The translations under genes and the position numbers were made by a program. Shown piece after piece: positions 1 to 64,000 of a DNA stretch of 64,000 nt (positions within the stretch are counted from its first letter, which is position 1; every line of letters begins with the position of its first letter). The notes under the pieces were generated by a model. It saw nothing but the letters and a program-made list of their open reading frames with translations. It was not told the DNA's origin and made no database searches. Origin of the DNA: an uncultured Rubrobacteraceae bacterium (GTDB lineage Bacteria; Actinomycetota; Rubrobacteria; Rubrobacterales; Rubrobacteraceae); NCBI GenBank assembly GCA_902806085.1, contig CADCVH010000051.1:1-64000 (forward strand), written 5' to 3'.

Positions 1-134
1 GATAAGGAGCGGTTCGTAAGCCCTCGAAAGGTCCGGGAGGGCGATTAGCGTAGAGGGACCGGGGCTACAGCGCTCCCGGCCCCTTCGTCGTTCGCCGCCC
101 CGGTCCTCGACCCCCCCCGGCGCGGGGGCCGCCG
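1..134. other. unassigned window edge
   Basis: No coding frame, tRNA or clear hairpin could be supported here. GC-rich sequence with dispersed complementary G- and C-runs precedes the tandem repeat. It may belong to a feature that begins outside the window. Confidence 0.3.
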
Positions 135-247
135 TTCTCGGCTATGCCTTCTCGGCTATGCCTTCTCGGCTATGCCTTCTCGGCTATGCCTTCTCGGCTA
201 TGCCTTCTCGGCTATGCCTTCTCGGCTATGCCTTCTCGGCTATGCCT
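135..247. repeat. 14-bp tandem repeat, about 8 copies
   Basis: The unit TTCTCGGCTATGCC is repeated head to tail about eight times without visible variation. The unit length is not a multiple of three. Read on the minus strand, each unit contains a TAG, and one of these is the stop codon of the PRC-barrel gene, so the array begins exactly at that gene's 3' end. Perfect copies suggest recent expansion or frequent slippage. Confidence 0.9.
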
Positions 248-551
248 GGCCGCGCCCCTCGTAGTGCTCGCGCAGGGCGGCATCGTAGGCGCCGGAGGGG
301 TCTTCTATCTCCGGGGCGGACCCTATCGTGGCGGCGTCGTACGGGACGGTTGCCCGTTCGGCTTCGACGTCCACTTCCACCTTCTCGGCGGGGACGGCGC
401 GCCCGTTCACGACCACGTATTTCAGGACGTCGCTCACCGCCTCGTAGACGGTGTCGTGGACCCGGCCGACCTCCGCGCCGGAGGGGTCGAGGACGGCGTA
501 GCCCTCCACTTGCGTGAACGGGTTGCTCGCGCGGCGGTCTTCGCTGTCCAT
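240..551 (-). CDS. PRC-barrel domain protein
   Basis: This is a 103-residue protein. Residues about 12-70 read as a PRC-barrel (FTQVEGYAVLDPSG, then GRVHDTVYE, then KYVVVNGRAVPAEKV), the small beta-barrel fold found in RimM, photosynthetic reaction centre subunit H and many actinobacterial stress-related proteins. The ATG is preceded by a good ribosome site (GGAGG, 7 bases away). The stop codon lies in the 14-bp tandem repeat. The acidic tail (EIEDPSGAYDAALREHYEG) has no assigned role. The exact function is unknown; PRC-barrels usually mediate protein or ligand contacts. Confidence 0.75.
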   Translation of the reverse strand: MDSEDRRASNPFTQVEGYAVLDPSGAEVGRVHDTVYEAVSDVLKYVVVNGRAVPAEKVEVDVEAERATVPYDAATIGSAPEIEDPSGAYDAALREHYEGRGQA

Positions 552-588
552 GGCTCGTCCTCCGGTGGCGGGGGTTGGTGTATGTGCG

Positions 589-605
589 TATGATACTTTG
601 GCGTG
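589..605 (+). promoter_or_regulatory. -10 element with leaderless start
   Basis: TATGAT at 589-594 sits eight bases before the GTG at 603, so transcription would start at or next to the start codon. No Shine-Dalgarno sequence is visible. A -35 match is poor. Confidence 0.45.
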
Positions 606-1586
606 GGAGTCGGAGCCGTTTATCGGAGAGACGCACGGGGGCTGAAGGCTTTCTCGCTGTTTTACGTGGTTCTTATGGCGGCCTCGCTGCTTCTGGTCCA
701 CGCCTCCTCCTACGATCCCCCGGTCTCCTTCGTCCCGCTCTACCTCGTCGCCTCGGTCGGGATAATCGTGGCGGCCGCGGTCGTGCCGCTCTTGCCGGCG
801 GAGCAGTTCACGGGCGGGTTCTGCGGCGGCGTCTACGCGTTCTACGCGGCCGTCGTCGCCATGATGGTCTTCTTTACGGGCGGCCCTTCGAGCGAGCTCT
901 ACGTGGTGTTCTTTCCGCTGCTGCTCGCCTCCGCGCTGCACGGCATTTGGAGGGTGGTGCTCGCGGTCCTCGCCGCCGGGCTGTTTTGCTACGGGCTCGC
1001 GGTGCTGCCGGGGCTTCTCGAGTCCGGGACGGGCGAGGAGGTGGCGGCCTCGGTCTTCTACCGGCTGGGCATGCTGGGGTTGACGGGTCTCTTCCTGGCC
1101 TACGCCTCGCGGGGCGTCGCCGGGCCGGGGGAAGAGGATCGGGGGATGGTGCCGGAGGACGGGGGTTCGGTGCTGATGGAGCAGGCCGAGGAGGAGATCT
1201 CCGCGCCCGGGGGGGCGCCCGTCGCCGTGATCCTGGTGGACCCGGGCGACGTGAGGGACCTCGATCTCCTGCTCGACCGGATAGAGGCGCGCATAGGGGA
1301 GCCGGTCCCGCTCGACGAGGGAAACCTCTTCGGCATGGTCGTCGGCGGGGTGGACAACGCGGGCGCGGAGAGCGCGGCGCGGCGGACCCTGGCGGCGGCG
1401 AGATCCCTGGGCGCCGGGGAGACGCGGGCAGGCGCGGCGATCTACCCCCGCGACGCGGCCTCCGCGGGGGACCTGCTGGTCGCGGCCGGAAAGGCGCTCG
1501 AGGCCTCCTTCGAGGTCGAGGGGCCGAGCGCCATCGCGATCTCGGGCAGAAACGCCCCCGAAGAAAACTACCGCGCAGCCCGCTAG
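603..1586 (+). CDS. membrane protein with degenerate GGDEF-like domain
   Basis: This is a 327-residue protein. The first ~175 residues hold five or six hydrophobic segments (about 17-34, 46-66, 76-93, 100-135 and 150-170). The remainder has the length and C-terminal signature of a diguanylate cyclase GGDEF domain, including GAAIYPRDAASAGDLLVAAG, which matches the usual conserved stretch before the last helix. The catalytic GG(D/E)EF loop is not present; the equivalent stretch reads NLFGMVVGGV. It is therefore probably not a cyclase but a sensor or a degenerate c-di-GMP-type receptor. The GTG start is chosen because of the -10 box immediately upstream. Confidence 0.6.
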   Translation: MGVGAVYRRDARGLKAFSLFYVVLMAASLLLVHASSYDPPVSFVPLYLVASVGIIVAAAVVPLLPAEQFTGGFCGGVYAFYAAVVAMMVFFTGGPSSELYVVFFPLLLASALHGIWRVVLAVLAAGLFCYGLAVLPGLLESGTGEEVAASVFYRLGMLGLTGLFLAYASRGVAGPGEEDRGMVPEDGGSVLMEQAEEEISAPGGAPVAVILVDPGDVRDLDLLLDRIEARIGEPVPLDEGNLFGMVVGGVDNAGAESAARRTLAAARSLGAGETRAGAAIYPRDAASAGDLLVAAGKALEASFEVEGPSAIAISGRNAPEENYRAAR

Positions 1587-1638
1587 CTTTTAGCACGGTG
1601 CCTCCGGAGGAGGCGTGATCCAATCGTGGCTTGCAACC

Positions 1639-1670
1639 TTGATGGGGGCCGTCCGTACCGATGCTATAAT
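1639..1670 (+). promoter_or_regulatory. extended -10 promoter of the pspA operon
   Basis: TATAAT at 1665-1670 is a perfect -10 hexamer preceded by TGC, giving an extended -10 (TGnTATAAT). The best -35 (TTGATG, 1639-1644) has a 20-base spacer, too long to be strong, but an extended -10 does not need it. Transcription would begin near 1677, about 43 bases before the pspA ATG. Confidence 0.6.
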
Positions 1671-1719
1671 TCACCATTGACTTTGCAGGCTCGACGACAG
1701 CCGGGGGTGGGCGGCCCAG

Positions 1720-2463
1720 ATGGGAAGATTTACTAGAGCGATCCGCGGCTTTTTCGGGAAGTTCCTTTCCGGGGTCGAGCAACGCAACCCCGAGATACTT
1801 CTCGAAAACGCCGTTCAGGACGAGCTCGAGAACTTGAAGAAGCTCCAGGTCGCGGCGGCCCGGACCATGGCCTACGAGAAGATGCTCGCCAACGACGCCG
1901 CGAGCAAGCAGAAGACCCTGACCGTAAAGGAGCGCCAGGCCCGCGAGCTCGCGGGCCGCGGCCAGCGCGCCGCCGCCGTCGAGGTCGTCCAGCAGAAGCA
2001 GGAGGCCCAGACCCAGCTCGCCGAGATCGAGGGCAGGCTAGAGGAGGCGCGCAAGAACTCCCAGGAGATGGAGCGGGCCTTCCGCGACCAGGAGCGGCGC
2101 TACAACGACGTGGCGCGCGAGCGGGCCGCCCTCATGGAAGAGAACCAGCGCGCCCGGGCGCTGCGCACCGCAAACGACGCGAGGGCCCAGATCTCCCTCT
2201 CCGATTCGAGCAGGGACCTCGAGAAGGCCCGCCAGTCCATCCGCCAGGCCTCCTACGAGGCCGAGGCCGTGGGGGAGCTGGGCACCAGCGAGACGGAGCG
2301 CCAGATCGCCGCCGCCGAGGTGGACATAAAGCGCCTCGACGCCGAGCGCGAGCTCGAGATGATGGAGATAGAGATGGGCCTCAAGGAGCCCGAGCCTATA
2401 GAGGCAGCCCCCACAGAAGAGCCGCCCGAAGGGCCGCGGCCGGAGGAAGGGCCGCGTGGGTAG
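1720..2463 (+). CDS. pspA: PspA/IM30 (ESCRT-III-like) envelope stress protein
   Basis: This 247-residue protein is almost entirely coiled coil and opens with the amphipathic helix typical of the family (RFTRAIRGFFGKFLSGVEQ). Family members coat the inner face of the cytoplasmic membrane, oligomerise like ESCRT-III and protect membranes under stress. The length fits PspA (220-260), with a Pro/Glu-rich tail of about 30 residues added. It heads a four-gene run in which each stop overlaps the next start, so the downstream proteins are likely translated together and may act as its partners. An extended -10 promoter lies just upstream. Confidence 0.9.
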   Translation: MGRFTRAIRGFFGKFLSGVEQRNPEILLENAVQDELENLKKLQVAAARTMAYEKMLANDAASKQKTLTVKERQARELAGRGQRAAAVEVVQQKQEAQTQLAEIEGRLEEARKNSQEMERAFRDQERRYNDVARERAALMEENQRARALRTANDARAQISLSDSSRDLEKARQSIRQASYEAEAVGELGTSETERQIAAAEVDIKRLDAERELEMMEIEMGLKEPEPIEAAPTEEPPEGPRPEEGPRG

Positions 2464-3244
2464 CGGCGCCTCCCGGCATCTGGTCAGGCTGGTCCCGTTT
2501 GGGTCGTTCTCGGGGCTCGCCGTGCTAGAAGCGATGGGTCCCGACCCGACCTACTGGCTGGCAGGCCTCTTCGGGGCCGGGGCCGCGTTTACGGGGAAGC
2601 GGCTCCTGGACCGGCGGGGCAACGCGCGCCGGGAGCTGTCGCGACGGGCGCGGGAGAACGTCAAAGAGCTCGAACGCATAGCCAGGGAGGACCGCATCGC
2701 CGCGCCCCAGACCAAACGCCTGGCGGGGTTGCAGGCGGGGGTCATCGAGAGCTGGGAGCTTCTCCCCGAGCAGTACAGGCCGCTCCTGGACGAGGACATC
2801 TTTACCATCGTGGGCGAGGTGGGCGACGCGGCGCGGCTCGCGCGGCGGCGGGCGCTCTTGCGGCGGCACCTGGAGGGCCTGAACCGGCGTGAGATCTCCG
2901 GCCGCATCAAGGGCCTCGAGAAGGACCTGGCCCGGCTGGAAGAAGGCTCGCCCCTGCGGTCGCCGTTCGAGGCCGCGCTTGAGGGGCGGCGGGGCGAGCT
3001 CGCCGGCTACGCGGACATACTCGACGGCATCAGCATGATAAACGCCCAGCTTGAGAGCGCCGAGAGCCTGCTCGGCAACCTGCGCGGCGAGTTGCTCGCG
3101 GTGGACAACAGGCTCTCCTCCGGGCCGCTGGACCCGCGTCTCCAGCAGCTCAAGGAGCGGGTCGCGTACTTCCGGCGCGGCCTGGACGAGGTCACGAGAA
3201 GCGTGGAGTCACTGCCCGCTACGGAGAGGATGGCGGCGAGATGA
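2456..3244 (+). CDS. membrane-anchored coiled-coil protein of the pspA operon
   Basis: This 262-residue protein starts with GTG inside the last codons of pspA, so its translation is probably coupled. A single hydrophobic stretch (WLAGLFGAGAAFTGKRLL, about residues 32-50) is followed by long charged helices. I do not recognise a named family. A PspA partner that tethers or senses at the membrane is an inference from operon position and topology only. Confidence 0.7.
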   Translation: MGSGASRHLVRLVPFGSFSGLAVLEAMGPDPTYWLAGLFGAGAAFTGKRLLDRRGNARRELSRRARENVKELERIAREDRIAAPQTKRLAGLQAGVIESWELLPEQYRPLLDEDIFTIVGEVGDAARLARRRALLRRHLEGLNRREISGRIKGLEKDLARLEEGSPLRSPFEAALEGRRGELAGYADILDGISMINAQLESAESLLGNLRGELLAVDNRLSSGPLDPRLQQLKERVAYFRRGLDEVTRSVESLPATERMAAR

Positions 3245-3912
3245 GCGAAGATCGCACCAACCGGCAGAGCTTTTTCGCCCGGATGTTCAAGGAGCACGAG
3301 CAAGACGACGGGACCTCGATCTACTCCCGCCAGGAGATAGGGGCCGGGGAGGGCGGCGATCGCGAGGGCGTGCCCCACTCGCGGTCCTTCACCGTCGAGC
3401 GTGCCGCCGAGGTCATAAAGAACCTCCCGCCCGAGGTCCCGCGCCCGGCCGCCGTCCGTATCGTGCGCCAGACGCTCGAGGCGGCGGGCATAGACGTAAA
3501 CGAGCTCGATTCCTCGACCAGGGCCAGGGAGTCCCGGTTGGAGTCCGAGATAGACCTCAGCGAGGACCGCATCCGCAAGCTCAAGGATGACACGGAAGAC
3601 GTGATCCGCAACCTCGAAGACCAGATCCGCAAAGCCCGCGAAGCCCGCAACTTCGGTGTCACCGAGCAGGAACGCAAGATAGATGTCGCCGAAAGTGGCC
3701 TGGAAGACATAGACCTGGTGCGCAGCTTCTTCGGTCTCCCGCAGGGCGAACCGGCAGAGGAGCCCGAAAGGCCCCCCGAGGAGACCACCGCGGGCGACGA
3801 GACCCAGGTGATAGAGGGCGTCGGCGAGGACGACACGCAGGTCCTGAGGCAGCCCGGCCCGCTCTCCGACTCCGAGGATTACTGGAACACCCGGGACGAA
3901 CGCGGTCAGTGA
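3241..3912 (+). CDS. hypothetical acidic coiled-coil protein of the pspA operon
   Basis: This is a 223-residue protein whose ATG overlaps the previous stop (ATGA). A short N-terminal segment (FFARMFKE) is followed by a predicted helical domain at about residues 50-85. A heptad-like coiled coil at 95-150 comes next, and then a Pro/Glu/Asp-rich disordered tail. No named family is recognised. Strict coupling to pspA on one side and a J-domain gene on the other suggests a role in the same envelope-stress complex. Confidence 0.7.
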   Translation: MSEDRTNRQSFFARMFKEHEQDDGTSIYSRQEIGAGEGGDREGVPHSRSFTVERAAEVIKNLPPEVPRPAAVRIVRQTLEAAGIDVNELDSSTRARESRLESEIDLSEDRIRKLKDDTEDVIRNLEDQIRKAREARNFGVTEQERKIDVAESGLEDIDLVRSFFGLPQGEPAEEPERPPEETTAGDETQVIEGVGEDDTQVLRQPGPLSDSEDYWNTRDERGQ

Positions 3913-4427
3913 GCATCCCGCGTCGCATCGGCCGCCTCGCCAGCGGCCTGCTCTCTAACATCCAGGAGGACGAGCGTGTCCGCGAGCGCCTCCGCACCGG
4001 CCGCGAACGCGGCGAGACCCTGAGGGGTGCCTTCGAGGCCGCCCTCAGGGGGGCCCAGGAGGAGCTGCGCCGCTCCGAAGAACGCCGCCGCGCCGAGGGG
4101 GGCGGGCCTACGGGATCCACCTTCGCCGGCACCCGAAACACCCGGCAAAGCTCTGGCCGCGCCTCTGGCCGCACTTCGGGTCGGACCTCCTCGACCTTCG
4201 CCCCGCTCAAGTACCCGCCGAACGTGCTCTCGGCCTACGACAGGCTCGGCCTCGTCCCGGGCGTGCCGATGGACGAGGTCGACCGCAAGCGAAGGGAGCT
4301 CGTCAAGCGCTTCCACCCGGACAGGTTCCCCGACCCGGACAAGCGCGCCCGCGCCGAGAAGGTGACCGCGGAGATAAACGCCGCCCACGACACCATAGAA
4401 CGCCACGCCTCGCGCAAGTCGCGGTAG
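3909..4427 (+). CDS. J-domain protein with C-terminal J domain
   Basis: This 172-residue protein starts with GTG overlapping the previous stop (GTGA). Residues about 105-168 are a J domain with the HPD motif (KRFHPDRFPDPDKR) that stimulates the ATPase of DnaK-type Hsp70. Unlike DnaJ, the J domain is at the C-terminus, behind a charged helical region and a Ser/Arg/Thr-rich linker. Its place as the last gene of the pspA operon suggests it recruits Hsp70 to PspA assemblies, perhaps for disassembly. That role is inferred from context. Confidence 0.8.
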   Translation: MSIPRRIGRLASGLLSNIQEDERVRERLRTGRERGETLRGAFEAALRGAQEELRRSEERRRAEGGGPTGSTFAGTRNTRQSSGRASGRTSGRTSSTFAPLKYPPNVLSAYDRLGLVPGVPMDEVDRKRRELVKRFHPDRFPDPDKRARAEKVTAEINAAHDTIERHASRKSR

Positions 4428-4527
4428 GACGGTATTCGGAGGGCACCCCGCGGACCGCGTAAACCGCTTGCCGGCGGTACGCGGCCCGGTTGCGTTTGTC
4501 GTCTCCCGTCGCGGGAAGGATCGGGCG

Positions 4528-5070
4528 ATGCAAGTCTTTTTGGAGACCGAGCGGTTGGTGTTGCGCCGGTTCACCGGGGCCGACGCCGGTGACCTGTTCG
4601 AGCTCGACGGGGATCCCGAGGTCATGCGCTTCCTCACCGGGGGCAAACCGATGCCCCGCGAGGTGATCCTGGCCGAGACCCTGCCCCGGTTCCCGCGTTC
4701 TTACGGGCGTCTCGGGGGGTTGGGCTACTGGGCCTCCCTAGAGAGATCCCCCGGCGGGTTTCTGGGTTGGTTCGCGTTGCACCCCTCGGAGGGCGGCGAT
4801 CAGGACGAGGCCGACCTCGGCTACCGGCTGCGCAGGCCCGCCTGGGGCAAGGGTTACGCTACCGAAGGGGCGCGTGCCCTGATCCACAAAGGCTTCACGG
4901 AGCTCGGCGTGGGGCGCGTGGTGGCGGAGACTGTGGCGGCCAACGCCGCCTCCCGACGCGTGATGGAGAAGGCGGGCCTGTACGCGCTGACGAGGACCGG
5001 CTGGGAGCTGCGGGGAGCGGCGGACCCCGGGCGGCCATCGGCCCGGCGCGGGATCGGACGCGCGGGGTAG
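4528..5070 (+). CDS. GNAT acetyltransferase, RimJ/RimL type, internally shortened
   Basis: This is a 180-residue N-acetyltransferase (LETERLVLRRFTGADAGDLF, the acetyl-CoA loop RRPAWGKGYATEG, then NAASRRVMEKAGL). The ATG has a good ribosome site (GGAAGGA, 8 bases away). From memory of the family, about 20-25 residues should separate MEKAGL from the closing YALTR segment. Here MEKAGL is joined directly to YALTRTGWELR, as if an in-frame internal deletion occurred, and the remaining tail is Arg/Gly-rich. Activity may be lost. The substrate is unknown. Confidence 0.7.
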   Translation: MQVFLETERLVLRRFTGADAGDLFELDGDPEVMRFLTGGKPMPREVILAETLPRFPRSYGRLGGLGYWASLERSPGGFLGWFALHPSEGGDQDEADLGYRLRRPAWGKGYATEGARALIHKGFTELGVGRVVAETVAANAASRRVMEKAGLYALTRTGWELRGAADPGRPSARRGIGRAG

Positions 5071-5079
5071 CGGGGAACG

Positions 5080-5831
5080 TTGGCGAGCGCCAGGGAGGAA
5101 TGGGACCGGATCTTCTCCCGGCTTGACCACGATCCCGGCGGCGAAGATGCCTGGCTGGAACGCTGGCGGCCCCTCTTCGAGGCGAACCGTAACGCGCCCA
5201 TCCTCGACCTCGGCTGCGGCGCCGGGGATGACGCCCGCTCCCTCACGCGCTGGGGCCTCGAAGTCGTCGCCGCGGATTTCTCCGAAAAGGCGCTGCGGGC
5301 AACCCGAAGGCGCGCCCCGCGGGCCGAGACGAAGAACGTGGACCTCACCCGCGGCCTGTCCTTCCCCAACGACCACTTTGCGGTAATCATCGCCAGCCTC
5401 TCCCTCCACTACTTCCCTGGACTGAGGCCGTCGAGATCCTGGGAGACGTTCGACGCTGCCTGACCCCAAACGGCCACCTTCTGGCCCGCCTAAACTCGAC
5501 GAGGGACTCCTACTACGCCGCCGCGCGGAAAGAGGAGATCGAGCCAAACTTTTACCTCGTGAACGGCTACCCGAAACGCCTCTTCGACCGCCGAGGCGTA
5601 GAAGCGCTCTTCGCCCGCAACTGGACCCTGGCGAGCGCCGCCGAACGGACCACGGTCCGCTACGGCAACGAAAAAACGCTGTGGGAGATCGTCGCGAAAA
5701 AGCGAACAAGAAGCGAAAAAACGAGCGCACCCGGGCCCGCACGATCGTTCTCCCGTTCCCCGCAGCATCTATCCGAAAGCGGCAGCCAAGAACTGACCGT
5801 TGAAAGCGAAGGTAGAGTCGGAGCGTGCTAA
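5080..5831 (+). pseudogene. class I SAM methyltransferase, frameshifted
   Basis: The N-terminal frame has the SAM-binding motif ILDLGCGAGDDARSL and continues to SLSLHYFP, then leaves the family pattern and stops at 5463. The next frame continues the family exactly (WTEAVEILGDVRRCLTPNGH, then LARLNSTRDSYY, then GYPKRLFDRRGVEALF). Adding one C near 5412-5420 restores one reading frame. The intact product would be about 210-250 residues. The TTG start lies close behind the acetyltransferase gene. The frameshift may be a real mutation or a sequencing error in a C run. Confidence 0.75.
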
Positions 5832-6448
5832 ACGAGCTCGCCGCGCACTATGAGGCGGTTCTCGAAGGTGGGTATCGGTACGCAGGTCTGGAGGGAGACC
5901 ACCGTCTTGCCCTCCACGGGGTACGTCACCCAGGTATCGTCGGGCTCGACGGTCAGCCGGTCGTAGACCCTGAAGGTGTACGTCCGGCCGTCGGCGCTCT
6001 TCAGGAAGATCTCATCCCCGGGCATGAGCTTTTCGAGGTCATAGAAGGCGCGCGGCACGCGGGTCCAGGGATAGCCCAGCGCGTGCCCCGCGATAAAGGT
6101 GTTCGACCCTCTCTCCCACGGCAGGCCGCTCTCCTGCATGCGCAGCACGCCTTCCCGGTCGAGATCCGCCTGCCGGAAACCCGTCGGCACCGCCACGTCC
6201 TTCAGGCCGAGCGCCGGAACGGTAAGCGTCAGGTTCTTCGCCGTGGACGGGTCCGGTGAGACGGGCGTGCCCGCGGGTGGGGTCCGCGGTTCCCGGGGGC
6301 CCTCGCCGAGGAGGGCGCCGGTGTTCTTTACCTCCTGGGTGCGGATCTCGATCGACGACGTTTCCTCCTCGGGCCAGATCGGCAGAAACAGCAGGCAGAG
6401 CGTGGCCAGGGAGGCCACGAAGAACGCCGTTTTACGACCGCCGAACAC
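5828..6448 (-). CDS. class E/D-type sortase (transpeptidase)
   Basis: From the GTG at 6448 this is a 206-residue protein: a short cytoplasmic start, one membrane anchor (residues 7-25), a Pro-rich linker and a sortase beta-barrel. The catalytic residues are visible: His122 in AGHALGYPW, Cys189 in SLQTCVPIP and Arg198 in FENRLIVRG. Sortases join sorting-signal proteins to cell-wall peptidoglycan outside the membrane; no LPXTG-type substrate is seen in this window. A longer reading from 6568 would overlap the divergent gene. The GTG sits 8 bases after a TATACT -10 box, indicating a leaderless transcript. Confidence 0.85.
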   Translation of the reverse strand: MFGGRKTAFFVASLATLCLLFLPIWPEEETSSIEIRTQEVKNTGALLGEGPREPRTPPAGTPVSPDPSTAKNLTLTVPALGLKDVAVPTGFRQADLDREGVLRMQESGLPWERGSNTFIAGHALGYPWTRVPRAFYDLEKLMPGDEIFLKSADGRTYTFRVYDRLTVEPDDTWVTYPVEGKTVVSLQTCVPIPTFENRLIVRGELV

Positions 6449-6497
6449 CCTTCGGGAGTATAACAGTGGGCCCTCATTTGCCGTTAGAATAGACCGC
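6449..6497. promoter_or_regulatory. compact divergent promoter pair, both leaderless
   Basis: On the minus strand TATACT (6457-6462) precedes the sortase GTG by 8 bases. On the plus strand TAGAAT (6485-6490) precedes the recombinase ATG by 7 bases. Neither start has a ribosome site, so both mRNAs probably begin at the start codon. No good -35 hexamer is evident for either. Confidence 0.55.
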
Positions 6498-7331
6498 ATG
6501 AAGATAGAAGCCCTGATCGAAGACTTCTCCGCCGACCTCTCGGAAGATCCGGGCACGAGCCCGCGCACGGCCGAGTTCTACCTGGCCGACCTGCGCGAGT
6601 TCGCCCGCTTCCTCGCCGGCAGGGGGGTGGAGGAGGCGGAAGACCTCGGCGTGGGGGCGGTGATGGACTTCCGCAACCACCTGCTCGGGGAGAACCGCAA
6701 GCGCTTCACCGTCTACCGCAAGGACGCGGCGGTCAGGCGCTTTCTTGATTGGGCGAGGACCTCCTCTGAGGCAGAGTTGGACTTCGATCCCATCGAGCCC
6801 ATGCACCAGCCGCTCGACCAGAAGATCGTCTCCCTGGAGGACGAGGAGGCCGACCAGCTCCTCTCGTTCCCGACGAACACGCTCGACTCCGCCCGGGACG
6901 CCGCGGTTATAAGGCTCATGCTCGACACGGGGGTGACGGTCGGGGAGATCCGGGGCCTCCTCAGGAGCGACGTGGACCTAGAGGCCGCCCAGGTCCAGCT
7001 CGGCGGACCCGGCTCCCACCTCGCCGGCCGCGCCCGGCGACTCGCGCCCGAGACCGTCCAGGCCCTCCGGCGCTACCTGCGTATGCGCGAGGACGAGACG
7101 CCGGAGCTGATCGTCGGTCGGGCCGCCCGGCCCGTCACCACCTCCAAGTCCCTCCAGAGCGCGATCTGGAAGCGTTGCGACGCGGTCGGGATGTGGCGCG
7201 TCTCGCCCATGGTCCTGCGCCACACCTTCGCCGTCCGGCTGCTCCGCCGCGGCGCCACCCTAAACGAGTTGAAAGAGGCCCTCGGCGTGCGCGACACTTC
7301 GAACATAGGCGTCTACAAGAAGTTCGTGTAG
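6498..7331 (+). CDS. XerC/D-type tyrosine recombinase, degenerate active site
   Basis: This is a 277-residue protein with a SAM-like core-binding domain (1-95) and a catalytic-type domain (110-277). The family Arg I (R152 in GEIRGL), Arg II (R241 in VLRHTFA) and Tyr (Y273 in GVYKKF) are present. The box-II His, three residues before Arg II, is Met238, and the His/Trp of the LGH motif is Val264. The usual beta-strand Lys is not evident either. The protein may bind or bridge DNA with poor or no strand-exchange activity. It is short at the C-terminus and divergent from the sortase gene. Confidence 0.75.
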   Translation: MKIEALIEDFSADLSEDPGTSPRTAEFYLADLREFARFLAGRGVEEAEDLGVGAVMDFRNHLLGENRKRFTVYRKDAAVRRFLDWARTSSEAELDFDPIEPMHQPLDQKIVSLEDEEADQLLSFPTNTLDSARDAAVIRLMLDTGVTVGEIRGLLRSDVDLEAAQVQLGGPGSHLAGRARRLAPETVQALRRYLRMREDETPELIVGRAARPVTTSKSLQSAIWKRCDAVGMWRVSPMVLRHTFAVRLLRRGATLNELKEALGVRDTSNIGVYKKFV

Positions 7332-7458
7332 GGCCGTCTCGCACACCCTGCGGACCTGTACCGTAACCAAATAGGGTCCCGCAGCGTCCAAGCCTTCGGA
7401 ACAGACAAAAACGACGCGTAGCAGGCCCGGTCCTGGATCACCAGAAGGTTTGCGTGCG

Positions 7459-7486
7459 TGTGCGGCATGGCACAATAACTTATAGT
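7459..7486 (+). promoter_or_regulatory. sigma-70-type promoter of the repeat-protein cluster
   Basis: TTGCGT (7459-7464), a 16-base spacer and TATAGT (7481-7486) precede the GTG at 7518 by about 31 bases, leaving a short 5' leader. The flanking sequence is notably AT-rich for this genome. It is the first gene of the 7.5-14.2 kb block. Confidence 0.55.
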
Positions 7487-7517
7487 CGGTCTTTAAATAG
7501 CAATCGGGGGTCCTCGG

Positions 7518-9806
7518 GTGGCATCGGAAAGCTCAAACCAGGCGACGGAGTCGCAGCAAGACGAGCAGAACCAGCAAGAGGACCAGCAGACGGACGGCCA
7601 GGGCCAGCGGGCATACGACTACGACGAAATAAAGGACAACGCTCCGGTTAGGAAAAACGACCCGCGCACCTCCGTCCAGAAGACCGAAGAGTACCGGTTC
7701 GCGAACAACATACCCGGCGATCAGACGATCCCCGAAAAGGCTTACGCGGACTACACGCTGGAGTACGACGACGAAGACGCGGCGATGAACGGCAAGATTC
7801 CGGACGTGCTGCTCGACGTGCCGGTCGTCAAGGTGGACGAGATCAACTTCGAGCTCAACGACCTGCGGGCCAAGGTCAACCTCTTCGCGAAGGTGCTCGA
7901 CCTGGTGGAGCTCTCGGTCGGGGTCGATCTGTACCTCGGCCGCGTAAAACTCGTCATAACGGGCGTGGAGGCGCAGGCGCTCCTCAAGGTTCGCCTGGAC
8001 AACGTGACCGCCATCATAGACCGGGTCCTCACGACCATAGACCGCAACCCCCAGATCATAGAGAAGCTCGTCGACAGCGTGGGCTCCGCGGTCGAGGACG
8101 TCGGCAGTGGCGCCGGCTCGGCCCTGGAGGACGTGGGCGAGGGCGCCGGTCAACTGGTTGGCGAAGGGGTCAACTCGGCGGTCGAGGATATCGGCTCTGG
8201 CGCCGGCGAACTTGTGGGTGATGGTCTCAACTCCGCGGTGGAGGATATCGGCTCTGGTGCTGGCGACCTGGTTGGTGAGGGAGCCAACCAGGCGGTCGCC
8301 GACATCGGTTCGGGCGCCGGCTCCGCCGTCGAGGACGTGGGCGAAGGGACCGGTCGGCTCGTAGGCGAAGGAGCCAACCAGGCCGTCGCGGATATCGGTT
8401 CTGGAACCGGCTCCGCCGTCGAAGACGTCGGTTCCGGGGCTGGCTCTGCGGTCGAAGACGTGGGCGAAGGCGCCCAGTCGGCGGTCGAGGACGTAGGTTC
8501 TGGGGCCGGCTCCGCTGTGGAGGACGTTGGCTCTGGTGCCGGCTCCGCCGTCGAGGATGTTGGCGAAGGCGCTGGCGAAGCCGTCGAGAGCACCGGAGGA
8601 GCCGTCGAAGACGTCGGCTCCGGGGCCGGCGAAGCCGTCGAGAGTACGGGCGAGGCCGTCGAAAATGTCGGCGAAGGCGCTCAGTCGGCAGTGGAAGATG
8701 TGGGTGAGGGTGCCGGCGAGGCGACCCAGCAAGTCGGCGAGGGCGCGGGACAGGCCGCGGGCGAGGTAGGCCAGGGCGCGGGGCAAGCGGCCGGTGAGGT
8801 AGGCCAGGGGGCAGGTCAAGCCGCAGGCGAGGTCGGTGAAGGAGCCGGACAGGCCGCCCAGGAAGTCGGCGAGGGCGCGGGCGAGGCTGCGGAAAGCGCC
8901 GGCCAGGCCGCCGAGCAAGTCGGGGAGGGTGCGGGGCAGGCCGCGGAAAGCGCCGGCCAGGCTACGGAGCAAGTCGGCGAGGGCGCCGGCCAGGCCGCGC
9001 AAGAGGCCGGGCAGGGGGCCGGGCAAGCCGCCGAGGGCGCAGCCGAGGGCGCAGGTGAGGCGGCCCAGGGCGTCGGGGGCACGGCGGGGCAGGTGGCCGA
9101 GGGTGCGGGCGACGCCGCCGGCCAAGCCACGGATCAGGCAGGGCAGGTCGCCGACCAGGCCCAGGATGCCGCCGGAGGGATCGCCGACCAGACGCAGGAT
9201 GCAGCGGGTCAGGCGACGGAGCAGGCGGGGCAAGTCGCCGACCAGGCCGGTGGCGTGTCGGATCAGGCAACTGGGGAGGTCGGTCAGGCCGCGCAGGGAG
9301 AGGCGCAGGACGTCGAGGGGCAGGCGTCCGGCCAAGACGGACAGGCCGCGCAAGGGGTACAGGACATCGCGGCCGGCCAAACGCAGGACGCCACGGGGCA
9401 GGCCCAGGAGACCGCCGGAAACGCGGCCCAGGAGGTACAGGACGGGGCCGGACAGGCCGCCGATCAAACCGGACAGGCCGCCCGACCCGGGGGGGATGCC
9501 GGGGGTCAGAACGTCGATGAAGACCAGGGCCAGCACGGCGCCGGGGTCGACGAGAACGCCAACGGAGGGCGTCAGAGCGTGCAGCGCGCGGTGGATCAGA
9601 CCGGAGACATCATCGAGATCACCCTGAACGAAAACGGCGAGATAGTGAGTGAGGAGCTGGCCGGCAACGTCGGCAGCCTGCCCGTGGAGGAGGAGTACGT
9701 GGACGATGATGGCCGAATCGTGAGTCGGGTGAGGGACGAGGCGGGGAATGCCATAGAGCGGGTGTTCGACGACGAGGGGAACATGGTCGGCATAAGGGTC
9801 GTTTGA
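7518..9806 (+). CDS. 762-residue acidic LEA-like repeat protein (putative scaffold)
   Basis: Residues 1-95 are Gln/Asp-rich and disordered. Residues 96-181 form a compact predicted alpha/beta domain (DVLLDVPVVKVDEINFEL, then SVGVDLYLGRVKLVITGVEA) shared with the protein at 17885. About 185-690 is an almost Lys/Arg-free 11-residue repeat region, first SAVEDVGSGAG, then GAGQAAGEVGQ, then ATDQAGQVADQ. Residues 693-762 form a second domain (LNENGEIVSEE, EEEYVDDDGRIVS, DEAGNAIERV) shared with the protein at 16058. The 11-residue period recalls LEA and apolipoprotein-type amphipathic helices. I infer a structural scaffold of a granule or condensate; no named family is recognised. Confidence 0.8.
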   Translation: MASESSNQATESQQDEQNQQEDQQTDGQGQRAYDYDEIKDNAPVRKNDPRTSVQKTEEYRFANNIPGDQTIPEKAYADYTLEYDDEDAAMNGKIPDVLLDVPVVKVDEINFELNDLRAKVNLFAKVLDLVELSVGVDLYLGRVKLVITGVEAQALLKVRLDNVTAIIDRVLTTIDRNPQIIEKLVDSVGSAVEDVGSGAGSALEDVGEGAGQLVGEGVNSAVEDIGSGAGELVGDGLNSAVEDIGSGAGDLVGEGANQAVADIGSGAGSAVEDVGEGTGRLVGEGANQAVADIGSGTGSAVEDVGSGAGSAVEDVGEGAQSAVEDVGSGAGSAVEDVGSGAGSAVEDVGEGAGEAVESTGGAVEDVGSGAGEAVESTGEAVENVGEGAQSAVEDVGEGAGEATQQVGEGAGQAAGEVGQGAGQAAGEVGQGAGQAAGEVGEGAGQAAQEVGEGAGEAAESAGQAAEQVGEGAGQAAESAGQATEQVGEGAGQAAQEAGQGAGQAAEGAAEGAGEAAQGVGGTAGQVAEGAGDAAGQATDQAGQVADQAQDAAGGIADQTQDAAGQATEQAGQVADQAGGVSDQATGEVGQAAQGEAQDVEGQASGQDGQAAQGVQDIAAGQTQDATGQAQETAGNAAQEVQDGAGQAADQTGQAARPGGDAGGQNVDEDQGQHGAGVDENANGGRQSVQRAVDQTGDIIEITLNENGEIVSEELAGNVGSLPVEEEYVDDDGRIVSRVRDEAGNAIERVFDDEGNMVGIRVV
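8070..9490 (+). repeat. 33-bp-periodic coding repeat (11-codon units)
   Basis: The coding sequence repeats with a 33-bp period. Units drift gradually from SAVEDVGSGAG-type to GAGQAAEQVGE-type to ATDQAGQVADQ-type, and adjacent units are the most alike. That is the pattern expected from repeated unequal exchange or slippage. Copy number is likely variable between strains. Confidence 0.85.
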
Positions 9807-9850
9807 GCGGGAAAGCAAGGTTGAGAAGACCGAGCGGAGAGGAGAATTAG

Positions 9851-10951
9851 GTGACAGACAAACAGACGGAGGCGTTGGAGAGGCTGAACCAGGGCATCCA
9901 GGAGTCCAGGCAGGAGGTCCAGAAACGGACGATGAACCTGGCCCAGGGCTACTTCGATGACTCGGCAGAGGCGCTCAAGCAGCAGATAAAAGACAACCGG
10001 TCCACGCTCGAGGGCCTGCCGGACCAGATCCCCGGCGGACGAGAAGAAGCCTTCCAGACGATGTTCCAGGAGTTGATGGACAACTACTCGTCCATGGAGG
10101 AGGCCATCGACGAGGCCCAGCAAAACGTCGCAAGCCTGGACACGGATCGGATCAGGCGCCAGGGAGAGATCGAGGCCACGGACGCGGCCCGCCGCGAGGC
10201 AAAAGAGCGGGGTGTGGACCTCACGCAGGTCGAGGGAACGGGTACCGACGGCCGGATCATCGTCAGCGACGTGGTAGAAGCGGCCGATGCGATGGAGAGC
10301 GGCGAAGGACCCGACGTTTCGGAGAACGGGGCCACCGATCAGGCCCAGCAGGCACAAGAGCAGGCCGGGCAGGCCGTGGAGGGCGCGCAAGACGCCGCGG
10401 GGGGCGCCACCGATCAGGCCCAGCAGGTAGCGGGCCAGGCGACCGACCAGGCCGGACAGGTGGCGGGCCAGGTCCAGGACGCCGCCGGCCAGGCCACGGA
10501 CCAGGCCGGGCAGGTAGCCGACCAGGCCCAAGACGCGGCGGGAGGGGCCACCGATCAGGCTGGTCAGGCCGTGCAGGGTGTCCAGGACACCGTCGGTGGG
10601 CTCACCGGCGACGGCCAAGAGGACGGCGGCGGCCCCCTGGGAGGGGTGACCGATCAGGTCGGCCAGGTCGCCGGGCAGGCCCAGCAGGTGGCGGGGCAGG
10701 CCACCGACCAGGCTGGGCAGGTCACCGGCCAGGCGCAGGATGCCGCGGGAGGCGCCACGCAGCAAGCCCAGGAGTCCGTGGGGTACGCGGCGGAGCAGGC
10801 GCAGAACGCTACCGGGGAGGACGAGGCCGGGGAGCCGAAGGCCACGAACGCCGCCAGGCGCAGAGCGAAAGAGATGGGGGTTGACCTCTCCACGATCGAA
10901 GGCACCGGCTCCGGTGGGCTCATAACTATCCAGGACGTGGTGGGCTCCTGA
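9851..10951 (+). CDS. phasin-like protein with two PSBD modules
   Basis: This is a 366-residue protein behind a strong ribosome site (GGAGAGGAG). Residues 1-105 are amphipathic helices reminiscent of phasins. Residues 109-146 are an E3-binding / peripheral-subunit-binding-like module (DAARREAKERGVDLTQVEGT, then GRIIVSDVVEA). An Ala/Gln-rich 11-residue repeat region follows, and a second module occupies 331-366 (AARRRAKEMGVDLSTIEGTG). No lipoyl or acyltransferase domain is present, so it is not a dehydrogenase E2. It probably works with the neighbouring repeat proteins, using the modules as protein-docking sites. Confidence 0.75.
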   Translation: MTDKQTEALERLNQGIQESRQEVQKRTMNLAQGYFDDSAEALKQQIKDNRSTLEGLPDQIPGGREEAFQTMFQELMDNYSSMEEAIDEAQQNVASLDTDRIRRQGEIEATDAARREAKERGVDLTQVEGTGTDGRIIVSDVVEAADAMESGEGPDVSENGATDQAQQAQEQAGQAVEGAQDAAGGATDQAQQVAGQATDQAGQVAGQVQDAAGQATDQAGQVADQAQDAAGGATDQAGQAVQGVQDTVGGLTGDGQEDGGGPLGGVTDQVGQVAGQAQQVAGQATDQAGQVTGQAQDAAGGATQQAQESVGYAAEQAQNATGEDEAGEPKATNAARRRAKEMGVDLSTIEGTGSGGLITIQDVVGS

Positions 10952-10955
10952 CGCG

Positions 10956-11240
10956 ATGAAGAAGGAGGGAACAGGCGAGCCGCAGAACCCGGACATAGTG
11001 CTCGATGCCGACGTGAGGATGCACGAGTTGTACTTCGATAGGGCGCCGAATCCTCGGGTGCGCTTTTGGGGAAACACCAAGCGCAACTCTGTATGGGAGA
11101 GCAGGCGCGAGAACTTACCGGGGGAGGTCCAGGAGGGCGTCGTTTATCCCAACGGCGGCGTTCGGTTGAGGATCGCCAGCGAGGCAGTGGATAGCGACGA
11201 GGTAGTAGATAGCGATCCCGGTTCAAAGACTAGTTCGTAA
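10956..11240 (+). CDS. hypothetical 94-residue protein
   Basis: A small ORF five bases after the previous stop, in a tight run of same-strand genes. The middle (DADVRMHELYFDRAPNPRVR, then FWGNTKRNSVWESRR) is basic and aromatic, unlike the low-complexity neighbours, and the tail is Asp/Ser-rich. The ribosome site is weak, so translation may be coupled to the upstream gene. I do not recognise a family. Confidence 0.55.
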   Translation: MKKEGTGEPQNPDIVLDADVRMHELYFDRAPNPRVRFWGNTKRNSVWESRRENLPGEVQEGVVYPNGGVRLRIASEAVDSDEVVDSDPGSKTSS

Positions 11241-11320
11241 AGAGAAAGGGTAAAGAGGGGCCGGAAGCAATCAAAGCGAACAACCGTGAGACAAAGACTC
11301 GTGAGCAAAGAGGAGAAAAA

Positions 11321-12793
11321 ATGAGCGAACAAGCGCAGCAGCAACAGACTCAGGATCAGTATCTGCAACAGGCCCAGGACTTCTTCGCGCGATCGATGGG
11401 TAGGATAAAGGGCCGGATGCAGAGCGACTCCGCCCAGCTCGAAAGCTTCATGCAGCAGCTTCCCGAGGATTCGCAGGCCCAGATCCAGGAGATGACCGAC
11501 TCCTACGCCCAGTTCGGGGACAGCATAGATCAGGCGTCCCAGGATGCTGGGGTGCAGGACGTGATGGAGGAAGAGGCCCAGGAGGCGAGGCAGAACGCGG
11601 ACGAAGCCACGGGTCAGGGCCAGGAACCCGTCCAACAAGCCACGGATCAGGTGCAAGATGTGGCCGGCGGGGGCGCCGAGCAGGTGCAAGATGCGGTCGG
11701 CGAGGGCGCCGAGCAGGCGCAAGATGCGGTCGGCGAGGGCGCCGAGCAGGCGCAAGATGCGGCCGGTGAGGTTGCTGATCAGGCCAGCCAGGTGGCGGAG
11801 AACCTGCCCGAGGGCTTCGAGGCGATAGACGAGCCCACCACCGACGAGGAAGGCAACACCGTCGTGCGCGCCGAGGATTCCGAGGGGAGCCTCACGGACT
11901 TCACCTTCGACCCGGAGGGTGAGATGGTGGACGAGGTCCCGGTGGAGGAGGGCGAGGCCGAAGGCGAGGCCGAAGACGAGGCCAGCCAGATGGCGGAGAA
12001 CCTGCCCGAGGGCTTCGAGGCGGTGGGCGATCCGACCACCGACGAGCAGGGCAACACCGTCCTGCAGGGCCAGGACGAGCAGGGCAACACCGTGACCGTC
12101 CAGCGCGCCGCGGACCCCGAGGGGAACGTCGTTGACTCCACGTACGATCAGCAGGGCAACCTCATGGACGAGACCCCGGTGGAGAATCCCGCCCCTCCCG
12201 GGTCCACGTCCTCGGTCACGACCCGCCCCTCCGACAACGAGGACAGCTCCGAGAACTCCTCCTGGGAAGACAGCGATACGACGACCGTCGATCAGCAAAA
12301 GGGCAGCGAAGGTCTTCTTGGCGGCGGCCTTCTCAGCTTGGATCTCCTCCCGCCAATGGAGAAGCAAACGACCACCGTGGAGTCCCAGGATTCCGAGGAT
12401 GTCGACGAGACGTCATCGGAGTCCTCGTCACAGGGAGGAGAAGAGCAGCAAGGAGAAGAGGCTGAGCAGGGAGAGGAAGCTGAGCAAGGCGGAGGCGGTG
12501 GGGGACCCGTCGATCAGGTGACGGACACCGTCGGCGGCGCGGCCGAAGGCGTGCCCGTCGTCGGGGACGCCGTAGGCGGCGAAGGCGGGGGACCCGTCGA
12601 TCAGGTGCAGGACACCGTCGGCGGCGTGACCGAGGGCCTGCCCGTTGTTGGAGGAGACGGCGAAGGCGGCGGGGGACCCGTCGATCAGGTGCAGGACACC
12701 GTCGGCGGCCTGACCGGCGGCCTGACCGGCGGTGGCGGCGGAGACGACGAGGAAGGTGGCGGCGGAGGCGGCCTCGCCGGGGGCCTCCTGTAG
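11321..12793 (+). CDS. phasin-like acidic repeat protein
   Basis: This 490-residue protein has a strong ribosome site (AGAGGAG before the ATG). Residues 1-95 share the phasin-like helical domain of the protein at 12882 (LPEDSQAQIQEMTDSY, then SIDQASQDAGVQDVMEE). Three near-perfect 11-residue repeats follow, then two copies of a ~60-residue beta-rich unit (NLPEGFEA, PTTDEEGNTV). The tail has Ser/Glu/Gln-rich and Gly-rich segments, with GGPVDQVQDTVGG repeated three times. The composition is strongly acidic. It has no C-terminal PSBD, unlike its neighbours. It is likely a structural component of the same assembly. Confidence 0.75.
   Translation: MSEQAQQQQTQDQYLQQAQDFFARSMGRIKGRMQSDSAQLESFMQQLPEDSQAQIQEMTDSYAQFGDSIDQASQDAGVQDVMEEEAQEARQNADEATGQGQEPVQQATDQVQDVAGGGAEQVQDAVGEGAEQAQDAVGEGAEQAQDAAGEVADQASQVAENLPEGFEAIDEPTTDEEGNTVVRAEDSEGSLTDFTFDPEGEMVDEVPVEEGEAEGEAEDEASQMAENLPEGFEAVGDPTTDEQGNTVLQGQDEQGNTVTVQRAADPEGNVVDSTYDQQGNLMDETPVENPAPPGSTSSVTTRPSDNEDSSENSSWEDSDTTTVDQQKGSEGLLGGGLLSLDLLPPMEKQTTTVESQDSEDVDETSSESSSQGGEEQQGEEAEQGEEAEQGGGGGGPVDQVTDTVGGAAEGVPVVGDAVGGEGGGPVDQVQDTVGGVTEGLPVVGGDGEGGGGPVDQVQDTVGGLTGGLTGGGGGDDEEGGGGGGLAGGLL
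11672..11770 (+). repeat. three tandem 33-bp repeats
   Basis: Three adjacent 33-bp units (11672-11704, 11705-11737, 11738-11770) differ at only a few bases and each encode GAEQVQDAVGE or a close variant. They lie in the gene at 11321. Confidence 0.9.
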
Positions 12794-12881
12794 ACCTCCT
12801 GCAATCGAGAGCGGCGGGGTTGATTCCGCACGGCCCCGCCGCTCACCGGAAACGATAGTCAACGAGCAAAAAGGAGACCAA

Positions 12882-13865
12882 GTGACTGACCAAGCACCGA
12901 ACCTTCAGCAGCAGAACCTTCAGGCGGCCACGGAGAACGCCCAGAACTTCTACGGGCAGTCGATAGGCAGCCTCAAGAGCCAGGCCCAGAACTACCGCGA
13001 GCAGCTGGAGCAGTTTTCCCAGCAGCTTCCCGAGGATTCGCAGGCCCAGGTCCAGGAGATGATCGACTCCTACATAGAGCTCGAGAGCTCCATGGACCAG
13101 GCGGCCCAGGATGCCGGGGTACAGGACCAGATGGAGCAGGCCGCCCAGCAGACCCAGCAGCAGATCCAGGACGCCGCCGGGGGTGCCGCCCAGCAGGCAC
13201 AAGACGCCGCCGGCCAGGCCACCGATCAGGCCCAGCAGGCCGCGGGCCAGGCGACCGACCAGGCCGGCCAGGTCGCGGGCCAGGCCCAGGACGCCGCCGG
13301 GGGTGCCGCCCAGCAGGCCCAGGACACCGCCGGCCAGGCCACCGATCAGGCCCAGCAGGTCGCGGGCCAGGCGACCGATCAGGCCGGCCAGGTCGCGGGC
13401 CAGGCCCAGGAGGCCGTAGGCGGGCTCACCGGCGGCGGCCAGGAAGGCGGCGGAGGCCCTCTGGGTGGCGTCACCGATCAGGTAGGCCAGGTTGCGGGCC
13501 AGGCCCAGGAGGTAGCGGGCCAGGCTACGGATCAAGCCGGCCAGGTCGCGGGCCAGGCCCAGGACGCCGCCGGGGGTGCCGCCCAGCAGGCCCAGGACAC
13601 CGCCGGCCAGGCAGCGCAGCAGGGGCAGCAGGCCGCGGGTCAGGCAGCGCAGCAGGGGCAGCAGGCCGCGGGTCAGGCGGCCCAGCAGGCTGGAGGTCAG
13701 CAGCAGGGAGGCGAGCAGCAGGGAGGCGAGCAGCAGCCGAACGCCACGCAGGCAGCCCAGCAGAAGGCCCAGCAGATGGGTGTGGACCTTTCCCAGGTGC
13801 AGGGCTCCGGGGCTGACGGGCGCATCACCGTCAGGGACGTGCAGAGCGCCGCGGACCAGCAGTAG
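12882..13865 (+). CDS. phasin-like Gln-rich repeat protein with C-terminal PSBD
   Basis: From the GTG with an AAGGAG site this is a 327-residue protein. Residues 1-95 are the phasin-like helical domain (QLPEDSQAQVQEMIDSYIEL, then SSMDQAAQDAGVQDQMEQ), clearly paralogous to that at 11321. The centre is an ATDQAGQVAGQAQDAAG-type repeat. Residues 289-327 are an E3-binding-like module (AAQQKAQQMGVDLSQVQGSG, then GRITVRDVQSA). The low charge and high Ala/Gln/Gly content suggest a disordered or amphipathic helical linker between two folded ends. A surface or client protein of a granule is the inferred role. Confidence 0.75.
   Translation: MTDQAPNLQQQNLQAATENAQNFYGQSIGSLKSQAQNYREQLEQFSQQLPEDSQAQVQEMIDSYIELESSMDQAAQDAGVQDQMEQAAQQTQQQIQDAAGGAAQQAQDAAGQATDQAQQAAGQATDQAGQVAGQAQDAAGGAAQQAQDTAGQATDQAQQVAGQATDQAGQVAGQAQEAVGGLTGGGQEGGGGPLGGVTDQVGQVAGQAQEVAGQATDQAGQVAGQAQDAAGGAAQQAQDTAGQAAQQGQQAAGQAAQQGQQAAGQAAQQAGGQQQGGEQQGGEQQPNATQAAQQKAQQMGVDLSQVQGSGADGRITVRDVQSAADQQ
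13608..13673 (+). repeat. two perfect 33-bp tandem repeats
   Basis: Two identical 33-bp units (13608-13640 and 13641-13673), each encoding QAAQQGQQAAG, are followed by a degenerate third copy and by three short GAGCAGCAGGGAGGC-like units up to about 13735. They lie in the gene at 12882. Confidence 0.9.
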
Positions 13866-13906
13866 CCGCGGGTCCTTGGGGAAGCCGTCGAAGGAAAGGA
13901 GCAGCT

Positions 13907-14167
13907 ATGGACGACAAGGCCAAAGGCAAGGCCAAAGAAGCCTACGGCGCCTTGACCAGCGACGAGGCCAAGAAGGAGGAGGGCCGGGCGCAGCAGAGGA
14001 AGGCTGACGCCCAGGAGCAGGCGGCACAGCAAGCAAAGACCAGCCAGGCGAAAGAAGAGGCCAGGCGGGCGGAGAGGCAACGGGACCGGCAGAAGGTCAA
14101 GGACAAGGGCCTGCTAGGCGGCGTTACGGACTCGTTGTCCGGGCGTGATCGAGGCCCAGGGGCCTGA
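13907..14167 (+). CDS. CsbD-like small stress protein
   Basis: This is an 86-residue protein with a good ribosome site (AAAGGAG). Its start (KAKGKAKEAYGALTSDEAKK) matches the CsbD family pattern of abundant small general-stress proteins found in many bacteria. The rest is Lys/Arg/Gln-rich and highly charged, opposite in charge to the acidic repeat proteins upstream. It closes the first block of the cluster and is followed by a strong hairpin. Confidence 0.65.
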   Translation: MDDKAKGKAKEAYGALTSDEAKKEEGRAQQRKADAQEQAAQQAKTSQAKEEARRAERQRDRQKVKDKGLLGGVTDSLSGRDRGPGA

Positions 14168-14202
14168 CACGGCGGGATCACCCCGCAAAAAGAGCCGGGT
14201 TA

Positions 14203-14238
14203 GGGACGCATTTCCGATGTCTGCCGGAAATGCGTCCC
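14203..14238. terminator. perfect 14-bp hairpin, terminator-like
   Basis: GGGACGCATTTCCG (14203-14216) and its exact complement (14225-14238) are separated by an 8-base loop. A T-rich stretch (TTCGTTTT) begins only about 12 bases after the stem, so this is not a textbook intrinsic terminator. It lies between the CsbD-like gene and the Arg-rich Ig-like gene and probably ends the 7.5-14.2 kb transcript. Confidence 0.6.
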
Positions 14239-14297
14239 GCGTCCTGCTCTTCGTTTTCTAACGGCACTGACATTACCGCGGAGGAGTTGATAAGCGT

Positions 14298-14663
14298 ATG
14301 GGTAGACGGAGGAGACGGAGGGGGCCTGGCAGCGGGAGGCACGCGAGCCGCGGTGGTGGTTCGAGGCGCAGAATTCTCATAACCTCGGTTAGTCCTTCCG
14401 GAGACGTTAGTAGCGCCAGCCCCACCATCCGGGCCGTCGTCGAGGACAGGGACGGCACCCCCCTGTCCAGGAACGACATAGACTTGTACCTCGACGGGGA
14501 GGAGAAGCGGTTCACCTACAGGCGGGCTACCGGTGACCTGAAATGCTCCACCGGGAGGCTCTCCTCCGGCACCCACACGGTCGAAATAGATGCCTACGTC
14601 GAAACCGACGACGGGGGGGGCAAGGCGGGCAGGAAGAAATGGACCTTCAACGTAAAGAAGTAA
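14298..14663 (+). CDS. Arg-rich Ig-like domain protein, copy 1
   Basis: This 121-residue protein has an extremely basic start (MGRRRRRRGPGSGRH), then one Ig/cadherin-like beta domain with the usual landmarks: SPTIRAVVEDRDG, NDIDLYLDGEEKRF, LSSGTHTVEI and a closing KKWTFNVKK. There is no signal peptide, so it is probably cytoplasmic. It is paralogous to the next gene. The basic tail could bind nucleic acid or the acidic repeat proteins of the cluster; that is inference. Confidence 0.7.
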   Translation: MGRRRRRRGPGSGRHASRGGGSRRRILITSVSPSGDVSSASPTIRAVVEDRDGTPLSRNDIDLYLDGEEKRFTYRRATGDLKCSTGRLSSGTHTVEIDAYVETDDGGGKAGRKKWTFNVKK

Positions 14664-14806
14664 GGGGCAGATAGGGCAGGCGGTTTCAAGTACGAACCAG
14701 GCTGGGCATCTGATCCGCATTGGGGTCCTCTATTCGTGCTGCGAGAATACGAGCGGGTCTTGGAGGTGTCCCCGCATCGTCGAGGACCGTATGAGGAAGG
14801 GATCGC

Positions 14807-15229
14807 GTGGCCAAGAGACGGAGGAACAGACGAAATTCGCGTCGTAGGTCCTCGGTCAGGGTTGTCAGGGTCACGAGGACGGAAGGCTCTAGCGAGAGCC
14901 AGACTACAAGCTATCGCACGGGAGGCCTCTCCATTACCGGCGTGGGCCCGACTGGTAAAATTGCAAGCTCTTATCCCACCATCCGGGCGAAGGTGAGAGA
15001 CGAGGGGGCCAACCTCTCCAAGAGGGACATCAGGTTGTACCTTGACGGGTCCGAGAAGATCAGGTTCCATTACGATCGGGTCAGCGGCCGCCTGAGCTAC
15101 AACGTCCGCGGCGCGCTGTCTCCCGGCACCCACCGGGTGGAGGTAGAAGCCGGAGCCGAATTCGGGGACAATCGGGGACAATCCAACAGTACGGCCAGAA
15201 AGGGATGGACCTTCACGGTGGCGCGTTGA
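14807..15229 (+). CDS. Arg-rich Ig-like domain protein, copy 2
   Basis: This 140-residue paralog of the preceding gene starts with GTG (AGGAAGG site upstream). It begins AKRRRNRRNSRRRSSVRVVR, followed by the same Ig-like domain (SYPTIRAKVRDEGANLSK, DIRLYLDGSEKIRFHYD, LSPGTHRVEVEA, KGWTFTVAR). The presence of two diverged copies with conserved basic tails suggests that both domain and tail matter. It lies directly upstream of the ParA gene. Confidence 0.7.
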   Translation: MAKRRRNRRNSRRRSSVRVVRVTRTEGSSESQTTSYRTGGLSITGVGPTGKIASSYPTIRAKVRDEGANLSKRDIRLYLDGSEKIRFHYDRVSGRLSYNVRGALSPGTHRVEVEAGAEFGDNRGQSNSTARKGWTFTVAR

Positions 15230-15308
15230 GAGCCCAGGTTACGAGGCAGCACGATCACGGAAAGCCACGTGCGGCCCGGGACAAATCGGACGTGCATGCG
15301 AGGCGTGG

Positions 15309-16049
15309 TTGAGAAAAGTGGCTTTCACCAACGCGAAGGGCGGGGTCGCGAAGACCACGACCTGCGTGAACCTGGGCGCGGCGCTGGCGCTGGCGGGCCA
15401 CCGGACCCTCCTCGTGGACTGCGACACGCAGGGGCAGGTGACCAAGAGCCTGGGCGTCCAGGCGGGAGAGGGGCTGGCCGAGCTCGTTCAGGGCGACGCG
15501 GGCCTCGAGGACGTGCAGATAGAGGCCCGCGAGAACCTGTTCGTGATCTCCGGCGGGGGGTCGCTCTCGGGGGTCAAGCGCATGATCTCGCGGAGGGACA
15601 TGCGCTCCGAGTTGGTGCTGAGCGAGGCCCTCGAAGGCCTCAGGGGCTACGACTTCGTGCTGCTGGACGCGGCGCCTTCGTGGGACGTCCTCAACGTCAA
15701 CAGCCTGTTCTACGTCGACGAGATCCTGATCCCGGTCTCCATGGAGGTGCTGGCGCTGCAGGGGGTGGGCGACTTCCTGGGCCGCGTGAAAGAGGTGCAA
15801 CGCTACCGGGATGGCCTGCTCATACGGGGCATAATCCCCACCTTCTACGACGGCCGGGTCAAGAAAAGCGCGGAGATCCTGGAACAGCTCGAGCGGCACT
15901 TCCCGGGCACCGTCTGGCCGGTCGTGCGCTACAACTCGAAGCTCTCCGAAGCGCCGGGCTTCGGCCAACACATCTTCGAGTACGCGAAAAGGAGCTACGG
16001 GGCCGCCGATTACGACCGCCTGGCGAAGCGGCTCGCCAAAGGGGGATAG
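15309..16049 (+). CDS. ParA/MinD-family ATPase
   Basis: This 246-residue protein has a deviant Walker A (NAKGGVAKTTT, K10 to T18) with the signature lysine, Walker A' (LLVDCDTQG, 34-42) and Walker B (FVLLDAAPS, 116-124), plus the typical C-terminal tail (KLSEAPGFGQHIFEYAKRS). ParA ATPases dimerise with ATP, coat the nucleoid and move plasmids, chromosomes or protein organelles using a partner that triggers hydrolysis. No replication gene or parS array is visible. The setting inside a scaffold-protein cluster favours organelle or granule positioning. The TTG start is chosen; a GTG three codons later is possible. Confidence 0.9.
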   Translation: MRKVAFTNAKGGVAKTTTCVNLGAALALAGHRTLLVDCDTQGQVTKSLGVQAGEGLAELVQGDAGLEDVQIEARENLFVISGGGSLSGVKRMISRRDMRSELVLSEALEGLRGYDFVLLDAAPSWDVLNVNSLFYVDEILIPVSMEVLALQGVGDFLGRVKEVQRYRDGLLIRGIIPTFYDGRVKKSAEILEQLERHFPGTVWPVVRYNSKLSEAPGFGQHIFEYAKRSYGAADYDRLAKRLAKGG

Positions 16050-16057
16050 CCGAAAGC

Positions 16058-16672
16058 ATGGGCAAGAGAAAAAGCGTGCCGAAAGACCTCATGGGAACCA
16101 TCTTGAGCGAGAGCTTCGAGGCCGCCGACGAGGAACAAACACCTTCGGAGCCTCCTGGGTCCTCCGGCGCCGACGTCTCCTGGGACGAGAGGCCGGAGCG
16201 GGTGGGCATCACCTTCAACCTCTCCAAAAGGCTCGTCGTCGAGCTGGAGAGGCTCCGGGAGGAGCTTCGACCGGAGGGGGACGTGGACGTTCGTCCTTCC
16301 AAGTCCGAGATCGCCGAGGCGGCGCTCCGGATCGCCGTGGAGGACGTAAGAGAGAGGGGCGAAGAGAGCGGGTTGTCCCGGAGGCTGGACGGGCAGCGCG
16401 AGGCCCGGACCTCGGACGCCGCCGGCGGGACGACCCGCCGCGGCGTGGACGAATCCGGCTGGATCTTGGAGACCACCCACGACGAGAACGGGGACATCGT
16501 CGACGAGAACGTGGTTGGCACCGTCGCCGACCTTCCGGTGACAGACGAGTACATGGACGAACAGGGGCGGCTGGTGAGCGTGGCCAAAGACGAGCTGGGG
16601 AACGTCTTCGAGCAGGTCATGGACGACGGGTTCAACACGCTCGAGACGAGGCTCCTTCCAGCCCAGGATTGA
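16058..16672 (+). CDS. ribbon-helix-helix partner of ParA with scaffold-type C-terminal domain
   Basis: This 204-residue protein starts eight bases after the ParA stop. Residues 48-98 resemble a ribbon-helix-helix domain: a short strand (GITFNLSK), helix (VVELERLREEL) and second helix (SKSEIAEAALRIAVEDVRE). Residues 133-200 (DENGDIVDENV, DEYMDEQGRLVSVAKDELGN) match the C-terminus of the 762-residue repeat protein at 7518. The N-terminus is the ParA-partner type of short basic segment (MGKRKSVPKD). This is the expected layout of a ParG/McdB-like adaptor: ParA contact, possible DNA or dimer domain, cargo-type domain. Confidence 0.7.
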   Translation: MGKRKSVPKDLMGTILSESFEAADEEQTPSEPPGSSGADVSWDERPERVGITFNLSKRLVVELERLREELRPEGDVDVRPSKSEIAEAALRIAVEDVRERGEESGLSRRLDGQREARTSDAAGGTTRRGVDESGWILETTHDENGDIVDENVVGTVADLPVTDEYMDEQGRLVSVAKDELGNVFEQVMDDGFNTLETRLLPAQD

Positions 16673-16708
16673 ACGATGGTTCCTAGAGCAAAGGCCGGAG
16701 GAGGTCTC

Positions 16709-17014
16709 GTGCAAGCCGACGGGGGTAGCAGGGAAGCGATGATGCGGGAGCAAAAGAAGCAGCTCGTCAAGGCGGCCCGGATGCTGGCGATGTGCCGGAA
16801 AGCCGGTGTTCCCGAGCCCCTGGACGTTACGGGGCTGGCGGTCGCGGCCTTCGAAGACATGCAGCTCAGGGAGGCCATGCTCTTCGTCCGCACCAACGAG
16901 CAGAACATAAAAGACCTCGCCTGGGCGCTCGGCAACTCCAACTCCGCCGAGGAGTTCGAGCAGAGGGTCAAGGAGATAAAGACCCTGCCCAAACGCGACG
17001 AACCCCGCCGATAG
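16709..17014 (+). CDS. hypothetical helical protein of the ParA cluster
   Basis: From the GTG with a GGAGGAGG site this is a 101-residue protein; an upstream ATG at 16676 has no ribosome site. The sequence is helical and mixed-charge (REQKKQLVKAARMLAMCRKA, then FEDMQLREAMLFVRTNEQNI) with one buried-looking helix. No family is recognised. It immediately follows the ParA partner and is likely co-expressed. Confidence 0.6.
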   Translation: MQADGGSREAMMREQKKQLVKAARMLAMCRKAGVPEPLDVTGLAVAAFEDMQLREAMLFVRTNEQNIKDLAWALGNSNSAEEFEQRVKEIKTLPKRDEPRR

Positions 17015-17157
17015 GCCCCGGAAGTCCCCGCAACCGGCCTCCAAGCCTCGTCTGGACGGGGGACCCCGGTCTCCCCAAGGTGTTGTGGTCCCGGAAAAAA
17101 CGTGTTTACGTCGCGGCTATCCCCCGTCTAGAATGCCCCAAAAGCGCGGAGGTACGG

Positions 17158-17412
17158 GTGTCCGAGGGATTTCAGCGAGAGAGGTATCTACAAGATCGCC
17201 GCGCGTGGAGGCTCCTCCTGGCCCGGCTGCACCCGGACGCCGGCGGCGACCACGAGCTGTTCCTGTTCGCCTGCGCCCTGATGGACAGCGTGTGCGGGAA
17301 GCGCCGCTCCGGACCCGGACTGGACCACGCCTTCTCCCGGTGGCGGGGCGGCATGGACTCGTGGGCGTCGCGCAACCGGGAGGGGCTGCGGAGGCCAGGC
17401 CCCGGACGCTAG
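17158..17412 (+). CDS. short J-domain-like protein
   Basis: This is an 84-residue ORF from a GTG. LLLARLHPDAGGDHELF carries the HPD motif of J domains with the typical preceding helix, and a helix follows (LFACALMDSV). The size is barely that of a J domain and the N-terminus is short. It could be a minimal Hsp70 co-chaperone for the cluster, or a fragment. The start is uncertain because the frame is open upstream. Confidence 0.5.
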   Translation: MSEGFQRERYLQDRRAWRLLLARLHPDAGGDHELFLFACALMDSVCGKRRSGPGLDHAFSRWRGGMDSWASRNREGLRRPGPGR

Positions 17413-17456
17413 GCCCAAACGGCGTTCTCGGGGCGACGCCCGCCGGGAGTAGGCGC

Positions 17457-17681
17457 CTACTGGGGGCCTTGCTGCTGGGATTGTTGCATGGTCTGGATCA
17501 CCTGCCACACCAGATCCCCGGCCTCTCGCTGCATCTTGATCGCCTCGGTCTGCCCCGGGTTCTGAAGCTCCAGCATGTTCTGCACCTTGCGGATGTCCGT
17601 CAGCGCCCGAGCCATGAGCTGCAGCGGACTAGGCTGCTGTTGCTGCTGGCCGCCCTGCTGTTGCTGTGTACCCTCTGCCAC
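17457..17681 (-). CDS. Gln-rich small protein on the opposite strand
   Basis: Reading from a GTG preceded by GAGAGGAG at good spacing, this is a 74-residue protein. A poly-Gln/Gly start (EGTQQQQGGQQQQQ) is followed by an amphipathic helical segment (LQLMARALTDIRKVQNMLEL, later GDLVWQVIQTMQQSQQQ). Its composition resembles the cluster's other Gln-rich proteins although it is transcribed against them. An earlier ATG would add 14 residues but lacks a ribosome site. Confidence 0.55.
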   Translation of the reverse strand: MAEGTQQQQGGQQQQQPSPLQLMARALTDIRKVQNMLELQNPGQTEAIKMQREAGDLVWQVIQTMQQSQQQGPQ

Positions 17682-17884
17682 GGGGTCTCCTCTCTCTCTG
17701 ATCTCCGGAAGGGGTTTGCCCACCCGCGTCTTTTCCGGTCCGGTACGTTTCCTACCCGTGTCGGACCCAGGCTAGACCCCGCGGGCGCCGGGATCGGCCC
17801 GGGGGGCGGCGTTTATGCCCCGGATAGCGGGGGCACTAAGACAAAAAGACGACGGCGAGGTGCGTTTTCCTATGGAGAACCGGC

Positions 17885-18490
17885 GTGACGCAGAGACAAC
17901 CTGACGACCGCCTGGAGGAGGAAGAAGTACGGGCGGAGGCCACGGGCGAGGACGACGCGGACGTCGTCCTCGACATCCCCATGCTCAACGTCGAAGAGCT
18001 CGACCTTGAGGTCGAGGAGCTCAGGGCGCACATCTCGGCCCGGGCGGAGTTGGTGGGCTTCCTGAACATCAACGTGGGCGTCGACGCTTACGTCGACAAA
18101 GTGAAGCTGAACATAAAGGGCGTCGAGGCCCAGGTCCAGTTGAAGGTGAAGCTGGAGAGGATCCTCGGCAGCATAGACCGCGCCCTGCAGGCCATAGACA
18201 ACAACCCGCAACTCCTGGACCCGAACTTCAGGAGGTCGCGGGGCGCTGGTGAGGAAGACGCCGGCGAGCAAGGGGGACGGCGCGAGATCGCCCCCGCCCC
18301 CGAGGAAGGCCCCGAAGACGTCGTCGAAGAGCCGGCCGAAGACCCGGAACGGGACGGCGCGAGACCGGCGGCGACCCACGCCGCCAGGAGAAAGGCGGAA
18401 GAACTCGGGCTCGACCTCTCGATCGTGGAGGGCACCGGGGCCGAAGGCCGCGTCCTCGTGCGGGACGTGCTGAAGGCCGCGGACGACTAG
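17885..18490 (+). CDS. scaffold-domain protein with C-terminal PSBD
   Basis: This is a 201-residue protein from a GTG. Residues 26-111 (DVVLDIPMLNVEELDLEVEE, then NVGVDAYVDKVKLNIKGVEA, then DRALQAIDNN) are the same domain as residues 96-181 of the large protein at 7518. A Glu/Pro-rich linker leads to an E3-binding-like module at about 163-199 (AARRKAEELGLDLSIVEGTG, then GRVLVRDVLKAA). It therefore links two modules found separately elsewhere in the cluster, a strong sign that all these genes belong to one system. It may bridge scaffold and PSBD clients. Confidence 0.8.
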   Translation: MTQRQPDDRLEEEEVRAEATGEDDADVVLDIPMLNVEELDLEVEELRAHISARAELVGFLNINVGVDAYVDKVKLNIKGVEAQVQLKVKLERILGSIDRALQAIDNNPQLLDPNFRRSRGAGEEDAGEQGGRREIAPAPEEGPEDVVEEPAEDPERDGARPAATHAARRKAEELGLDLSIVEGTGAEGRVLVRDVLKAADD

Positions 18491-18552
18491 TGCCCCACGG
18501 GTTCGGTCCCGGGGTTACAATAAACGGGGTGGCGACAGGAGGACAGAAGACG

Positions 18553-18876
18553 GTGGCGAAGTACTTCAAGCAGAGCTCGGCGGAGATCATCTCGGACCTC
18601 CTCTCCGACGCGAAGGTCAAGCGCGTTCGCGAGTACGTCGGCGGCGAGGACTTCAAGTCCGACCGGGAGCGGGTCCGCCAGGAGGCGGCGCGCCGCCTCA
18701 AGAACGTCCGCGACCGTTACCGGAAGAAGGGCCGCACCCCCGAGACGGCCGCGAAGGAACGGGAACTCACCCTCCGCCTCGCCGAGGTAGAGGCCGAGTC
18801 GGCCGAACTGCGCGTCCGGTTCTCGGAGCTTCTGGAGGAGGAAGAGAAGCTCCGCGCCGCCCTCGACGAGCTCTAG
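18553..18876 (+). CDS. hypothetical coiled-coil protein
   Basis: From the GTG behind GGAGG this is a 107-residue protein; earlier in-frame starts exist. It is helical and highly charged (SSAEIISDLLSDAKVKRVRE, then KERELTLRLAEVEAESAELR), ending in a likely coiled coil. No family is recognised. It is the last gene before the change to glutamate synthase, so it may mark the end of the cluster or be independent. Confidence 0.55.
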   Translation: MAKYFKQSSAEIISDLLSDAKVKRVREYVGGEDFKSDRERVRQEAARRLKNVRDRYRKKGRTPETAAKERELTLRLAEVEAESAELRVRFSELLEEEEKLRAALDEL

Positions 18877-18916
18877 GCACGCTAAGAGACCCGGACCGGC
18901 CACGCCCGCCCGGAGC

Positions 18917-18941
18917 CCCCCGGCATCGTCGAGGCCGGGGG
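18917..18941. terminator. possible terminator hairpin
   Basis: CCCCCGGC and GCCGGGGG form an 8-bp GC stem with a 9-base loop, 40 bases after the last gene of the cluster. There is no following T tract, so termination is uncertain. Confidence 0.35.
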
Positions 18942-19105
18942 ACTTGCTATGGTCGTGATCGGACGAACCGGGCACGCTCGCCGGCCGGGCGACCTCGTGC
19001 GATACCGCAGGGAGATGGCCCTTCGCGGCGGGACGGTATGCGGACCGTTGTTGCCCGCCTGTTGCGTCGGGGTTTCGCGGGGAGGCCCGGCGGGGCGGGG
19101 CGCGG

Positions 19106-19134
19106 TTTCCACAAGCCCTGAATCGCGCTAGTAT
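19106..19134 (+). promoter_or_regulatory. candidate gltBD promoter
   Basis: TTTCCA (19106-19111), a 17-base spacer and TAGTAT (19129-19134) give a reasonable sigma-70-type promoter about 85 bases before the gltB start. The leader is long enough for regulation, but no known RNA element is seen. Confidence 0.45.
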
Positions 19135-19221
19135 GCAACGGTTTGTTACGGCCTTGTGCTACCCTCGTCATTCGTGTAAAAAGTGGGTTGATCGCGTACC
19201 CCAGGCGCAGAAGGAGAGGAC

Positions 19222-23708
<4,487 letters not shown>

Positions 23709-23709
<1 letters not shown>

Positions 23710-25136
23710 TGGGAGACCCCAAAGGCTTCCTGAAGATAGGGCGCAAGCCCACCCCAAAGCGCAACGTCGTCGAGCGCGTGCAGGACTACCGCTACGTCTA
23801 CGAGCCGATGCCCGAGGAAGAGCTAAAAGGCCAGGCCTCGCGGTGCATGGACTGCGGGGTGCCGTTCTGCAACACCGGCTGCCCTTTGGGGAACCTGATC
23901 CCGGACTGGAACGACCTCGTCTACCGGGAGCACTGGAGGCAGGCCATAGACCGCCTGCACCAGACAAACAACTTCCCCGAGTTCACCGGGATGCTCTGCC
24001 CCGCCCCGTGCGAGTCGGCCTGCGTGCTCGCCATAAACGACAAGCCCGTCACGATCAAGGAGATAGAGCTCTCCATAATAAACAGGGCTTTCGATGAGGG
24101 CTGGGTCGTCGCCAAGCCGCCCCCGCCCGAGAAGCGGACGGGAAAGAAGGTCGCGGTCGTCGGGAGCGGGCCGGCCGGCCTTGCGGCGGCGCAGCAATTG
24201 AACTGGGCCGGTCACACCGTCGTCGTCTTGGAGAAGGACGACAAGATCGGGGGCCTGCTCCGGTACGGCATCCCGGACTACAAGATAGAGAAGTGGGTCG
24301 TGGACCGCCGCATCGCCATGATGGAGGAGGAGGGCGTCGAGTTCCGCACCAACGCCCACGTCGGCGAGGACCCGACGACCGAGGAGCTGAAGAGCGAGTT
24401 CGACGCGACCGTGTTAGCCATCGGCGCCCTGCAGGGGCGCGACCTCGACGTGCCCGGCCGGGAGCTCGGGGGCATCCACCTGGCGATGGACTACCTCGTG
24501 CAGCAGAACAGGCGGGTCGCGGGGCTGCCGACGAACGCGGAGATCGAGATAAGCGCCAAGGACAGGAACGTCGTGATCCTGGGCGGCGGCGACACGAGCG
24601 CCGACTGCCTCGGCAACTCCCACCGCGAGGGCTGCGCCTCGGTAAAGGTCCTCACCCACGGCCCAAAGCCCCCCGAGAACCCGGACCACCTCACATGGCC
24701 GGACTGGCCGCTCATCCTCCACACCTACCCCGCCCACGAGGAGGGTGGCGAGCGCGGCTTCTCCGTCGCCGTCAAGGGCTTCTCGGGATCCAACGGCCAC
24801 GTCGAGCGGATGCACGCCGTCGAGACCGAGCGCGAGAACGGCAAGACCGTCCCCAAGGAGGGCACGGATTTCGAGATAGAGACGGACCTCGTCCTGCTCG
24901 CCATCGGCTTCACCGGGCCCGTCAGGGACCGTTTCCAGGAGGAGATGGACCTCGGCTACACGGACCGGGGCGCCGTCCACTCCGAGAACGGCTTCGGCAC
25001 GAAGAGGGAGGGCGTCTTTGTCGCCGGCGACGCCAAGCGCGGCGCCTCGCTCATAGTCTGGGCCATCGCCGAGGGGCGCAAGGCCGCGCGGCAGGCCGAC
25101 GAGTTCCTGGTGGGCCGGAGCCTGCTGCCGGGCTAA
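23709..25136 (+). CDS. gltD: glutamate synthase small (beta) subunit
   Basis: This 475-residue NADPH-dependent FAD subunit passes electrons to GltB. The N-terminal 4Fe-4S cysteine region (CMDCGVPFCNTGCPLGN, then CPAPCESACV), FAD-binding GSGPAGLAAAQQL and NADPH-binding GGGDTSADCLGNS motifs are visible. The GTG start overlaps the gltB stop by one base (TAGTG), so translation is coupled. An alternative longer start would run inside gltB. Confidence 0.95.
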
Positions 25137-25171
25137 GCCCCGGCGAGATCTGGGGATGGGAACCCGGCTCT

Positions 25172-25193
25172 CTCGACGTACACTCACGTCGAG
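25172..25193. promoter_or_regulatory. 8-bp inverted repeat (operator or weak terminator)
   Basis: CTCGACGT and ACGTCGAG are separated by six bases and followed by TTTGGTT. The position, 36 bases after gltD and 33 before the VOC gene, fits either a weak terminator of gltBD or an operator for the next gene. Confidence 0.4.
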
Positions 25194-25225
25194 TTTGGTT
25201 GCGTGGGTGTAGACAGGGAGGGATC

Positions 25226-25693
25226 ATGGGCGACGACGTCAACCCCGTTCCGGAGGGTTTCCACACCGTGACCCCGTACGTGACGGTCAAGGGTGCTGCG
25301 GACGCCATCGAGTTCTACAAGCGGGCGTTCGGGGCCGGGGAGATCTTCCGCTGGACGGATTCGGATGGAGGCATCCGGCACGCCGAGGTCGTGATCGGCG
25401 ACTCGCCAGTCATGCTCACCGACGAGGCTCCCGAGTTCGGCATGAGCGGCCCGCGGTCGCCCGGCGCCTCGCCGGTGCACATGTTCCTCTACGTCGAAGA
25501 CGCCGACGCGGTGTTCGACCGGGCCATCGCGGCGGGGGCGACGGAGCTGATGCCGGTCGAGGACAGCGGGGATGGCGACCGCCGCGGCGGCGTGACGGAC
25601 CCGTTCGGGCACGTCTGGTACGTGGCCACGCACATCGAGAACATCTCCCGCGAGGACCTGCAGAAGCGATACGAGGGAACGGCTAGCCGGTAG
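25226..25693 (+). CDS. VOC (glyoxalase/PhnB-like) protein
   Basis: This is a 155-residue protein. The ATG is preceded by GGGAGGG. It has the PhnB-like pattern of the vicinal oxygen chelate superfamily: VTPYVTVKGAADAIEFYKRA, SPVMLTDEAP, VHMFLYVEDADAVFDRAI and DPFGHVWYVATHIENIS. Members include metal-dependent dioxygenases, isomerases and resistance proteins; the substrate cannot be named here. It stands alone between gltD and the next gene. Confidence 0.85.
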   Translation: MGDDVNPVPEGFHTVTPYVTVKGAADAIEFYKRAFGAGEIFRWTDSDGGIRHAEVVIGDSPVMLTDEAPEFGMSGPRSPGASPVHMFLYVEDADAVFDRAIAAGATELMPVEDSGDGDRRGGVTDPFGHVWYVATHIENISREDLQKRYEGTASR

Positions 25694-25771
25694 CCGCGGG
25701 CACGCGATACGGCGCGCCGCCCGTCCCGGACGGGGTGGACCCGGCACTATTCCGATAGCGACGCCAGGTTC

Positions 25772-27046
25772 GTGACCGGGGTGGTAAATCCCTCTTCGGG
25801 GGTGGGGAGCTTGGAGTTTTCGCTTAAAGCGGCGCGTACCATGTTGCTCGCCGCGCAGGGCCTGGAATCTCCGCCGGGGCGACCGGCCGAGAAGGGAGAC
25901 GTTCTGGGGGCGATCCGTCGGATGGGGGTGTTGCAGATCGACTCCATCTCCGTCGTCGCGCGCAGCCCCTACCTGGTGCTGTGGAGCAGGCTCGGTTCGT
26001 ACGATCCCATCTGGCTCGACGAGCTTCTGGCCGAGGGGTCGCTCTTCGAGTACTGGTCCCACGCGGCCTGTTTTGTTCCTATCGAGGACTACGGTCTGTA
26101 CCGGCGGCGGATGATCGATGGGCTCGAGAAGTCCCGGGCCTGGATCTCCGCCCACCCGGAGGAGATCGGGCGCGTGATGGCCCACGTCCGCGAGAACGGG
26201 ACGACGCGCTCCGCCGAGTTCGGACGGACCGACGGCAAAGCGGGCGGCTGGTGGGAGTGGAAGCCGGAGAAACGGGCGCTGGAGCATTTGTACACCGCCG
26301 GAGAGCTCATGATCTCGCGCCGCGACCCCAACTTCCACCGCGTCTACGACCTGCGCGAACGCGTCCTTTCGCGCGCCCTTCCGGGCTGGGAAGACGGCCT
26401 CGCGCCGACACCGGAAGAGGTGCGTCGGACGCTCTCCCTCAAGGCCGTGCGGGCGCTCGGCGTGGCCGTTGCCCGGTGGGTGCCCGACTATTTCCGCACA
26501 CCGAAGAAGGGCATCTCCGGGTTGCTCGAAGGGTTGGCCGGCGAAGGCGGGTTGCTCCGCGCCCGGATCGAAGGCCGGGACGAGCCGGCCTACGTTCACC
26601 CGGACAATGCGGCGCTGGCGGAGAACGTCGTTTCCGGTGCGCTGGAGCCTTCGCGAACGACCTTACTCTCGCCGTTCGATCCGGTCGTGTGGGACCGGGC
26701 GCGGGCGCTGGAGCTTTTCGGGTTCGAGTACAGGATAGAGGTCTACACCCCGGCCTCCCGACGCCGGTACGGCTACTACTCGCTCCCGATCCTGCACCGC
26801 GGCGCGCTGGTCGGCAGGCTCGACGCGAAGGCGCACCGCAAACGGGGCGTGTTCGAGGTGAAGGCGCTCCACTTGGAGCCGGGCGTGCCGGTGGGCGACG
26901 ATATCGTCGCCGCTCTCGCCGGTGCGCTGCGCGACTGCGCCGCCTGGCACGGCACGCCGGGGATCCTGGTAACCAGGTCCGATCCGCCCGGCCTGGCCGC
27001 GGCCCTCCGATCCGCGATCGAAGACGCCGAGGTGCCGGCCTCGTAG
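25772..27046 (+). CDS. AlkZ/YcaQ-like DNA glycosylase (winged-helix)
   Basis: This 424-residue protein belongs to the HTH_42 superfamily that includes the AlkZ and YcaQ interstrand-crosslink and alkylation repair glycosylases. The diagnostic QxD segment is present (VLQIDSISVVARSPYLVLWS), as are YWSHAACFVPIEDY, LSPFDPVVWDRARALELFGF and YGYYSLPILHRGALVGRLDAK. A TTG at 25811 is an alternative start that would remove 13 weakly conserved residues. It probably unhooks or removes modified bases in DNA. It is monocistronic. Confidence 0.8.
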   Translation: MTGVVNPSSGVGSLEFSLKAARTMLLAAQGLESPPGRPAEKGDVLGAIRRMGVLQIDSISVVARSPYLVLWSRLGSYDPIWLDELLAEGSLFEYWSHAACFVPIEDYGLYRRRMIDGLEKSRAWISAHPEEIGRVMAHVRENGTTRSAEFGRTDGKAGGWWEWKPEKRALEHLYTAGELMISRRDPNFHRVYDLRERVLSRALPGWEDGLAPTPEEVRRTLSLKAVRALGVAVARWVPDYFRTPKKGISGLLEGLAGEGGLLRARIEGRDEPAYVHPDNAALAENVVSGALEPSRTTLLSPFDPVVWDRARALELFGFEYRIEVYTPASRRRYGYYSLPILHRGALVGRLDAKAHRKRGVFEVKALHLEPGVPVGDDIVAALAGALRDCAAWHGTPGILVTRSDPPGLAAALRSAIEDAEVPAS

Positions 27047-27357
27047 CGCCGGGGGCCGCCGTAGTCCGCTAACCCCCGCCATCGCACCGGCGGTTCTACC
27101 CTCGCGCGGGCCCGTCCTTCGAAACGGACAACTTATGTTCCCGTCGCGCCGCGAAACTTTGTCCGATGGGCCGAAGAAGAGGGCCGGCGTGTGTCATAAG
27201 GTATGAACCTCGCCGGGGTTCTGCTGCGGACGCGGTCCCGAGATCGGCGGAGGGTCCGCGGAGGGTGCGCTGGTGGAGGATCTGGAGGTTCGATGGGCCG
27301 GAATGGGTTGCGAAACACGCGGGACGAGAGAGGAAAGCAGGCCGTGCGGGTGATCCT
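27047..27357. other. intergenic region
   Basis: No gene, RNA or clear promoter could be supported. Several -10-like AT-rich patches (for example TTATGT near 27132) lie in otherwise GC-rich sequence. Confidence 0.3.
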
Positions 27358-28599
27358 ATGATGGGCGGGTCGGACCCCTTGTCGCGGACCGCCGCCCGGG
27401 CTTCCCGGCTCGCCGGCATGAGCCGCAAGCGGTTCCTGCTCTCGGCCGGGGGGATGATCGGGGCGTTGTCCCTCGCGGGCGCGCGGGTGGAACGAGTCGG
27501 GGCGACGGGGGCGCCCGGCTACTATGGCACGCCGCCAAACGAGACCGGCACCTACGCGCCGCCGGGCGAGAGCCACTACCTGGCCTCCGAGAGGCCGGAG
27601 GTCATAAGCTGGGGCTTTCTGCCCAACCGGGATGCCGAGCCGGTCATGACGGTGCGGTCCGGGGATCTGGTGACGATGGAGCAGATCTCGCACGAGGGCA
27701 TACTCGAGGACCAGAAGAGCCCCTACGAGTTCTTCGCGGGCTGGGGCATCCAGGAGACGGATATCCTGGACGACCAGTTGATGGTCTTCGAGGAGGTCGA
27801 GCACAAAGGCGAAGGACCGCACGTCGTCACAGGGCCGGTGGCCGTTGAGGGCGCGGAGCCGGGCGACTGGCTCGAGGTGCGGTGCCTGCAGATCCTGCCC
27901 CGCGTCCCCTACGGCGTGAACTCCGCCCGCCACGGCAAGGGCTCGCTGCCGGAGGAGTACCCGCTAGGCGGCAAGGCCTACTACGGCAACCTCATCACCT
28001 TCGATCACCACCGCGGCGTCGGCCACTTCCCGGCCGGCGACGGCATAGAGGCCCCGCTAAAGCCGTTCATGGGCATCGTTGGCGTCGCGCCGGACACCTC
28101 CGAGATGGTCGACTCCGTACCGCCCGGCGTCTACGGCGGCAACCTCGACGTGAGGCGCCTGATGACCGCCGGCTCCACCGCCTACTACCCCGTGCAGGTG
28201 CCGGGCGCCCTGCTCTACACCTCCGACGGTCACGCCGCCCAGGGCAACGGCGAGGTGAGCCTCACGGCCGTAGAGACGAGCCAGACCCCGACCTTCCAGG
28301 TCATCGTGCACAAGAAGGACCGGCTCGCCGAGGAGGGCCTGCCAGCGCTCAAGAACCCCTGGGGCGAGACGCCGGAGTCGTGGGTCGTTACCGGCATAGA
28401 CGAGGACCTCGACGCGGCGTTGCGGGAGGCGGTGAGGGAGACGGTCTCCTTCCTGGTCCAGACCCGCGGCCTCTCGCGCGAGGACGCCTACTCCCTCGCG
28501 AGCATCGCCATAGACTTCGAGGTCTCCCAGGTCGTGGACGTCAACAAGGGCGTCCACGCCGTCGTGCCCAAGGTCCTCTTCCCCGACGGCCGCGCCTGA
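27358..28599 (+). CDS. acetamidase/formamidase family protein with export signal
   Basis: This 413-residue protein opens with a signal-like segment, SRKRFLLSAGGMIGALSLAG, whose RK-x-F-L pattern is a variant of the Tat motif. The mature part shows the FmdA_AmdA pattern: AVEGAEPGDWLEVRCLQILP, FMGIVGVAP, PPGVYGGNLDVRRLMTAGST and SDGHAAQGNGEVSLTAVE. Family members hydrolyse formamide or short amides to ammonia, usually in the cytoplasm, so an exported form would be unusual. The start may instead be the Met at 27418, just before the signal. Confidence 0.8.
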   Translation: MMGGSDPLSRTAARASRLAGMSRKRFLLSAGGMIGALSLAGARVERVGATGAPGYYGTPPNETGTYAPPGESHYLASERPEVISWGFLPNRDAEPVMTVRSGDLVTMEQISHEGILEDQKSPYEFFAGWGIQETDILDDQLMVFEEVEHKGEGPHVVTGPVAVEGAEPGDWLEVRCLQILPRVPYGVNSARHGKGSLPEEYPLGGKAYYGNLITFDHHRGVGHFPAGDGIEAPLKPFMGIVGVAPDTSEMVDSVPPGVYGGNLDVRRLMTAGSTAYYPVQVPGALLYTSDGHAAQGNGEVSLTAVETSQTPTFQVIVHKKDRLAEEGLPALKNPWGETPESWVVTGIDEDLDAALREAVRETVSFLVQTRGLSREDAYSLASIAIDFEVSQVVDVNKGVHAVVPKVLFPDGRA

Positions 28600-28678
28600 T
28601 CCCGGTTCCGTTCTGGCCGAGAGGTAGTCGCCGGTAGAAGCGCCGAACCCGTGTTCCCACGAGCTTCCGCGATCCACT

Positions 28679-29032
28679 TCAGAGGAGGCGGGAGAGGAGC
28701 ATCCCCGCATAGACGGCGGCCAGGCCGGCGACGAGTTGGCCCGCGGCGTTCAGGAAGGCCGGGGCGAAAGATCCTGCTTCGAGCAGCCGCAGCGTGTCGT
28801 GGCTGAAGGTGGAGAACGTCGTGTAGTCGCCGAGGGCTCCGACGGCCAAGAACAACCTGGCTTCGTTCGAGAGGCCGGAGTTCTCGAAGAGGCCGAGGAC
28901 CACCCCGATCACGAACGACCCCGAGACGTTGACGAAGAACGTCCCCCACGGAAACCCCGACCCGAGCCAGCCCTGCACCAGGTTGCCGACCAGGTAGCGG
29001 GCGGCCGACCCGAGGGCGCCGCCGCCCGCCAC
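28679..29032 (-). CDS. crcB: fluoride channel CrcB/Fluc
   Basis: This is a 117-residue protein with four hydrophobic segments and the Fluc landmarks GGALGSAARYLVGN, WGTFFVNVSGSFVIG (including the pore Asn) and GALGDYTTFSTFSHDT (the Na+ site and Phe track). It exports F- from the cytoplasm as a dual-topology dimer; only one copy is present, implying a homodimer. An in-frame TAG lies five codons upstream, so the GTG at 29032 or a nearby CTG must be the start. No fluoride riboswitch was recognised in the leader. Confidence 0.9.
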   Translation of the reverse strand: MAGGGALGSAARYLVGNLVQGWLGSGFPWGTFFVNVSGSFVIGVVLGLFENSGLSNEARLFLAVGALGDYTTFSTFSHDTLRLLEAGSFAPAFLNAAGQLVAGLAAVYAGMLLSRLL

Positions 29033-29645
29033 GAGGAGTAGTTTCAGTACCTAGCTTACCGGGGCCCGGGGGTCGAGGCCCCGGAGGACCAGTTCCGCGC
29101 CTGAAGGCAGGATGTTGAAGCCGAAGATGCTCTTGCCCCGATCTATCGAAAAGACGCTCTCTGGTGTGGGCCTCTACTCTCTCGCCGCGTCGCCGCAGAA
29201 GCCGAACTATAAAATCCCGCGCGTTCTCCGGTCTTTGGCCCGACGCACGAATATACCGCCCCACCCACAATGCGAACACGCGTGTCGGGGAATTAGTTCG
29301 GCGTTCTCGAACGGCGCGATACCCGCGCCCGGGCAGGGGAGGTCGTCCGGTAAACGATCATGAGGTGCTCGGCCTCGGAGACTTGGTCCTGTGGGGTGGG
29401 GCCACGCTTGCACTTCGGAGAGCCCGCGAAGACTCCTGCAAAAGCCGCTGCAACTCGGCGGGAAACCCGGCGCGGAGCCGGCGTAAGCGGGGCAAGAGGA
29501 CAAGGCGGGTGCCTCCTTCGCCTCCGAAATGTAGCCATCCGGCCAAAGCCACCGTAGCGGTTCGTCTGTAGCCTGGAGGGCCAACGTCAACCCGGATTGT
29601 CTCGCGCTCCGGGGACCCCACGAGAACGGAAGACCAGGAGGTTCG
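29033..29645. other. intergenic region between crcB and the ureide operon
   Basis: No convincing gene was found in 613 bases. A perfect 8-bp inverted repeat (29059-29066 with 29077-29084, 10-base loop) lies in the crcB leader. A minus-strand frame from about 29180 to 29050 reads like protein (VFSIDRGKSIFGFNILPSG, ending in a stop) but has no start and may be a gene remnant. GC-rich sequence upstream of 29646 could hold an RNA leader that I cannot identify. Confidence 0.35.
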
Positions 29646-30989
29646 ATGGCGACGGAAACCACGCACGGCAGGCGGGAAGGACCCGTACTAGAGGAGGAGT
29701 TCGAGCACGTCCCGGTGCCAGAAGATCGTCGCAAGTCGCTAGTATCGGTGGCGGCGGTGTGGTTCGGGTTCCCCATGATCCTGACGAATGCCCTGTTCGG
29801 CGGCATCTACGTGGCGTTCCTGGGCTTCTGGACCGGCGTCCTCGCGATGCTGGTGGGGAACGTCGTATTGTCCATTTACGTTGGGATGTTGAGCTACCGC
29901 GCCGGCAGCACGGGCCGGAGCTTCGCCCTGCAGGCCCAGCAGACGTTCGGCCGCTACGGGTACGTCGTGGTGTCTGGCTTTCTGGCCACGCTGGTTATTG
30001 GCTGGTTCGCTTTCCAGACCGGTCTGACAGGGCAGACGCTGCAGACCTCTTTCGGGGCCAACGCGTTTCTGATGACCCTGATCGCGGGCGTGCTGTATAT
30101 CGCGGTTACGTTCGTCGGTATTCGGGCGTTGGCGATCCTTGGTTGGGTCTCGGCGCCGCTTTTCGTGGTGCTGGCCGCGTTGGCGATCTTCCTCGTGACC
30201 CGAGAGAACGGCCTGGGCGGCGTGTTCAGCTACACCCCCGAGCCCGGTGTCGCGGGTGCGGCCGGGGCGCTCACCTTCGGGGCCGTGGTCTCCGTTACCA
30301 TCGCCGGGTTCGTGGACTCAGGCACCATGACGGCTGACTTTACGCGGTGGTCCAAGAACGGGCGTCAGGGGGCGCTGGCGGCTTTCTTCGCGTTCCCCGT
30401 GGCGAACATGATCTCGATGCTCGTCGGCGGTGTGATCGTGGCGGCCGGCGCCTCGGGCGACCCGACCACGGCCGGGGGTGACTTCCTGCCGATCCTGGCC
30501 GACGGCGGGCCCGTGCTGGCCGTCGTGGCCGTCCTCTTCGTGTTTATCAACCTGGGCTCGGTGTGTACGCACTGCTTGTACAACGGGGCCGTCGGGTGGT
30601 CCTACATAACCGGGGGCAAGATGCGGTTGTTGACGGTCGTACTCGGGGTTATCGGGGTGGTCGCGGCGCTTGCCGGGATCTGGAGCCTCTTCCTCAACTG
30701 GTTGAACCTGCTCGGGGTGCTGGTGCCGCCGCTCGGTGCGATCATCATCATGGACCAGCTCGTGCTCCGCAGGGAGACCGTGGACGACACCCTCGTCTCG
30801 TGGCGCCCCACGGCTTTCTTCTCCTGGGCCTTCGCCGCCGGGGTTGCCCTGCTGGTCAATAGCCAGGCACCGCGGCTCTCGGTCGCCGTCGTCGGCATAG
30901 CCGTGGCAATCGCCACCTACACCGCCGCCACGCTTCTCGCCGGGCGGCGGAGGGAGCCCGAGGCCGCGCTCTCCAGGGACGCGACGTGA
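29646..30989 (+). CDS. NCS1-family nucleobase/ureide permease
   Basis: This 447-residue membrane protein has about 12 hydrophobic segments in the CodB/PucI (NCS1) pattern, e.g. VWFGFPMILTNALFGG, GSTGRSFALQAQQTFGRYG, then DSGTMTADFTRWSKNGRQG. NCS1 carriers take up cytosine, uracil, allantoin or hydantoins with H+ or Na+. The ribosome site is CAGGAGG. It heads an operon of amide hydrolases, with the next gene overlapping it by four bases, so its substrate is probably a ureide or related nitrogen compound. Confidence 0.88.
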   Translation: MATETTHGRREGPVLEEEFEHVPVPEDRRKSLVSVAAVWFGFPMILTNALFGGIYVAFLGFWTGVLAMLVGNVVLSIYVGMLSYRAGSTGRSFALQAQQTFGRYGYVVVSGFLATLVIGWFAFQTGLTGQTLQTSFGANAFLMTLIAGVLYIAVTFVGIRALAILGWVSAPLFVVLAALAIFLVTRENGLGGVFSYTPEPGVAGAAGALTFGAVVSVTIAGFVDSGTMTADFTRWSKNGRQGALAAFFAFPVANMISMLVGGVIVAAGASGDPTTAGGDFLPILADGGPVLAVVAVLFVFINLGSVCTHCLYNGAVGWSYITGGKMRLLTVVLGVIGVVAALAGIWSLFLNWLNLLGVLVPPLGAIIIMDQLVLRRETVDDTLVSWRPTAFFSWAFAAGVALLVNSQAPRLSVAVVGIAVAIATYTAATLLAGRRREPEAALSRDAT

Positions 30990-32467
30990 GCCCCCGGCCC
31001 CCCGAAGACCTCTGCGCCCTGGAGGCGACGGAGATCGTCCAGATGGTCAAGACCGGAGAACTCTCCCCGGTCGAGGTCGTGGACGCCGTCCTGGAACGCA
31101 TGGACACGCTGGAGCCCACGCTCCACGCCTTCTGCACGCCGACGCCGGAGCTCGCCCGCGAACAGGCCAAACGGGTCGAGCAAGAGGTTTCCAGTGGCGG
31201 TGACCCCGGCCCGTTCGCGGGCGTCCCAGTAGGCATCAAGGACCTCGTCGCCACGAAGGGTATCAAGACGACGATGGGCTCCCACGCCTACGCCGACTGG
31301 ATCCCCGACGAGGACGATGTCTCCGTCGAGCGCCTGAAGGACGCGGGAGCCGTGATCCTCGGCAAGACCAACGCCCCCGAGTTCGGCTACAGCGGCGTGG
31401 GACACAACCCCATCTTCGAGACCACGACCAACCCGTGGAACCCGGCCCTCACCTCCGGGGGCTCGAGCGCGGGCTCGGGGGCCGCCGTGGCGGCCGGGAT
31501 GGGACCGCTGGCGGTCGGCAGCGACGGCGGCGGGTCCGTCCGAATACCAAGCAGCTTCTGCGGCCTCTTCGGGATGAAGGCCTCGATGGGCCGCGTCCCC
31601 CTCTATCCCGGATGCCGCGACGAGCGTTATCCGGGTGTATCGAGCTGGGAGTCGCTTGAGCACATCGGCCCCATGAGCCGCACCGTCCGCGACGGGGCGC
31701 TGATGCTCTCCGTCATGGCCGGCGCCGACGACAGGGACCGCTTCTCCCTGCCCGACGCGGACTTCTCGTGGACCGGAGCGGCGGAGGCGGGACTGGAGGA
31801 TCTGCGCGGTTTGAAGGTCGCCTACAGCCCCGACTGGGGATACGCGGCAGTTGACCCCGAAGTGCGGCGCGTCGTCGGGGAGGCCGTCGAGGTCTTCGAG
31901 GGGGACCTCGGCTGCACGGTGGAGGAGGCCCATCCCGGCTTCGACGACCCCTACGAGGCGTTCTGGGGGCTTGTGGTGCTCGATACTGACCTGGCCGGGA
32001 TGCGCCGCATCGCGGAGGAACTCGGCGACAGGATGAGCCCCCACCTCGTCGGGATGCTGGAGCAGGACTGGACCGCCGAGGACCTGACGAACGCCACGCT
32101 GGTTCGCAAGGCGGTCTGCAACAAGATGTGGCGCTTCATGCGCGGCTACGACCTGCTGCTCACGCCGACGCTCGCCGTGCCGCCATTCGAGACCGGCATC
32201 CAGGGACCGGGTGTCATAGACGGGCGCGAGGTGGGGGACACGTACTGGCTCTCCTTTACCTTCCCGATGAACATGACGGGCCAGCCGGCCGCCTCGGTCC
32301 CTGCGGGCTTTACCCGGAACGGGCTGCCGGTAGGGTTGCAGATCGTGGGCCGTCATCTAGACGACCAGACGGTCCTTCGGGCATCAGCCGCCTTCGAGAA
32401 GGCGAGGCCCTGGAAGGACCTCTGGCCCCCGATCCTCGAAGCGGGGGTCGGGGAACGCGCCATCTAG
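30986..32467 (+). CDS. amidase (amidase-signature family)
   Basis: This 493-residue protein starts with GTG overlapping the permease stop (GTGA). The Ser-cisSer-Lys triad is visible: Lys85 in PVGIKDLV, Ser160 in LTSGGSSAGSG and Ser184 in SDGGGSVRIPSS. The overall length and landmarks are those of a stand-alone amidase. In this operon it likely hydrolyses an amide or ureide taken up by the permease. The precise substrate is unknown; GatA is unlikely because no gatB or gatC is near. Confidence 0.88.
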   Translation: MSPRPPEDLCALEATEIVQMVKTGELSPVEVVDAVLERMDTLEPTLHAFCTPTPELAREQAKRVEQEVSSGGDPGPFAGVPVGIKDLVATKGIKTTMGSHAYADWIPDEDDVSVERLKDAGAVILGKTNAPEFGYSGVGHNPIFETTTNPWNPALTSGGSSAGSGAAVAAGMGPLAVGSDGGGSVRIPSSFCGLFGMKASMGRVPLYPGCRDERYPGVSSWESLEHIGPMSRTVRDGALMLSVMAGADDRDRFSLPDADFSWTGAAEAGLEDLRGLKVAYSPDWGYAAVDPEVRRVVGEAVEVFEGDLGCTVEEAHPGFDDPYEAFWGLVVLDTDLAGMRRIAEELGDRMSPHLVGMLEQDWTAEDLTNATLVRKAVCNKMWRFMRGYDLLLTPTLAVPPFETGIQGPGVIDGREVGDTYWLSFTFPMNMTGQPAASVPAGFTRNGLPVGLQIVGRHLDDQTVLRASAAFEKARPWKDLWPPILEAGVGERAI

Positions 32468-32480
32468 GAGGCAAAGGAAT

Positions 32481-33227
32481 ATGAACGGCTTCAAGGTCGA
32501 TGCTGATCCCTACACCTGGCCCTATGACGGGGAGGCCGCGCCGCACCGAACCGCGCTCGTCGTCATAGACATGCAGGTGGACTTCTGCGGCGAGGGCGGC
32601 TACGTGGACAAAATGGGCTACGACCTCTCGCAGACATCGAGGGCGGTAGGGCCCATCCGGCGGGTGCTCGGCGCCGCGCGGCGGGTCTCCGGGCTGACCG
32701 TGATCCATACCAGGGAGGGGCACCGCCCGGACCTCTCGGACCTGCCGGCGAACAAGCGCCGCAGGAGCGCCGCCATCGGTGCCGAGATAGGGTCAGAGGG
32801 GCCTATGGGGCGCATCCTGGTGCGCGGGGAGCCGGGGTGGGAGATCGTGCCTGAGCTCTCCCCGGCGCCGGGCGAGGTCGTAATAGACAAGCCGGGGAAG
32901 GGTTCTTTCTACGCGACGGACCTTGACCTGATCCTGCGCACCGCCGGCATAACGAACCTCATCCTCACGGGCATAACGACCGACGTCTGCGTCCATACCA
33001 CCATGCGCGAGGCGAACGACCGGGGCTACGAGTGCCTCCTGCTTGAGGACTGCACCGGGGCCACGGACGAGGGCAACTACCGGGCGTCGCTCGAGATGAT
33101 CAAGATGCAGGGCGGCGTTTTCGGCGCCGTGGCCCACTCCGACCAACTCCTGCGCGTCCTCGACGAGTCGTACGGCGGGGACGCATCGTGGGCCGTCGAG
33201 ACTTCCTTGAAAGGAGCCGCGCGATGA
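32481..33227 (+). CDS. isochorismatase-family hydrolase, biuret hydrolase (BiuH)-like
   Basis: This 248-residue cysteine hydrolase has a catalytic triad visible as Asp30 (VVIDMQVDF), Lys137 (VIDKPGKGSFYATDL) and Cys170 (GITTDVCVHTTMREANDRG). From memory its sequence resembles biuret amidohydrolase closely, including the start ADPYTWPYDG and the stretch HTREGHRPDLSDLPANKR. That enzyme turns biuret into allophanate and ammonia. Ureidoacrylate hydrolase (RutB) is the main alternative. It lies between an amidase and a formamidase in the operon. Confidence 0.8.
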   Translation: MNGFKVDADPYTWPYDGEAAPHRTALVVIDMQVDFCGEGGYVDKMGYDLSQTSRAVGPIRRVLGAARRVSGLTVIHTREGHRPDLSDLPANKRRRSAAIGAEIGSEGPMGRILVRGEPGWEIVPELSPAPGEVVIDKPGKGSFYATDLDLILRTAGITNLILTGITTDVCVHTTMREANDRGYECLLLEDCTGATDEGNYRASLEMIKMQGGVFGAVAHSDQLLRVLDESYGGDASWAVETSLKGAAR

Positions 33228-34234
33228 GCGGACTTGGTGGCCTGAACAAATCCGAGGGCGGGATGGTCGTCGGCCTGGTCCAGTACCAGTTGCCCATCGT
33301 GGAGACGCCACAAGACGTTGCCAGGACCGCGCGCGAGATCTGCGAGACGGTCGTCAGCGTCAAGAGTGGGATGCCGACGCTGGACCTGATCGTCTTCCCC
33401 GAGTACAGCCTGCACGGCCTGAGCATGAGCACGGCGCCGGAGCTGATGTGCAGCCTCGACGGCCCGGAGGTCGCCGCCTTCAAGGACGTGTGCCGCGAGA
33501 CGGGAGTGTGGGGCTGCTTCTCCATCATGGAGGAGAACCCCGACGGCAACCCGTGGAACAGCGGCATCATCATAGACGCTAGCGGAGAGATAGCCCTCTA
33601 TTACCGGAAGCTTCACCCCTGGGTCCCCGTCGAGCCGTGGGAGCCCGGAGACCTGGGCGTCCCCGTGTGCGACGGGCCGGCGGGCTCGAAGCTCTCGCTC
33701 ATCATCTGCCACGACGGGATGTTTCCCGAGATGGCGCGCGAGGCGGCCTACAAGGGGGCGAACGTCGCCATCCGGACGGCGGGGTACACGATCCCGATCC
33801 GGCACAGTTGGCGCATCACGAACCAGGCCAACGCCTTCTGCAACCTGATGTACACGGTCTCGGTCTGCACGGCAGGCACCGACGGCACCTTCCGCTCGAT
33901 GGGCGGGGGCATGATCTGCTCCTTCGACGGCACGCCGATGGTCGAGGGCAGCGAGCTTGCGATGGAGGTCGTAACGGGCGAGATCGTCCCGAAACGTGCC
34001 GACGAGGCCCGCGAGTCTTGGGGTGTGGAGAACAATATCTACCAGCTAGGCCACCGCGGCTACGTCGCCCTCCAAGGCGGCGCAACGGACTGCCCCTACA
34101 CGTACATGAAGGACCTCGTGGACGGCAACTACCGTCTCCCCTGGGAGGAGAGCGTGAAGGTCACGGATGGAGTCTCGGAAGGGTTTCCTCCTCCGAGATC
34201 CGGCGAACGGGCATCTGTTCTGGGAGGCTCCTAG
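33224..34234 (+). CDS. amiF: formamidase (nitrilase superfamily)
   Basis: This is a 336-residue protein starting at an ATG that overlaps the previous stop (ATGA), with AAGGAG upstream. The Glu-Lys-Cys triad is at Glu60 (LIVFPEYSLHG), Lys129 (YYRKLHPWVPVEPW) and Cys162 (LIICHDGMFPEMAREAAYKG). The agreement with bacterial AmiF formamidase is strong along its length (VENNIYQLGHRGYVA, CPYTYMKDLVDG). It releases ammonia and formate from formamide in the cytoplasm. The last 25 residues after KVTDG are less conserved. Confidence 0.9.
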   Translation: MSGLGGLNKSEGGMVVGLVQYQLPIVETPQDVARTAREICETVVSVKSGMPTLDLIVFPEYSLHGLSMSTAPELMCSLDGPEVAAFKDVCRETGVWGCFSIMEENPDGNPWNSGIIIDASGEIALYYRKLHPWVPVEPWEPGDLGVPVCDGPAGSKLSLIICHDGMFPEMAREAAYKGANVAIRTAGYTIPIRHSWRITNQANAFCNLMYTVSVCTAGTDGTFRSMGGGMICSFDGTPMVEGSELAMEVVTGEIVPKRADEARESWGVENNIYQLGHRGYVALQGGATDCPYTYMKDLVDGNYRLPWEESVKVTDGVSEGFPPPRSGERASVLGGS

Positions 34235-34618
34235 TTGCCGACGAAGGTCTTTTTCAACGGCACGGTGATGCGCGGCCAGCCCGCCCACGACAACATAGCC
34301 GGCGCCGTGTTCGCGCGGGACGCCGCGACGGCCCCCGAGTACCGGCTCCACTCGATAGACGACTCCTACCCCGGCATGTTCCACGTCGGTGAGGGTGGCG
34401 TCTCCGTTGCGGGCGAGCTCTACGACGTCGGCGACGACGTGTTGCCCGGTATCCTGGAGACCGAGCCGCCGCACCTGTACATGGGCGACGTGCTCCTCGA
34501 CAGTGGCGAGTGGGTGAAGGGGATGCTCTGCCCCGAAGAGGTTGCGAGGAGTAAGCCGGACATCTCCAGTTATGGAGATTGGAGGAGGTACGAGGAGAGC
34601 CGGCGGAGCCTCCTCTAG
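34235..34618 (+). CDS. allophanate-hydrolase-related protein (AHL C-domain / gamma-glutamylcyclotransferase-like)
   Basis: This 127-residue protein starts with TTG directly after the amiF stop, with GGGAGG just upstream. Features such as KVFFNGTVMRGQPAHDNIAG, EYRLHSIDDSYPGMF, GVSVAGELYDV and the DISSYGDWRRYEE tail match small proteins related to the C-terminal domain of allophanate hydrolase. In the full enzyme that domain handles a late step of allophanate breakdown. The operon context (BiuH-like, amidase) supports a part in ureide degradation. Confidence 0.8.
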   Translation: MPTKVFFNGTVMRGQPAHDNIAGAVFARDAATAPEYRLHSIDDSYPGMFHVGEGGVSVAGELYDVGDDVLPGILETEPPHLYMGDVLLDSGEWVKGMLCPEEVARSKPDISSYGDWRRYEESRRSLL

Positions 34619-34706
34619 CGTCGGGGCATCCAACTTGCAGGCATTACCTTCTGTCCGCGGACTGGGTTATGCTCAACCGGCCCGCAACGACCAGAAGGGA
34701 GGCGCC

Positions 34707-35037
34707 GTGAAGCTCTCGCCTATGGAGCAGGAGAAGCTCATGATCTTCACCGCCGCCGAGGTCGCCCGCCGCCGCCGGGAACGCGGCCTGAAGCTCAACT
34801 AACCCGAAGGCCGTCGCCATCATAAGCGCCGACCTGCTCGAAGGCGCCCGCGACGGCAGGAGCGTCGCCGGCTTGATGGGCTTCGGCGCCACCATCCTCT
34901 CCCGCGAGGACGTCATGGAGGGCGTCCCGGAGATGGTAAACGAGGTAGCCATAGAGGCCACCTTCCCCGACGGCACCAGGCTCGTGACCGTCCACGATCC
35001 CATCGTCGAGCGGATAGAACGCGCAGCGAGCCGGAGG
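34707..35037 (+). pseudogene. ureA: urease gamma subunit, frameshifted
   Basis: The start (KLSPMEQEKLMIFTAAEVAR, then RRERGLKLN) is unmistakable UreA, from a GTG behind GGGAGG. A single extra A at about 34799-34801 turns the expected LNYPKA into LN-stop. The rest of UreA continues in the next frame ([48 protein letters not shown]). No ureB or ureC follows; the frame simply runs into the next gene. Urease is a three-subunit enzyme, so this is a stranded remnant or an assembly error. Confidence 0.85.
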
Positions 35038-35041
35038 AACG

Positions 35042-35403
35042 GTGGGCGGCCCGCTACGGCACCAGACCAACCTCTTACTGCGCTTGCTGTTGGAGGTGTG
35101 CGCCCTGGCGGCCTTGTTCTACTGGGGGATGCGGGCCGGTGGCGGTCCGTTCGCCAGCATCGTGATGGGTCTCGGTGCGCCGCTGCTGGCCGCGGTCGTC
35201 TGGGGCCTGTTCGCCGCGCCCGCGTGCCCGTGCCGCTGGCCGGATGGCTCGCGGTCGAGCTGATTTTCTTCGGATCGGCCGCGGCGGGGCTCTGGGCCAC
35301 ACGCCGTTTGGCGTTAGCCGTCGCGCTGCTCGGGCTCGCTATCTTCAACCGGGCCCTGATCCAGGCCTGGCGGCAAGACGGGCGGATGCGGATAAACGCC
35401 TGA
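35042..35403 (+). pseudogene. DUF2568 (YrdB-like) membrane protein, frameshifted
   Basis: The first frame (GTG at 35042, GGAGG upstream) encodes [20 protein letters not shown] and [16 protein letters not shown]. The family then continues in another frame with [20 protein letters not shown] and [17 protein letters not shown], ending at 35403. One missing base in the C/G run at about 35215-35230 explains the break. DUF2568 proteins are four-helix membrane proteins of unknown role. Confidence 0.75.
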
Positions 35404-35486
35404 CGCCGGACGCGAGGAATTGCCCGACCTCCGCCCGCCGAAAGCGTAGGCATAACCCCGAACATGAGGGAGACGGTCCGGGTCGG

Positions 35487-36131
35487 CTACAGACCTTGCT
35501 CGACCATGTCCAGCAGGCGCTGCCCGACGTGTTGCGCCTGCGTCTTATCCAGACCTCGTAAGGGGCCATCGATGAGGAGCATGGCGAGGCCGTGCACGGC
35601 GGACCAGGCCAGGAACTCGGCGTTCGGGCGACGCTCGCGCGGTAGGACGCCCGCCTCGACGAGCTCGTCCAGGGTGGCGGTAAGCAGTTGGAAAGGGGTC
35701 AGGCCGCCGCCCCCGGCCCTGGCCGGGCTGGCCGCGCTGCGAAGGTTGTCTGAGGCCGAGAACGCCGTGCGGAACAGCCCCGGCTCGGCCCCGGCGAACC
35801 TGAGGTAGCCGGTGCCGACGGCACGCAGGCGGGCGCGCGCGCGGCCGGCGGGGTCCTCCTTGCAGGGCAACCCGGCCAACTCGGCCTCTATCGCCACGGC
35901 GAGGGCCGACTGGGCGGCCGAGCAGACCGCGTCCAGAAGCGCGCGCCGGTCGGCGAAGTGCCGGTACGCAGCGCTCGGCGCCACGCCCGCCCTTCGGGTC
36001 GCCTCGCGCAGCACCACCGCCTCCGGCCCGCCCCCCCGCGCCAGCTCCGTGCCCGCGTCGAGAAGCGCGCGGCGCAGATCGCCGTGGCGGTACGTCACGC
36101 GCTTGGATGCCCCTGTTTCCGAGCCCCTCAT
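35487..36131 (-). CDS. TetR/AcrR-family repressor
   Basis: From the ATG at 36131 (GAGAGG upstream) this is a 214-residue regulator. The N-terminal helix-turn-helix (LREATRRAGVAPSAAYRHFA) and the C-terminal WHG-type ligand domain (LFRTAFSASD, FLAWSAVHGLAMLLIDGPL) are clear. It is divergent from the hydrolase cluster starting at 36432, and two operator-like palindromes lie between them. It probably represses itself and that cluster until a small hydrophobic ligand binds. Confidence 0.88.
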   Translation of the reverse strand: MRGSETGASKRVTYRHGDLRRALLDAGTELARGGGPEAVVLREATRRAGVAPSAAYRHFADRRALLDAVCSAAQSALAVAIEAELAGLPCKEDPAGRARARLRAVGTGYLRFAGAEPGLFRTAFSASDNLRSAASPARAGGGGLTPFQLLTATLDELVEAGVLPRERRPNAEFLAWSAVHGLAMLLIDGPLRGLDKTQAQHVGQRLLDMVEQGL

Positions 36132-36182
36132 AGCCCTCTCACGAGACCGTTTTCTACCAACCACACAACGGCAAATTACCCA

Positions 36183-36238
36183 TTGTGAACACTGTACACG
36201 CACCGTATTCTACCCGTGTGATCGTGAACACCGTACAC
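36183..36238. promoter_or_regulatory. divergent promoter with two TetR-type operators
   Basis: GTGAACACTGTACAC (36185-36199) and GTGAACACCGTACAC (36224-36238) are near-identical, each roughly palindromic about its centre (GTGAACA / TGTACAC), and spaced 39 bp start to start. On the plus strand TTGTGA (36183-36188), 17 bases and TATTCT (36206-36211) form a promoter; the first operator covers its -35 and spacer. On the minus strand TAGAAT (36207-36212) can serve as the -10 for tetR. The second operator lies near +7 of the plus transcript. Confidence 0.65.
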
Positions 36239-36431
36239 ATAAGCGGGTTGTGGGGAAGCAGGGCGCTGGCGGGAGGGGACACCGACGTATGGTCCCGGGC
36301 AGGGGACCGATGGGCCCGGGCGGGAGCAAGGTGGCCGTGGCGGGCGCTGTCGCGGGCATGGGTACGCCCTCTCGATAGCCCGTCCTCCGCGTCGGTGGTG
36401 CCCCCCGAAAATGCTCCGGGAGGGAGAAAAG

Positions 36432-37259
36432 ATGGCCGGTAATAACGGGGGCGCATATGCGGAGGTGAACGGCCTCGGTATGTACTACGAGGTCCACGGC
36501 GCGGGGGAACCGCTGGTCCTGCTGCATGGCGGCGTTGGCGCGATCGAGATGTTCGGTGAGGTCCTGCCGCTGCTCGCGGAGGGCCGCCGGGTCGTCGCCG
36601 TCGACCTGCAGGCCCACGGACGGACGGCCGACGTCGGCCGTCCGCTCACCTACGGGCAGATGGCCGACGACGTGGCAGCCTTGATCTGGCACCTCGGCCT
36701 CGAGAGGGCCGACGTCATGGGCTATTCCCTGGGGGGCGGCGTCGCTTTGCAGGCCGCTATCCGGCACCCCGGGGCCGTGCGTAAGCTCGTGGTCGTCTCG
36801 ACGCCATTCAAGCGGGACGGATGGTTTCCGGAGGTCCTGGCCGGGATGGGACAGATGGGTCCCGAGGCCGCGGAGCCGATGAAGCAGACCCCGATGTACG
36901 GGCTTTACTCCCGCATAGCGCCGAGGCCCGGGGACTGGCCGGTGCTGCTGACGAAGCTGGGTGAGCTTCTGCGGGAGGACTACGATTGGTCGGAAGAGGT
37001 GGCGGCGATGGGGACGCCGGCGATGATCGTGGTCGGGGACGCCGACAGCGTCCGCGCCGCCCACGCCGTGGAGTTCTTCGGGCTGCTCGGCGGCGGCCTT
37101 GCCGACGCCGGGTGGGATGGGTCGGGGAGGCCCGACTCCAGGCTCGCCATCCTGCCCGCCACGACGCACCACGACATCTTCTTCTCGCCCGCGTTGGCGC
37201 ACGCCGTCGCGCCGTTCCTCGACGCGCCCATGCCGGAGACCGGGGGAGGATCGAGGTGA
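36432..37259 (+). CDS. alpha/beta hydrolase, copy A
   Basis: This 275-residue protein starts at the ATG after GGGAGGGAG. The oxyanion segment HGGVGAIEMF, nucleophile elbow GYSLGGG, acid in VVGDADSV and catalytic His in ATTHHD are all visible. It is paralogous to the gene at 40815 (both carry VNGL-MYYEVHGAG and YGQMADDVAAL). It is the first gene downstream of the TetR operators and overlaps the next gene by four bases. The substrate is unknown; haloperoxidase-like or ester hydrolases are the nearest relatives by pattern. Confidence 0.85.
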   Translation: MAGNNGGAYAEVNGLGMYYEVHGAGEPLVLLHGGVGAIEMFGEVLPLLAEGRRVVAVDLQAHGRTADVGRPLTYGQMADDVAALIWHLGLERADVMGYSLGGGVALQAAIRHPGAVRKLVVVSTPFKRDGWFPEVLAGMGQMGPEAAEPMKQTPMYGLYSRIAPRPGDWPVLLTKLGELLREDYDWSEEVAAMGTPAMIVVGDADSVRAAHAVEFFGLLGGGLADAGWDGSGRPDSRLAILPATTHHDIFFSPALAHAVAPFLDAPMPETGGGSR

Positions 37260-37819
37260 GGAAAGTGATCGCGTGGGAGTTCGTGTCGCTCGACGGCGTG
37301 ATGGAAAGGCCGGAGACGTGGGTCTCCCCGTACCTGAACGACGAGTTGGAGGAGGCGAACGAGTCGGGGAGGGCCGCCTCGGACGCCATGCTGCTTGGAC
37401 GGATGACCTACCAGGTGTTTGCCGATTACTGGCCCTACCAGACCGCCGAAGGCGGACCCATCGCGGACTACATCAACACCACGCCCAAGTACGTCGTCTC
37501 CCAGACCCTCGATACGGTCGCGTGGCAAAACTCGGAGCTGATCCGCGGCGACGTCACGGGGGAAGTCCTCAGGCTGAAGCGGCAGCCCGGGAAAAACATA
37601 ACGATCCTCGGCAGCGGCGCCCTGGTCCGGTCGCTGCTGCGCGACGACCTCATCGACGAGCTCGGGCTGATGGTCTTCCCGATCGTGCTGGGCAAAGGGA
37701 AACGCCTCTTCGAAGACTGGCAAGGCCCGAAGGGGCTGGAACTCGTGCATTCCAAGACCCTCGGCACGGGCGTCCTCTCTCTCACCTACCGGTTGGCACG
37801 AAAAGAGGCGGAAGGATGA
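37256..37819 (+). CDS. dihydrofolate-reductase-like (RibD C-terminal) protein, copy A
   Basis: This 187-residue protein starts at GTG overlapping the previous stop. It follows the RibD_C/DHFR-like pattern: VIAWEFVSLDGVMERPETW, AMLLGRMTYQVF, ILGSGALVRSLLRDDLIDEL and PIVLGKGKRLFED. Family members bind NADPH, but the substrates of these stand-alone actinobacterial proteins are mostly unknown. It is coupled to the hydrolase, and the pair is duplicated at 40815-42214. Confidence 0.85.
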   Translation: MRKVIAWEFVSLDGVMERPETWVSPYLNDELEEANESGRAASDAMLLGRMTYQVFADYWPYQTAEGGPIADYINTTPKYVVSQTLDTVAWQNSELIRGDVTGEVLRLKRQPGKNITILGSGALVRSLLRDDLIDELGLMVFPIVLGKGKRLFEDWQGPKGLELVHSKTLGTGVLSLTYRLARKEAEG

Positions 37820-37916
37820 CGATTGTGGACTGCAGCAACGCCAAAACCCTCCAATCGTCGCCAGGGCCGAACCCCGCGCTCGCCGACGGCCAACCGTTTG
37901 CCGACGGGAGAACGGT

Positions 37917-38909
37917 GTGGTGAGCGAGAGGTTGAGATCGGTCGTCGAGCAACTCGACGTCCGGCCGGGTGACCGGGTGCTCGAGATCGGGTGCGGGCAC
38001 GGGGTCGCGGCGACGCTCGTCTGCGGGCGGCTCGAAGGGGGAAAGCTAACCGCGGTCGACCGCTCGGCGAAGATGATCCGGGCCGCGACGCGCCGGAACG
38101 CGGCTTACGTCGAAGCCGGCAGGGCCGAGTTTCTCGTCGCGACCCTCGAGGACCTCGACCTCGGAGGCCGCCGCTTCGACAAGATCTTCGCGGTCCGCGT
38201 GGGCCTCTTTCACCGCGACCCGGAGCGTGCGCGCGGCCTCGCGGAGAGGTGGCTCGCGCCCGGCGGAGAACTCTTCGTCTTCTACGACCAGCCGACGGGA
38301 CCCGCCGTGTCCCCGCCGCCGGCCCAGATAAAAGAATCGGAAAAACAGCGGGGAAGGGAAGCCATGGCAAGAGGAGTGTTGTTCGTTCACGGTGGCGGGG
38401 AGGGGGCACACGAGGCGGACGAGAGGCTGGCGTCAAGCCTGCAAGGCGCGCTCGGGACCGCGCACGACGTGCGTTGTCCGAAGATGCCGGACGAAGACGG
38501 CCCCGAGTACGGGGCGTGGAGAGACCGGATAGCAAGTGAGCTCGCCGCGCTGGATGGCGAGGTGGTCCTCGTCGGGCATTCTCTTGGGGCTTCGATCCTG
38601 TTGAAGTACCTCTCCGAAGAAGAGCCGAAGAGGCCCATCGCCGGCCTGTTCCTCACCGCCCCGCCGTATTGGGGTGCCGAGGATTGGGAAGTCGCCGAGT
38701 ACGAGCTACGCAGAGACTTCGCGTCCAGGCTCCCGGGAGAGCTGCCGGTGTTCCTGTATCACAGCCGCGACGACGAATCGGTGCCGTTCGAGCACCTCGC
38801 GCTGTACGCAGAAAAACTTCCGCGGGCAACCGCCCGAGAGTTCGACGGGCGCGGACACCAGTTCGACGACGACCTCTCCGAAGTCGCCCTGGATATCCGA
38901 GGGTTGTAA
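37917..38909 (+). CDS. methyltransferase fused in frame to an RBBP9-like serine hydrolase
   Basis: Residues 1-~135 are a class I SAM methyltransferase (DRVLEIGCGHGVAATLVCG, AVDRSAKMIRAA, GELFVFYDQ) that lacks the usual C-terminal part. After a short linker the frame continues into an alpha/beta hydrolase beginning at Met150 (ARGVLFVHGGGEGAHEAD), with VLVGHSLGASILLKYLSE, HSRDDESVP and GRGHQFDDDLSE as the Ser, Asp and His regions. The Met at 38364 has its own GGGGAAGGG site, so the hydrolase may also be made alone. The fusion looks recent, through loss of the methyltransferase end and stop codon. Confidence 0.7.
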   Translation: MVSERLRSVVEQLDVRPGDRVLEIGCGHGVAATLVCGRLEGGKLTAVDRSAKMIRAATRRNAAYVEAGRAEFLVATLEDLDLGGRRFDKIFAVRVGLFHRDPERARGLAERWLAPGGELFVFYDQPTGPAVSPPPAQIKESEKQRGREAMARGVLFVHGGGEGAHEADERLASSLQGALGTAHDVRCPKMPDEDGPEYGAWRDRIASELAALDGEVVLVGHSLGASILLKYLSEEEPKRPIAGLFLTAPPYWGAEDWEVAEYELRRDFASRLPGELPVFLYHSRDDESVPFEHLALYAEKLPRATAREFDGRGHQFDDDLSEVALDIRGL

Positions 38910-38918
38910 GGGGAATTC

Positions 38919-39221
38919 GTGGAGAAGACGCGCTCGAAAGACGGCACGAAGGTCGCCTTCGAACACCTGGGTGAAGGCAGGCCGGTCATCGTGGTGGGCG
39001 GGCAGCTCTGCGGTCGGGCGGGTTACCGCCCGACCGCAGAGGAGCTGGCGAAGCATTCCGCCGTGCTGAATTACGACCGCCGGGGCCGGGACGCAAGCGG
39101 CGACACGGCGCCTTACGCGATCGAGCGCGAGATTGAAGACATCGGCGCCCTCGTCGCCGTTGCCGGGGGGAGCGCAGATCCGAGAGAGATGCGGCGTCCG
39201 ACGAAGAGGAGGAGACCATGA
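38919..39221 (+). pseudogene. alpha/beta hydrolase, N-terminal stub
   Basis: The first ~85 residues (TRSKDGTKVAFEHLGEGRPV, NYDRRGRDASGDTAPYAIER, EDIGALVAVAGGSA) are the start of an alpha/beta hydrolase. The sequence then jumps to an unrelated Arg-rich end (DPREMRRPTKRRRP), with no nucleophile, acid or His region. Roughly two thirds of the gene is missing, yet the stub still overlaps the next start (ATGA). It contains a striking 16-bp inverted repeat. Confidence 0.75.
39006..39041. repeat. perfect 16-bp inverted repeat
   Basis: CTCTGCGGTCGGGCGG (39006-39021) and its exact complement (39026-39041) flank a 4-base loop (GTTA). Beyond a 3-base bulge the pairing continues (CAGCTC with GAGCTG). It is inside the truncated hydrolase, where such a strong stem is not expected from coding constraints. 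Confidence 0.9.
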
Positions 39222-39643
39222 GCGATATCGGTACCACGAGGAGGACGCGGGGGGCACAGGCGGCGAGCAGGGGACGCGCCGCGACCGCCGCGCTGTGGGT
39301 GCTCCAGGCCCTGCTGGCGGCCGTGTTCGCGATGGCAGGGTTCGCCAAGATGGGCGGCGACCCGGCGACGGTGGAGATGTTCGCCACCATCGGCATCGGC
39401 CAGTGGTTCCGCTACGCGGTGGGGGTCCTGGAGATCGCGGGCGCCATCGGGGTGCTGGTCCCGCGCCTCTCTGCGCTGGCCGCGCTCGGGCTGGTCTGCC
39501 TGATGGCGGGCGCGGCCCTCACCAACCTGTTCGTCCTCGGCGCGAGCCCGTTGCTACCGGCTTGCCTGCTGGTGGCGGGCGCACTTGTAGCCTGGGGCCG
39601 CCGGCCGAGGACCGAGGCCCTGGCCGACAGGACCGGACGTTGA
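39218..39643 (+). CDS. DoxX-family membrane protein
   Basis: This is a 141-residue protein with four hydrophobic segments and the DoxX pattern (LWVLQALLAAVFAMAGFAKM, GQWFRYAVGVLEIAGAIGVL, GLVCLMAGAALTNLFVLG). DoxX-like proteins are small integral membrane proteins of uncertain role, often near redox or stress genes. It follows the truncated hydrolase with a four-base overlap. Confidence 0.85.
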   Translation: MSDIGTTRRTRGAQAASRGRAATAALWVLQALLAAVFAMAGFAKMGGDPATVEMFATIGIGQWFRYAVGVLEIAGAIGVLVPRLSALAALGLVCLMAGAALTNLFVLGASPLLPACLLVAGALVAWGRRPRTEALADRTGR

Positions 39644-39686
39644 GCCGTACCCGCACGTCCAAACGCCGTCAAGAACGGAGACGCGC

Positions 39687-40799
39687 ATGAACGACCTTCA
39701 GCGGCAGGTTCAGGAAGCCATCGACGATCTCGTCGAGTCCGGTGCCGAGCGGGGTTTACAGGTGGCCGTTTACCGGGACGGCGAGCCGGTGGTAGATGCC
39801 GTCGCCGGCGTGGCCGACCCCGCAACCGGCCGCCCGGTCGGTTCGGACACCCCCTTCTACGCCTACTCGACCGGCAAGGGCGCGACCGCGGCCGTGGCGC
39901 ACGTCCTCGTCGAGCGTGGCCTCTTCGGTTACGACACCCCCGTCGTCGGGCTATGGCCGGAGTTCGGCGCCCACGGCAAGGAAGCCGCGACCGTGCGGCA
40001 CGTCCTGACGCACACCGTGGGCGTGCCGGGGGTACCGGCAGACACGACGCCAGAGGACCTGTGCGACTGGGAGAAGATGTGCGCCGTGATCGCCGCCGCC
40101 GAGCCCTGGTGGGAGCCGGGGACCGGGACCGCGTATCACGCCTACACGTTCGGCTACATCGTCGGGGAACTCGTGCGCCGGGCCACCGGCACGCCCATCT
40201 CGCAGGTTCTGCGGGAGGAGGTGGCCGCCCCGCTCGGCATCGCCGACGAGCTGTACTTCGGAGTGCCGGAACCCGAGCTTGGCAGGCTGGCGCGGCTGGA
40301 GGACCAGGAGGGCGCCGCGGAATTCCTGGCCTCCATCCCGGACGATTCGCCGTTCCTCAAATGGGGGCCCCGCGCGACGGTCCCGACCGCCGGATTCGGC
40401 AACCGCCCCGACGTGCTGATGGCCGACATCCCCGCCGGCGGCAAGATGTCGGCGCGCGCGATGGCCCGCATGTACGCAGGACTTTTGGGCGAGGTGGGCG
40501 GCGTGCGGCTCCTCTCGCCCGCGCGGCTGCGCGAGGTCTCCGCAGTGGCGTACAGCGGCGTCGATGAGATCATGGGGAACCCGGTAACGTGGGCCCTGGG
40601 CTTTCCCGTCGGCCAGATCGGGTCAAACGCGCAACAGACGCCGACCGCGTTCGGGTGGGGAGGGGTCGGTGGGAGCTACGCCGGCGCCGACACCGCCACC
40701 GGGACCACGTTCGCGCTGACCAAGAACCGGCTCTCCCCCGATTTCGGCGCCGCCGAGCACATCGCCGGCATCGTCAAGAAATTCTTCGCCGAAAGCTAA
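39687..40799 (+). CDS. serine hydrolase (class C beta-lactamase family, esterase-like)
   Basis: This 370-residue protein has the nucleophile motif SxxK in YAYSTGKGATA, the class C-type Tyr region YHAYTFGYIVGELVRR and the landmarks HVLTHTVGVPG and GWGGVGGSYAGAD. There is no signal peptide, so it is probably a cytoplasmic esterase or amidase (EstB/LACT-like) rather than a true beta-lactamase. The ATG follows a short gap after DoxX with GGAGACG upstream. Confidence 0.88.
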   Translation: MNDLQRQVQEAIDDLVESGAERGLQVAVYRDGEPVVDAVAGVADPATGRPVGSDTPFYAYSTGKGATAAVAHVLVERGLFGYDTPVVGLWPEFGAHGKEAATVRHVLTHTVGVPGVPADTTPEDLCDWEKMCAVIAAAEPWWEPGTGTAYHAYTFGYIVGELVRRATGTPISQVLREEVAAPLGIADELYFGVPEPELGRLARLEDQEGAAEFLASIPDDSPFLKWGPRATVPTAGFGNRPDVLMADIPAGGKMSARAMARMYAGLLGEVGGVRLLSPARLREVSAVAYSGVDEIMGNPVTWALGFPVGQIGSNAQQTPTAFGWGGVGGSYAGADTATGTTFALTKNRLSPDFGAAEHIAGIVKKFFAES

Positions 40800-40814
40800 A
40801 AAGAAAGGAACGAG

Positions 40815-41633
40815 ATGGCAAACGCAGAAGCTCAGACCGGGTACGCCCCGGTGAACGGCCTCGAGATGTACTACGAGGTCCACGGCGCGGGAGATCCGCT
40901 CGTCCTGCTACACGGCGCCTACATGACCATCGGCGACACAGGGCCCATCCTGACCGGCCTCGCCGAGGGCCGTCGGGTGATAGCCGCCGAGATGCAGGGA
41001 CACGGGCGTACCGCCGACGTCGACCGCCCGATAACCTACGGGCAGATGGCCGACGACGTGGCCGCCCTACTGGGACACCTAAGGGTTGATAAGGCCGACG
41101 TCTTCGGCTACAGCATGGGCGCCGGCGTCGGCCTGCAACTCGCCATCAGGCACCCCGGCCTGGTGCGCAGGCTTGTCGCCGTCTCGGTCTCCTACACGAG
41201 CGACGGCATGCAGCCCGAGCTGCACGAGATGGCCCTGAGCATCACGCCGGAGATGTTCGCCGGGTCCCCTTTCGAGACGATTTACAAGGAGATCGCGCCG
41301 AACCCCGAAGACTTTCCCACGCTGGTCGAGAAGCTCAAGCGGCTCGACACCACGCCCTACGATTGGGGCGCCGAGAACGTCCGGGGGATCGAGACGCCGA
41401 CGATGGTCGTTGTCGGCGACGCCGACGCCGTCCGCATCGAGCATGCCGTCGAGATGTTCCGGTTGCTCGGGGGCGGGGCAATGGGAGACCTGGCAGGCCT
41501 CTCCAAGCACCGGCTCGCGGTGCTCCCGGGCACCACCCACTTTGTCCCCCCGGGCAGCGGGGTCTTCGACCGCGCCGACTGGCTGCTGGCGATGGTCCTC
41601 CCGTTCCTCGACGGGCCCGAGGCGGCGGAATAG
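40815..41633 (+). CDS. alpha/beta hydrolase, copy B
   Basis: This 272-residue paralog of the gene at 36432 has the nucleophile elbow GYSMGAG, the acid in VVGDADAV and the His in GTTHFVPP. It differs mainly in the lid. The ATG follows AAAGGAACGAG. It is followed by a DHFR-like gene exactly as copy A is, so the pair was duplicated together. Confidence 0.87.
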   Translation: MANAEAQTGYAPVNGLEMYYEVHGAGDPLVLLHGAYMTIGDTGPILTGLAEGRRVIAAEMQGHGRTADVDRPITYGQMADDVAALLGHLRVDKADVFGYSMGAGVGLQLAIRHPGLVRRLVAVSVSYTSDGMQPELHEMALSITPEMFAGSPFETIYKEIAPNPEDFPTLVEKLKRLDTTPYDWGAENVRGIETPTMVVVGDADAVRIEHAVEMFRLLGGGAMGDLAGLSKHRLAVLPGTTHFVPPGSGVFDRADWLLAMVLPFLDGPEAAE

Positions 41634-41659
41634 ACATCAGCGGCGGCAGGGAGGCTCCC

Positions 41660-42214
41660 GTGAGCAAGGTTCTGCTGGACATGAGCATGTCGCTGGACGG
41701 GTTCGTCGCCGGTCCGAACGGCGAGGACGGGGGACTCCACGACTGGTTCTTCTCGCCCGCCGGCGCCGAGGCCGTCGACGAGTCGGTCAGGAACACCGGG
41801 GCGATCTTGATCGGCCGCCGGACCTACGATCAGGGGGACAGGCTGGGCGGTTTCGCGCACAGCCCCTACGCCGTGGAGCATTTCGTCCTCACCCACGGCG
41901 CGCCGGAGAGGCCGGCGAGGGGGGAGATGAGGTTCACCTTCGTAACCGACGGCATAGAGAGCGCCGTCGAACGGGCGAAAGTGGCCGCCGGTGAAAGGAA
42001 CGTGGCCGTGGGGGGCGGTGCGAGCATCGCCCAACAGTGCCTGAAAGCCGGGCTCGTCGACGAGATACAGGTCCATCTGGTGCCCGCGCTGCTCGGTAGA
42101 GGCATCCGATTGTTCGAGCATCTGGGCGACGGGAAGATCGGGCTGGAGACGACCAGGGTGGTCGACGCCCCCGGCGTTACGCACCTCATGTACCGCGTCG
42201 TTGAGGAGGGCTGA
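41660..42214 (+). CDS. dihydrofolate-reductase-like protein, copy B
   Basis: This is a 184-residue protein from GTG (GGGAGG upstream). DMSMSLDGFVAGPNGEDGG, ILIGRRTYDQGD, NVAVGGGASIAQQCLKAGL and VPALLGRGIRLFEHLG give the RibD_C-type NADPH fold. It is more like the remnant at 44829 than copy A. It presumably reduces a small heterocyclic or carbonyl substrate; this is not known. Confidence 0.85.
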   Translation: MSKVLLDMSMSLDGFVAGPNGEDGGLHDWFFSPAGAEAVDESVRNTGAILIGRRTYDQGDRLGGFAHSPYAVEHFVLTHGAPERPARGEMRFTFVTDGIESAVERAKVAAGERNVAVGGGASIAQQCLKAGLVDEIQVHLVPALLGRGIRLFEHLGDGKIGLETTRVVDAPGVTHLMYRVVEEG

Positions 42215-42215
42215 C

Positions 42216-42322
42216 GTGGGGAGACGGGTCGTATCGGGATTCGTGTCGTTGGACGTCGCGATGGAGTGCGGGGTGGCGTTGTTCCCACCTACCGGGTGCC
42301 GGCGACGGAAGCGGGAGGATAG
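42216..42322 (+). pseudogene. DHFR-like gene remnant, middle deleted
   Basis: A GTG behind GAGGAGGG starts a frame reading RRVVSGFVSLDVAMECGVAL, the beginning of a DHFR-like protein. In another frame the last bases read TYRVPATEAGG-stop, the usual end of such a protein, and the stop abuts the next ATG. About 150 residues are absent and the frames no longer match. It is a short scar of a third DHFR-like copy. Confidence 0.6.
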
Positions 42323-43096
42323 ATGACTCTTCTACTACAGGACAAAAACGCCGTGATCTACGGTGCGGGCGGCTCCATCGGCGGCGCGGTCGCCCGGGCC
42401 TTCGCCCGCGAGGGGGCTAGGGTCTTCCTCGCCGGCCGCACCCGGGCCAAGCTCGACAGGGTCGCCGATGAGATCCGCTCGGGCGGTGGCGTGGCGGCGA
42501 CGGCCGTGGTCGACGCCCTCGACGAGCGGGCCGTCGAGGAGCACGCCGGGGCAGTGGCCGAGGAGGCGGGGTGCATCGACGTCTCGTTCAACGCTGTCGG
42601 GGTGGATCACGTCCAGTTGGTACCCCTCTTGGAGATGCCGCCCGAAGATTTCATCCGTCCGGTTGCCGGCTACGCGACGACGCACCTGTTGACGGCGAGG
42701 GCCACGGCGCGGCGCATGGTCGAGAAGGGATCCGGCGTTATCCTGACGCTCTCTTCTTCGGCAGTCTCTGTGCCCGGCTCCGTGGGGGGCTTCGGGGTCG
42801 CGTGCGTGGCGATAGAGGCCCTCACCAAACAACTGGCGGCCGAGCTCGGGCCGCGCGGCATCCGGGTCGTGTGCCTGCGGCCGGAGGGAATCCCCGAGAG
42901 CTGGGAGGGGATCTCGACCGACGACTGGTCCGGGCCGCCGGGGGAGATCAAGGCCGCCCTGAAGGACAGGTCCTTGCTGGGGCGGCTGACGACGCTGGAC
43001 GATGTGGGCGACGCGGCGGCCTTTATGGCCTCGGACCGGGCCGGCGCGATGACCGCGACCGTCGCCAACCTTACCTGCGGCACGATGGTCGACTAG
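42323..43096 (+). CDS. short-chain dehydrogenase/reductase-like protein lacking the Tyr-Lys pair
   Basis: This is a 257-residue Rossmann protein. The nucleotide loop is AVIYGAGGSIGGAVARAFAR and the Asn region is SFNAVGVDH. Where SDRs carry Y-x-x-x-K the sequence is GGFGVACVAIEALTKQLAAE, so both catalytic Tyr and Lys are absent although the Ser region (TLSSSAVSVPG) remains. Such atypical SDRs recur in actinobacteria and may bind NAD(P) without classical activity, or use other residues. It is directly downstream of the DHFR remnant. Confidence 0.8.
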   Translation: MTLLLQDKNAVIYGAGGSIGGAVARAFAREGARVFLAGRTRAKLDRVADEIRSGGGVAATAVVDALDERAVEEHAGAVAEEAGCIDVSFNAVGVDHVQLVPLLEMPPEDFIRPVAGYATTHLLTARATARRMVEKGSGVILTLSSSAVSVPGSVGGFGVACVAIEALTKQLAAELGPRGIRVVCLRPEGIPESWEGISTDDWSGPPGEIKAALKDRSLLGRLTTLDDVGDAAAFMASDRAGAMTATVANLTCGTMVD

Positions 43097-43333
43097 CGGC
43101 GTGGCCAGGCACGCCGACAGGGCTTCTGACGTACCGCGACGACCGCTCTTGCCCGGCCGGGTTCATGCGCCGGGTCGCGTGGAAGCGTCCGGACAACGCC
43201 CCGGGGGAGAACGACGGCGGCCACCTCGTCGCCTTCAGCCGGCCGAAGGAGCCGGCCGACCGCCCGGAGAACACCCGACCGGGCGGCGGAAGCCGGTCGA
43301 ACACAGCCAACAACGATTCTCCGAGGAGGGCAC

Positions 43334-43783
43334 GTGCCACGTCAGATGACGGAGAGAGAAAGCCAGGAGTTCCTCGCCGGGCCGCGGGTAGCCGTGCTGA
43401 GCGTCGCCGACGGCGACCGGCCGCCGCACGCCACGCCGGTCTGGTACGCCTACGAGCCGGGCGGAAACGTCAGCTTCTTTACCGGCACCCAGGGCCGGAG
43501 GTCCCGCAAGGCCAGGCTCGTCGAGCGGGCGGGCGCCGTGAGCCTGACGGTCCAGAGGGAGGAGTTTCCCTACGGGTACGTCACGATCAGGGGCGCCGTC
43601 GTCGGGGCCGACCGGCCACCATCGGCGGAGCAGGCGCTAGCGGTCGCCCGCCGGTACATGCCCGAAGAGCAGGCGCGAGGGTTCGTCCAAGCCGAGCTCG
43701 AGAGCCCATCGGGCGAGTTCGTGCTGTTCACGATCCGGCCAGATAGTTGGATGACCTTCGACTTCGCCGACGAGGTGGCGTAG
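43334..43783 (+). CDS. PPOX-class (flavin/F420-binding split-barrel) protein
   Basis: This 149-residue protein starts at GTG after GAGGAGGG. The split-barrel pattern of the pyridoxamine-phosphate-oxidase-like superfamily is present: GPRVAVLSVADGDRPPHATP, VWYAYEPGGNVSFFTG, KARLVERAGAVSLTVQ and YVTIRGAVVGADRP. Members bind FMN, F420 or haem. In actinobacteria many are F420-dependent reductases, but the cofactor cannot be decided here. Confidence 0.8.
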   Translation: MPRQMTERESQEFLAGPRVAVLSVADGDRPPHATPVWYAYEPGGNVSFFTGTQGRRSRKARLVERAGAVSLTVQREEFPYGYVTIRGAVVGADRPPSAEQALAVARRYMPEEQARGFVQAELESPSGEFVLFTIRPDSWMTFDFADEVA

Positions 43784-43820
43784 GCGCAAGGTCCCGCGAA
43801 GCACGAGAAGGAGGAGGGAA

Positions 43821-44807
43821 GTGATGGCAGACAGGGAGCCCGTGGCCGAACTGGAGCCGCGGTTCAGCAGCGACGGGGCGACCCCGACGTCGTGGACGGA
43901 GGGGCGCGAACGCCTCAGGAGGGCGGAGGTGTACTGGCTTACCACGGTGCGCCCGGGCGGAAGCCCGCACGTTACGCCGCTGTTGGCCGTCTGGCTGGAC
44001 GGCGCGTTGCACTTCTGCACGGGGCCCGACGAACGCAAGGCCAGGAACCTGGCTGGCAACCCGCCCTGCGTCCTCACGACCGGGTGCGACGCGCTCGGCG
44101 AGGGCCTCGACCTGTTGGTCGAGGGTGAAGCGGTAAGGTTGACCGACGACCCCGATCTCCGGCGCGTATCGGATGCCTACCTCTCCAAATACGGTGAAGG
44201 CTGGCGCTTCGCCGTGCGGGATGGCGCCTTCTACCACGGTCCGGGACCCCCGCGGGAGACGGACCCGGGTGCGGCATGGGTCTACGAGGTGGCCCCGAAA
44301 AAGGCTTTTGGCTTCGGCAAGGGCGGGACGTTCAGCCAGACCCGCTGGCGGTTCCAGCGGACGCAGACCCGCGAAATGGAAGGAGAGATATTCATGAAAT
44401 GGACCCTCGAGGTAGTCGTGGTACCCGTCTCCGACGTGGAGCGCGCGAAGGCCTTCTACGCCGGGAAGCTCGGCTTCGACCTCGACCACGACACGAAGAT
44501 CAGCGACGAGTACCACGTCGTGCAACTGACCCCGCCGGGATCGGGCTGCTCGATCGTCCTGGGGAAGGGCATCGTGGACATGAAGCCCGGCTCCCTCAAG
44601 GGCTTGCAACTCGTGGTCAAGGACATCCGCGCGGCGCGGGCCCAACTCGTCGGGCGGGGGGTGGGGGTTGGTGAGGTCCAGGTGGTCGGCGCCTCTGGCC
44701 CTCGCCCTGCCAGCGACGGGGAGGACCTCGACAACGTCGGGTTCGTCTTCTTCGAAGATCCGGACGGCAACGGCTGGGCCGTGCAGCAGATCTCCGCCCG
44801 AGACTAG
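43821..44807 (+). CDS. PPOX-class protein fused in frame to a VOC protein
   Basis: Residues 1-~185 are a PPOX-type split barrel (YWLTTVRPGGSPHVTPLLAV, ALHFCTGPDERKARNLAGNP, ending AFGFGKGGTFSQTRWRF, where such proteins normally stop). The frame instead continues to Met192, which starts a VOC domain (KWTLEVVVVPVSDVERAKAF, FFEDPDGNGWAVQQIS). The Met at 44394 has an AAGGAG site, so the VOC protein can probably be made alone. It appears to be two genes joined by loss of a stop codon. Confidence 0.75.
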   Translation: MMADREPVAELEPRFSSDGATPTSWTEGRERLRRAEVYWLTTVRPGGSPHVTPLLAVWLDGALHFCTGPDERKARNLAGNPPCVLTTGCDALGEGLDLLVEGEAVRLTDDPDLRRVSDAYLSKYGEGWRFAVRDGAFYHGPGPPRETDPGAAWVYEVAPKKAFGFGKGGTFSQTRWRFQRTQTREMEGEIFMKWTLEVVVVPVSDVERAKAFYAGKLGFDLDHDTKISDEYHVVQLTPPGSGCSIVLGKGIVDMKPGSLKGLQLVVKDIRAARAQLVGRGVGVGEVQVVGASGPRPASDGEDLDNVGFVFFEDPDGNGWAVQQISARD

Positions 44808-44828
44808 AAAGGCGAGAGGAGAGAGAAC

Positions 44829-45097
44829 GTGGGGAAAGTGGGTACGGGGTTTTCGACGTCGCTGGACGGCTTCATCGCAGGGCCGAACGGACGTAGGGGT
44901 GGTGCCAACGTCGCGCACCAGGCCATAGAGGCAGGGCTGGCCGACGAGATAGGTATCGACCTGGTCCCCGTCCTGCTCATGGGGGCTTCCGGTTCTTCGA
45001 CAACCGCGGCGACGGGCAGACCGAACTGGAATCCACGAAAGTGATAGAGGCCCCCGGGATGACGCATCTTCGGCTCCGCGTCTTGAAGGAGGGCTGA
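44829..45097 (+). pseudogene. DHFR-like gene, internally deleted and frameshifted
   Basis: The start (VGTGFSTSLDGFIAGPNGRR) is that of a DHFR-like protein, but it jumps straight to GGANVAHQAIEAGLADEIGI, skipping about 90 residues. A further frameshift near 44978 follows. The family ending (FRFFDNRGDGQTELEST, then VIEAPGMTHLRLRVLKEG) continues in the next frame to a stop at 45097. It is a fourth DHFR-like copy in the region, now non-functional. Confidence 0.8.
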
Positions 45098-45336
45098 TGG
45101 CATGAGCCTGCTTCTGATGTCCCCACGCGTATCCGTTGGCACGTACGCTATCGGTTCCCACGAACCGAGAAAAGGCCCGGGGTTGGTCTGGTCGTCGATC
45201 CAACGTGGAGGGCAATCTCTTGCTGGATCTAAGGTCCTACCCGAATATCCCACCGATGGGTGAGGGGGGCGGCGCGACGATGACCTATAACTACGCGGGC
45301 GCCTGAAAACGCTACCGAAAGAAGGCGAGAAATAGT

Positions 45337-46791
45337 ATGAGCGAGGGGAATATGATCGACCCCGAACCGAAGGCCCACCGCAAGCGGCGCACGATGGACC
45401 GGAGGTGGCTCGCGCTGCTGCTGGTCTGCGCGGCCCAACTCATGATCGTGCTCGACGGGACGATCGTGAACGTGGCGCTGCCGGCGATACAGGGCTCCCT
45501 CGCGTTCTCCGAGACGGGGCTCTCGTGGGTGGTCAACGCCTACCTGCTCACCTTCGGCGGCTTCCTCCTGCTGGGCGGGAGGGCGGGCGACCTGTTCGGC
45601 CGCAGGCGCGTGTTCGCCGCGGGCCTCGCCCTCTTCACGTTCGCCTCCCTGCTGTGCGGGATCGCCGGAAGCCAGGGGCTGCTCGTGGCCGCCCGCGCGT
45701 TGCAGGGGGTCGGCGGGGCGATCATCGCGCCCGCGGCCCTCTCGATCATCATCACGACCTTCAAGGAGCCCAAGGAGAGGGCGAAGGCGATGGGCATCTG
45801 GGGGTTCGTCGTCTCCGGCGGCGCCTCCGCCGGCGTCCTCCTCGGCGGCGTCCTGACCCAGACGATGGGGTGGCCCTGGATATTCTTCGTAAACCTCCCC
45901 GTCGGCCTCGCCGCGCTCGTCCTGTGCCCGCGGCTGCTGGACCCGGACCCCAAGCCGGACCTCTCCGGCGGTTTCGACCTGCCCGGGGCGTTCCTCGTCA
46001 CGGCCTCCCTCGTGGCGGCCGTCTACGCCATCGTCGGGGCGGCAAACAACCCGCCCCCCCTCACCGCCCTGCTCCTCGTGCTCTCCGCGGCACTCATGGC
46101 CGGCTTCGCGGTCGTCGAGAGGCGGACGAAGGCGCCGCTGGTGCCCCCCGGCGTCTTCTCGCGCTCGCGCAACCTCGCCGTGAGCAACGTCATCATGGCG
46201 CTCGCCGTCGTGGGGATGGTCGGTTGGTTCTTCTTCAGCGCCCTCTACCTGCAGAGGGTGCTCGGCTACGACTCCCTGGCCACGGGGCTCGCCTACCTGC
46301 CCGCGACCATAGCGCTCGGCGCGATCTCGCAAGGCCCTTCCGCCAGGGCCGTGAACCGCTTCGGCATCAAGCCGACGATAATCGGGGGACTGGGCCTGAT
46401 GGCCGCGGGCCTCTTGCTCTTCGCCCGGGCGCCGGTGGGGGGAGGTTTCCTGGTCGACGTTTTGCCCGGGATGCTCCTCCTCGGGGTGGGGGCGGCGTTC
46501 GCGTTCGTGGCCGTGATCCTGGCCTCCACCACGGGCGTCCCCGAGGACGAGGCGGGGCTCGCCTCGGGCCTGGTGAACACCTCCCAGCAGATGGGCGGGG
46601 CCCTGGGCCTCGCCGCGCTCGCAGCCGCCGCAGCCTCCTACACCGCGCTCATCGCCGGCCCTCAGCCCTCCGTTGCCGCCCTCAACTCCGGCTACCACGC
46701 CGCCTTCCTCGCGGGCGCCGGCTGCGCCGTCCTCGGAGCACTCCTCGCCGCCACGCTGCTCCACCCGCCGAAAGACGTTGGCCCGCAATGA
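45337..46791 (+). CDS. MFS drug-efflux-type transporter (DHA2, 14 TM)
   Basis: This is a 484-residue protein with about 14 hydrophobic segments and the DHA2 (EmrB/QacA) landmarks: VLDGTIVNVALPAIQGSL, GGRAGDLFGRRRVF (motif A) and ARALQGVGGAIIAPAALSII (motif C region). It likely exports hydrophobic compounds using the proton gradient. It lies at the end of the TetR-headed accessory cluster, which often pairs with such exporters. Confidence 0.9.
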   Translation: MSEGNMIDPEPKAHRKRRTMDRRWLALLLVCAAQLMIVLDGTIVNVALPAIQGSLAFSETGLSWVVNAYLLTFGGFLLLGGRAGDLFGRRRVFAAGLALFTFASLLCGIAGSQGLLVAARALQGVGGAIIAPAALSIIITTFKEPKERAKAMGIWGFVVSGGASAGVLLGGVLTQTMGWPWIFFVNLPVGLAALVLCPRLLDPDPKPDLSGGFDLPGAFLVTASLVAAVYAIVGAANNPPPLTALLLVLSAALMAGFAVVERRTKAPLVPPGVFSRSRNLAVSNVIMALAVVGMVGWFFFSALYLQRVLGYDSLATGLAYLPATIALGAISQGPSARAVNRFGIKPTIIGGLGLMAAGLLLFARAPVGGGFLVDVLPGMLLLGVGAAFAFVAVILASTTGVPEDEAGLASGLVNTSQQMGGALGLAALAAAAASYTALIAGPQPSVAALNSGYHAAFLAGAGCAVLGALLAATLLHPPKDVGPQ

Positions 46792-47261
46792 GCCGGCCAG
46801 CGGCCCGCGCGCCAAAGCTGGCCGTCGGGTGGGTCCTCTCCGGTCGTACAGAACGCGCGCCTTACGGCGTCCCGGTTCTCTGACCCGCCGACCATACAAA
46901 CGGTGAAGTCTACTCTCTGGATTTCCGTAATCGTGGGCTGGAATGCTCGGCCCCGAGACGTCCCGCGAGGAGCGGGGGGCTCGGTGGCTCTCCGCTGCGG
47001 ATCTTCGCCAAGATTCCCGGGGGCGGTCGGCGGGCGACGTTCTCCGAAGCGAGAACCCGCGGCGACAAAGAGGAGGGAGAGGCAGTGATCCGTGAAGGTG
47101 CGAAGGAGCTTGTGGCGCGCTAAGCCGTCGAGCACCACAAGCTGGTCGGCCGCGACCTCCACCGCGAGGCCGGATCGCCACCCCGGGCATCCTCGTACCC
47201 ACTGAAGCATCGGAAGACCGAGGGCCGGGGTTTCGCTGGCCCGCGCGGTCCCCGGCCGTCT
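46792..47261. other. intergenic region with a gene stub
   Basis: No full gene is supported. At 47085 a GTG with an excellent AGGAGGGAG site begins a 12-residue ORF (REGAKELVAR) ending at 47123, and the same frame continues after the stop as AVEHHKLVGRDLH. This looks like the first residues of an NTF2/SnoaL-like protein that has decayed. The rest shows no coding pattern. Confidence 0.35.
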
Positions 47262-47648
47262 CTAGCGTCTCGAGGGGGCCGTGCCCCCGATCAGGCCACC
47301 CGCGAGGCCTGAGGTGATGATCACCACGAAGAGCGCCAGGGACCGTAGGCCGTTGGGCCAGAAGAAGAGCAGGCCCAGCATTCCGGCGACGAGCAGGCCG
47401 ACCAGAAACCCGTTCATGGCGGCGGCCTCCCGACGCGCCCCATAGGCAACCCAGACGGCGGCCGGCAGGGTAAGGACCGGCAGGATCCAGGTCGAGAGCC
47501 CGCCCGCGAAACCCCCCACGGACCCCCCGGCCGTGGCCACCGAGTACGCGACGATCAACGTTACGGACACGACGATGCCCACGACGTGGACCGCGACGCT
47601 CCCCAGAAGCACCCGTAACCACCTTACGTCCAACGATGTAGTCGCCAT
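47262..47648 (-). CDS. hypothetical four-helix membrane protein
   Basis: This 128-residue protein starts at ATG after GGGAGGCAG. Four hydrophobic segments are evident (LGSVAVHVVGIVVSVTLIVA, STWILPVLTLPAAVWVAYGA, GFLVGLLVAGMLGLLFF, LALFVVIITSGLAGGLIGG). No family is recognised. It may be co-transcribed with the membrane gene and multicopper oxidase upstream on the minus strand. Confidence 0.7.
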   Translation of the reverse strand: MATTSLDVRWLRVLLGSVAVHVVGIVVSVTLIVAYSVATAGGSVGGFAGGLSTWILPVLTLPAAVWVAYGARREAAAMNGFLVGLLVAGMLGLLFFWPNGLRSLALFVVIITSGLAGGLIGGTAPSRR

Positions 47649-47692
47649 CCTCTGCCTCCCTTTCTATACCTTGGATTCCAGAGCCCGGCTCG

Positions 47693-48094
47693 CTACGCGC
47701 GGTCGAGCCTCTTTTTCCGGCGCAGGGACCGACCCGGCCTCATCAGCGAGACCACGAGCGCGACCTCTACAAACGTTGCGGCGGCCCCGAGCCCCTCCAC
47801 CGGGAGCTTGATCGGCTCGAAGAGCTGGGGGATGCTGACCGCGCGCGTAAAGAGCCAGACGAGTACCACGAAGACGTTGAACAGTACCCCGAAACGCGCG
47901 GTCCACCGGCCGCCGCCGAAAAGCAGGCTTGCGCCGAGGAGGCCCTGGCCCACCGCCACCAGAAAGAAAAAGATGCCCGGCACCATCGCCGCCGCGAGCT
48001 GGCCCGGCAGGACCCACAGGTGGATCCCCTGCGAGACGAACGCCAGCACGGCCGCGAGGCGGCGCGGATTCCGATCGTAAACCTCCGTCCCCAT
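47693..48094 (-). CDS. hypothetical four-helix membrane protein next to the multicopper oxidase
   Basis: This is a 133-residue protein with four hydrophobic segments (AAVLAFVSQGIHLWVLPGQL, VPGIFFFLVAVGQGLLGASL, FGVLFNVFVVLVWLFTRAV, ATFVEVALVVSLM) and a basic tail. It begins one base after the multicopper-oxidase stop, so the two are in one operon. A role in copper handling or in electron transfer at the membrane is possible from context only. Confidence 0.7.
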   Translation of the reverse strand: MGTEVYDRNPRRLAAVLAFVSQGIHLWVLPGQLAAAMVPGIFFFLVAVGQGLLGASLLFGGGRWTARFGVLFNVFVVLVWLFTRAVSIPQLFEPIKLPVEGLGAAATFVEVALVVSLMRPGRSLRRKKRLDRA

Positions 48095-48095
48095 C

Positions 48096-49649
48096 TCAGA
48101 TCACCTCGAAGTTGGCCATCATCATCATGTCCTCGTGCTCCAGGTTGTGGCAGTGGAAGACGTACTTGCCCCGCCAACCCTCGAAGCGGGCGGCGACGCG
48201 CACGGACCCGCCCTCCAGGCTGACGGTGTCCTTCCACCCGGCGTCGTAGGGACCGGGCGGCCCGTCGTCTCGGGAGAGGACCTTGAAGTGGACCAGGTGC
48301 ATGTGGAAAGGGTGCGAAGGGTCGGCGGAGATCTCCCAGATCTCGGTCGAGCCGAGGCGTGGCCTCGCGTCGATGCGCCCGGGGTCGAAGACCTCGCCGT
48401 TTATGGCGGACATCCCGCCGCCAACGCCCGCGATGAACCGGAACCGCCGCGTGACCTCGACGTCGTCGGGGTCGGGGAAGTCCAGGTCGGGCGCGAGCCT
48501 CTCCGGTACCGAAGCTTCTTCTTTCTTCCCGCGGGCCACGACGAAGCGCATGACGTCCGAGGTGCGTCCCTCGCCACGCAGGTTCCTGAGCGTCACCTTC
48601 GTCCCTACGGGGTAGCGGGAGAAGTCCACGACCACGTCGAAGCGCTCGGCCGGTGCTGCGACGATGCTCGTGTGGGGGATCGGGGCTTCGAGCAGGCCGC
48701 CGTCGCTGCCGACCTGGACGAACGGACGGCCGCCCGGGGGTGGGGGATCTAGCACGAGGTCGTAGGAGCGGGCGTTCGAGGCGTTGAGGATGCGGAAACG
48801 GTGCATGGTGTTCGAGACCTCCAGTTGCGGCCACGGGGCTCCGTTCACGAGGATCGTGTCGCCGAGCATGCCGTTGGCGGCGTGTGCGAGGACCCCGGGT
48901 TCTTCTTGCAGGGTGGGATCCAGCGAAGGGTAGTAGAAGGAGCCGTCCTCCCCGAAGGTGCGGTCGCAGATCATGAGCGGCACGTCCTTCCCGCCCTTCG
49001 GTAACGGCAACCCGTCCTCGACCTCGTCGCCCAAGACGTACATCCCCGCGAGGCCCCTGTAGACCTGGGGGCCCGTGAAGTCCATGCGGTGGTCGTGGTA
49101 CCAGAGGGCGGCCGCGCGGTGCTCGTTGGGGTAGCGGTACTCCCTGTGTCCCCGGTGGCCAGCCCCGCCGGGGGCGTGTCCGCCGTGCGGGTGGGCGGTC
49201 TGGGAGCCGCCGGGGCCGTTCGGCAGGATCAGGTCGGTCGGGTAGCCGTCGCTCCCGGGCGGGGTCTTGCCCCCGTGCAGGTGCACCGAGACGGGCACCG
49301 GCAGCTCGTTTGTCTGCCGGATCACGGCCTGGCGGCCCCGCCTGGCCTCGATGGTGGGCCCGGGGAAGATGCCGTCGTAGCCCCAGACCTCGGTCTTCAG
49401 GCCGGGTAGGATCTCCTGCCTCGCCACCCTCTGCGTGATCTCGTAGTGGTCGGCGCCGCCGTGGGAGTGGACGGGCCTGGCGACCGGCGGGATCGGCAAC
49501 GGCACGGTGAACGGCTCCACGCGGGGGCTTCGGACCAAGGCCGAAGCCCCCAGACGGCCCACCGGAACGGAGAGCGTGCCCAGGGGCAAAGCCAACCCCA
49601 CCCCGGCCATCGCCCCCATCTTCAAGAGGTGTCTGCGCGTGATATTCAA
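48096..49649 (-). CDS. multicopper oxidase (CotA/bilirubin-oxidase-like), Tat-exported
   Basis: From the TTG at 49649 this 517-residue protein starts NITRRHLLKMGAMAGVGLAL, a clear Tat signal with twin Arg. The copper ligands are visible in HLHGG, WYHDHRM, HPFHMHLVHF and HCHNLEHED. It oxidises phenolic, pigment-like or metal substrates and reduces O2 to water outside the membrane. A longer start at 49751 would put 34 residues ahead of the Tat motif and is unlikely. It is immediately followed by a small membrane protein gene. Confidence 0.9.
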   Translation of the reverse strand: MNITRRHLLKMGAMAGVGLALPLGTLSVPVGRLGASALVRSPRVEPFTVPLPIPPVARPVHSHGGADHYEITQRVARQEILPGLKTEVWGYDGIFPGPTIEARRGRQAVIRQTNELPVPVSVHLHGGKTPPGSDGYPTDLILPNGPGGSQTAHPHGGHAPGGAGHRGHREYRYPNEHRAAALWYHDHRMDFTGPQVYRGLAGMYVLGDEVEDGLPLPKGGKDVPLMICDRTFGEDGSFYYPSLDPTLQEEPGVLAHAANGMLGDTILVNGAPWPQLEVSNTMHRFRILNASNARSYDLVLDPPPPGGRPFVQVGSDGGLLEAPIPHTSIVAAPAERFDVVVDFSRYPVGTKVTLRNLRGEGRTSDVMRFVVARGKKEEASVPERLAPDLDFPDPDDVEVTRRFRFIAGVGGGMSAINGEVFDPGRIDARPRLGSTEIWEISADPSHPFHMHLVHFKVLSRDDGPPGPYDAGWKDTVSLEGGSVRVAARFEGWRGKYVFHCHNLEHEDMMMMANFEVI

Positions 49650-49891
49650 TACCTTCCGCTCCCCGTCGTTCGCCGTCTTGCGGGATTCCCGTAGCCGGGT
49701 CTGATCCCGCCCGTCGTGCCGAAGGTACGGCCAAACGGGGGGTGGCGGCATCGGCCGAAGGATGGGTTCGCTGGTTCAGCGGGTGGTTTATTCGCCTCTT
49801 CGGGCGCTTACGGCGGTTTGCGGGGCAGTTTTACCCGCGGGTCGAGCCACCAGTCGAGCGGCGGAGGGCTGACCGCTGAAAGCTGATGGCC

Positions 49892-50563
49892 CTAAGGCAG
49901 CAGCCCGAGCTCCCGCGCCCGCGTGGCGGCCTCGGCGCGGTTCCTGACCTCGAGCTTGTTGTAGATGTTGTTCACGTGGGACTTGACGGTGCCGACCGCG
50001 ACGAAGAGGTCGTCGGCGATCTCGGAGTTGGTTCGGCCCGACGCCAGGAGCGCCAGGACCTCGAGCTCCCGCTCGCTAAGGTCGTCGGGCGGCGGCTTGG
50101 GTGTCCCGCCGTCCGGTCGGTTGGCCGGCGTCGGGGATGGCGGCAGCCCTCGCGTGTCCTGCCCCGTAAGGACGTAGGTCTGGAGGCCTTCCTCGACCCG
50201 GAGTTGCAGGTAGCCTTTGCCCGCCATCCCTTCGAGCATCTCCGCCGCCTCGTCGGCGGTCAGGGAGGTGCTTATCGCGGCGGTGACCGGCGTGATCTCG
50301 CCGCGCTTCTCCAGGGCGCCGAGGAGCTCCTTCTCTTTCTCCCTCACATCGGGGACTGCGCGGCGCGAGGCCTCATGCGTGGCTATGGCGCGGTTGATCT
50401 GCCACAACAGAAGAACGGGCGCCCCAACCCCGATGCCGAGCACGCCGATCCACGCGATGCCCACGTCGGCCAGCCCCCTGTCCACGATCATCCCGAGCGA
50501 GACGAACAGGAGAAAAACGCACCAGACCGCGACGCCCACCACCGCCAGAAACCTAGTCCACAC
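49892..50563 (-). CDS. membrane-anchored LuxR-type (GerE) regulator
   Basis: This is a 223-residue protein. Two hydrophobic segments come first ([20 protein letters not shown] and [20 protein letters not shown]). A winged-helix-like middle follows ([20 protein letters not shown]). The C-terminal LuxR/GerE helix-turn-helix begins [20 protein letters not shown] and continues [24 protein letters not shown]-binding domain tied to the membrane suggests a one-component sensor. It is upstream of the multicopper oxidase on the same strand and could control it. Confidence 0.82.
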
Positions 50564-50874
50564 CCTGCGACCCCTTGCCCGACACTACCCCTCCCTGTCT
50601 CCGTTCGCGACGAGACCTGGACCTCACGGGGCCAGGATAGCGCGCCGTGTGAATCGAGGCTCGTCTCCGCGATCCTTCGAAGAATACGTACGAAGCAGGG
50701 TCAGGATCGTTACCGATGCTCGTCGCAGTCTACGCCGCGCTTCGGTATTACTCATCACCCGATCCTTTTCGTTCTGACGGCCGGCCAACCGACGCGCTCT
50801 CTCCGGCCGGGGCGTGGGATTTCGCGAGCGCGAGGGTACGGGCGGTGTTTCGGAGCGTGACCCGGCAAGCGAGT
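50564..50874. other. intergenic region
   Basis: No gene is confidently supported. A 43-residue minus-strand ORF (50624-50755, starting SNTEARRRLRRAS, with an AAGGA site) is possible but has no recognised relatives. Confidence 0.3.
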
Positions 50875-52092
50875 TCAGGCCGTTACCTTCTCGTCCCAGT
50901 CTATGTGGTAATCGTGCATCCACGCCAGGGATCCGCCGCTGGCGACGCGCTTGAGGATAACGGGCAGCATCAGGTCGCGCAGCACCCGGCCCACGGGCCC
51001 GGCGGCCTTGCTGTTGCTCGTCCTCGCCCCGTGCGCGACTATGCGCTCCACCCGCCCGCGGCGCAGACGCTCGTAGGCGGCGAGGGCTTGCCCGGTGTCC
51101 CGCAGATCGCGCAGGCACCTGGCGAGCACGACGGCGTCCTCGACGGCCATGGAGGCGCCCTGCCCGGAGGAGGGCGACGTGGCGTGCGCCGCGTCCCCGA
51201 TGACGATCATCGATCCCCTGTGCCACGTCGGGACGGAGGGGAGATCGTGGGTGGCCCAACCGTCCAGCCTCCCCGGGGTCGCGCGGATGATATCGACGGC
51301 CGGCGTGGCGTCCTGGGCAAAGAGCTCCATCAGCATCTCTCTCCACCGTTCGGTGCCGGTGGCGGCGAGCTCCGCGCTCGTGGGCTCGTCTGCGCGGGGA
51401 GGGTTGGCGAACCACCAGACCTCCCCGGAAGGATGGACGGCGTAGCCGAAGAACGCGCGTCTGCCGAAGACCATCCGGAACGTTCCCGGTCCGGCCTGGA
51501 CGCGCACGTCGCGGGCGTACCCGCCGATGTTGAGCACGGGGATGTAGCGGGCCCCGGGCGCGGACGGGTCGATGATGCGGCGCGTGCGGGAGTGTATGCC
51601 GTCGGCCCCGATCAGCAGATCTCCTTCGGCCTCGGTACCGTCCTCGAAACGCGCCACGACCCCGCCGTCCGGCGTGATCTGCGCGTCGAGCAGCCGCTTG
51701 CCGTACTCGATGCGGACGCCGCGCCGGACGGCCTCGTCGCGCAGCGTCCGGTAGAGGTCGGCCCGCTTGAGGGTCTGGCTTACCGTGCCGTCCGGCAGCG
51801 TTCCGCCGTTGGGGACCACGCCGAGATGTTTGCCTGTGCCGCTCTGGATCGCCATGCGCGGCGCGGGGAAGCCTTCGGAGAGCGCGAGGCGGTGCGCGTC
51901 GATGGCGCGCAGGGCGTCGATGCCGTTGCTGGCGAGGGTGAGAAAGGCGCCGGCGTTGTCCGCACCGCCTGCGTGCGCCTCGTAGACGACCGCCCCGATT
52001 CCGGCCCGCCGCAGCGCCATCGCGGCCACGGGTCCCGCGATGCCGCCGCCGACGATGAGTGCTTTGCGCCCTTTCCGCGTCGTGTCGTTCAC
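50875..52092 (-). CDS. FAD-dependent monooxygenase (aromatic hydroxylase family)
   Basis: This is a 405-residue protein from GTG (GGGGAGGA upstream). The FAD dinucleotide motif ALIVGGGIAGPVAAMALRRA, the DG motif (LLIGADGIHSRTRR) and the GD motif (MIVIGDAAHATSPSSGQGAS) are all present. It hydroxylates or epoxidises an aromatic or tetracycline/polyketide-like substrate with NAD(P)H and O2. The start overlaps the stop of the NTF2-like gene upstream (GTGA), so the two are coupled. Confidence 0.9.
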   Translation of the reverse strand: MNDTTRKGRKALIVGGGIAGPVAAMALRRAGIGAVVYEAHAGGADNAGAFLTLASNGIDALRAIDAHRLALSEGFPAPRMAIQSGTGKHLGVVPNGGTLPDGTVSQTLKRADLYRTLRDEAVRRGVRIEYGKRLLDAQITPDGGVVARFEDGTEAEGDLLIGADGIHSRTRRIIDPSAPGARYIPVLNIGGYARDVRVQAGPGTFRMVFGRRAFFGYAVHPSGEVWWFANPPRADEPTSAELAATGTERWREMLMELFAQDATPAVDIIRATPGRLDGWATHDLPSVPTWHRGSMIVIGDAAHATSPSSGQGASMAVEDAVVLARCLRDLRDTGQALAAYERLRRGRVERIVAHGARTSNSKAAGPVGRVLRDLMLPVILKRVASGGSLAWMHDYHIDWDEKVTA

Positions 52093-52601
52093 GCGCCGTC
52101 CTCCCCGGGGCCGAAGGCCCTCCACAGGCGGTCCGTAATCGCCCAGATCAAGAACCCGCCCATGCCGCGGCCTATGGGCCGGATGCGCGAGTTGTGGAAT
52201 GCGGCAAAGCTCCATCCGCCCTCCCCGCGCACGGCGACCAGAGTCTGGACCGAGTGCCTCTCGGACGAGGGCACGGTCCTGCCACGCATGACGGTGCCGC
52301 CGGTCGCGTGGACGAGGGCGACGTCGGGACCAAGGAACCTCGTGCTCTCGATCCGGCCCGTGAGCCGCGAGCCTTTGAGGAACTTGTCGAAGAGCCGCTG
52401 GTGCGAGGAGGAGATCTCATCCCTCCCCCTGGTGTGCGACCCGTCGAAGGCCACGTAGTCGGCGTCCTCGGTGAACCGTGAGCCGTAGGCTTCGCCGTCG
52501 CCCCCGGCCCAGTCCTCGAGAAGCTTCTCGAAGAGCTCGCGTATGTCCCGCTCGTCCGCGGGGGTGCTGGTGTACTCGTGGTTATCGCTTCGGACGGTCA
52601 T
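52089..52601 (-). CDS. SgcJ/EcaC-type NTF2-like protein
   Basis: This is a 170-residue protein with the NTF2/SnoaL-like cone fold pattern (RELFEKLLEDWAGGDGEAYG, FTEDADYVAFDG, ALVHATGGTVMRG, GGWSFAAFHNSRIRP). SgcJ/EcaC proteins occur beside oxidoreductases in antibiotic clusters, with uncertain catalytic roles. Translational overlap with the FAD monooxygenase supports a shared pathway. Confidence 0.82.
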   Translation of the reverse strand: MTVRSDNHEYTSTPADERDIRELFEKLLEDWAGGDGEAYGSRFTEDADYVAFDGSHTRGRDEISSSHQRLFDKFLKGSRLTGRIESTRFLGPDVALVHATGGTVMRGRTVPSSERHSVQTLVAVRGEGGWSFAAFHNSRIRPIGRGMGGFLIWAITDRLWRAFGPGEDGA

Positions 52602-52830
52602 GCGCTCGAAGGCTCCTCTCCATCGGAGTGCGGATCCTGCGGAGCTTTGCCTGCTATCCTTGGAAGTGGATGCTTCGGGTGGCAGGTTCCGCCCCGCGGA
52701 ACGTTGTTGCTCGGGGGTTCACGGCCTCCGGCGGGGTGTGGCAGCACCCTCCCGGGGGTCGCTCGTCTCTCAACTCATGGGCCCCCTCCCTACGCGGAAC
52801 ACGGGGCACCGGGGCAGCCCGGTCCTCTTC

Positions 52831-53475
52831 TCAGCCATCGTCCCTCCCCGTAGCCTCCTCTGCGCCCGCCGCGGCGGGCGTCGAGTGGAAGGAGCGCCAT
52901 CCCCCTATGCCTCCGAGTGTCCCGGCCCGGATCTCCCCGACGAGGTCCCGGACCCACCCGAGCTCGGCCTCCCGTAACACCAACTCGTGCTCGGACTCGA
53001 TCAGGAAGAGGCGGGGCAGCCCCAGCCGCTTTGCGGCCTCGTCGAGGCGGGACCTCATATCCCCGACTTCGTCTCCGAGCCGCCGCACCCTCTCCTCGAG
53101 CAGCCCGGCCGCCTCGTCCGGGGGGAGCGCGGCGATAAACGTGAGCCCGGCGGCGAACTGCGTGTACTCCCTGACCGGCTCGGAGATGAGCTCGCGCAGC
53201 CAGGTGAGAAACTCCTCGCGACCCCCTTGCGTGATCCCGTAGACCGTCCGCTCCGGGCGCCGACCCTCGCGCAAAGTCTCTCGCGCGGAGATCAACCCCT
53301 CCCGCTCCAGCGCCCCAACCACCGAATACAACGAGCTGTACCGGAGCCTCACAGCCTCGTGCTTGCCCCGCTCGCGCATCAGCGAGACCATCTCGTAAGG
53401 GTGCATCGGTCGCTCGAAGAGGAGCGCCATCACCGCCAGCGCCAGCGGGTTGGATACCTTCCTCTTCGACGCCAT
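52831..53475 (-). CDS. PadR-family transcriptional repressor
   Basis: This 214-residue protein has a PadR winged helix (NPLALAVMALLFERPMHPYE, LRYSSLYSVVGALEREGLIS, VYGITQGGREEFLTWLREL) followed by a C-terminal dimerising helical domain. The ATG is preceded by AAAGGA. A consensus promoter with an overlapping palindrome lies just upstream, which suggests autorepression. The FAD monooxygenase operon downstream on the same strand is a possible target. Confidence 0.88.
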   Translation of the reverse strand: MASKRKVSNPLALAVMALLFERPMHPYEMVSLMRERGKHEAVRLRYSSLYSVVGALEREGLISARETLREGRRPERTVYGITQGGREEFLTWLRELISEPVREYTQFAAGLTFIAALPPDEAAGLLEERVRRLGDEVGDMRSRLDEAAKRLGLPRLFLIESEHELVLREAELGWVRDLVGEIRAGTLGGIGGWRSFHSTPAAAGAEEATGRDDG

Positions 53476-53483
53476 CCGATTCC

Positions 53484-53540
53484 TTTAGTCGTGAACGTTT
53501 AGTCGATAATGACTATATAGATCAAAAAGCCCCGTGTCAA
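53484..53540 (-). promoter_or_regulatory. padR promoter with operator palindrome
   Basis: On the minus strand TTGACA (53535-53540), exactly 17 bases and TATAGT (53512-53517) make a near-consensus promoter. TAGTC-N6-GACTA (53500-53515) overlaps the -10, and TTTAGTCG occurs twice (53484-53491 and 53498-53505), 14 bp apart. The arrangement fits autorepression by PadR. Confidence 0.7.
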
Positions 53541-54058
53541 ACGTTTGGGAGGTGGGCGGCGGAGTACCTGCAATGGCCGGATGGGCGTGGGTGCGTGATC
53601 CCGTTAAGGTCGAGGTTGGCGGGGGATAGTACCCGGCCCGGTCAGCGCGGCCGGCTCTGGCTCACTTTCGGCCGGCGCGGCGGTGGTACGGCCTTGGTGG
53701 GTCGCTGCGCGTCGGCCCCGTTTGGGGCGGTGCGGGCCAACCACCCGGACGGCTCCGGGTGCCTGAGGTCCAGGCCACCAATTCCTCCGGCGGCGTGCTC
53801 GGCGGCGACCGCCTGCAGGCAGAGATGGACCTCGCGCCCGGCTCATCCGTCACCGTGCCGACCCGGGCCGCGAACAAGGCGTACCGGGAGAAGAGGCCTC
53901 CCAGACGACGGTCCTCCGCGCGAGCCTTCGCCAGGGAAGCCTTGACCCTTCCCGCCCCCGCCAGGGGCGTGCTCTGATCTCCCCAAAGCCCGCGGTTCAG
54001 AGTCCGATGGCTGGTTCCCGATGCAAAGGATCGGTAGAGTCCCCGCGAGGGACATCTG
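53541..54058. other. intergenic region upstream of the LCP gene
   Basis: No gene is supported. A plus-strand frame at 53759-53977 contains a protein-like stretch (GSSVTVPTRAANKAYREKRP) without recognised relatives and may be a decayed gene. Confidence 0.3.
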
Positions 54059-54096
54059 TTGCTTTGGTTTAGACGCGGGATTAGACTTGCCGGGGA
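54059..54096 (+). promoter_or_regulatory. LCP gene promoter with leaderless start
   Basis: TTGCTT (54059-54064), 17 bases and TAGACT (54082-54087) place the transcript start at about 54094-54096, on the ATG at 54096. No ribosome site precedes that ATG. Confidence 0.5.
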
Positions 54097-55037
54097 TGAA
54101 GGACTTCCAAAACTACACCAAGGAGCCTCGGGCTGCGCGCCGCCGGTGGTGGGTGTGGTCGTTGCCGGTCGTCGTGGTCGCGCTCGCCGTCGGGGTCGTG
54201 GTGCTCGTCCACGAGTCGGGCGACAACGAGGCCCGCGCGCCCGAGCGGTTGGAGGCGTCTCCTACCGGTTGGATCCAACGCATGTTCGGCGGAGGCGGGC
54301 AGCTCACGCAAGAGCCCTTCAACGTGCTCGTGCTTGGCGTGGACGAGCGACCGGACATCGAGGAAGAGGGGAGCCGGACCGACACGATCATGCTGGTGAG
54401 GGTCGTGCCGGAGAGCGGGGACATCAAGCTGCTCTCCGTGCCGCGGGACCTGCTGGTCGAGGTCGAGCCGGGGCAAGAAGACAGGATCAACGCCGCCTAC
54501 AACTTCGGCGGCATAGAGCAGACGATTAGCGCGTTCGAGGAGTACTCGGACGCCTCGGTGGACCACTACGCCATCGTGGACTTCGAGGGGTTCAAGGACA
54601 TCATAAACGCCATGGGCGGCGTGGAGGTGGACGTGCAGGACGAGATCCCGCCGAAGTTCAAGATCGAGGACGGGCTCCAGACCCTCGACGGCAAGCAGGC
54701 CCTGTTCTACGCCCGCTACCGCGGCACCTCCGGCGGCGACCTGGACCGGATCCGTCACCAGCAGCAGCTCGTGGCGGCCCTCAGGAGCCAGGCCTTCGAC
54801 TGGAACACCGTCAAGCAGGTGCCCGAAATCCTCAAGGTCGCAAACCGCAACGTCCAGACCGATCTGGGCCTGCGGCAGGGCATCTCGCTCGGGCGCGTCC
54901 TGATCCGCCGCGGTCCCAACGCCCAGATGACCTCAGAGCAACTCCAGGGCGACCCCGAAACACTGGAGAACGGCAACCAGGTGCTCGTCCCCGACGACGA
55001 GGCAAACGATCCGATCCTGGACCAGTTCCGCTATTAG
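54096..55037 (+). CDS. LytR-CpsA-Psr (LCP) family cell-wall ligase
   Basis: From the ATG at 54096 this is a 313-residue protein: a short cytoplasmic tail, one membrane helix (WSLPVVVVALAVGVVVLVHE) and an extracytoplasmic LCP domain. The LCP landmarks are NVLVLGVDERPD, SRTDTIMLVRV, LLSVPRDLLVEV, YRGTSGGDLDRIRHQQQLV and the conserved Arg/Asp residues that bind pyrophosphate. LCP enzymes transfer teichoic-acid-type or arabinogalactan-like polymers onto peptidoglycan. A longer reading from 54021 lacks a good start. Confidence 0.9.
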   Translation: MKDFQNYTKEPRAARRRWWVWSLPVVVVALAVGVVVLVHESGDNEARAPERLEASPTGWIQRMFGGGGQLTQEPFNVLVLGVDERPDIEEEGSRTDTIMLVRVVPESGDIKLLSVPRDLLVEVEPGQEDRINAAYNFGGIEQTISAFEEYSDASVDHYAIVDFEGFKDIINAMGGVEVDVQDEIPPKFKIEDGLQTLDGKQALFYARYRGTSGGDLDRIRHQQQLVAALRSQAFDWNTVKQVPEILKVANRNVQTDLGLRQGISLGRVLIRRGPNAQMTSEQLQGDPETLENGNQVLVPDDEANDPILDQFRY

Positions 55038-55162
55038 CGCGGCTCCTCACGGCGGCGCGCTGACGGGCTCGCGAAGCCGGAGCGTGCAGTCGATGCGCCC
55101 GTAGCGTAACGGGCCGGCGGGGGTTGGGTGGCTGTTATACTTCTGCGCAGATTCTACGGCGG

Positions 55163-55243
55163 GCGAGAGTGGTGGAACGGTAGACACGCTAGATTTAGGA
55201 TCTAGTGCCTTCGGGCGTGCGGGTTCAAGTCCCGCCTCTCGCA
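55163..55243 (+). tRNA. tRNA-Leu (anticodon TAG)
   Basis: An 81-base class II tRNA. The acceptor arms GCGAGAG and CTCTCGC pair perfectly. The anticodon stem CTAGA/TCTAG holds loop TTTAGGA with anticodon TAG (reads CUA). The long variable arm is TGCCTTCGGGCGT and the T arm GCGGGTTCAAGTCCCGC. The CCA end is not encoded. A TATACT -10-like box lies 22 bases upstream (55136-55141). Confidence 0.96.
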
Positions 55244-55304
55244 CATCGCCGGGTCGGCGGGTGTGGCACGCCGGGTCCGGGTCGTTTAGGAGGAACTGGA
55301 GGGT

Positions 55305-56777
55305 ATGACGGCTAACGTTACGAAGCTCGAGGAGAACAAGGTCCGACTGGACGTCGAGGTGCCCCCCGACGCCGTTCGCAAGGGCGTGGAGGCGAAGATC
55401 AGGGAGCTCGGCCGCCAGGTGCGGGTCCCCGGCTTCAGGCCTGGCAAGGCGCCGCGGCGCGTGATCGAGAACCGCCTCGGGCGCGACTACATCATGATGG
55501 AGGCCCTCCAGGAGGCCCTGCCGACCTGGTACTCGGAGGCCGTGGTCGAGACCGACCTGCGCCCCATCGACCGGCCGGACATCAACTTCGACGACCCGTT
55601 GAGCGAGGAGAGCGGCTTCAAGTTCTCCGCCACCGTCGAGGTTCGCCCCCAGGCCAAGCTCGGGGAGTACAAGGGTGTCGAGGTCCCCAGGCGCGAGATC
55701 GAGGTCTCCGACGAGGAGGTGGACGCCCAGCTCGAAGAGATGCGCGGGCAGTTCGCGACGCTCGCGGCGGTCGAGGACAGGCCGGCCGCCGAGGGAGACT
55801 TCGCGATCATCGACTTTGCCGGCGAGAACATGACGACCGGCCAGCCCCTCGAAGGCGGCCAGGCCGAGGACTACATGCTGGAGATCGGGCGCGGCGAGCT
55901 TCTCGAAGACTTCGAGAACAACGTGGTCGGGATGAAGCCCGACGAGCGCAAGCGGTTCGGCGTCACCTTCCCGGCTGACTACGCCGAGGCGTCGCTGCAG
56001 GGGCAGTCGGTGCTCTTCAACGTGCACCTCAAGGAGATCAAGGAGCGCGACCTCCCCGAGCTCGACGACGAGTTCGTGAAGGAGGCGAGCGAGTTCGAGA
56101 CCCTCGACGAGTTGCGGGCCGCCGTGCGCGAGCAGTTGGAGGGGGCCGCGGAGCAGCGGGTCTCCGGGGAGTACCGGGCCCGCGTCCTCGAAGTCGTGGC
56201 CGGCAACGCCGAGGTCGAGGTTCCGGACGTCATGGCGCACGAGAAGGCGCACGAGATGGTCGAGAGCTTCGAGCGGAGCATCAGGGCGCAGGGGATGGAC
56301 CCCCAGCAGTACTACCAGCTGGCCGGCTCCAACCACCACGACTTCGAGGAGCGCGTCAGGCCCGACGCCGAGGACACGGTAAAGAAAGAGCTCGTGCTCG
56401 ACGCGGTCGCGCTCGCGGAGAACATAACGGCCGACGACGAGGCGGTTATGCACGAGATAGGCCACCTCGCCGAGGAGTCCGACCGGGCGCCAGAGGAGAT
56501 CGCCGAGACGATGCGGGCCAACGGCACCTACGCGCTCCTCCAGGAGGAGATATCCCGCCAGAAGGCCCTCGACTTTCTCGCCGAGAACGCGACGCCCGTA
56601 GAGATGCCCGAAGAAGAGGCGGAGGAGGCCTCCGGCGACGAGGAGCCGAGCATCGAGGCCGGCGAGGAGACGCCCGGCGCCGAAGAGGAGCCCGGGGGCG
56701 GCGAGGCAGTGGTCGAGGCCGCGGTGGAGGCCGGTGCCGCCGGCACGCAAAACGACGAACGAGAGGAAAAAGAGTGA
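55305..56777 (+). CDS. tig: trigger factor (ribosome-associated chaperone)
   Basis: This is a 490-residue protein. The ribosome-binding signature is present ([17 protein letters not shown]), followed by the FKBP-like peptidyl-prolyl isomerase domain (about 150-240) and the C-terminal helical chaperone arms. A Glu/Ala/Gly-rich tail of some 55 residues is added. The ATG follows AGGAGG. It precedes clpP with a four-base overlap, the usual bacterial tig-clpP-clpX order. Confidence 0.95.
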
Positions 56778-57376
56778 GCTACTACGATCCCCAGGGGGTT
56801 ATCCCCTACGTAATCGAGCAGAGCCCGCGCGGCGAGCGGGCCATGGACATCTACTCGCGGCTGCTGAAGGACAGGATCGTCTTCCTCGGCACCCCCGTCG
56901 ACGACCAGGTCGCCAACGCCATCATGGCGCAGCTCTTGCACCTGGAGAGCGAAGACCCGGAGCAGGACATAAACCTGTACATAAACTCCCCCGGCGGCAG
57001 CGTGACGGCCGGGCTCGCGATCTACGACACCATGCGCTTCGTCAAGCCGGACATAGTGACGACCGCTCTTGGCATGGCCGCCTCGATGGGCGCCTTCCTG
57101 CTCGCGGCCGGCGCCAAGGGCAAGAGGAGCGCGCTGCCGAACACGAGGATACTGCTCCACCAGCCGAGCGTCGGCGGGCTCGCCGGGCAGGCCTCCGACG
57201 TGGAGATCCACGCCAAGGAGCTCGTGCACACCAAGCGCCGCCTCAACGAGATCCTGGCCGAGAACACCGGGCAGGACTACGACAGGGTCGAGCGCGACAC
57301 GGACCGGGACTACATAATGGGCCCCGAGGAGGGCATCGAGTACGGCGTCATCGACACCATCATCAGGAACCACTAG
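56774..57376 (+). CDS. clpP: ATP-dependent Clp protease proteolytic subunit
   Basis: This is a 200-residue serine protease starting at GTG overlapping tig. The catalytic Ser104 ([10 protein letters not shown]) and His129 (LLHQPSVGG) are visible, with the Asp in the [11 protein letters not shown] region. It forms the 14-subunit chamber fed by ClpX. One copy is seen in this window; actinobacteria often have a second. Confidence 0.96.
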
Positions 57377-57424
57377 GTTCTTGAGGTCTAGGCGACAGAG
57401 AGTTCTAGGGGAGGCCGTAACGGT

Positions 57425-58684
<1,260 letters not shown>

Positions 58685-58691
58685 AGCTTCC

Positions 58692-61241
58692 TTGAGCCAG
58701 ACCGGGATACCAAAAACATACGACCACCGCGCCGTGGAGGCGCGCCTCCACGAGGAGTGGGAACGGACCGGCGCCTTCGAGGCGGACCCGGACCCCGAGA
58801 AGCCCGCCTACTGCATCGTGCTGCCCCCGCCGAACGTGACGGGGGCGCTCCACATGGGCCACGCGCTGAACGGCTCGATCCAAGACACACTCGCCCGCCG
58901 CGCCCGCATGAAGGGCTACGAGGCGCTGTGGCTTCCCGGCGTGGACCACGCCTCCATCGCCCTGCAAAACGTCGTCGAACGCAAGCTCATGCGCGAGGAG
59001 GGCCTCTCCCGCTTCGACGTCGGCCGTGAGGCGTTCGTCGAGCGGTGCCGCGAGTTCGCCGAAGAGGCCAGGGGCACGATGCTCGGCCAGCTCAGGCGCC
59101 TCGGCGCCTCGGTGGACTGGCGCCGCCTGCGCTACACCATGGACGAACAGTACGTGGACTCGGTGCTCACGGCGTTTATAGAGCTGTACAACGACGGCTC
59201 GATCTACCGGGGCACCCGCATCGTCAACTGGTGCCCGCGTGACCGCTCGGCCATCTCCGACCTCGAGGTCAACTACGAGGACACGGACGGCAAGCTCTAC
59301 GGCCTCCGCTACCCGTTCTCCGATGGCAAGGGCCCCGGACCCGATGGCAACGACTTCGTCCAGGTCTTCTCCACCCGCCCCGAGACGATGCTCGGCGATG
59401 TGGCGCTCGTCGTCAACCCCGACGACGACAGGTACAAAGACCTCGTTGGCCGGCGGGTGACGGTCCCGTTCGTCGAGCGCGAGGTAGAGGTTTACGCCGA
59501 CGACCACGTCGAGACGGGTTTCGGGACCGGCATCTTGAAGGTCACGCCGGCCCACGACCCGAACGACTTCGAGATCGGGCAGAGGCTCGGCCTCGAACCC
59601 GTCAACGTCTTGAACCCCGATGGCACCATCAACGACAACGGGACGGGCTTCACGGGCATGGACCGGATGGAAGCAAGAAGGGCCGTCGCCGAACGCCTGG
59701 GAGAGATGGGCCTGCTCGGCGAGGTGAAAGACTATCGGCACCGGGTCGGGCACTGCGACAGGTGCGGGACCGTCATCGAGCCGTGGCTCTCGGAGCAGTG
59801 GTGGGTCGCCATGGAAGGGCTCGCGAGGCCCGCGATAGAGGCGCTGGAGAAGGGGGAGATCACGGTCTACCCGGATTCCTGGCGCCGCGAGACGGTCCGG
59901 TGGCTGGAGAACATCCACGATTGGAACGTCTCCCGCCAGCTCTGGTGGGGCCACCGCATCCCCGTCTGGTACGGGCCGGACGGGGATGCGGTGGCGGCCA
60001 AGGAGTCGCCGGGCGAGGGGTACGGGCAGGACCCGGATATTCTGGATACCTGGTTCTCGAGCGGCCTGTGGCCCTTCGCGACGCTCGGCTGGCCGGAGGA
60101 GAACGAGGGCCTCGCGTACTTCTACCCGACGAGCCTGCTCTCCACGGCGCGCGAGATCATGTACTTGTGGGTGGCCCGCATGATCATGCTCGGCCTCCGA
60201 TTCCGCGGCGAGGTCCCGTTCGAGAAGGTGAACGTCCACTCCATCGTCCTCGCCGAGGACGGCACGAAGATGAGCAAGTCCAAGGGCAACACCATAAACC
60301 CGCTCGACCTCTTCGAGGAGTACGGCACGGACGCCGTCCGCTTCGGCCTCCTCTACCAGTCCTCGACCCAGGACTTCGCCTACTCCTACGAACGGGCCGC
60401 CATGGGCCGGGCATTCGTCACCAAACTGTGGAACGCCACCCGTTTTATCCTCACCTACCCAAAATCCGAAGAAAACGGAGAGATGTCCACTTCGGATCGT
60501 TGGATCCTATCCGAGTTCAATCGGACCGCCGGGGAGTACGACCGGCTCCTGGAGGAGTGCGAGTTCTCCGAGGCGATGCGCCTGATCTACGGCTTCGCCT
60601 GGAACCAGTTCGCCGACTGGTACATCGAGATCGCCAAGTCCGCCCCGTCGCCCGCGACCCCGCGTGTCCTCCGGGAGGTCTTCCTGGGCACCCTGAAGCT
60701 CCTCCACCCGGTCATGCCGTTCGCCACCGAGGAGATGGCCGGCATCATGGGTGAGGAGGGGCCGCTCGCCCGCCGCAAGTTCCCGGCGTACGACCCTTCG
60801 CTCGAAGACGCGGGGGCCGACGCGTTGCTGGGACGCACCAGGCGGGCCGTCTCCGCGGTGCGCTCCTTCCGGGCTGAGTCCAAGGTGGACGGGCCGCTCG
60901 CGGGCCGGGTCTCGGGCGAGGTCGATGGCAAGGTCTTCGGTAGCCTCTCCGGGGTAGAGCTGGTCGACGAGATCGGGAGTGACTCCAGCGCCACGTTGCC
61001 GGCGGGCGACGTGGTTGTTGAGCTCGCGTTGAGCGAGGAGTTGAGGCGGGGTGAGGTCGAACGCCTGCGCAAGGAGATCTCGCGCGTAGAGGGCGAGGTC
61101 AAGCGCGCCAACGGCAAGCTCGCGAACGAGAAGTTCGTCGAGCGCGCCCCGGCCGACGTGGTCGACGCCGAGCGCGAGAAGCTGCGGACCAACGGCCTCA
61201 TGCTCGAGACGCTCAACGCCCGCCTGGAAGGCTACCTCTAG
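58692..61241 (+). CDS. valS: valyl-tRNA synthetase
   Basis: This 849-residue class I synthetase has HIGH as HMGH (PPPNVTGALHMGHALN) and KMSKS (GTKMSKSKGN). The editing domain (VFSTRPETMLGDVALVV) and the C-terminal coiled coil (about 790-849) are intact. It charges tRNA-Val and removes threonine by editing. The TTG start comes eight bases after the clpX stop, so it is probably in the same transcript. Confidence 0.96.
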   Translation: MSQTGIPKTYDHRAVEARLHEEWERTGAFEADPDPEKPAYCIVLPPPNVTGALHMGHALNGSIQDTLARRARMKGYEALWLPGVDHASIALQNVVERKLMREEGLSRFDVGREAFVERCREFAEEARGTMLGQLRRLGASVDWRRLRYTMDEQYVDSVLTAFIELYNDGSIYRGTRIVNWCPRDRSAISDLEVNYEDTDGKLYGLRYPFSDGKGPGPDGNDFVQVFSTRPETMLGDVALVVNPDDDRYKDLVGRRVTVPFVEREVEVYADDHVETGFGTGILKVTPAHDPNDFEIGQRLGLEPVNVLNPDGTINDNGTGFTGMDRMEARRAVAERLGEMGLLGEVKDYRHRVGHCDRCGTVIEPWLSEQWWVAMEGLARPAIEALEKGEITVYPDSWRRETVRWLENIHDWNVSRQLWWGHRIPVWYGPDGDAVAAKESPGEGYGQDPDILDTWFSSGLWPFATLGWPEENEGLAYFYPTSLLSTAREIMYLWVARMIMLGLRFRGEVPFEKVNVHSIVLAEDGTKMSKSKGNTINPLDLFEEYGTDAVRFGLLYQSSTQDFAYSYERAAMGRAFVTKLWNATRFILTYPKSEENGEMSTSDRWILSEFNRTAGEYDRLLEECEFSEAMRLIYGFAWNQFADWYIEIAKSAPSPATPRVLREVFLGTLKLLHPVMPFATEEMAGIMGEEGPLARRKFPAYDPSLEDAGADALLGRTRRAVSAVRSFRAESKVDGPLAGRVSGEVDGKVFGSLSGVELVDEIGSDSSATLPAGDVVVELALSEELRRGEVERLRKEISRVEGEVKRANGKLANEKFVERAPADVVDAEREKLRTNGLMLETLNARLEGYL

Positions 61242-61248
61242 CCCGACC

Positions 61249-62481
61249 TTGGCCCCGCTCTCGACCTTCGACCACGTGTGCGGCGAGCTGGACCGTCGCC
61301 GCCGCGTCACGATGGGCCTGGAGCGCGTAGAGGCGCTGCTCTCCCTTCTTGGGGACCCCCACCGGAAGGCGCGGGTCGTCCAGGTTGTCGGGACGAACGG
61401 CAAGGGCACGACGGCCGTCGCCCTCTCCGCCGCGCTCTCGGGTGCCGGGCAGCCCGCTGGAACGTACCTCTCCCCGCACGTGCTCTCGTACACCGAACGC
61501 GTCATGCTCCGCGGAAACTTCGTCTCCGAGAGAAGCTTTGCCGCCGCGATGGGCGAGGCTATACAGGCCGCGGATCGGCACGGCGTGCCGGCCTCCCAGT
61601 TCGAGCTTTTGACCGCGGGGGCGGTCAAGCTCTTCGCCGACGAGGGGCTCTCGTGGGCCGTCCTCGAGGCCGGCCTCGGCGCCCGGTACGACGCGACCAC
61701 CGCCGCCCGGCCGGGGGCTGTGGTGCTGACCAACGTCAGCCGCGACCATGCCGAGTACCTGGGCGAGACGGTCGAGGAGATCTCGGGCGAAAAGCTCGCC
61801 AGCGTCTCGCCCGGCTCCGTTCTGATCCTCGGCACGGACGACCCGACGGTCACCAGGATCGCCCGCCAACGGTGCGAGGAGGTCGGTGCCAGCCTCGTGC
61901 ACGCGGCGACCGACCCTGAGCTTCGCGGGGCGGAGGGACTGCCGCCGTACGCGGTTCGGGACGCGTCTTTGGGCGTTCGGGCCGCGGAGGAGTTGCTGGG
62001 GGAGAGCCTGGACGCCGAAGCACGGGGACGGGTCTTGCGGGCGGTCGCGGGGGCGTTGCCGGCGAGGTTCGAGACTTGGCAGGTGGGCGGCGTGCCGGTC
62101 GTGGTGGATGGGGGGCACAACCCTTCCGGGGTGGGTGCCGCGATGGAGGCGATGGGCGAGGTCTACGGCGAGAAGCCGCTCGCCGTGGTCCTCGGCGTGT
62201 TGCGGGACAAGGATGCCGACAGTATGCTTACCGCCTTGAGTGGGCGGGCCCGGACGGTCGTGTTCACGCGCCCGGAGGGCGAGAGGGCCGCGGACCCGCT
62301 TGATCTTTCGGTTGGACGAGGGAAGGTGGGGGGAAGCGAGACTTTGACGGTGGATGAGCCCGTGGAGGCCGTTCGCGCCGCCGTGCGAAGCGTGAAGGAG
62401 GAAGGGGCCGAAGGAGCCGTGCTCGTTCTGGGGTCCTTCGGGACGGCGGCGCCGGTCTTGCGGTGGTTGCGTGACGGGTAG
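61249..62481 (+). CDS. folC: folylpolyglutamate / dihydrofolate synthase
   Basis: This is a 410-residue Mur-ligase-type protein from TTG. The P-loop GTNGKGTTAVAL, the metal-binding loop region and VVVDGGHNPSGVGAAMEAMG are clear. It adds glutamate to folates (and, in bacteria, often to dihydropteroate). It directly follows valS, the usual bacterial valS-folC order. Confidence 0.93.
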   Translation: MAPLSTFDHVCGELDRRRRVTMGLERVEALLSLLGDPHRKARVVQVVGTNGKGTTAVALSAALSGAGQPAGTYLSPHVLSYTERVMLRGNFVSERSFAAAMGEAIQAADRHGVPASQFELLTAGAVKLFADEGLSWAVLEAGLGARYDATTAARPGAVVLTNVSRDHAEYLGETVEEISGEKLASVSPGSVLILGTDDPTVTRIARQRCEEVGASLVHAATDPELRGAEGLPPYAVRDASLGVRAAEELLGESLDAEARGRVLRAVAGALPARFETWQVGGVPVVVDGGHNPSGVGAAMEAMGEVYGEKPLAVVLGVLRDKDADSMLTALSGRARTVVFTRPEGERAADPLDLSVGRGKVGGSETLTVDEPVEAVRAAVRSVKEEGAEGAVLVLGSFGTAAPVLRWLRDG

Positions 62482-62572
62482 GGGGGGCTGGCGTTTGGTC
62501 GGCCTGCTTATGGTCGTTGCCGTGGCGGCTTTTGTGCTCGGCTACGTCGTAATGGTAAGGTTCATCTCATGA
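62471..62572 (+). CDS. 33-residue single-helix membrane peptide
   Basis: A GTG inside the last codons of folC opens a 33-residue frame: RGGWRLVGLLMVVAVAAF followed by VLGYVVMVRFIS. Its stop overlaps the next ATG (ATGA). It has one membrane helix flanked by Arg residues. Overlap at both ends suggests translational coupling, so it is probably a real small gene even though no family is recognised. Confidence 0.55.
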   Translation: MTGRGGWRLVGLLMVVAVAAFVLGYVVMVRFIS

Positions 62573-63075
62573 GCTTGGCCATCAACGCGCTGCTTATGCT
62601 GCAGCAAGACGCCGATCCGTTCCAGATCATCTCCAACTTCCTGGACAGCCCGATCCTCAGGATCGCGGGCCAGCTGATCGTGCTGCTGTTCGTCGTGCTG
62701 TGGGTCGCCCTCGTCTACTGGACCTACGCGGACGCCGGGCGGCGCGGGGCCACGCGCGTGCTGTGGGGCATCGTGGCGGTCATCTTCCCGTACATCGGGA
62801 CCTTGATCTACCTCATCGTGCGCCCCCCCGAGTACCTGGACGAGTCCCGCGAGCGCGAGCTCGAGACGGCCGTCCTCGAGCGCGAGCTCAGGAACGGCAC
62901 CCTGCTGTGTCCCAACTGCCGCAACCTGGTGGAGAAGGACTACCTGATCTGCCCGACCTGCGCCTGGGAGCTCAAAAAGCCGTGCATAAACTGCGACCGG
63001 CCGCTCAACCAGGAGTGGGGGATGTGCCCGTACTGCGGCACGGACCAGCGCACCGGCAAAAAAATGACCTGGTAA
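62569..63075 (+). CDS. membrane protein with C-terminal zinc ribbons
   Basis: This is a 168-residue protein. Two membrane segments (AGQLIVLLFVVLWVALVYWT and VLWGIVAVIFPYIGTLIYLI) are followed by a Glu-rich helix. Two zinc-ribbon knuckle sets come next (CPNCRNLVEKDYLICPTC, then CINCDRPLNQEWGMCPYC), probably facing the cytoplasm. Such proteins are common in actinobacteria with no defined role. It is coupled to the small peptide upstream. Confidence 0.82.
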   Translation: MSLAINALLMLQQDADPFQIISNFLDSPILRIAGQLIVLLFVVLWVALVYWTYADAGRRGATRVLWGIVAVIFPYIGTLIYLIVRPPEYLDESRERELETAVLERELRNGTLLCPNCRNLVEKDYLICPTCAWELKKPCINCDRPLNQEWGMCPYCGTDQRTGKKMTW

Positions 63076-63087
63076 AGGAGAGGAACG

Positions 63088-63489
63088 ATGGAAGAGACGC
63101 TCGTACTGGTAAAGGGTGACGGCGTGCGCCGCCGGCTCGTCGGCGAGATCATCCGCCGCATAGAGGCCAAAAGCCTGGACATCGACGCCCTCAAGAAGAT
63201 GGACGTCAGCCGCGAGCTCGCCGAGGAGCACTACGCCGAGCACCGCGAGAAGCCGTTCTTCGAGGAGCTCGTGGAGTTCATCACCTCGACCCCGGTGGTC
63301 GCCATGCGCGTCCGGGGCGAGGGCGCCATCAAGGTGATGCGCACCCTCATGGGCTCCACGAACCCCGCCGAGGCGCCCCCCGGCACGATCCGGGGCGACC
63401 TCGCCCTCTCGCTCCCGGACAACCTCGTCCACGGCTCCGACTCCCCCGAGAGCGCCACGCGGGAACTCGGCCTCTTCTTCGGCCAGTAG
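63088..63489 (+). CDS. ndk: nucleoside diphosphate kinase
   Basis: This 133-residue protein has the active-site His115 in [12 protein letters not shown] (phosphohistidine) and [14 protein letters not shown] near the N-terminus. It equilibrates NTPs. The usual GRT-like and KPFF landmarks are present in recognisable form ([13 protein letters not shown]). ATG follows AGGAGAGG. Confidence 0.93.
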
Positions 63490-63504
63490 GGGGCCGGTCC
63501 CGGC

Positions 63505-64000
63505 TTGCGCTTCGTCCTCGCCTCCGAGTCTGCCCGCCGCGTTGACCTTCTCCGCGCCGCGGGCTACGACTTCGAGGCGAGGCGCAGCGGCTTCCCCGAA
63601 GTCTCCCTCGAAGATCCCGCGAAGACGGCCGTGGCCAACGCGAGGGGCAAGGCCCTCGCCGTCGCCGAAGCGACGGACTCCGTAGTCCTCGCCGCCGACA
63701 CGGTGGTTTACCTGCAGAACCTCCCCTCCGGCGAGCGCGTCCTCGGCCAGGCGAAGGACGAGGACGACGTCCGGCGGATGCTCCGGGCCCTGCGCGGGAG
63801 GCCGCACGAGGTCTACTCGGGCGTCGCCGTGGCGCGGGGCGCCCGCGTCGTCGTGAGCCACGCCGTGACGCGGGTTCGGATGCGGGCCGTGGGGGAGAGC
63901 GAGGTCGAGTCGTACGTGCGCCTCGGCGAGGGGGTCGGGAAGGCGGGCGGGTACGCCATCCAGGGCCGGGCGGCGTCGTTCGTAGAATGGATCGGGGGCG
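63505..64000 (+). CDS. maf: Maf-like nucleotide pyrophosphatase, partial
   Basis: From the TTG at 63505 the frame stays open to the window end. [49 protein letters not shown] and [21 protein letters not shown] match Maf/YhdE/YceF-like proteins, which hydrolyse nucleoside triphosphates including modified ones. The C-terminal few tens of residues lie outside the window. Gene order after ndk is ordinary. Confidence 0.88.

Follow-up and report, generated by a model that had tools for sequence, protein, structure and literature searches.

The genes that follow position 7518 on a contig of an uncultured Rubrobacteraceae bacterium encode phasin-like helices, 11-residue repeats and E3-binding-like domains together with a ParA, which raises the question whether they form one system and, if so, what this system does. 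We analysed a 64,000-nucleotide stretch of this DNA (here referred to as the window), for which an earlier note, made from the sequence alone, had proposed a single ParA-positioned granule or condensate system between 7518 and 18876. Comparison with relatives supports the view of one system on the basis of a conserved cassette, a precise empty site, common modules and a ParA that is restricted to cassette-bearing genomes. The cassette, g01 to g14 (7518-18490), was found in about half of the family genomes, and the 88-residue domain of g01 and g14 was present in 20 of 40 family genomes and in none of 41 sampled genomes from other families of the phylum. The open reading frames of the region are genuine, with orthologues kept in relatives; all of g01 to g14 with the exception of g13 are on the forward strand, and the intergenic gaps are mostly short. 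A promoter and terminator scan gave no signal above chance. The gene order that recurs in relatives is xer, g01, g02, g03, g04/g05, the group g06, two Ig-like genes, parA and g10, followed by g11, g12, g13 (opposite strand), g14, g15 and gltB.

In five inspected cassette-negative genomes (G009, G010, G018, G021 and G027, the last of which we take to be R. xylanophilus, a proven PHA producer) xer, a short gene and gltB are contiguous and constitute the exact empty site; the short gene was detected as g15 in four of the five. Downstream of xer the cassette-negative genome G024 is rearranged. Given the exact empty site, the cassette is a unit that is gained or lost en bloc with xer and g15 as flanks. 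Since the coiled-coil-like g15 (18490-18876, forward strand) adjoins xer and gltB in cassette-negative genomes it lies outside the cassette, which thus stops at 18490 and not at 18876 as first proposed.

The same modules recur in different cassette proteins, in keeping with the earlier claim that they have been recombined. The first gene, g01 (7518-9806, 762 residues), encodes the 88-residue domain (approximately residues 94-185), long 11-mer repeats and a C-terminal beta module (approximately residues 683-762), and orthologues are present in every cassette locus that reaches that end. Its domain recurs in g14 (17885-18490, 201 residues; 42% identity, E = 6e-21), where it is followed by a C-terminal E3-binding domain, and the AF2 model of the g01 domain (69.5 pLDDT) predicts a long beta hairpin plus helices with no PDB match at E<=0.001. 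The 11-mer repeats are acidic, poor in Lys/Arg and strongly periodic (lag-11 self-identity in g01 of 0.53 vs 0.16 in shuffles), with a helical moment at 98 degrees above that of 300 out of 300 shuffles. The C-terminal module of about 80 residues is common to g01 and g10 (1.3e-15), and relatives have it in g04- and g14-like proteins too. The AF2 model of g10 predicts successive beta strands for it; the best PDB match of this model (3.2e-3) is a beta-rich B12-binding lipoprotein with a low TM-score. The E3-binding-like domains are real, with Pfam E3_binding above cut-off in g02 (two copies; 6.4e-21), g05 and g14.

Three forward-strand genes, g02 (9851-10951, 366 residues), g04 (11321-12793, 490 residues) and g05 (12882-13865, about 327 residues from the probable start at 12882), encode phasin-type N-domains, which in g02 are combined with the two E3_binding domains and A/Q/G repeats, in g04 with 11-mer repeats and an Asp/Glu/Gly-rich tail, and in g05 with 11-mer A/Q repeats and a C-terminal E3_binding domain. 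A profile of phasins from PHA-synthase loci matched g02 at 2.9e-9, the sole match in 8208 ORFs, with no match among about 1400 shuffled or reversed sequences. Full-length g02 orthologues matched at 2e-11 to 3e-8, with a weaker match in the locus L042, and a subset of g04/g05-type proteins reached 1e-6 to 2e-3; beyond these the profile gave no further significant match. Pfam Phasin_2 reached 1e-4 on g02 with 22.8 bits, i.e. below the curated cut-off of 24.9, and profile-profile comparison (hhalign) of the g02 phasin domain with the PHA-locus phasins gave 97.5%. Judged from these comparisons, the phasin-like part of g02 is a true paralogue of the PHA-synthase-locus phasins, short forms of which had matches in every one of the 40 family genomes and, outside the family, in none of 41.

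That no PHA synthase is present, as the earlier note stated, holds for the cassette, which contains no PHA enzyme, but the genome carries class I and class III synthases, both on another contig (C79), and the statement is therefore true only locally. The class III PhaC scores 387 bits with TIGR01836, above the curated cut-off; the subunit encoded beside it matches PhaR at 2.9e-15 and has an E3-binding domain at its C-terminal end, as do the class III subunits of G012, G016, G027, G028 and G030. A subtype profile built from PHA-locus E3-binding domains only scored 53-57 bits on the cassette copies vs 22-32 bits on the E2 enzymes of the genome, and the same subtype also ends ribosomal protein bL20 and small proteins. 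Moreover, G038 encodes between its class I and III phaC genes a 298-residue protein with a phasin domain, A/Q 11-mers and an E3-binding domain, i.e. the domain layout of g05, and in G030 a phaC-locus phasin carries 11-mer repeats. Our literature search returned no paper on a phasin with an "E3 binding domain". PHA can amount to about 50% of dry mass in Rubrobacter (PMC8146576).

Because of the phasin homology and the shared E3-binding domains, the reading that we tentatively favour, at a little under an even chance, is that the cassette encodes an accessory coat or scaffold of PHA granules, with positioning by ParA where ParA is present. The products of g01 to g14 would then be accessory structural proteins of Rubrobacteraceae PHA granules: g02, g04 and g05 may cover the granule surface with their phasin-type domains and weakly amphipathic 11-mers, g01 may act as a long 11-mer scaffold, and the E3-binding domains of g02, g05 and g14 may dock to partners, possibly the PHA synthase subunit with a like domain. 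The lead towards phasins and PHA is thus stronger than could be known from the window, given the phaC-locus paralogues and the E3-binding domain on the synthase subunit, although we infer the granule location and all contacts. The known phasins and nucleoid tethers (PhaP, PhaF, PhaM and PhaH) likewise have a phasin-type helical domain, here homologous to the phaC-locus phasins of the family, a second domain for docking and many paralogues; unlike these, the cassette has 11-mers and E3-binding domains in place of histone-like or HhH DNA-binding tails, is separate from phaC and has an optional ParA that the known proteins lack. The class III synthase subunit PhaE/PhaR, which in the Rubrobacteraceae ends in the E3-binding subtype of the cassette, partners a synthase, whereas the cassette proteins are without enzyme. 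The periodicity of 11-residue amphipathic helices is shared with perilipin/apolipoprotein-type coats and LEA proteins; g01 has a Pfam apolipoprotein match at 1e-11, far below cut-off, which we ascribe to probable convergence in composition, without claiming homology.

The alternative that we take most seriously, although we regard it as somewhat less likely, is a scaffold or condensate unrelated to PHA, for example in stress or desiccation, built with domains borrowed from phasins and positioned by ParA where present. It draws on the wide occurrence, without PHA synthase, of a unit made up of the g01 domain, 11-mers and g03. The 88-residue domain does lie near both ends of the cluster but is not unique to it: it occurs frequently in Streptomyces, Nonomuraea, Saccharopolyspora and Nocardiopsis and is also found in Myxococcus, Brevundimonas and Deinococcus; in most of the actinobacteria 11-mers of the VGxGAGxAVxD type come after it. 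The small protein g03 (10956-11240, forward, 94 residues) belongs to a family whose genes directly adjoin the g01-domain gene in many actinobacterial loci (profile matches 2e-26 to 1e-9) and in Brevundimonas (3e-6 and 3e-3). Among 25 genomes outside Rubrobacter that carry the g01 domain, a PhaC_N match was found in only 4 (two Brevundimonas, and two Myxococcus in which the match is weak), and this distribution suggests that the g01/g03 pair predates PHA and is not tied to it; the Rubrobacteraceae seem to have joined it to phasins and ParA. A role in stress or chaperoning is suggested by g06 (13907-14167, forward, 86 residues), which is CsbD-like below the curated cut-off (Pfam CsbD 2e-8; NCBIfam MBP-1 1.3e-8), and by J-domain-like genes: g12 (17050-17412, forward, start approximate) encodes a short protein whose HPD motif resembles that of J-domains and which has no Pfam match, and the related cassette L050 has a full J-domain gene (DnaJ 1.3e-26). 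It also fits that the E3-binding subtype is not PHA-specific (bL20) and that class I PhaC occurs irrespective of the cassette, in 15 of 20 cassette-positive and 15 of 20 cassette-negative genomes, which makes its co-occurrence uninformative as a test; cassette-negative relatives with phaC show that a genome can have PHA synthases without the cassette. These points count against the granule reading too, as do the empty site in G027, which we take to be a PHA producer, the low number of PhaC_N matches, the apparent signal peptides on g01- and g03-like proteins of Brevundimonas and the absence of PHA enzymes from the cassette. Against this alternative, the phasin domain of g02 belongs specifically with the PHA-locus phasins, and one phaC locus encodes a complete protein with phasin domain, repeats and E3-binding domain. 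A secreted or cell-surface matrix, which would agree with apparent signal peptides (judged by eye) on g01- and g03-like proteins of Brevundimonas and a Deinococcus domain protein, with a sortase upstream of the cassette and with the Ig-like genes, i.e. g07 (14298-14663; Arg-rich N-terminus, weak Pfam Big_7) and its paralogue g08 (14807-15229), both forward, is very unlikely: no signal peptide is evident on g01, g02, g04, g05 and g14 of the window, and the sortase gene is external to the cassette and occurs in cassette-negative genomes as well. Other origins were rejected. Gas vesicles were considered because the domain gene of Streptomyces has gvpY/gvpZ-like genes as neighbours; GvpA is absent from the family genomes and hhalign of the g01 domain against GvpA gave a probability of 0.3%. 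The BMC shell family PF00936 is absent from the genome (microcompartment or carboxysome), and, as regards phage or plasmid descent, the g01 domain has no phage match and four matches in a plasmid collection are isolated genes.

ParA (15309-16049, forward, 246 residues; AAA_31 1.7e-37) was correctly recognised by the earlier note. Its deviant Walker A motif, KGGVAKTT, is preserved in all 12 orthologues; it has no N-terminal HTH and is 83-95% identical among relatives. As to the co-occurrence of the modules with ParA, an orthologue was present in 12 of 20 cassette-positive and 0 of 20 cassette-negative family genomes (Fisher 4.5e-5). It is, however, an optional element and does not define the system, being absent from 8 of the 20 cassette-bearing genomes, which include some incomplete assemblies. 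In G005, G015 and G026, which carry the cassette, parA is encoded apart from the rest of the cassette, and since it is still confined to cassette-bearing genomes this points to a functional tie beyond linkage. The neighbouring gene, g10 (16058-16672, forward, 204 residues), encodes a candidate ParA partner with a conserved N-terminal KRRxxPEDLMGTIL-type motif and the g01-type C-terminal module; its middle forms two helices in the AF2 model (moderate confidence), and pattern and helices make an RHH fold, as first suggested, plausible, although Pfam gives no RHH match. The remaining genes are g11 (16676-17014, forward, 112 residues), a conserved protein with no family given, and the Gln-rich g13 (17457-17723, reverse, 88 residues), the sole opposite-strand gene, whose orientation is conserved.

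Sharing a module with g01, g10 would be a candidate link between ParA and cargo. Under the favoured granule reading, ParA and g10 would be added in about 60% of the carriers, the basic N-terminal motif of g10 contacting ParA and its C-terminal module joining g01, so that nucleoid ParA would space or segregate the granules; this chain and the positioning we infer from the genes. The full proposition, a dedicated ParA system that positions PHA granules through ParA-g10 on g01, a phasin-E3-binding coat and docking to the synthase subunit, is possible, rather below an even chance. McdAB and other ParA/MinD systems similarly pair an HTH-less ParA with a partner that has a short conserved basic N-terminal motif, and here the module of the partner is common to the presumed cargo scaffold; in contrast, there is no carboxysome or BMC shell, positioning is a candidate function, the cassette often lacks ParA, which is thus not always with its cargo, and the solved structures closest to ParA are Soj-type segregation proteins. 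That the coat is of PHA granules while ParA-g10 serves something else, such as DNA-bound regulation or another cargo, so that positioning would not be the function of the cassette, would agree with ParA being missing from some cassettes and encoded elsewhere in others, but is unlikely in view of its absence from cassette-negative family genomes and the g01 module in g10. Least probable of all is that the cassette is what remains of a plasmid or integrative element that was partitioned by ParA-g10: a Xer-type integrase adjoins the cassette and ParA with a possible RHH partner resembles plasmid partition, but cassette-negative genomes have xer and the flanks as fixed features, the cassette showed no gene for replication or transfer, the insertion site is the same across genera and the g01 domain lacks phage matches.

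The scatter of unlinked modules that, according to the earlier note, would refute its view is seen in part, since the g01 domain, the E3-binding domain and phasins are each found on their own in other places. The cassette is nevertheless conserved, and the 88-residue domain with its small partner g03 represents a pair to which no function has been assigned and which is conserved in several phyla. The known positioners of PHB granules, PhaM, PhaF and PhaH, are nucleoid tethers without ParA homology, and a 2025 review leaves room for ParA-like, carboxysome-like spacing of PHB granules (PMC13052382). If the proposed positioning is true, it would give the first storage granule, to our knowledge, that is positioned by ParA, and for the question of PHB-granule spacing the Rubrobacteraceae cassette provides a concrete candidate together with natural comparisons of genomes with and without it.

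Upstream of the cassette (g01-g14) there is a block (window 1720-4427) comprising a PspA/IM30 homologue (1720-2463), a J-domain protein (3909-4427; score slightly below the Pfam cut-off) and two conserved helical genes, and this block is kept beside xer, a flank of the cassette, in both cassette-positive and cassette-negative genomes. Within or next to related cassettes a protein of ≈184 residues with the N-terminus MSIREQERR and Met-Ser-Glu-type runs recurs (L041, L042, L045, L048 and L050), for which no Pfam family scored above cut-off.

Among relatives of g01 (the 762-residue repeat protein), those of Brevundimonas (L160, L165) and of Deinococcus plasmids (L102, L103) carry apparent signal peptides; in Brevundimonas a gene similar to g03, the 94-residue neighbour, lies immediately upstream and its product also has an apparent signal peptide. 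In Streptomyces-type loci (e.g. L156, L163 and L178) the g01-type gene frequently has as neighbours two proteins resembling gvpZ/gvpY of actinobacterial gas-vesicle clusters, one of the SRPBCC (polyketide-cyclase) family and the other of YVLGRTKK type; GvpA was seen nearby only in L145.

Ig-like domains of the g07 type occur near the phaC loci of genomes G000 and G006 (L186:1197-1667 and L249:1-1875; matches at 3e-18 and 5e-22). In the window's own genome, ribosomal protein bL20, so named from its sequence (L209:5710-6495, contig C10), has a C-terminus with two E3_binding-like domains of the subtype that the cassette proteins share with the PhaE-like subunit.
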